Shown: piece after piece, positions 1 through 24,720 of the stretch
Layout: each line of letters begins with the position of its first letter
Position numbering within the stretch: position 1 is the first letter of the stretch
Position numbers and translations under genes: made by a program
The notes under the pieces: model-generated
The model's input: only the letters and a program-made list of their open reading frames with translations
Told to the model about the DNA's origin: nothing
The model's database searches: none
Source of the DNA: a virus
Virus record (IMG/VR): IMGVR_UViG_3300027906_000145
Location: 1 to 24,720 of that record
DNA: 24,720 nt
Strand: one strand, 5' to 3'

Positions 1-1416
1 TCTTTTAAGAACTCCTTTACCTACTGTTTTAGCCATGGCTTTAGCACCACCTTTAACTGCATCATCTGCTGTTGAAGCAGCGCCGCCTGCACCTCCTTTT
101 ACATTTGGTTTGGGTTTAGGTTTAGGGTCAACTTTAGGTGCAAATAACTTAGGGAACATTTTTGCAAGGCCTGCTTTCAAACTTGAGAATATACTCCCTA
201 TTTTCTTAACAACTATTTCACCAGCCTTTGCGAGACCAGCGAATGGTGCTTCTGCCCAACCATCGATTTTGTCTTTGAGATATAAGAAAGCTCCGCCAAG
301 TGCTATTATTGGCATTAAGAATTTTAATAAATGCATCATAAACTTCTTCGCTTCATTCAGCTTCTGAATAGCAAAGATTTTCATATCGTTTTTCTTTCTT
401 TGGAGAAATTCGTTCTTAATGAATTTATTAACAAATTTTTGTTTCCTGTCTTGCATTTTCTTCCAGAAAGACAACTTAGTTTTTTCGGTTTTATTATCGC
501 CACCTTTTCCGGATTTGCGTTTTTTGATGGCATGAACATCATTTCGAATCGGTGTAAGCATCTTAACTTGAAATTCTTTCGAAGAGTTCAATTGTCTTTG
601 GATTCCCTGTAAGAGATTTTCCATTTTCTTGGTGCTGATGCCACCACTACCTTCTGAACTTCCGTCTTCTTCGTCTCCACCTTCTCCGCCACCTTCTTCA
701 TCCTTTGGCTTAAAGAGTTTGCCGAAAGTTAGTTTATTGCCAATGGTTCTAGCTTTATCTCCTAATTTCTTAGAGGTTGCTTGTCTTTTTTCTCTGGCTT
801 CTTCTTGGGTTCCAAATATTTTATTGGCTATGCCGCCTTCTTTACCATCAGCTGGAACCATACTTCTTATAGCTCTAAAGAGGTATCTAATTGCTTTGCC
901 AACTGCGAAAAAAGCGGCCACAATCATTTGTATACCACCTTTGAATATATTCCAAATACCAATCGCTTTATAAATGACATTTTTGAAAGCATTCATAGCT
1001 GGACCCAATGCACCAACACCATTTGTGAGTTCTTTTAAACCACCACTAAAATTCTTGGTACCTACTGTCCACAAATCCATGCCCTTAACTTGAGCTTCAG
1101 TATATTCTTCTAGGTGTTTCTTTGAGAACATTTTTTCAAGGGGTTTAGTAAACGCAGATGAAGCTTCTTTAAGACCCTTCCAGAATCCTGATTTTTCCTT
1201 TTCTGATGCATCATTGTTATTTTTCTGGTTGTCAATGACTTTTCCTATACCGCTCTCGAATTTTTTCGAGAGGCCGTGCATCTCGTCTTGAGCTCTAAAG
1301 GTGTTTGTATCAACATTCCTAGACCATTTATTGGTCTCTGTTTGTTGATAAAGGGTATCTTTGAGATAACCTATAGTTTTCTCGTCACGCTTGTTTGGAT
1401 TTGGAAGTGTAGCCAT
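1..1416 (-). CDS. Large helical virion protein, tape-measure-like (3' end outside window)
   Basis: An open frame of 472 codons runs from the ATG at 1416 to the left edge without a stop, so the C-terminus is missing. The protein is basic and helical. Residues 146-186 are a long hydrophobic/amphipathic stretch, 239-259 a Gly/Glu/Ser-rich linker, 310-345 very basic, 361-381 a good membrane-type helix, and 429-438 a Lys-Pro repeat followed by Gly/Ala-rich sequence. Alternating amphipathic and hydrophobic helices with Gly-rich linkers are typical of phage tape-measure proteins. Its position downstream of a frameshifted chaperone-like pair fits, because that pair precedes the tape measure in most long-tailed phages. 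T4 gp29 would be the functional counterpart, but I see no specific gp29 motif. There is no clear Shine-Dalgarno; a GATAAATA octamer ends 6 bases before the ATG. The reading frame is secure; the tape-measure role is inference. Confidence 0.7.
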   Translation of the reverse strand, partial: MATLPNPNKRDEKTIGYLKDTLYQQTETNKWSRNVDTNTFRAQDEMHGLSKKFESGIGKVIDNQKNNNDASEKEKSGFWKGLKEASSAFTKPLEKMFSKKHLEEYTEAQVKGMDLWTVGTKNFSGGLKELTNGVGALGPAMNAFKNVIYKAIGIWNIFKGGIQMIVAAFFAVGKAIRYLFRAIRSMVPADGKEGGIANKIFGTQEEAREKRQATSKKLGDKARTIGNKLTFGKLFKPKDEEGGGEGGDEEDGSSEGSGGISTKKMENLLQGIQRQLNSSKEFQVKMLTPIRNDVHAIKKRKSGKGGDNKTEKTKLSFWKKMQDRKQKFVNKFIKNEFLQRKKNDMKIFAIQKLNEAKKFMMHLLKFLMPIIALGGAFLYLKDKIDGWAEAPFAGLAKAGEIVVKKIGSIFSSLKAGLAKMFPKLFAPKVDPKPKPKPNVKGGAGGAASTADDAVKGGAKAMAKTVGKGVLKR

Positions 1417-1421
1417 GCTAT

Positions 1422-1820
1422 CTATTTATCGCCAAACGCTTTTCCAGCTTCTGATATTCCAAATGCACCAAGTGTCACTACAACAAATGATGTATAGATT
1501 GTTTCAGATACTTTTAGGTCCATATCCCATACTAATGCTGTTATTAAGTCTGTTGCACCAAACAACATCATTAGAAAGAATGAAATGAATCCTATTATAG
1601 CCTTTTCGTTTAAGTCGTTTGAATCTAAGAACAAGTCTATAAACTTTCTCTTAGGTGGTTCTACGCCTTCTTTTAATTTTCTAGCATCATCTTTTAATGC
1701 TTTGATTACATCTTCTTGGTCATCGAGTTTGTCCAAGAGAGCCATGTATTTCTCCAAATCAATTTCGACTTCATTTCTGTCATCTCTATCATCGTAGTCT
1801 CTATCTCTATCTCTAGCCAT
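1422..1820 (-). CDS. Small membrane protein, charged N-terminus and two TM helices (holin-like?)
   Basis: A 132-residue protein. Residues 1-20 are an Arg/Asp-rich tail, about 20-55 a probable coiled coil, about 73-97 and 105-125 two hydrophobic segments separated by a short polar loop. This topology fits a class II holin or a membrane-associated tail-assembly factor. I recognise no family signature. The start at 1820 overlaps the stop of the upstream -1-frame ORF (TAATG), and AGGAG lies about 8 bases upstream of the ATG, inside that ORF, so translation is probably coupled. It sits between the gp26-like pair and the tape-measure-like gene; in T4, gp28 (reported as membrane-associated) belongs to the 27-28-29 group, so a gp28-like role is an alternative to holin. 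Neither is shown by sequence. Confidence 0.6.
   Translation of the reverse strand: MARDRDRDYDDRDDRNEVEIDLEKYMALLDKLDDQEDVIKALKDDARKLKEGVEPPKRKFIDLFLDSNDLNEKAIIGFISFFLMMLFGATDLITALVWDMDLKVSETIYTSFVVVTLGAFGISEAGKAFGDK
1423..1430 (-). promoter_or_regulatory. Late-promoter-like octamer GATAAATA
   Basis: On the minus strand GATAAATA spans 1430 to 1423 and overlaps the TAG stop of the two-TM gene; its last A is 6 bases from the ATG at 1416. It differs from the T4 late consensus TATAAATA only at the first base. With T4 spacing the transcript would begin about one base before the ATG. Confidence 0.35.
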
Positions 1821-2014
1821 TAGTTTCTCCTGTTGGCAGCTGCTTTCTGCCTCTCTTTTTCTTCTTCAAGATATTGCATTAATAAGTTAATGTATATATC
1901 CCTTTCCCATGGAATCATGCTTTCTAATTCAGTCAGCGAATACTTGTGATGTTGCATCATTTGAAAGTTTGTTTGGTAATAGTTAACCAAACTATCATGC
2001 GAAAGGGTTACTAA
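1820..2014 (-). CDS. -1-frame extension of the gp26-like protein (chaperone second ORF)
   Basis: This ORF lies in the -1 frame relative to the upstream gp26-like gene and is open from the slippery run to the TAA at 1822-1820. Read from the TTA at 2014-2012 it adds 64 residues, giving a fusion of about 298 aa. The peptide is protein-like throughout: an N-terminal part with NYYQTNF, then HHKYSLTELESMIPWERDIY, then a charged Glu/Lys/Arg helix. The first in-frame ATGs (1960-1955) have no Shine-Dalgarno, and the coding character begins well upstream of them, which favours expression by -1 frameshifting. Independent initiation would give a 46-aa protein. It sits where gene 51 (hub assembly catalyst) follows gene 26 in T4. 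Its stop overlaps the next start as TAATG. Confidence 0.75.
   Translation of the reverse strand, partial: LVTLSHDSLVNYYQTNFQMMQHHKYSLTELESMIPWERDIYINLLMQYLEEEKERQKAAANRRN
1971..1992 (-). other. Perfect 7-bp hairpin downstream of the slippery site
   Basis: On the minus strand GTTTGGT (1992-1986) pairs perfectly with ACCAAAC (1977-1971) around an 8-base loop. It starts 21 bases after the slippery heptamer, farther than the usual 5-9 base spacer of -1 stimulators, so a stimulatory role is possible but unproven. Confidence 0.45.
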
Positions 2015-2715
2015 AAAAAACTTTGTAAACCTTGGAGTATATTATTAGATACTTCTCCACATTTATCACATTTGTATTCTACCTCTTCTTTCAAAGAAGG
2101 CATTGATTCAAAATACTCACTAATCTTTTCGAATTGTGGAACAGTAAGATTTTCTATAAATTCATCTATTTCCGCATCTCTAAATTCTGACATTTCGTAA
2201 ATATTTTCTTCATCATATATTCTAAGCATACAACCTCTAAGGATAGGTTTAATCATTTCGACTTCATCTAATCCTTCTACATTATATACTAGTTCGGAAG
2301 TTGGTGGTGATAATTCTATCATCAACTCTTCGCTAATTTGAATTTTATTGTCTAATACACTTGAGGTATCAACTGCAACTTTCGTTAGGTCCATGTCAAC
2401 ATAACCTACTCCGTCACACTCGTCTTTCATGCACATCAAAGGAACTTTGGCAGTTTCTCCAATTGACTTAGTTCTAATTTGTAAAAACAAATACTCTAAA
2501 TCGACTAGAGGTAGTTTTGAACCATCTACCTTTCCTTCTGTTACCGCCTTAATCAAATTCATAATCGCATCAAAAATCGCAGCTGCATCTTCACTTTCTC
2601 TTGCAACTAACAGATGATTCTGTTCTTTTACAAGGAAAGGTCTATATTCCACTTTAAGTTTTGATATTGGTAGCTCGCATTTATACTGCGGAGCTTTCTG
2701 TATTGGTAAACCCAT
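2011..2715 (-). CDS. gp26: gp26-like baseplate protein, 0-frame product of a frameshift pair
   Basis: A 234-residue protein resembling the T4 gp26 baseplate family (T4 gp26 is about 208 aa). Family-like stretches are YRPFLVKEQNHLLVARES near 24-41 and LPLVDLEYLFLQIRTKS near 68-84. Cys95/Cys100 (C-x4-C) and Cys216/Cys219 (C-x2-C) could form a zinc site. It ends QSFF on an eight-T run abutting the TAG, allowing a -1 fusion with the following ORF. By analogy with lambda G/GT and P2 E/E' this suggests a tail or baseplate assembly chaperone role. The start at 2715 has AGGAG about 10 bases upstream in an 18-base gap after the gp54-like gene. The family call is from recalled motifs and moderately sure; the ORF is secure. 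Confidence 0.75.
   Translation of the reverse strand: MGLPIQKAPQYKCELPISKLKVEYRPFLVKEQNHLLVARESEDAAAIFDAIMNLIKAVTEGKVDGSKLPLVDLEYLFLQIRTKSIGETAKVPLMCMKDECDGVGYVDMDLTKVAVDTSSVLDNKIQISEELMIELSPPTSELVYNVEGLDEVEMIKPILRGCMLRIYDEENIYEMSEFRDAEIDEFIENLTVPQFEKISEYFESMPSLKEEVEYKCDKCGEVSNNILQGLQSFF
2014..2020 (-). other. Probable programmed -1 frameshift site (T TTT TTT)
   Basis: The minus strand reads AAAG, eight T, AG. In the frame of the gp26-like gene this is AGT TTT TTT TAG, so a phased T TTT TTT heptamer lies directly against the stop codon. A tandem -1 slip leaves both tRNAs perfectly paired and the next codons are TTA GTA ACC, entering the 64-codon -1 ORF. An SD-like AAGG lies about 10 bases upstream, the spacing at which internal SDs stimulate the dnaX -1 shift. 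Confidence 0.75.
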
Positions 2716-2733
2716 AATATAGTTTCTCCTAAT

Positions 2734-3834
2734 TTATCCTATAATACCACCTAGTTCTGCTAGACGGTCATTGAATCTTTGAAGAGTGTTGTTTGTACCA
2801 TTACCACCTTTTCTCATATTGGTAATACTTGCAATCGCATCAAAGAATCTTCTTCCTTTATTTATACCGCTTACAGGATTAGGATTCTCGTATCTGGATT
2901 CCCAAGTCCTAAAAGCGAATGTAGTTTCAAATTTCATTAATTCATCAGATGAGTCCGAATTTAGTTCCATTGGATTAAATGAAACTGGATATGCCTCATG
3001 AATTCTGTATACAAGTGAGTCTTTATCAGACCTTGTAATTTGTTTTACTATTATCTCACCCACATAGTTTTCGTAGTATTCGAACTGTGGATTAATTGAA
3101 TTGCCTGCTCCAACATCACCCATTTTGGATAGGAGTGATTTATTCTCATCAGCAAGTTCGCCCATTTTACTTCTTAAGTCAGGATCATTTCTGACTGATT
3201 CTTGTAATTTCTTGTTCTCTGCTATTTGGGATCCAATTTTCTCGTGGTGTTGTGCTTCGGTTGAACGGCCCTGAAAGATTGCATTTTGCCATGCTTCAAT
3301 AATAAATCTATCTGCAAATGTTGAATCACATAGAAATGTAAACGATACTTCTTGTCCATCCATTCCTAATTGATAAGGCAACTTTCTTGTTGGTCCATAT
3401 TCAGACCAATCTGCTGTTTCTAACTGGCGACCAGGTAATGTTGCATTAACGCATCTCACTCCTTCTAAGTTTAACCCCAATTTAGGACAAAAGAATTGCA
3501 CTTCAAATCTATTTGGTCTTGCACCTTGGTCAAATTGATATCTTAATCTGTCTATATTTAATCTATTATTTCTAGACTTTATCCTTCCTTCATCATCTAT
3601 ATCAGTGCTATACATATGAGATGGTGGATTAGCTAATGCGTGGGCCCTTTCTTCTTTACGAGCTTCTCTACGAGCTTGTCGTTTTTGTTTTCTTGTAATT
3701 GAATTTGCCACAGATGCATTGGCTTTAGTTCTTTCTTTTGCAGAAGCTTCACCAATATCTATCATTGCTGATTTTTTGAGTTTTTCTCCTACTAGAGCAG
3801 AACCAACTTTTGTTCCAGTTATTTCGTTAGCCAT
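2734..3834 (-). CDS. gp54: Baseplate tail tube initiator, gp54-like
   Basis: A 366-residue protein (T4 gp54 is about 320). Residues 107-190 and 250-312 have the character of the tail-tube (gp19/gp48/gp54) fold: RPNRFEVQFFCPKLGL, then NATLPGRQLET, WSEYGPTRKLPY, DGQEVSFTFLCDSTF and later NYVGEIIVKQITR and YRIHEAYPVSFNPMEL. gp54 would seat on the hub/wedge assembly and nucleate tube polymerisation. Oddities: a basic helical N-terminus (30-70) and a charged helical insertion at about 190-245 that interrupts the tube-like fold. The ATG at 3834 overlaps the end of the upstream gene by 8 bases. gp54 is preferred over gp48 because the gene at 7101 looks more like gp48; the two paralogues could be swapped. 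Confidence 0.7.
   Translation of the reverse strand: MANEITGTKVGSALVGEKLKKSAMIDIGEASAKERTKANASVANSITRKQKRQARREARKEERAHALANPPSHMYSTDIDDEGRIKSRNNRLNIDRLRYQFDQGARPNRFEVQFFCPKLGLNLEGVRCVNATLPGRQLETADWSEYGPTRKLPYQLGMDGQEVSFTFLCDSTFADRFIIEAWQNAIFQGRSTEAQHHEKIGSQIAENKKLQESVRNDPDLRSKMGELADENKSLLSKMGDVGAGNSINPQFEYYENYVGEIIVKQITRSDKDSLVYRIHEAYPVSFNPMELNSDSSDELMKFETTFAFRTWESRYENPNPVSGINKGRRFFDAIASITNMRKGGNGTNNTLQRFNDRLAELGGIIG
2859..2866 (-). promoter_or_regulatory. Candidate internal late promoter TATAAATA
   Basis: An exact TATAAATA on the minus strand (2866 to 2859) lies inside the 3' end of the gp54-like gene and points toward the gp26-like gene, whose ATG is 138 bases beyond the predicted start near 2853. 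Being inside coding sequence it may be chance. Confidence 0.3.
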
Positions 3835-4459
3835 TTATTGTCTTTATACTTTCGGTATAAACCTCCCTTGCGTGTTTCTTTTGCCAGTCTGCAAGAGGTA
3901 ACATTACCATTGTGTCCCAATGGTCAGGTGTAATCTCTAATGCACGACCCTCTATGTGTGTTGTTATATATCTTTTAAAACAAGGTTTAAAAAATCTCAT
4001 TTTACTTAAACCTCTCAACATCTCGTATCTTATTCTTATATGTGGTTTCATATCCACTTCTCTAGTATCATCATCTAATCTTATGAATTTGTATAACTCA
4101 TACAATAGTCTAACACGATATCTAGGCGGAATATAATGAAAGTTTAAACCAGTGAAACCTCCTTGATGTAAGTCTAATATCAAAACTACAGGAAATTTAT
4201 CCCAATAAGGTAAATCCTTTTTAGTCTTTGCATCATAGAAGAAACAATACATTCTACCTTCAAGATACCTTCTGGCTTTCCTAAGACTGGTTTGTCTATA
4301 GAAAGATTCAGAAGTTAATCTCAGAGTCTTAACTCTTTGCTGGAACCATCTTAAACTTTCTAACGACCTCGCCTCTAATTCACTAGGGGTTTCTGCTTCT
4401 AATCGTTCTATTAAACTTTGTATAGACCCTCGGTTTTTTCTAAAAGAATAGTTTTCCAT
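3827..4459 (-). CDS. Conserved-looking T4-type phage protein, function unrecognised (gp2-like?)
   Basis: A basic 210-residue cytoplasmic-type protein. The core at about 70-120 has MYCFFYDAKTKKDLPYWDKF followed by hydrophobic strands, an aromatic/Gly stretch and HYIPPRYRVRLLYEL. I associate this pattern with proteins of large myoviruses that I cannot name with confidence; gp2, the DNA-end protector, is one possibility given that gp4 is nearby and genes 2 and 4 are adjacent in T4. No catalytic motif, signal peptide or membrane helix is visible. It overlaps the gp54-like gene by 8 bases, suggesting coupled translation. The start at 4459 has no usable Shine-Dalgarno but is preceded at 6 bases by CATAAATA. 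Confidence 0.65.
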   Translation of the reverse strand: MENYSFRKNRGSIQSLIERLEAETPSELEARSLESLRWFQQRVKTLRLTSESFYRQTSLRKARRYLEGRMYCFFYDAKTKKDLPYWDKFPVVLILDLHQGGFTGLNFHYIPPRYRVRLLYELYKFIRLDDDTREVDMKPHIRIRYEMLRGLSKMRFFKPCFKRYITTHIEGRALEITPDHWDTMVMLPLADWQKKHAREVYTESIKTING

Positions 4460-4465
4460 GCCTAT

Positions 4466-4473
4466 TATTTATG
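4466..4473 (-). promoter_or_regulatory. Late-promoter-like octamer CATAAATA
   Basis: On the minus strand CATAAATA spans 4473 to 4466 in the 14-base gap between two genes, with 6 bases before the ATG at 4459. T4 late-promoter spacing would put the transcript start at about 4460, leaving almost no leader. Confidence 0.45.
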
Positions 4474-5322
4474 TCAGAAAGTATATATTCTATAGTTTTC
4501 TTTTTCTATTGTCTCTACAGAATTGGGATAGAGCTCCAGCAGCGAGCTCAGGTCCGCTAGGCTAAGGGTATGGTTGTTTTTAGTCTCAATCGCTACACCT
4601 GATGCACCTTCTGTTCTAACATAAGGCATTACATCGTCTGCTCCGACTCCACGCAACACGGGAAGTTTATTATCGAACATAGATTTGATATCTTCTGTTG
4701 AATTAACAATAGTTGGTCTATCTTCTTGCATATGCATCTCTAATATCTTACCTTCGACACTTGCAATGAAGAATGTCTTGTCTTTTACTCTCATAAAGAT
4801 GTTTTTCCACTCTTCAAATGTTAATGGAGTTCTATCAGAGAATGTTTCGTTGGTATCCCACATAACAATATCATCTTCTAATGTTTGTAAATACCATAAT
4901 GCATATATTCGTGACATTCCTGGATGAATGAACATATGTTTGCCCTCAATTACGCCTTGAATAGTGGAATCTAGGCCAACAGTTCGATATTGGTCAATCA
5001 AATACATAATTTTACAACAATGATAGACTTTATTCTGGTTTTCCTTCATAGTTTCTTCGGAAAATGTGTTTTTATCGATGGTTGGGCCATCTATACCATC
5101 AAGTAGGGTTACGACATAATCGATTAATCTACCGTCATTATATCGAGTGTTGTTTTCTCCGATTAAATCTTTATCTACACAATCACCTAGATTGATAAGA
5201 TATGGTTTAGACCTGTTCTCACATATCCAATTGAAGTATTCTTCTGCCTCAATTAGAGATTCCGGTGATTCAGATATATAAAAGTGTTTGAAGTCTTCGT
5301 ATGGACTATTAGTTGTAAGCAT
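4474..5322 (-). CDS. Unrecognised protein of the KdsB/HAD cassette
   Basis: A 282-residue soluble, acidic protein with no membrane helix. The most distinctive stretch is residues 123-142, which include GKHMFIHPGMSRIYALWYL; this loosely recalls the ParB/sulfiredoxin-type pocket (Gly/His-x-x-Arg followed by a helix), but I would not assign that family. Trp143, Trp155 and Trp172 lie in a middle region; the C-terminus is a plain helix-strand. The start at 5322 has GAGGAG about 8 bases upstream, the best Shine-Dalgarno on this strand, and overlaps the end of kdsB by 14 bases, so it is probably translated with the Kdo gene and may act in the same sugar pathway. That link is inference from position only. 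Confidence 0.6.
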   Translation of the reverse strand: MLTTNSPYEDFKHFYISESPESLIEAEEYFNWICENRSKPYLINLGDCVDKDLIGENNTRYNDGRLIDYVVTLLDGIDGPTIDKNTFSEETMKENQNKVYHCCKIMYLIDQYRTVGLDSTIQGVIEGKHMFIHPGMSRIYALWYLQTLEDDIVMWDTNETFSDRTPLTFEEWKNIFMRVKDKTFFIASVEGKILEMHMQEDRPTIVNSTEDIKSMFDNKLPVLRGVGADDVMPYVRTEGASGVAIETKNNHTLSLADLSSLLELYPNSVETIEKENYRIYTF

Positions 5323-6061
5323 TTATAAACTCCTCGACTCTTTTTAAGTCTTCTGGTGTATCTACTGATAGACCTTCATCGTCTACTTCGACCATTTTAA
5401 CTTCATGTTCATTCTCTAAGTATCTTAACATCTCAACTGATTCAGATTTCTCATTTTCTCCTACTTTTAATTTAGGAAATAGTTCTAACATGTCTCTATC
5501 AAAGACATACAGACCCAATTGTTGTTTAAATGTTGTTAGTTCTTTCTGTTGATATGGTATCGCAAGTCTAGAATAGTATAATGCATCACCATTCATGTTC
5601 GTCACAACCTTAACTACATTCTTATCGTGTAGTTTGTATGAGTCATCTACATAGACATACGCATTGGTCACACCAATACCACTATCATGTTCTTCTATGA
5701 GTTTATCAATCGCATCTGGATTGATTAGAGGTTCATCTCCTTGAATGTTTACGAATACATCACCGTCTAGCAGCTCTAGTGCTTTCGCACATCGGTCTGT
5801 TCCACTTCGAACATCTTCTTCAATGACTATACATCGTATTTCATTCTTTGCACAATACTCATTGATTCGTTCATCGTCTGTAAGAACGACAACAGAGTCG
5901 ATGTTCTCACAACAACATGCACGGTCATAAACTCTCTTTATCATTGGAACACCATTGATTGGTGCTAAGGGTTTTCCCTCGAATCTAGTCGAGTGCCATC
6001 TAGCAGGTATTAGACCTACAGTGAGATTACTTGTTCTATCTGGTCTACTGAGACTTCGCAT
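5309..6061 (-). CDS. kdsB: 3-deoxy-manno-octulosonate cytidylyltransferase (CMP-Kdo synthetase)
   Basis: Transfers CMP from CTP to Kdo or a related ulosonate, activating it for transfer to lipid A or a capsule. Using the ATG at 6061 the protein is 250 residues, the usual KdsB length. Motifs: GLIPAR-x3-TR-x2-GKPL (16-32), the nucleotide loop; RSGTDR (85-90); NIQGDEPL (105-112), diagnostic of the family; YYSRLAIPY (162-170); LGLYVFDRDML (182-192); and SVDTPEDL near the end. An upstream ATG at 6124 would add 21 residues, almost wholly overlapping the HAD gene, so it is less likely. The chosen start still overlaps that gene by 46 bases and has only a weak GGAAAA upstream. Kdo enzymes belong to Gram-negative envelope synthesis, so the role is probably to alter the host surface. 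A different CMP-ulosonate product is possible. Confidence 0.88.
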   Translation of the reverse strand: MRSLSRPDRTSNLTVGLIPARWHSTRFEGKPLAPINGVPMIKRVYDRACCCENIDSVVVLTDDERINEYCAKNEIRCIVIEEDVRSGTDRCAKALELLDGDVFVNIQGDEPLINPDAIDKLIEEHDSGIGVTNAYVYVDDSYKLHDKNVVKVVTNMNGDALYYSRLAIPYQQKELTTFKQQLGLYVFDRDMLELFPKLKVGENEKSESVEMLRYLENEHEVKMVEVDDEGLSVDTPEDLKRVEEFINAYN

Positions 6062-6621
6062 TTCACTTTTCCATAACCATAGTTTGCGTGTATGAACTTT
6101 ATGTTCGCTCTTTGAGCAGCCCAATGGTCTACATTCATGTCTCCTATGTAAACTGAATCAAATGGATCCGTATTACACATAGACATACAGTAGAGTAATT
6201 GGTCTGGCGCAGGTTTACCTCTTAGTCCTTGTTGAGGTGAACACACAAAATCGAATTTTGGCAAGTCTTTTATCATAGACTTAGTTCTATTTGCATGTTT
6301 AGAGGTAACAATCGCAATCTTATTACCATTCTCTTTTAATTTACTCAATGTTTCGATTACGCCAGGATATATAGTGATTAAATCTTGGTTGTCTAAAGAT
6401 GCACCACCATAAGTATCATATATTTCTTGATGATTGTCTTCTATACCGATTGCACTAAGAATATCTTCGAATGGTTTACCAACATGTTCAAAATAGTTTG
6501 TAAAACTTGGTTCTAAACTGTGTGTTATCTTGCATCTGTTCCAAGATGCCTCCATGTTCTTTTTAGAATCAATTAAAACGCCGTCTAAATCAAACATATA
6601 GAGTTTGGGGAGTTCGTTCAT
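6016..6621 (-). CDS. HAD-family phosphatase (Gph-like, subfamily I)
   Basis: A 201-residue haloacid dehalogenase hydrolase with all four motifs: DLDGVLIDS at 11-19 (nucleophile Asp11, acid Asp13), VTSK at 105-108, Lys136 in GKPAPD, and GDMNVD at 160-165. The helical insert between motifs I and II (about 20-85) is a type-I cap as in phosphoglycolate phosphatase, unlike KdsC, which is capless. It may still supply a dephosphorylated sugar to the neighbouring KdsB, but substrate cannot be read from sequence. Its start overlaps the stop of the gp4-like gene as ATGA, and its 3' end overlaps kdsB by 46 bases, so gp4-HAD-kdsB form a tightly coupled set. Confidence 0.85.
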   Translation of the reverse strand: MNELPKLYMFDLDGVLIDSKKNMEASWNRCKITHSLEPSFTNYFEHVGKPFEDILSAIGIEDNHQEIYDTYGGASLDNQDLITIYPGVIETLSKLKENGNKIAIVTSKHANRTKSMIKDLPKFDFVCSPQQGLRGKPAPDQLLYCMSMCNTDPFDSVYIGDMNVDHWAAQRANIKFIHANYGYGKVKCEVSVDQIEQVISL

Positions 6622-7058
6622 TTTTTGGGTACTAAATGTTCCTCTGTTAAAATTCTAAAACCTAGTTTTCTCTCACTACAGAACTCTTCTGCGGCTTTAA
6701 ATTTCGCTTGGTTTGTTATATAGGTTGTCACTTCGTTGATATATCTCTTGGTTCTTCTTTTGGGTTCTTTTGGTGGTGAAAGATACTTCTTAGGTTTAAC
6801 TTCTATGATTTCACGAACAATCTTAGAGTTTTTGTCTTTGTATTTTATGTAAAAATCTGGAAAATATCTATGCACTCGTTTATCTATTGGTGATTTGTAA
6901 GGTATTATAACTTCTTCGCTGCCCCATTCAAGTATATTTGCGTTATTATCGCAATAAACCATGAATCTTCTTTCCCAAAGTGACCGATAATAGATTCTAG
7001 TAGGGTCACCTTTATATTTTTTATAGTTCTTTGGTTTGAACCTTCCACTGTATGACAT
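6618..7058 (-). CDS. gp4: Head completion protein gp4-like, PD-(D/E)xK/TnsA-type nuclease fold
   Basis: A 146-residue basic protein, close to T4 gp4 (about 150). The nuclease-like core is visible: YYRSLWERRFM with Glu29, FPDFYIKY with Pro67-Asp68, and IIEVKPK with Glu86 and Lys88, the order of a TnsA-type PD-(D/E)xK fold. In T4 gp4 finishes the packaged head before tail joining. It is first in the leftward block, preceded by a TATAAATA octamer whose expected transcript start leaves about 30 bases of leader. The leader is AT-rich and shows no Shine-Dalgarno. It ends with an ATGA overlap into the HAD gene. Assignment is by motif and neighbourhood and is fairly sure. Confidence 0.8.
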   Translation of the reverse strand: MSYSGRFKPKNYKKYKGDPTRIYYRSLWERRFMVYCDNNANILEWGSEEVIIPYKSPIDKRVHRYFPDFYIKYKDKNSKIVREIIEVKPKKYLSPPKEPKRRTKRYINEVTTYITNQAKFKAAEEFCSERKLGFRILTEEHLVPKK

Positions 7059-7063
7059 AAATA
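7056..7063 (+). promoter_or_regulatory. Late promoter CATAAATA for the rightward baseplate block
   Basis: CATAAATA at 7056-7063 is one base off the T4 late consensus. Expected transcript start is near 7069, giving a leader of about 32 bases to the gp48 ATG at 7101. The first three bases are the reverse complement of the gp4 start codon. Confidence 0.5.
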
Positions 7064-7093
7064 ACTATATTATAAAAGATTAACTTATAGGCT

Positions 7094-7101
7094 TATTTAT
7101 A
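7094..7101 (-). promoter_or_regulatory. Late promoter TATAAATA for the leftward block
   Basis: Exact TATAAATA on the minus strand (7101 to 7094), expected start near 7088 and a leader of about 30 bases to the gp4 ATG at 7058. It overlaps the first base of the gp48 start codon on the other strand. T4-type phages use this octamer with the gp55 sigma factor and no -35 box. Confidence 0.6.
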
Positions 7102-8276
7102 TGGCATTCATAGACAAACTTCTAAACAAATTCAATAAGGCAAAACAGGCCATCAATAGTTTAAAGGGCATACAAAGTAAAATACAGTCAATTAACTACA
7201 CCACTGCTATAGATGCTTTGGGTGAAGAAAAGAAAGCTGCTGAAGATATGTTGGACGCTAGAAGGAAGAGCTTAAAGGAATCAATTGGTTCAACTAATCA
7301 AGCAGGTAATTATACGAAGAAAGCGCCAGAAGTTGAGGGTGCTGATTTAGTATATCCAACATATGACAAATTAGCTAATTACCTTGTATTTAAGAGTAGA
7401 GCAAGAAGACAAAGAGGTGCTACAAAACATCCTGTTCATACAAACAGACAAGTAGCACTATATGTTCCTGATGCACTCATATCACAAGCATCTGTAACCT
7501 ATCAAGCAGATGGAGTGAACGCAATATCTAGAGCTCTAAATGAAGTTGTTGAGGGTTTTAAAAAGGGTGACGGTATTAAAGCGGGTATGACACAAATAAA
7601 CAAAATGTCAACTAAGTTCATGCAACAAGCCTTGAACACAATGACAGGCGGATTGACAAACCTGAAACAGGGTCGTGCTGTTAATCCAATGCAAGAACAA
7701 ATGCTACAAGGTATTCCTTTTAGGTCATGGGACTTTACCTTTGACTTTTGGCCCAAATCAGTTGATGAAGCAACTAATGTAAAAGAGATTATTTATGTTT
7801 TTAGGTCTTCAATGTTACCAGATGCATATTCAGAATTAATGTCAGTCACAAATGAAGATGGAGAAATTACTATGGTTCATACTGATGATGTAAAGAAAGA
7901 AGACTCAAAAGGCTCAGATAAAGCGGAAGTAAACGCAAGTTATTTTAACTATCCAAATGTATTTGAAATCTGGTTTGAAGGTAATTTAGGAAGCAATATA
8001 GATGGTTTCTTACCTTGTGTATGCACAAACGCACAAGTAGACTATACAGGTGGTCAGAAGTTCTCAACATTTGCAGATGGTATGCCAGTTCATATTCAAT
8101 TAACATTAAACTTCTTAGAGATTAAGACTATGACTCTTGGAAACTACGAAGCAATCAGACGAGGTGGATCCGGCGAACTACAAGACATGTCTCTGGTTGA
8201 TAGACAGAGTCAGCAGGCAGAGAAAGACTACTTAAAGTCACTGCCGCCGCCACCACCTAAAGGATCCGGAGACTAA
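7101..8276 (+). CDS. gp48: Baseplate tail tube cap, gp48-like
   Basis: A 391-residue protein (T4 gp48 is about 364). The N-terminus (1-70) is an amphipathic Lys-rich helix; the middle (about 115-240) has VALYVPDALISQASVTYQAD and IPFRSWDFTFDFWPKSVDEA; the C-terminal part has FNYPNVFEIWFEG and CVCTNAQVDYTGGQKFSTFADGMP, the tube-type beta strands I associate with gp48. It ends with a Pro5 run. gp48 sits on the hub/gp54 ring as the platform for the tail tube. It is first in the rightward block, with a weak TAGG Shine-Dalgarno and a late promoter upstream. It is followed 2 bases later by gp53. gp48 versus gp54 is judged from order (48-53-27-5) and feel of the strands. Confidence 0.75.
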   Translation: MAFIDKLLNKFNKAKQAINSLKGIQSKIQSINYTTAIDALGEEKKAAEDMLDARRKSLKESIGSTNQAGNYTKKAPEVEGADLVYPTYDKLANYLVFKSRARRQRGATKHPVHTNRQVALYVPDALISQASVTYQADGVNAISRALNEVVEGFKKGDGIKAGMTQINKMSTKFMQQALNTMTGGLTNLKQGRAVNPMQEQMLQGIPFRSWDFTFDFWPKSVDEATNVKEIIYVFRSSMLPDAYSELMSVTNEDGEITMVHTDDVKKEDSKGSDKAEVNASYFNYPNVFEIWFEGNLGSNIDGFLPCVCTNAQVDYTGGQKFSTFADGMPVHIQLTLNFLEIKTMTLGNYEAIRRGGSGELQDMSLVDRQSQQAEKDYLKSLPPPPPKGSGD

Positions 8277-8278
8277 CA

Positions 8279-8995
8279 ATGGCAGATAAATTTTTCACTA
8301 ACTTTCCAGAAATACAATATCAATTATCAGATGGTAAGATTGTTTATATAAAAGACTTCTTTCGTAAATCTAAAATAGAACAAGAAGCTTTAAACTCCAT
8401 TGTTGAGTATAACTTGTATACTATACCAGATGGTGATAGACCAGATATCACTGCAACAAAAATATATGGTAATCCAGATTTACATTGGACATTCTTTTTA
8501 GTCAATGATATAGAAAACTATTATGATTGGCATAAAGACCAACAGACATTCGAGAGATACATAGAGAAAAAATATCCAGGACAATATGCAATCGCAAGTT
8601 CTTCAACAGACATTGTTGCATCAGGCACAACTAATAATAAGTTCTTACTTGGAGAAAAAGTCACAAGTGTATCATCAGAGGGAAGAGTTATAGAAGTTTG
8701 TCCAGAACACAATAGAATTGCAATTGAAGGCGGAAACTTTGTTGCATCTGAAGCTATAACAGGCAAGGTCTCCACAAAATCATTTACACCTACATCAGTT
8801 ATAAATCATAAAGATGGTATTTCACATTATAAGAATGGAGATTTAAGAAGAAATCAGGCATCATCAGGTTACACATCAGTAAGTTTATATGATGATGAAT
8901 TTGAAAAAAACGAGGCCAAGAGAAGAATTAAAATCATTTCACCTAATATCATTCACAATATAGTGAGAAGATTTGAAAAAGTAATGAAATCATGA
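8279..8995 (+). CDS. gp53: Baseplate wedge protein gp53
   Basis: A 238-residue protein (T4 gp53 is 196). The family pattern is clear at residues 1-100: FFTNFPEIQY, IKDFFRKSKI, then KIYGNPDLHWTFFLVNDIEN and YYDWHKDQQTFERYIEKKYP. The conserved C-terminal helix is near 215-236. An extra beta module of about 45 residues (about 123-166, LLGEKVT...SEGRVIEV...EAITGKV) lies between these parts and resembles modules in gp7 and the DUF4815-type protein of this window, which explains the greater length. gp53 clamps the wedge around the hub. The Shine-Dalgarno GGAG lies inside the end of gp48, 8 bases from the ATG, and the 3' end overlaps gp27 as ATGA. Confidence 0.85.
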   Translation: MADKFFTNFPEIQYQLSDGKIVYIKDFFRKSKIEQEALNSIVEYNLYTIPDGDRPDITATKIYGNPDLHWTFFLVNDIENYYDWHKDQQTFERYIEKKYPGQYAIASSSTDIVASGTTNNKFLLGEKVTSVSSEGRVIEVCPEHNRIAIEGGNFVASEAITGKVSTKSFTPTSVINHKDGISHYKNGDLRRNQASSGYTSVSLYDDEFEKNEAKRRIKIISPNIIHNIVRRFEKVMKS

Positions 8996-10476
8996 CAGTT
9001 AATGTTCAACAAGGTGAACTTGTTGTTGATGCACTAACAATAGTTAATCCAGAAATGGAATCTGTTGATATCACCGCATTGACATCTAATATCACAATCT
9101 TTGAAGCGATAGATAAACCATTTTTATCTGGTCGTATAACCATTGTTGATGGACTTGACCTTCTAAAGAACTTTAAAATAGTCGGTCAAGAATCACTCAC
9201 AATCAAAATCAGACAAGCAGAAGGTAGAGGAGAATACTCTACACCAGATTTTTCTCTTGACAAAGTTTTTAGAGTTTATAGTGTGACCGATTTCCACAGA
9301 GTAAATCAGAATACTCAGACATATGTATTACATTTTATAGACCCTAAGTTCTTTACTTGTCAGAAGACAACAGTAAGTCAAACTCTTCGTGGTTCATACT
9401 CAGGTATGTTATTAAAAGTATTACAAGAACATGCTGGGTTTAAAAATCTACCTAAGGTTGGATACGATAAATGGGACGAATCAGAACCAGAATACAATCA
9501 GTTCATTATACCTAATTGGAACATAAATCGATTCATCAATTATGTTTGTAATAATGCAGAACTAAAAGGAAACAATACCTTTAAGAACAGTATGTTCTTT
9601 TATCAGACAATGAATGGTGAATTTAGATTTGATAGTTTTCAGAGTATGACAGCAAGAGAGTTTCCTCTGAGATTCTCTTATATGCCTAGAAACAATAAAG
9701 ATACAGAGGACCAGGATATTAATGCAGAAGAGTCTGGTTTAAATACTCAAATCTTAGGCCTAAAAGTTCCACAAAGATTTAATACAATAAAGGGTTTAAC
9801 AAGTGGTGCATATTCATCTAAAATGTTGACTTATGATCCTGTAAGAAAAGTTGAAGAAGAGAATGTGTATTCTATATCAAAAGTTTATGAAAGAGGAAAT
9901 GATGAGGGTCATGTATCTAAACACCCTATGATAAGAACATCAGATATGGAAACTACATATAAAGCAGATGAGGTAATATCATCACAAGAGAGTCCAGAGG
10001 TTGCTGAAGAGTTTATTGATTTAGCACCAGACGCTTCATATGATTCCAAAATAACTTATAAAGTTAATATGACTAATGCTTTCTCAGATGAAGAGAAGTT
10101 GATTGATGCATCGGAAGGTAAATCTATCACACAACAAAAGGGACAAGAATATAGAGATACAGGTCACTTAGAGAGAGCTGCAATGTTATCTTTATTTGAA
10201 CAAAGTCAAATTAGGGTTACAATACCATTTAGAAGTGACTTAACAGTCGGAACAATTATTCTTTTAGACATACCAACAGCTGAAAAGAAAACAGATTCTA
10301 CGCCTGGTGATGAGATGATGGATGGAAGATACTTAATAGGTAAAATGACATATCGTATCGCTCCACTAGAAGGTAAGGGAACAATAACTATGCAAGCCAT
10401 AAAAGAGAGTTATGGTGTAGACTTAAAAGAATATAATCCTAGAATGGGTGATACTGTTGGTCCGGAGGCACAATGA
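8992..10476 (+). CDS. gp27: Baseplate hub protein gp27-like
   Basis: A 494-residue protein (T4 gp27 is 391). The N-terminal beta-barrel is recognisable: DALTIVNPEMESVDITALTS followed by TIFEAIDKPFLSGRITIVDG and then LTIKIRQ and YVLHFIDPKFF. The region at about 130-210 (SGMLLKVLQEHAGFKNL, FIIPNWNINRFINYVCNNAE) and the C-terminal barrel complete a hub/VgrG-type pattern. Trimeric gp27 carries the gp5 spike and adapts three-fold to six-fold symmetry. A charged segment of about 100 residues near 300-395 looks like an added insertion. It overlaps gp53 by 4 bases and gp5 by 4 bases, with GGAGG for gp5 in its last codons, so the three are probably translated together. Confidence 0.8.
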   Translation: MTVNVQQGELVVDALTIVNPEMESVDITALTSNITIFEAIDKPFLSGRITIVDGLDLLKNFKIVGQESLTIKIRQAEGRGEYSTPDFSLDKVFRVYSVTDFHRVNQNTQTYVLHFIDPKFFTCQKTTVSQTLRGSYSGMLLKVLQEHAGFKNLPKVGYDKWDESEPEYNQFIIPNWNINRFINYVCNNAELKGNNTFKNSMFFYQTMNGEFRFDSFQSMTAREFPLRFSYMPRNNKDTEDQDINAEESGLNTQILGLKVPQRFNTIKGLTSGAYSSKMLTYDPVRKVEEENVYSISKVYERGNDEGHVSKHPMIRTSDMETTYKADEVISSQESPEVAEEFIDLAPDASYDSKITYKVNMTNAFSDEEKLIDASEGKSITQQKGQEYRDTGHLERAAMLSLFEQSQIRVTIPFRSDLTVGTIILLDIPTAEKKTDSTPGDEMMDGRYLIGKMTYRIAPLEGKGTITMQAIKESYGVDLKEYNPRMGDTVGPEAQ

Positions 10477-11627
10477 TTTATTGTTATGGCATAGTAGAAG
10501 ATAGAAACGATCCATTAAAGATTGGTCGTGTTAGAGTTCGTGTTCACGGTTATCATTCAGATGATAAAGGTAAGATAGCAACACCAGATTTACCTTGGTC
10601 GCATGTTGTTATGCCGGTGACGACAGCAGGTCTTGGTGGTTTTGGTAATCAACACTCTTTAGTAGAAGGCACAACAGTATTTGGTTTCTTTAGAGATGAT
10701 GATATGCAAGAGTTTGTTGTCTTAGGTGTTCAACAAGGTATATCACAAAAAGGTTATTTCGAAACTATTACAGATGAACTTTTAGAGAGAAGTGTCGATA
10801 AAGGTTTTAATGATCCAAGAAGAAAAACACAAGCAGATTATTCAGGCACAAGTGATGGTTTAAATCCACCAAGTGCGCCTTCAAGACCAAATGAACTTAC
10901 TGCATCATTAGATACAGCGCCTCAGGTAATTAAAGATACTGGTATAACATATGGTGGCGCAGGTTCAAAGAAAGAAGAATATACAGAAGATGATAAAGAA
11001 TTACCATACTATCCTAAAGCAACAGATGCATCTGATTTATATATTCCTGCTGATGGAGATGCAACATACACCTCAAGAGATTTAAGTAAATTTTTTACAA
11101 AAGATGATGAGGGCAACAAGTATAAGACTACTATAAGTTATCTTGAACCTGCTAGCAGCAATCCGCTCATGAGCGATTATTCACCCGCTGTTAGAAAAGA
11201 TAAAGAAGTTGATGGTGCAAAATCAAACGCAACACCAATGTATCCTTATAACAAGGCATTGTATACTGAGTCTGGTCACATAGTAGAACTAGATGACACT
11301 AGAGGCAATGAAAGAATATCAGTAGAACATAGAAGTGGAACTTTCTATGAGATAGATGCAGAAGGTAATCAGATTCATAGAGTAGTTAATGACAACTATA
11401 CAGTTATATGTAAAGACAATGAAGTATATGTTGGTGGAAAGGTTAATGTTAGAGTATTGGGTGATGCAAAGATACATGCAACAGGAAAGGTAGACATTAA
11501 AGGATACAACGATGGTAAGATTGATGTATCTGGTAAACTAGAACTACTTGCAGGTGACGATATCGAAATCAAGTCTGGTAAGATAATTAAGTTAAGCGCT
11601 CAAGAAGTTAAGAATAACATCGGTTAA
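10473..11627 (+). CDS. gp5: Central spike protein gp5-like, without lysozyme domain
   Basis: A 384-residue protein (T4 gp5 is 575). Residues 1-92 are the OB-fold (YGIVEDRNDPLKIGRVRVRV, then PWSHVVMP, GTTVFGFFRDDDMQEFVVLG); 93-260 are a polar, low-complexity linker rich in Asp, Ser, Pro and Lys; 266-384 form the triple beta-helix, starting SGHIVELDDTRGNERISVEH and continuing as short Gly/Val/Asp strands of the needle. The lysozyme domain that T4 carries between OB-fold and needle is absent: I find no T4-lysozyme-like Glu/Asp/Thr catalytic arrangement in the linker. It should bind gp27 and pierce the outer membrane without digesting murein itself. GGAGG lies 5 bases upstream of the ATG. Confidence 0.85.
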   Translation: MIYCYGIVEDRNDPLKIGRVRVRVHGYHSDDKGKIATPDLPWSHVVMPVTTAGLGGFGNQHSLVEGTTVFGFFRDDDMQEFVVLGVQQGISQKGYFETITDELLERSVDKGFNDPRRKTQADYSGTSDGLNPPSAPSRPNELTASLDTAPQVIKDTGITYGGAGSKKEEYTEDDKELPYYPKATDASDLYIPADGDATYTSRDLSKFFTKDDEGNKYKTTISYLEPASSNPLMSDYSPAVRKDKEVDGAKSNATPMYPYNKALYTESGHIVELDDTRGNERISVEHRSGTFYEIDAEGNQIHRVVNDNYTVICKDNEVYVGGKVNVRVLGDAKIHATGKVDIKGYNDGKIDVSGKLELLAGDDIEIKSGKIIKLSAQEVKNNIG

Positions 11628-11641
11628 GGAATTATTTAATT

Positions 11642-13522
11642 ATGGGAACAATGACACTTCAATTGGTTGATGCAGAAACCAACAAACTTAAAGACAGTGA
11701 AGTCGAACCTCTAAACGAAAGTATTGCAGATAAGTTCCCTTGTCCTGAGGGAGATATATTCTCATTACCAACAATTGCAGACATCACAAATGCGTTCAAT
11801 GAAATAGCACAGCTGCCTGGTAAACTTGATGCTAAACTCCTAGAGATGAAAGCAGAAAGGGAAAAGGAGATTGCTGAATTACAAGAGAAATTAAAAAATC
11901 CAGATTTAACAAAAGAAGAAATAGCTGCGATTGAGGAACAAATTAAAGAGAAGGAATCTTACATTACAGAAGTGTTGGGTGAAGTAGAAGACGAGATTCT
12001 TGGAACAATAGAAGAGATTACAAAATTTGTAGAGAGTCTTGCTGATATTTTAGACCCATATTGGACAAAAGGTCAAACTCGTAATTGGCAAAAAGAAGCG
12101 AGAGATGCATTTGAAGAGTTATTAGCAGAATTTCACACATTTATTCCAACAAAGATTGCAGAGTTTGTTTCTAAATTAGTTCCTTTTGATTTTAATATAA
12201 ATGTTTTGGGTCTACAGATTAATATTTTAAAATTAGTTACCTCTCCTTCTTATGGAAAAGAACTACAAGACCAGATTGCAGGTAAGAATTTTGTCACTCA
12301 GATAATTGCTAAGAAGAAAGAACTCGTTGAACTAACAGAAAAACAAAAGAATCCTGATTTAACATTAGATGAACATGCAGATTTACAAGACCAGATTGAT
12401 AAACTAAGAGAAGAGATTGATTTATTAGAACAGGCCAGAGAGAAGTGGGTTGATACATTCTTTAATCTCATTCCAGAAGAGTTTAGACAATTTGATGGTG
12501 AATTTGGAGTTGTGGATCCAGAAGCAAAGGCAAAATTGGCTTGGAAATGGATAAAAACTGAAATAAAGAGTTGGATTCAGAACGCACATATGAAAGCATT
12601 TGATGCTTTAATAGGTATCTTCAATAAGATTTGGAAATTGTTAGGTTTACCAAGTCTTCCCTTTAGTGAGTTGCTTGATATTATGAACATGGACATAGGT
12701 GCATTGATAGAGGCGCAGATTGCTAACCTCAAAGAGAAGTTTAAACAAACAAAAGCCGGACAACTAGTTGAAATCAACGCAATAAAAAAGGAAATAGAAA
12801 CAGTTAAAGAAAAGATGGCTGCCGATGATATTGATATGGACGAACATATCAAATTATCAGAAAAATTAGATGAGTTAGAAGAACAGAAAAGAGAACTCGA
12901 AAAGGAATTACTAAAAGAGGTTGATGCATTTCACCAAGCAGTTAAAGATTCTTTATCAGAACTGAGTATCTTTGGTTTTGATATCTTAAAAATCATAGGT
13001 GGTGAGATAGAGTCAACTGCAAAGTCATTAGAAGAAGACATTGCTGGTATTTGTATAGCGCTAGAAGATTTTAAGATGAATTGGCACAAGAAGATTCTAT
13101 TTTCTTGGGTAAAGATAGTTAAGAAGTTCTTTAGTGCTATAGGATTGGGCTCAATATTTGAGTTTATGTTCTTAACATGGTGTGACTTCTTAAAGATAAT
13201 TGGTATGCCTATGGGAATTAATATCAGTTTACCTGCAATTACAGGTGTCATCGCCACTGTTGTATCAGCAACCGAGAGTGATGGCGGCTCAAAATTAGAT
13301 AAAGGAAGCGATGAGGGTATAGCATTTGCAAAAGCAGATGGTGAAGAAACAGAATATTCTGTTAGTAGTGGAACAGGAACAGTTCACGCATTTGTGACCG
13401 TGGGAACAACCGTCACTGAGTATGAACACGGAAGTGGAGTGACAATTTCGGGTAATACGGTAACATTTGATACAGCACCGATAGAAGGAGCGTCTGTTTC
13501 TATAATTAAGATAGCAGCATAG
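11642..13522 (+). CDS. Triplicated coiled-coil/hydrophobic virion protein between gp5 and gp25
   Basis: A 626-residue, mostly helical protein. Three helical hairpins rich in Glu/Lys occur at about 72-108, 223-262 and 380-425, the first two sharing KNPDLT (85-90 and 236-241) and the third a diverged MAADDIDMDEH. Each is followed by about 110 residues of Trp/Phe/Leu-rich amphipathic helix, e.g. LVPFDFNINVLGLQINILKL and WKLLGLPSLPFSELLDIM. Residues 485-545 are very hydrophobic. The last 55 residues (572-626) are a small beta domain of a kind seen at ends of phage fibre proteins. The N-terminus has CPEGDIFSLP and a LPGKL segment. Function unrecognised; a tape-measure/hub role like T4 gp29 (590 aa, otherwise missing here) or a membrane-acting tail protein is inference. 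Shine-Dalgarno AAGGA, 10 bases upstream. Confidence 0.8.
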   Translation: MGTMTLQLVDAETNKLKDSEVEPLNESIADKFPCPEGDIFSLPTIADITNAFNEIAQLPGKLDAKLLEMKAEREKEIAELQEKLKNPDLTKEEIAAIEEQIKEKESYITEVLGEVEDEILGTIEEITKFVESLADILDPYWTKGQTRNWQKEARDAFEELLAEFHTFIPTKIAEFVSKLVPFDFNINVLGLQINILKLVTSPSYGKELQDQIAGKNFVTQIIAKKKELVELTEKQKNPDLTLDEHADLQDQIDKLREEIDLLEQAREKWVDTFFNLIPEEFRQFDGEFGVVDPEAKAKLAWKWIKTEIKSWIQNAHMKAFDALIGIFNKIWKLLGLPSLPFSELLDIMNMDIGALIEAQIANLKEKFKQTKAGQLVEINAIKKEIETVKEKMAADDIDMDEHIKLSEKLDELEEQKRELEKELLKEVDAFHQAVKDSLSELSIFGFDILKIIGGEIESTAKSLEEDIAGICIALEDFKMNWHKKILFSWVKIVKKFFSAIGLGSIFEFMFLTWCDFLKIIGMPMGINISLPAITGVIATVVSATESDGGSKLDKGSDEGIAFAKADGEETEYSVSSGTGTVHAFVTVGTTVTEYEHGSGVTISGNTVTFDTAPIEGASVSIIKIAA

Positions 13523-13534
13523 CTGAAAGAGAAG

Positions 13535-13542
13535 TATAAATA
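13535..13542 (+). promoter_or_regulatory. Late promoter TATAAATA before gp25
   Basis: Exact TATAAATA in the 25-base gap before gp25. Only 5 bases separate it from the ATG at 13548, so T4 spacing places the transcript start on the A of the start codon. A weak GAGAAG lies just before the octamer. Confidence 0.5.
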
Positions 13543-13547
13543 GATAT

Positions 13548-13973
13548 ATGGCAACAAGAGATTACAACAAAACAAACACCAAACTCACTGCAACTAAGGA
13601 GTCATATTCAGACTTGGACATTCTTTTCACAACACATCCAGTATCAAAAGATGTGACTACAAAGAAAGATGCAGATGCAGTAAAAAGGTCAGTGAGAAAT
13701 ATCCTACTTACGAATGATTATGAAAGACCATTTAAACCTAACTTTGGTGCCAATCTTAGGGGTAAGTTATTTGACCTTCAAGGAATTGGAGCTAAAAGAA
13801 AAATAGCAGGTAACATAAGAGAAGCCTTGTATGCACTTGAACCTAGAATAAGAAATGTTCGAGTTGCGCTTGGAGAAAACAACAGAAATAATGTAGATGT
13901 CTTAGTCACTTATGAAATCATAAATGGTTTAGGAAGAGATTCCGTAGACTTTACAGTAAAAAGGGTACGATAA
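13548..13973 (+). CDS. gp25: Baseplate wedge / sheath initiator gp25
   Basis: A 141-residue protein (T4 gp25 is 132), the typical single-domain sheath-initiator fold. Key marks are DLDILFTTHPVSKDV (22-36), VKRSVRNILLTN, RPFKPNFGANL (60-70) and the family's conserved EPR motif (98-100) in ALEPRIRNVRV. gp25 joins the gp6/gp7/gp53 wedge core and templates sheath assembly. Its stop overlaps the gp6 start as TAATG with AAGGG upstream. The nearest Shine-Dalgarno candidate for gp25 itself is about 13 bases away, beyond the promoter octamer. Confidence 0.92.
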   Translation: MATRDYNKTNTKLTATKESYSDLDILFTTHPVSKDVTTKKDADAVKRSVRNILLTNDYERPFKPNFGANLRGKLFDLQGIGAKRKIAGNIREALYALEPRIRNVRVALGENNRNNVDVLVTYEIINGLGRDSVDFTVKRVR

Positions 13974-15850
13974 TGGCAACAGTAAAAAGTTCACAAATAA
14001 ACGCAACAGATTTAGACTTCGATGATATCGCAGCTAATATTAAGACATATCTAAAGGGACAAGAAAAGTTTAAAGACTATGACTTCGAGGGTTCAAATCT
14101 AAATGTCATAATAGATATGCTCGCATATGCAGGTCACATTGGTGGTCTAAACACAAACATTGCAGCTTCTGAATTATTCTTAGATTCAGCACAGATAAGA
14201 AAGAATGTAGTTTCTCGTGCAAAAGACTTAGGGTTTATTCCTGCATCAGAGAAGGCAGCTGCCGCTCAGGTAGAAGTTAAAATGATTAATATTAGAAATG
14301 CAAATCAAACTATTCCGACTGAGAATGACATGTCAATGCCTAGAGGCCACAACTTTCAAACTATCTATGATGGTGTGACTTATAATTTTGTTAATACAAC
14401 AACAGTTGTTCCTACAAGAGACAACACAACTTTTACATATCCTACAGTAGATTTAGTTCAAGGTCAATACATAACAGATTCATTCATATTCGACAATCAA
14501 ATTAAAAATTCAAAATTCGTATTATCAAATGCAAGAGTTGATAGGGCAAAATTAGAAGTAGAAGTTAATTCAAATGGAACAGTAAACAAATACGCATTAT
14601 CAACAGATGTATCAACAATAACTAGTGGGTCAAAAGTCTTTTATGCACAAGAGAACGAAGAAGGATTCATTGAGATATACTTTGGTGATGATGTCTTAGG
14701 ATTGGGTTTAAAAGATGGTGACTTAATTAGTGCAACATACATTACTGTAGATGATATTCATGCCGATGGTGCAAAAATATTCTCTATGGCTGATTCACTT
14801 CAAGGGTTCTCAAATGCAACTATAACAACACTTTTAAATGCATCAGGTGGTGCAGAGAAAGAAGATATAGAATCAATTAAGTTCAAAGCAACTAAATTCT
14901 ATACTTCACAAAATAGATTAGTCACATTGAATGACTATAAGGCAAAAGTAAGTGAATACTATCCAAACGCAGACGCTGTTGCAGTATGGGGTGGTGAAGA
15001 TAACGATCCACCACAATATGGTAAAGTGTTCATATCTCTTAAACCACAAAACTCAGATTACTTATCAGTTTTAGAAAAGACAGAAGTGACAAATAAACTA
15101 AATCAACTTAACATGTTGACTGTTAGACCAGTAATCGTAGATGCAGAGATAGTTAAGATTTTGATTACAACAGTATTCAAATACAACGAAAAAGAAACAA
15201 CATTATCAAAGGGCGAAGTAGAAACAATAGTTAGGAGTGCAATAGTGGACTTTGATAACACAAATTTAAACAATTTCGATAGTATATTCAGACATTCAAA
15301 TCTAGTTAAAAAAATAGATGATAGTAATGTTTCTATACTATCAAACATAACAAATGTAAGATTGAGAAAAAGAAAAGCAATCAAGTTAAATTACTCAGAA
15401 GGATTAGTCATAAGCTTTGGGAATGGTTTTTACCATCCTAATGACGGCTATAACAAGGCTTCTGGCGGGATTTTAACATCAACAGGATTTAAGGTTGACG
15501 GAGATACAACAAATACATATTACTTCGATGACGATGGTTCTGGAGTTATCAGACGATACTCATTGAACGCATCCGGAGTAAGAGTCTTCGCAGACCAATC
15601 AGCTGGCACAATAGATTATGCCACTGGAAAGATTTCGATTAATGCCATTAAGTTTACCTCATCGGTAAACAATGACACATCGATAGACTTTACTGTATTA
15701 CCTTTATCAGACGATGTTGTTGCAATTAGGGGTTCTCTAATTGACATCAGTATTGATGATATTAAAGTAAAAGGTGAAGTCGACACCATTAGTAGTGGTG
15801 AGAGTAGTGCTGGGGTAGGATATAATTCTACTTCCAGTAGTTCATATTAA
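13973..15850 (+). CDS. gp6: Baseplate wedge protein gp6 (Baseplate_J type)
   Basis: A 625-residue protein (T4 gp6 is 660). The N-terminal helical core is diagnostic: FEGSNLNVIIDMLAYAGHIG, then LNTNIAASELFLDSAQIRKN and VVSRAKDLGFIPAS (about 43-95). The middle carries LVTLNDYKAKVSEYYPNADAV (about 321-341) and KVFISLKPQNSDYL, as in J-type wedge proteins. The C-terminal 140 residues are beta-rich and end in a Ser/Gly-rich tail (SSGESSAGVGYNSTSSSSY). gp6 dimers make the ring linking wedges around the hub. It directly overlaps gp25, its usual partner in contractile systems. Confidence 0.9.
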   Translation: MATVKSSQINATDLDFDDIAANIKTYLKGQEKFKDYDFEGSNLNVIIDMLAYAGHIGGLNTNIAASELFLDSAQIRKNVVSRAKDLGFIPASEKAAAAQVEVKMINIRNANQTIPTENDMSMPRGHNFQTIYDGVTYNFVNTTTVVPTRDNTTFTYPTVDLVQGQYITDSFIFDNQIKNSKFVLSNARVDRAKLEVEVNSNGTVNKYALSTDVSTITSGSKVFYAQENEEGFIEIYFGDDVLGLGLKDGDLISATYITVDDIHADGAKIFSMADSLQGFSNATITTLLNASGGAEKEDIESIKFKATKFYTSQNRLVTLNDYKAKVSEYYPNADAVAVWGGEDNDPPQYGKVFISLKPQNSDYLSVLEKTEVTNKLNQLNMLTVRPVIVDAEIVKILITTVFKYNEKETTLSKGEVETIVRSAIVDFDNTNLNNFDSIFRHSNLVKKIDDSNVSILSNITNVRLRKRKAIKLNYSEGLVISFGNGFYHPNDGYNKASGGILTSTGFKVDGDTTNTYYFDDDGSGVIRRYSLNASGVRVFADQSAGTIDYATGKISINAIKFTSSVNNDTSIDFTVLPLSDDVVAIRGSLIDISIDDIKVKGEVDTISSGESSAGVGYNSTSSSSY

Positions 15851-15851
15851 C

Positions 15852-15920
15852 ATGAGTAAAGTGGTCACGGTTTATGCCGTGAGTAGTTTCCCATTTATTT
15901 GGATTTTAGGAGGAAAATAA
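15852..15920 (+). CDS. Possible 22-codon leader ORF ahead of the 15922 gene
   Basis: ATG at 15852 opens a 22-residue hydrophobic peptide (MSKVVTVYAVSSFPFIWILG, then GK) ending TAA one base before the next gene's ATG. Its last codons overlap the AGGAGG ribosome binding site of that gene. It has no clear Shine-Dalgarno of its own and may be chance in a 71-base gap. Confidence 0.2.
   Translation: MSKVVTVYAVSSFPFIWILGGK
15865..15882 (+). other. Intergenic hairpin after gp6
   Basis: TCACGG (15865-15870) pairs perfectly with CCGTGA (15877-15882) around a 6-base loop TTTATG. The following bases are not a clean T run, so an mRNA-end or processing structure is more likely than a strong terminator. 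Confidence 0.4.
15911..15916 (+). promoter_or_regulatory. Strong Shine-Dalgarno AGGAGG for the 15922 gene
   Basis: A complete AGGAGG about 6 bases before the ATG at 15922, stronger than most other ribosome binding sites in the window, suggests a high-copy product. Confidence 0.65.
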
Positions 15921-15921
15921 A

Positions 15922-16413
15922 ATGGCAGATAAGAAAATAACCGCATTAACAGAGATAGCCGCTGGTGATGTAAACGCAGTAGATTTACTACACATCGTTG
16001 ACAACCCAAGTGGAACTCCGGTTAATAAAAAAATGAGTCTTTCAAGATTGTTTAACAATCTACCGACTTACTTAGCATTTGATGATGTTGAAACATTAGT
16101 AGATGCAGGCGCTATAAGCGCAACCAAAGCAGTGACTTTGTTAGATATGACTGGCGAAAGCAGTGATAATGCAATGACACTTGCAGATGCTACAAGTGTT
16201 GGACAGTTAAAAATCATCGTAAGAAAAGACGATGGTGTGGGACACGAAGCGAATATCGCTGTCACAACTTGGACTGACCAATCAGTAGCTGCACCAGAAA
16301 TCGTTTTAGAAACTGGTGGCGCATGTGTGTTAATCGCACTTGGCTCTGAGGGTTCATTAGTTTGGTACCCAATCAGTGTAGTTGGAACTGGTTCATCCGC
16401 AGCTGGTATCTAA
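15922..16413 (+). CDS. Small virion structural protein between gp6 and gp7
   Basis: A 163-residue protein. The N-terminus (ADKKITALTEIAAGD, then DLLHIVDNPSGTPVNKKMSL and a short LF-x-NLP helix) is the sort of leader found on many marine-phage virion and fibre proteins. The rest is beta-rich with a helix, ending EGSLVWYPISVVG followed by a Ser/Gly/Ala tail. No enzyme motif. It could be a trimeric decoration, short fibre or wedge accessory; T4 has no gene at this position between 6 and 7. A full AGGAGG upstream implies strong translation. Role uncertain, coding status secure. Confidence 0.75.
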   Translation: MADKKITALTEIAAGDVNAVDLLHIVDNPSGTPVNKKMSLSRLFNNLPTYLAFDDVETLVDAGAISATKAVTLLDMTGESSDNAMTLADATSVGQLKIIVRKDDGVGHEANIAVTTWTDQSVAAPEIVLETGGACVLIALGSEGSLVWYPISVVGTGSSAAGI

Positions 16414-16433
16414 TACCAAAAATAGGATTTTAA

Positions 16434-19400
16434 ATGGCACATGAAAATCACATTGTAGATAGACTATCTACTCGATTACCGAGTCTACTTCCTGACCACA
16501 TTAAGGAAGATGCACCAGTATTCGAGATGTTCCTACAGGCGTATTTCGAGTATCTAGAATCCGAAATTATTGTTCTCTCTTCTACAACAGAACTAGAGGG
16601 CATCAGGTTAGAAGACGGTACCTCCGAAGAAGCATCTAAGATGTTAATTGAGGCAGGTACCGTCTCAGCCGAACCAGATGTAAATACATCTAAACTATTG
16701 TATGAATCAGACTTCGAACCCTATCAAGTAGGTGAATATATCTATGGTGAGAAGAGTGGTTCAATTGCAAAGATTACAGTTATAAATGGTCTAACACTAA
16801 TAGTTGATACTATATCAGGAGTAGGTTTTGCAGAAGGCGAAACAATAACAGGAAGAGATGGTAATTTAACTAGTGTAGTTAAAACATATAAAGAAAACTC
16901 AGTTGTTGCAAACAACAGACTATTAGATTATTCAGATATAGACCAAACATTGGAAACATTCTTACAGTATTTCCAAAAAGATTTCATACCATCTCTCGAT
17001 TTAAAAGACACACAAAACCCAAGATTAACATTAAAGAACATAGGTTCACTTTACAAACAGAAAGGTACCGAAGAATCAGTTAAGTTCTTAATGAGACTCG
17101 TTTATGGAATGGATGCAGAATTAAAGTATCCAATAGACGAAACAATACACGCATCAGATTCAGCATATCAAGAAGAAAGAAAAGTTAGTATAACTATGAA
17201 TACTGATGGTAATCTTCCTAAACAGAATGATAAGTTAGTTCAATACAATGATATAGATGGAAGTATTATAGATGCAGAGGCTATTGTAGAACAATGGTCT
17301 ATTCTAGACTCAAGTAATAATGAATACAGTTTAACAATATCATTAACCCATAGAGGTGAGTTTGTTAAGAATAAGGCTGCAACATTGATTGATAGAGATG
17401 GTGTCACTTTATATACAGGAACACTTAACGGTATTGTCTCAGATATAGACACCACAAATGGTTCAATCTATATAAGTCAAGAAGACAATAGTGGTGATAT
17501 ACTAGACGAAGATGGAAATGGTTTACTATTAGAACAAGCATCAAAAGGTTCAATGTATGAACCACAAGATGTTGTTAATTTCACAGGTGGTAAATTAGAT
17601 ACAGATACCGCAATTGCATACTCGAAAATATCAGGTGTATCAAGAGGTGGTATTGAAAAGATTTTCATAGAAGATGGTGGACAAGATTATGTCTCCGGAG
17701 ATATGATTGTATTTGATGACGAGACAGCTGGTGGTAATGGTGCAGAGGCGATTATTGGTTCAACAGGTGATGAGTTAATCTTAGAAGATGCTCTCGCATT
17801 TGAACAATATGAAATAACTGCTGTTGCTGGTCAGACAGTATTTGGTGGCATAAGTAATGGCGCTGCTGTTAGAGATGACCACGGCAAACCTATCGCAATA
17901 AACTTGATGCATGGTAAACTAGAAGTTCATATAGATGGTATAGTTAAAGCACAATCAACATATTCATTCGCACCAGATAATATAACATTCACAACTAATC
18001 CAAATCTATCAGGCGGAGAAAGAGTAGAGATATTTACAGATAAAAGTAGACTCTTAATGGAAGACGGCAATGAAGTTCTGTTAGATGGATATAAAACTAC
18101 TAACGCAGGTAGTGTGACTTCAACAGACCAAAGACTTAGAAGAATTAAAATAACAAATCCTGGTGCAGGTTACGAAAGAATACCATCAGTATTTCCAGGT
18201 GGTTATCTATACTTTGATAGTATCACAAATGGAGGATTAGATCCAACGCCGTCAGATTTCCAAAAAGGTGAAACTGTCACAGGTGGAACAACAGGTGCAA
18301 AAGGAACTATTCTTAGACTAGACATACCAAACAATAGATTAGTAATTAAAAGGTCTAGTTCTCATATTGGTGTATTCCAAGACGGCGAGACTATAACAGG
18401 TTCAAATACATCTACTGCAAAAACACTTGTCAGTGGAAAAGTATCCGATGGAACAGGTGCAAAGATATACGCATGGTCATCACAAATTGGTGGTGTAGAA
18501 AAACTCACGATATCTGACCAAGGTAATAAGTTTGATGCAGATGCTGTCATAGATACAGCAACAACTTATCATAATATGTTGATTCAGACACCAACATCAA
18601 CATTAAACAAAGATATAGTAATAACAGGAAGTAAATCAGGTGCAACAGCACAAGTTGAATCATACGATACTATAAGACATATTCTTAAGTATAGAAATCT
18701 TAATGGTATGTTCATTGAAGATGAACAAGTTAATTTTGAGAGTAGTGATACTTTCCTTATACTTAAAAATGATCCTTATACTGCAAGAGGTAAAGTTGCT
18801 GGTGAAGGTTTAGTAAACGACTTTTTCTTAAGTGATAAGGGTTATATATCATCCGAAGTAGGAAATATACACGATAGTAAGTATTATCAATCACACTCTT
18901 ATGTTATTAAAGTTGGTGAGACTATAAACAACTTCCGTGCAATTGTAAAAGATTTAGTCCATCCATCTGGTCATATCTTCTTTGGTGAATTCGCAGTTGA
19001 GTCTTTATTGTTAGGAACAACACATGATGGTGTTAAGTCTCCTCCATTTGTTGTTAATCCATCAAACAATATGGTACCAAATACGACATTCATACCAACG
19101 ATTGTTATACCTTCACATCCAACAGACAATTTATTAATGGAAGATTCACCAGAATTTGGAGAAGGTATACCTATCAGATTAATGACAGAAGACAATCATC
19201 TGTTAGAGAACGAAGATTCGAGAGACAATATTTCAGTGACATCTAAAGAAACTATTTGGATGTTGCATACTATGAAGACAGAAGTTGATGCACAAGACAT
19301 GGTATTCCAGTGGAAAGATGCACAAGGAACTAATGTATCTACAGACACCATAAAGGGTGCCGCTCATGTCAACATATTAAACAGACAAGAGTTTATTACA

Positions 19401-20249
19401 AACGCACTGAACACAAAACTAGACAGCGAGATTGGTGCATCATCAAGACCCGCTATAACAGAATTCAATACATTCATACAGAAATCTCCTAGAAGAGATG
19501 GTCTTGTGACTGTATTAAACCTTGAGACAGCAAACCATGATTACTATGTGAACAACACAGATGTTCCATTAACTAGTGAATATGGTAATGTCGCAATTAG
19601 ACCCGCTGACTCAGGAAAAGTATTTCAATTTTGGAACGATGAAGAGTTTTTAATTAACGAAGATGGTACCAGAATTTTGAATGAAGAACCTCTTAACTAT
19701 GTGAGATTCGATCCATTCACCAGAGATTTACATGGTGAAAGAATCTTGATGGAAGATGAATCGGGAAGTTTCTTATTAGAAGATGAAACTGTAGAAGATT
19801 CAAAAGAGTTCTTTATGACTGAAAGGTCAATAGAATTGGATAATCCTTACATGTATTATGATAGTGGCGATAGAGTGATATTCGAAGACGGCGATATTAT
19901 GGTTAAAGAAGACTCAGGTAAAACTGTTAATACCTTTATACCAATTGGTCCAACTTTGAAGACACTAAATAAGATTGCATTCCAAAATTGTTATAAGATA
20001 TCTTATTACATTTTAGATGAAACTTCTGAAGCTAATGATGAAGATAAAATCTTAATGGAAGATGGAATCAGCGGACTACTATCAGAGACTTCCGTAGATG
20101 AAGGATTAAGTATTAAACAGATGGATGACATGCTAGGCACCATGTATATCGATGAACTCGATACAAAAGCTAGAAGAAGAACGAATATTGCGTTCAGTTC
20201 CTATGTTAATTCATCAAATATTACAAATAGTGCCCTAAACGCATTATAA
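16434..20249 (+). CDS. gp7: Baseplate wedge initiator gp7-like, enlarged
   Basis: A 1271-residue protein (T4 gp7 is 1032). Residues 1-50 (IVDRLSTRLPSLLPDHIKED, FLQAYFEYLE) and 165-235 (DQTLETFLQYFQKDFIPSL, LYKQKGTEESVKFLMRLVYG) are the wedge core I recognise from marine T4-like gp7. The remainder is beta-rich and modular: three ExxTG-type modules (about 99-152, 611-668, 727-770), three GxGY-type strands (about 405-427, 570-590, 686-706) and at least nine copies of a short Leu-Met-Glu-Asp-Gly type repeat. gp7 seeds the wedge, binding gp10, gp8 and gp6. AGGA about 8 bases upstream of the ATG. Size and position between gp6 and gp8 support the call. Confidence 0.85.
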   Translation: MAHENHIVDRLSTRLPSLLPDHIKEDAPVFEMFLQAYFEYLESEIIVLSSTTELEGIRLEDGTSEEASKMLIEAGTVSAEPDVNTSKLLYESDFEPYQVGEYIYGEKSGSIAKITVINGLTLIVDTISGVGFAEGETITGRDGNLTSVVKTYKENSVVANNRLLDYSDIDQTLETFLQYFQKDFIPSLDLKDTQNPRLTLKNIGSLYKQKGTEESVKFLMRLVYGMDAELKYPIDETIHASDSAYQEERKVSITMNTDGNLPKQNDKLVQYNDIDGSIIDAEAIVEQWSILDSSNNEYSLTISLTHRGEFVKNKAATLIDRDGVTLYTGTLNGIVSDIDTTNGSIYISQEDNSGDILDEDGNGLLLEQASKGSMYEPQDVVNFTGGKLDTDTAIAYSKISGVSRGGIEKIFIEDGGQDYVSGDMIVFDDETAGGNGAEAIIGSTGDELILEDALAFEQYEITAVAGQTVFGGISNGAAVRDDHGKPIAINLMHGKLEVHIDGIVKAQSTYSFAPDNITFTTNPNLSGGERVEIFTDKSRLLMEDGNEVLLDGYKTTNAGSVTSTDQRLRRIKITNPGAGYERIPSVFPGGYLYFDSITNGGLDPTPSDFQKGETVTGGTTGAKGTILRLDIPNNRLVIKRSSSHIGVFQDGETITGSNTSTAKTLVSGKVSDGTGAKIYAWSSQIGGVEKLTISDQGNKFDADAVIDTATTYHNMLIQTPTSTLNKDIVITGSKSGATAQVESYDTIRHILKYRNLNGMFIEDEQVNFESSDTFLILKNDPYTARGKVAGEGLVNDFFLSDKGYISSEVGNIHDSKYYQSHSYVIKVGETINNFRAIVKDLVHPSGHIFFGEFAVESLLLGTTHDGVKSPPFVVNPSNNMVPNTTFIPTIVIPSHPTDNLLMEDSPEFGEGIPIRLMTEDNHLLENEDSRDNISVTSKETIWMLHTMKTEVDAQDMVFQWKDAQGTNVSTDTIKGAAHVNILNRQEFITNALNTKLDSEIGASSRPAITEFNTFIQKSPRRDGLVTVLNLETANHDYYVNNTDVPLTSEYGNVAIRPADSGKVFQFWNDEEFLINEDGTRILNEEPLNYVRFDPFTRDLHGERILMEDESGSFLLEDETVEDSKEFFMTERSIELDNPYMYYDSGDRVIFEDGDIMVKEDSGKTVNTFIPIGPTLKTLNKIAFQNCYKISYYILDETSEANDEDKILMEDGISGLLSETSVDEGLSIKQMDDMLGTMYIDELDTKARRRTNIAFSSYVNSSNITNSALNAL

Positions 20250-20272
20250 ATAATAGAACAAATAGATAAATA
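20245..20272 (+). promoter_or_regulatory. Tandem late-promoter octamers before gp8
   Basis: TATAAATA at 20245-20252 overlaps the gp7 stop codon; GATAAATA follows at 20265-20272. The first gives a transcript start near 20258 and a 34-base leader that keeps the TTGGAG Shine-Dalgarno (20275-20280). The second would start inside that element, so the first is the better promoter. Confidence 0.6.
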
Positions 20273-20291
20273 ACTTGGAGTTATAAAGAAA

Positions 20292-21782
20292 ATGGCAGCA
20301 ATAATCACAGAAAAATTTAGAACGCACAATGCGAAGCAGTTCATTGAAGACTTTGGAGAAAGTGGACAATCGAACTATGTATTCATTGGGCGTCCACACG
20401 CATGGGCAGATGACACATCTCCTGATGCTCCTGCAAATTCAACAGCAGAAGAAATAGGCGCATATGAAGATATGATTGCCATGAAGAAGGTATCTTCTAC
20501 AGATATCTCACATGGTTTAGTAAGATACAATTGGACATCAGGAACTAAGTATGATGATTGGAGAGATAATTACTCCGCATCTAATGTCACTAAAGCCACA
20601 GGCGTATCAAACTTCTTCGATGGAAGAGGATATGTAATAACAGACGAATTCAAAGTATACAAATGTCTCAAGGCAGGTGGAACAGATGCAGTCCCAACAA
20701 ATTCAACAGTTAAACCAGACCACACTAGTGGTATTGTATTAGAAAGTGATGGTTATATATGGTATTTCATGTATTCTGTAACCGCTTCAGATGTTATCAA
20801 ATTTGTCACTAATGACTTCATACCAGTTAAAACTTTAGGTGTTAAAACAACTGTTGCTGGTTCAGGCACAAACGGTGGTTATGGAACTGCCGCTTCAGAT
20901 GATGGTTCTGCTCAGTATGATGTAGAAGCAGCTGCTGTAGATGGTGCAATTTATCGTTATATAGTTACCGCTGCCGGTTCAGGCTATAATAATGGTTCAT
21001 CAACCACATTTACAACAGATATAAATGTTGAAGGTGATGGCACAGGTGCTGTTGCAACACTATCATTTACTAGTGGCGCTCTAACATCAGTCACATATAA
21101 AAACTCAAGTTCATATGGAACAGGTTATAAGAGAGCATCATTCCCAGCATTGACAAGCACATTATCTAACTTTACTGCTGGCACAGGCGCAACTATACAT
21201 CCAGTTATTTCACCAATCTATGGACATGGTTCTAACCCAATCGAAGAATTGGGTGGTAACTATGCAATCGTAAACTCTAGATTAGAGTTTGGTGAAGGTT
21301 CGGGTGATTTCCCTGTAGATAACGATTTCAGACGAATTGGTCTTATTAAGAATCCAGTTAAATCTGATGGTGGAACAATATCAGGTGAGACATCAATGAC
21401 TTGCACTAATCAAATGACAGTTGCAAGTGATACAAATATCTCAATTGATGATTTACTTACAGATGTCGCTGGTGCTTCAGAATCAGCAACTACTGCTAAA
21501 GTAAGAGTTGTATCTAAACCAGGTAGTAATGTTATAAAAACTTTACCTGTAGTAAACTCAGGTGGTGAATATGTTGCATTTGCAAATTCAGATGAAGTCT
21601 TTGTAAATGGCGCTGGAACGAAATCAACAGATGTTAATTCAGATGGTGTTTCAGTGGCAGCTAACGCTGCTCATCCAGAATGGACTAGATTTACAGGCCA
21701 GATTCTCTATGTTGAGAATAGAGGCGCAGTATCAAGAGCTGCAGACCAGATTGAAGATATCAAACTGATTATTGAAATGTAA
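20292..21782 (+). CDS. gp8: Baseplate wedge protein gp8
   Basis: A 496-residue protein (T4 gp8 is 334). The N-terminus is characteristic: ITEKFRTHNAKQFIEDFGE, YVFIGRPHAW, then HGLVRYNWTSGTKYDDWRDN and SDGYIWYFMYSVTASDVIKF (about 152-171). The C-terminal FTGQILYVENRGAVSRAADQ with DQIEDIKLII is also typical. The extra length is a Gly/Ser/Ala-rich beta region at about 185-305 containing two GxGY-type units (GSGYNNG, GTGYKRA). gp8 dimers bind gp7 and gp10 at the wedge periphery. Its own late promoter and TTGGAG site precede it, and a terminator-like hairpin follows. Confidence 0.88.
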   Translation: MAAIITEKFRTHNAKQFIEDFGESGQSNYVFIGRPHAWADDTSPDAPANSTAEEIGAYEDMIAMKKVSSTDISHGLVRYNWTSGTKYDDWRDNYSASNVTKATGVSNFFDGRGYVITDEFKVYKCLKAGGTDAVPTNSTVKPDHTSGIVLESDGYIWYFMYSVTASDVIKFVTNDFIPVKTLGVKTTVAGSGTNGGYGTAASDDGSAQYDVEAAAVDGAIYRYIVTAAGSGYNNGSSTTFTTDINVEGDGTGAVATLSFTSGALTSVTYKNSSSYGTGYKRASFPALTSTLSNFTAGTGATIHPVISPIYGHGSNPIEELGGNYAIVNSRLEFGEGSGDFPVDNDFRRIGLIKNPVKSDGGTISGETSMTCTNQMTVASDTNISIDDLLTDVAGASESATTAKVRVVSKPGSNVIKTLPVVNSGGEYVAFANSDEVFVNGAGTKSTDVNSDGVSVAANAAHPEWTRFTGQILYVENRGAVSRAADQIEDIKLIIEM

Positions 21783-21786
21783 TTTG

Positions 21787-21820
21787 TGTCTCCTTATAGT
21801 AGGAGACATTAATTTTAAAC
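21787..21820 (+). terminator. Terminator-like hairpin after gp8
   Basis: TGTCTCCT (21787-21794) pairs perfectly with AGGAGACA (21801-21808) around TATAGT, followed by TTAATTTTAAAC. An 8-bp stem with a T-rich but interrupted tail suits a weak intrinsic terminator or a 3'-end stabilising hairpin. Confidence 0.5.
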
Positions 21821-21837
21821 AGAAAGAAGAATAAACT

Positions 21838-24720
21838 ATGTCAGAGAAAACGGACTTAAATATATCACCATACTACGATGATTACTCAGAATCAGATAAC
21901 TACCACAAGGTTTTATTTAGAGCAGGTAGACCACTACAGGCAAGAGAACTAACTCAGTCACAAACTATACTACAGAATCAAATTCAACGATTTGGTAATC
22001 ATATGTTTAAGGAAGGTTCCATTGTTAATGGTGCCCAAACAAACATCGATATGGATGTTGAATTCGTTAAAGTAGATGCAACGAATCCCAATACATCAGG
22101 AAATGAAGATGTATCTACATACTTATCAAGTGCTGTAGGCAAACTATTCAAAGGTGAAACATCTGGTGTAATCGCAGAAGTTATGACAACTGTTGCTCAA
22201 ACAGGAACAGATCCAGACACTCTCATTGTTCAATATCTACAACAAGGAACAGATGGAACATCAACTGCAAATCCATCAGAAAGATTTACTGCATCAGAAG
22301 AGATAAGTGAAGTCACTTTATCATCTGCTGGTGTATCTTCTTCAGCTGCCAATAACAACGAATTCAAAGTTAAACAATCTGGTGATACACCAGTTGGTCG
22401 TGCATCTATTGCTAAAATTTCAGAAGGCGTAGTCTTCTTAAGAGGGTTCTTTGTTAAAACAGATGCACAAACAATAGTATTAGAAAAGTATAATGGTAAA
22501 CCTTCTTATAGAATTGGTTTAGATATAACAGAGTCATTAACCACTTCAGCTGTAGATACAACCCTATTAGATAATGCACAAGGAACCACCAATGAGAACG
22601 CACCAGGCGCTGATAGATTGAAGTTTACACTTACTTTGAGTAAGTATGCCATAACTGCCACGACAGACACGAACTTTATAGAATTGGGAAGAGTTAATGC
22701 TGGTATTATTGAATTAGAAGTAACCAGACCAGTCTATAGTCACATAGAAAACACACTTGCACAAAGAACATTTGATGCGAATGGTGATTTCGTAATAAAC
22801 CAATTCACACATTCATTTAGAGAACACTTAAACGATGGAACTTTCAATAGAGGGTTCTATGAAGCATGGGAAGGTGGTGACGAAAGTAAAGTCGTTATGC
22901 AAATATCTCCAGGTAAAGCATATGTTAAGGGTTACTCAATAGACAAAACAGGAACAGCTAATCTAAATTTAAACAAGGCAAGAACAACAGAATCACTTAC
23001 AAACGCAAACACACCCGCTAGATTAGGAAACAGATTAAGAATAAATGATGCTCATGGATATCCAGAGTTTGGAAATTCAACTGCGACTTCTTCATATAGT
23101 CCAATTCAAATATTCGATACTGCACCAACAACAAATGGAACATTAGAAGCATATGAAAGTGCAAACAGTGTTGGTCATATTGGTTGGGCAAGAGTCAGAA
23201 ACATAGACGAATATTCGTCAACTTACGACAACTTATATCTATTTGATATCAAGATGTTTACAATGTTAAACATTGCAGTGACAGCTAACAACTTCAAAGT
23301 TGGTGATAAAGTCACAGGCGCAACATCAAACGCAACAGGTATAGTCGCATATGAAAATGCAACAGCCAACTTTGTAATGTTGCATGATGTAGTTGGAAAA
23401 TTTACAACAGCAGATACAATATCCGTTAAAGGACAAGGAACATATTCAAACAGTTCGACAACTATTGGTTCTGTTAGAAGTTTTCAAATAGAAGATGCAA
23501 GAGGTGTTGGGCAAACTAAGTCTAGTGAGACTGGTGGAGACCAAAACTTTACTGCTAATGTCGCAACAGACCATGATAAAATTATATCAGGCCTTGCAAC
23601 AATTACAACCGGTGGTGCAATCACAGGTGTAGGAACTGCGTTCTTGACAGAACTAAGAAAGGGCGATATCATATTAGATGGTGCAGGTAATGCTCGAGTA
23701 ATCAACACAATCACAGACAATTCAACTGCTCAAACAGTTGCAACTAGTGGTGTGATAGCTGCTGTTCAAGTTGGTCTCTTAAGACGAAGAGCTAAACTTT
23801 ACAATCAAGACCAATCTGCATCAATATTTGCATGGCCTAGAGATAAAGTATCCGCAAATACACCAACAGAAATTACAGTTAGATATCAAAAAGAATTTAC
23901 TGTAAATGGTAGTGGTCAAATCACATTAACAAAAGAATCAAACGAGTCTTTTGAACCAAAGAATAATGATAACTATCAATTCGCAATAGTTAAAGATTCA
24001 ACAGGATTAGCTGGTGGGTCTCCAACATCCGGAAGGGCTGATGGTAATGTATTACAAGGTGATGATGTCAGTTCTATTAATACTTCATCTGGAGTTTGCA
24101 CAATAGGTGGCGCTGGTGATGAAGGTGCTATAGTAAGGGCATCATATACAGTAAGTGTGACAAATCCTACTGCAAAATCAAAGAGTTTACAAGAGTTTCG
24201 TGCTGTAAGATTCAGTAAGAACGATGCACATGCAGACAATCCATTTTACGGAACTGCATACGACCATAAAGAATTATCACTTGGTGTCGCAGATGTATTT
24301 AAGATAAGAGGAATCTACGAGGCAGTTCCAGGAACATTAACTAATAGTGTTGCAACACCACCTAATGCAGTATTGAATGTATCATCAGGAACATTTGCAA
24401 CAGGTAACATCATTAAAGGACAAACATCAGGTGTCCGTGCAAAACTAATAGACTTTAATGGAGATGATTCCACATCATACTTCTATTATCTATCAAGTCA
24501 TACATTCACCGCAGGCGAAACAGTAGTAGATGAAACATCAGCTGCGATTGCAACCCTAACATCTATAGGAACTAGTTCACCAGAAATTACAGACAGATAT
24601 TACTTAGACAATGGACAAAGAGATGGTTATTATGACCACGCTAAGTTAGTATTAAAACAAGGACAAACAACACCCAACAATCAGATAACAGTTATCTTTG
24701 ATATGTTTACAGGTGGTGCT
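21838..24720 (+). CDS. Large virion structural protein, DUF4815-type N-terminus (3' end outside window)
   Basis: An open frame of 961 codons from the ATG at 21838 to the right edge, no stop seen. The N-terminus has the conserved NISPYYDDYSESDNYHKVLF, then GRPLQARELTQSQTILQNQI and FGNHMFKEGSIVNG (about residues 8-66), a pattern of the DUF4815 phage structural family. GFYEAWEGGDESKVVMQISP and GKAYVKGYSI follow near 340-370. Three ExIxG-type beta modules lie at about 101-140, 485-532 and 851-901, and a GVGTAFLTELRKGDIIL strand unit near 597. It occupies the gp9/gp10 position after gp8, so it is probably the peripheral baseplate/fibre-attachment protein, though no gp10 similarity is directly visible. 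Only a weak AGAAAGAAGA stretch precedes the ATG. Confidence 0.85.
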   Translation, partial: MSEKTDLNISPYYDDYSESDNYHKVLFRAGRPLQARELTQSQTILQNQIQRFGNHMFKEGSIVNGAQTNIDMDVEFVKVDATNPNTSGNEDVSTYLSSAVGKLFKGETSGVIAEVMTTVAQTGTDPDTLIVQYLQQGTDGTSTANPSERFTASEEISEVTLSSAGVSSSAANNNEFKVKQSGDTPVGRASIAKISEGVVFLRGFFVKTDAQTIVLEKYNGKPSYRIGLDITESLTTSAVDTTLLDNAQGTTNENAPGADRLKFTLTLSKYAITATTDTNFIELGRVNAGIIELEVTRPVYSHIENTLAQRTFDANGDFVINQFTHSFREHLNDGTFNRGFYEAWEGGDESKVVMQISPGKAYVKGYSIDKTGTANLNLNKARTTESLTNANTPARLGNRLRINDAHGYPEFGNSTATSSYSPIQIFDTAPTTNGTLEAYESANSVGHIGWARVRNIDEYSSTYDNLYLFDIKMFTMLNIAVTANNFKVGDKVTGATSNATGIVAYENATANFVMLHDVVGKFTTADTISVKGQGTYSNSSTTIGSVRSFQIEDARGVGQTKSSETGGDQNFTANVATDHDKIISGLATITTGGAITGVGTAFLTELRKGDIILDGAGNARVINTITDNSTAQTVATSGVIAAVQVGLLRRRAKLYNQDQSASIFAWPRDKVSANTPTEITVRYQKEFTVNGSGQITLTKESNESFEPKNNDNYQFAIVKDSTGLAGGSPTSGRADGNVLQGDDVSSINTSSGVCTIGGAGDEGAIVRASYTVSVTNPTAKSKSLQEFRAVRFSKNDAHADNPFYGTAYDHKELSLGVADVFKIRGIYEAVPGTLTNSVATPPNAVLNVSSGTFATGNIIKGQTSGVRAKLIDFNGDDSTSYFYYLSSHTFTAGETVVDETSAAIATLTSIGTSSPEITDRYYLDNGQRDGYYDHAKLVLKQGQTTPNNQITVIFDMFTGGA

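Follow-up and report, generated by a model that had tools for sequence, protein, structure and literature searches.

Two genes or one: that is the question raised by the end of the gp26-like gene of this T4-like marine phage, where a run of eight T residues abuts the stop codon and a short reading frame related to T4 gene 51 stays open in the −1 frame. The window analyzed here is the whole stretch of 24,720 nucleotides that makes up positions 1 to 24,720 of IMG/VR record IMGVR_UViG_3300027906_000145. The features that bear first on the question are as follows.

2734..3834 (−), gene matching PHROG 45, tail tube, at E 8.7e-30; tail-tube-like and located upstream of gp26
2011..2715 (−), gp26-like gene, short form (TAC-N), 234 aa, PF12322 T4_baseplate (Pfam, PHROG and GenBank matches)
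2014..2020 (−), slippery heptamer T_TTT_TTT, within the 8-T run 2013-2020, which abuts the 0-frame stop TAG (2013..2011)
1820..2014 (−), −1 frame extension of 64 codons and a stop, the C-terminal part of the predicted long form (TAC-NC), or "gene 51" ORF (PHROG 634, pN/pS)

A phased T run at the end of the gp26-like gene

The 234-aa protein matched Pfam PF12322 (T4_baseplate; E 5.5e-49; 167 bits against a curated cut-off of 24.5) over positions 2-218 of the 219 in the model, as well as PHROG 150, baseplate hub (E 1.2e-49), and proteins of 590 GenBank phages. Its reading frame (2715..2011) ends CAA AGT TTT TTT TAG, with the eight T at 2020..2013. The preliminary description had read this end as AGT TTT TTT TAG with a phased heptamer, and the heptamer was indeed found on the minus strand at 2020..2014; the −1 frame, said to be open for 64 codons, is open from 2014 to 1820, and the sizes given for the short form (234 aa) and the fusion across the slip (about 298 aa) proved exact at 234 and 298 aa.

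Very likely, the gp26-like gene encodes a tail assembly chaperone and is translated with programmed −1 ribosomal frameshifting; comparative sequence evidence strongly supports the frameshifting part of this prediction. Most ribosomes would end at TAG and release the 234-aa short form; a minority would slip back one base with tRNA-Phe in the P and A sites on T_TTT_TTT and read 64 further codons, giving the 298-aa long form. If lambda G/GT is taken as a guide, the short form would coat the tape measure protein, and the long form would use its C-terminal part to recruit subunits of the tail tube. T4 obtains the two proteins from a duplicated gene pair, with gp26 as the short member and gp51 as the long one.

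Products of the gene and their genomic neighbors

The preliminary description had proposed structure prediction as a check, and for the short form this gave a divided answer. The best structural match of its AlphaFold2 model (pLDDT 87.5) was 2OB9, the HK97 tail assembly chaperone, over 82 residues within residues 1-85 at a Z score of 7.3, which is below 8 (the next match scored 4.8), but a Foldseek search of the model against the PDB returned noise and no match, a result that excludes no fold family. Foldseek against a viral library matched the model to gp26 homologues. Homology gives good support to the putative chaperone role of the gp26-like products, and the predicted fold gives it weaker support.

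Two further genes lie beyond the extension.

1422..1820 (−), 132-aa protein with a charged N-terminus and hydrophobic segments, no family, flanked by the extension and the tape-measure-like gene
1..1416 (−), start of a tape-measure-like large gene cut by the window edge (position, size, hydrophobic stretches)

A tape-measure-like gene had been claimed one gene after the extension. Position, size and hydrophobic stretches agree with that claim, but tape-measure profiles matched neither the window gene (1416..1) nor its full-length 688-aa relative; the S-PM2 counterpart matched a tape-measure PHROG at E 3.7e-5. The 132-aa protein (1422-1820, −) is conserved in the closest relatives.

It is possible, though unlikely, that the frameshift is real and that its products are baseplate-hub components or catalysts of hub assembly rather than chaperones of the tape measure. 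The classical description of T4 gp26 and gp51 is that of chaperones for hub assembly, with gp26 perhaps being part of the hub as well (PMC3004832), and the lack of a tape-measure profile match for the downstream gene would suit this reading. The fold match to the HK97 chaperone argues against it, as do the architecture of a short and a long form and the passages of PMC10885494 and PMC12846349 that give gp26/gp51-type proteins as the tail assembly chaperones of T4-like phages.

Elsewhere in the window, a KdsB-like cytidylyltransferase gene (5309-6124, −; PF02348, E 4e-44) adjoins a HAD phosphatase gene (6016-6621, −; PF13419), the two being placed between the genes for a TnsA-like protein (gp4-type head completion) and a DNA end protector. 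The pair resembles a sugar-nucleotide module placed among the virion genes, and a 282-aa protein adjoining it (4474-5322, −) had no Pfam match.

The −1 frame is under selection, usually ahead of any ATG

The −1 piece matched PHROG 634, the baseplate hub assembly catalyst that equals gene 51 (E 4.2e-29), as does T4 gp51; a gp51-type C-terminal extension is thus present. For comparison, 100 loci were assembled from the window, GenBank isolates and IMG/VR contigs, the contig loci having been retrieved by N-terminal and mid-protein motifs, with the C-terminus not used; 84 representatives were defined as loci at <70% identity. The first ATG of the −1 frame in the window lies 18 codons past the slip, and the sole start before it, a TTG at codon 8, shows no Shine-Dalgarno pairing (+0.8 kcal/mol), in keeping with the earlier statement that this frame has no ribosome binding site. 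In 65 of the 84 representatives, likewise, no ATG came before codon 14. Measured over 40 independent pairs, pN/pS in the −1 frame was 0.27 for the 22 codons after the slip and 0.36 for the initial 12, compared with 1.1-2.4 in the other frames. The −1 frame had been described as protein-like before its first ATG, and the value for those 12 codons bears this out. Protein-level selection on codons that precede any start implies that the stretch is translated and hence that a frameshift is needed.

This evidence bears on the reading implied by most GenBank entries (e.g., S-PM2, P-HM1, phiM7), which annotate separate proteins: gp26 would stop at TAG, and the small ORF would use its own start by re-initiation or coupling. 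A TAATG-type overlap in K476 and AG3 favors such a start. However, a usable start before the conserved part is missing in most loci, although the first 12 codons are under selection; the synonymous choice at the heptamer, described below, would be left unexplained; and T4 gp51 has the same piece fused in frame. We therefore regard this reading as very improbable, and own-start translation of the extension was rejected on conservation, phase and selection.

The heptamer and its phase are conserved

Programmed frameshifting calls for a slip site, and the homologues had been named as the place to look for one. The T run and the −1 phase were kept in 98 of the 100 loci, each with a canonical in-frame heptamer (T_TTT_TTC, T_TTT_TTT or T_TTT_TTA), a 0-frame stop 0-9 codons past it and an open −1 frame encoding a conserved MPWER-type extension, within which three contigs stop. 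Phe-Phe at the slip site was coded T_TTT_TTY in every case (91/91), compared with 33 of 346 cases at other positions of these loci, and the codon ahead of the heptamer ended in T in all 84 representatives, whereas the same residues elsewhere have T in 65%. The 8-T run and its phase were kept in five close relatives (L001-L005). Eight T are present in the window and 22 other representatives of the 84; 47 of the 84 have only six T, followed by C or A, with the phase unchanged.

These counts also bear on transcriptional slippage, by which RNA polymerase would stutter on the 8-T run, yielding mRNAs that gain or lose a T and so fuse the frames. The representatives with eight T, the window among them, are compatible with this, but the six-T runs of the 47 are too short for much polymerase slippage and yet keep the phase, and the T_TTT_TTY phase is that of tandem tRNA slippage; we judge polymerase slippage to be very unlikely. 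Homopolymer runs are prone to error, but an assembly or sequencing error hiding a gene one base longer or shorter, and thus a single in-frame fusion, is ruled out for practical purposes by the homologues, in which the phase is identical in many independent isolates and contigs that differ in their flanks and in the distance from heptamer to stop (0 to 9 codons), and with which the five close relatives concur.

Candidate stimulators of the slip

If ribosomes slip at the heptamer, elements on either side may assist them. Two candidates were found in the window.

2030..2033 (−), AAGG, a weakly pairing Shine-Dalgarno-like sequence, 9 nt ahead of the heptamer (−3.8 kcal/mol)
1971..1992 (−), hairpin GTTTGGT/ACCAAAC, 21 nt after the heptamer (z −2.9)

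In E. coli dnaX, a similar upstream element helps −1 slippage. Most relatives of the window have a stronger one, GGAGG or GAGGG, and across the 84 representatives the Shine-Dalgarno-like pairing at −16..−8 averaged −6.2, compared with −4.9 under synonymous recoding (p 4e-7). The stretch, 8-16 nt ahead of the heptamer, is coded by a Glu-Gly-Leu motif with a bias to GAG GGN, the ratio of GAG to GAA at the motif being 28:14 versus 75:293 (p 2e-9).

Structure downstream of the heptamer was modestly enriched (mean z −1.02 versus −0.36, p 0.004). The hairpin of S-PM2 is 14 bp long, and that of P-HM1 is spaced by 6 nt; that of the window is probably too distant for a classical stimulator. A short downstream hairpin in the T_TTT_TTA group was 74% paired, compared with about 40% when slid, but it is suggestive at most, because its covariation was not clearly above that of shuffles. 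Known stimulators are thus poor in the window, where the Shine-Dalgarno-like element is weak and the hairpin 21 nt off; the upstream stretch, together with a hairpin in some relatives, probably stimulates the slip.

T4 gp26 and gp51 are a short and a long paralogue

T4 gp26 and T4 gp51 both matched PF12322 over the length of the model, and gp51 additionally carries the PHROG 634 piece, which makes them paralogues of each other, one short and one long. T4 gp51 and the predicted fusion align collinearly on both sides of the slip point, and where gp51 ends YSL..I..MIPAER the fusion has YSLTELESMIPWER; the window short form matches gp26 and the window fusion matches gp51. T4, however, encodes them in two distinct paralogous genes, one on each strand, neither of which has a slippery heptamer, and a search of T4 gp26 for a hidden slippery site found none, whereas the window record has one gene with a −1 extension. 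An in-frame fusion lacking a slippery run had been named as a finding that would speak against frameshifting; T4 gp51 is such a fusion, but a second, short gene accompanies it. With the run and phase kept in homologues and the in-frame gp51 paired with a short gene, the results fit the earlier proposal that gp26 and the gene-51 ORF are the T4-type counterpart of the frameshift chaperone pair.

Copy number and slip site were related accordingly. PF12322 was found once in each of 14 single-gene isolate genomes and twice in T4, RB43, phiP4-3 and five T4-type IMG/VR genomes, the long copy being broken in one of them; the slippery heptamer was absent from every copy in these two-copy genomes. Since gp51 is an in-frame, full-length counterpart and the two copies lack the site, frameshifting and a gene pair appear to be alternative routes to a short and a long chaperone. 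One T4-type genome (G004, locus L112) has a long-form gp51 gene split over two frames and three PF12322 matches. RB43 (L114, 3001-4294) has its two paralogues, long and short, one after the other on a single strand; those of T4 are divergent.

The long forms cluster in an unrooted tree (100/99), and the frameshift is retained in some Straboviridae, among them LPCS28 and AsFcp_1; the row DUPshort_L110 represents a gp28-like ORF chosen in error through a weak match and is to be disregarded. The heptamer is absent from the Ackermannviridae KP6, SJ2, AG3, Ds9CZ, SD25 and 3M and from the related vibriophages D509 and K476 (L118-L123, L012, L022), which have ATT, GTT or CTT followed by TTY at the place of the slip, with an open, conserved −1 frame and, in some, a TAATG overlap. 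Bakedbeans, a neighbor of this group, has kept T_TTT_TTC, and a single-protein scan for relatives of K476 found none. Either one-tRNA slippage or re-initiation could operate at the Ackermannviridae-type sites.

On balance, we favor the view that one chaperone gene, frameshifted through a two-part signal (a Shine-Dalgarno-like stretch 8-16 nt upstream and T_TTT_TTY, sometimes with a hairpin), is the general state of the T4 superfamily, that the T4 pair arose by one duplication that made the frameshift dispensable, and that the Ackermannviridae site drifted to a non-canonical NTT_TTY. If this is true, the two genes of T4 are the exception rather than the rule. The frameshift reading also makes the superfamily a clean natural experiment in which programmed frameshifting, through a signal that is short and conserved, and gene duplication do the same job. 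In hundreds of its genomes, what is annotated as two genes is more likely to be one frameshifted chaperone gene.

Comparison with known systems

A −1 slip that yields two tail-assembly proteins is familiar in other tailed phages. Among T4-like phages, the gp51 of cyanophages was described as about 20% of the T4 length and without the first ~200 residues (Sullivan et al. 2010, PMC3037559); frameshifting accounts for this stump, as the missing residues would come from gp26. According to PMC10885494 and PMC12846349, the tail assembly chaperones of T4-like phages were identified by Vladimirov, Gautam & Davidson 2022 (Virology 566:9-15), to whom the former attributes the presence of one short and one long gene in some of these phages and the latter the poly-T −1 signals in TAC-N genes. 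As these accounts present them, those chaperones are very probably the same proteins as the ones described here; the window is therefore a further example of a known phenomenon, and the pair itself is no discovery. What the present analysis adds to the citing papers' accounts is the Shine-Dalgarno-like candidate stimulator and the Ackermannviridae variant without a canonical heptamer. In the literature searched, no experiment demonstrating slippage or a fusion protein was found for any of these phages.

The TAC locus of phage Adele (Vandenendeviridae/Andersonviridae; PMC12846349) resembles the window in having a conserved −1 extension after a T-rich signal, but its signal, GTTTTT, is unlike T_TTT_TTY and resembles the Ackermannviridae variant. 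The fold predicted for the N-terminal part of the window short form bears some resemblance to HK97 gp13. Compared with lambda gpG/gpGT, P2 E/E' and HK97 gp13, to which we claim no sequence similarity, the window short form is larger and has an extra C-terminal part that is zinc-ribbon-like (CDKC).
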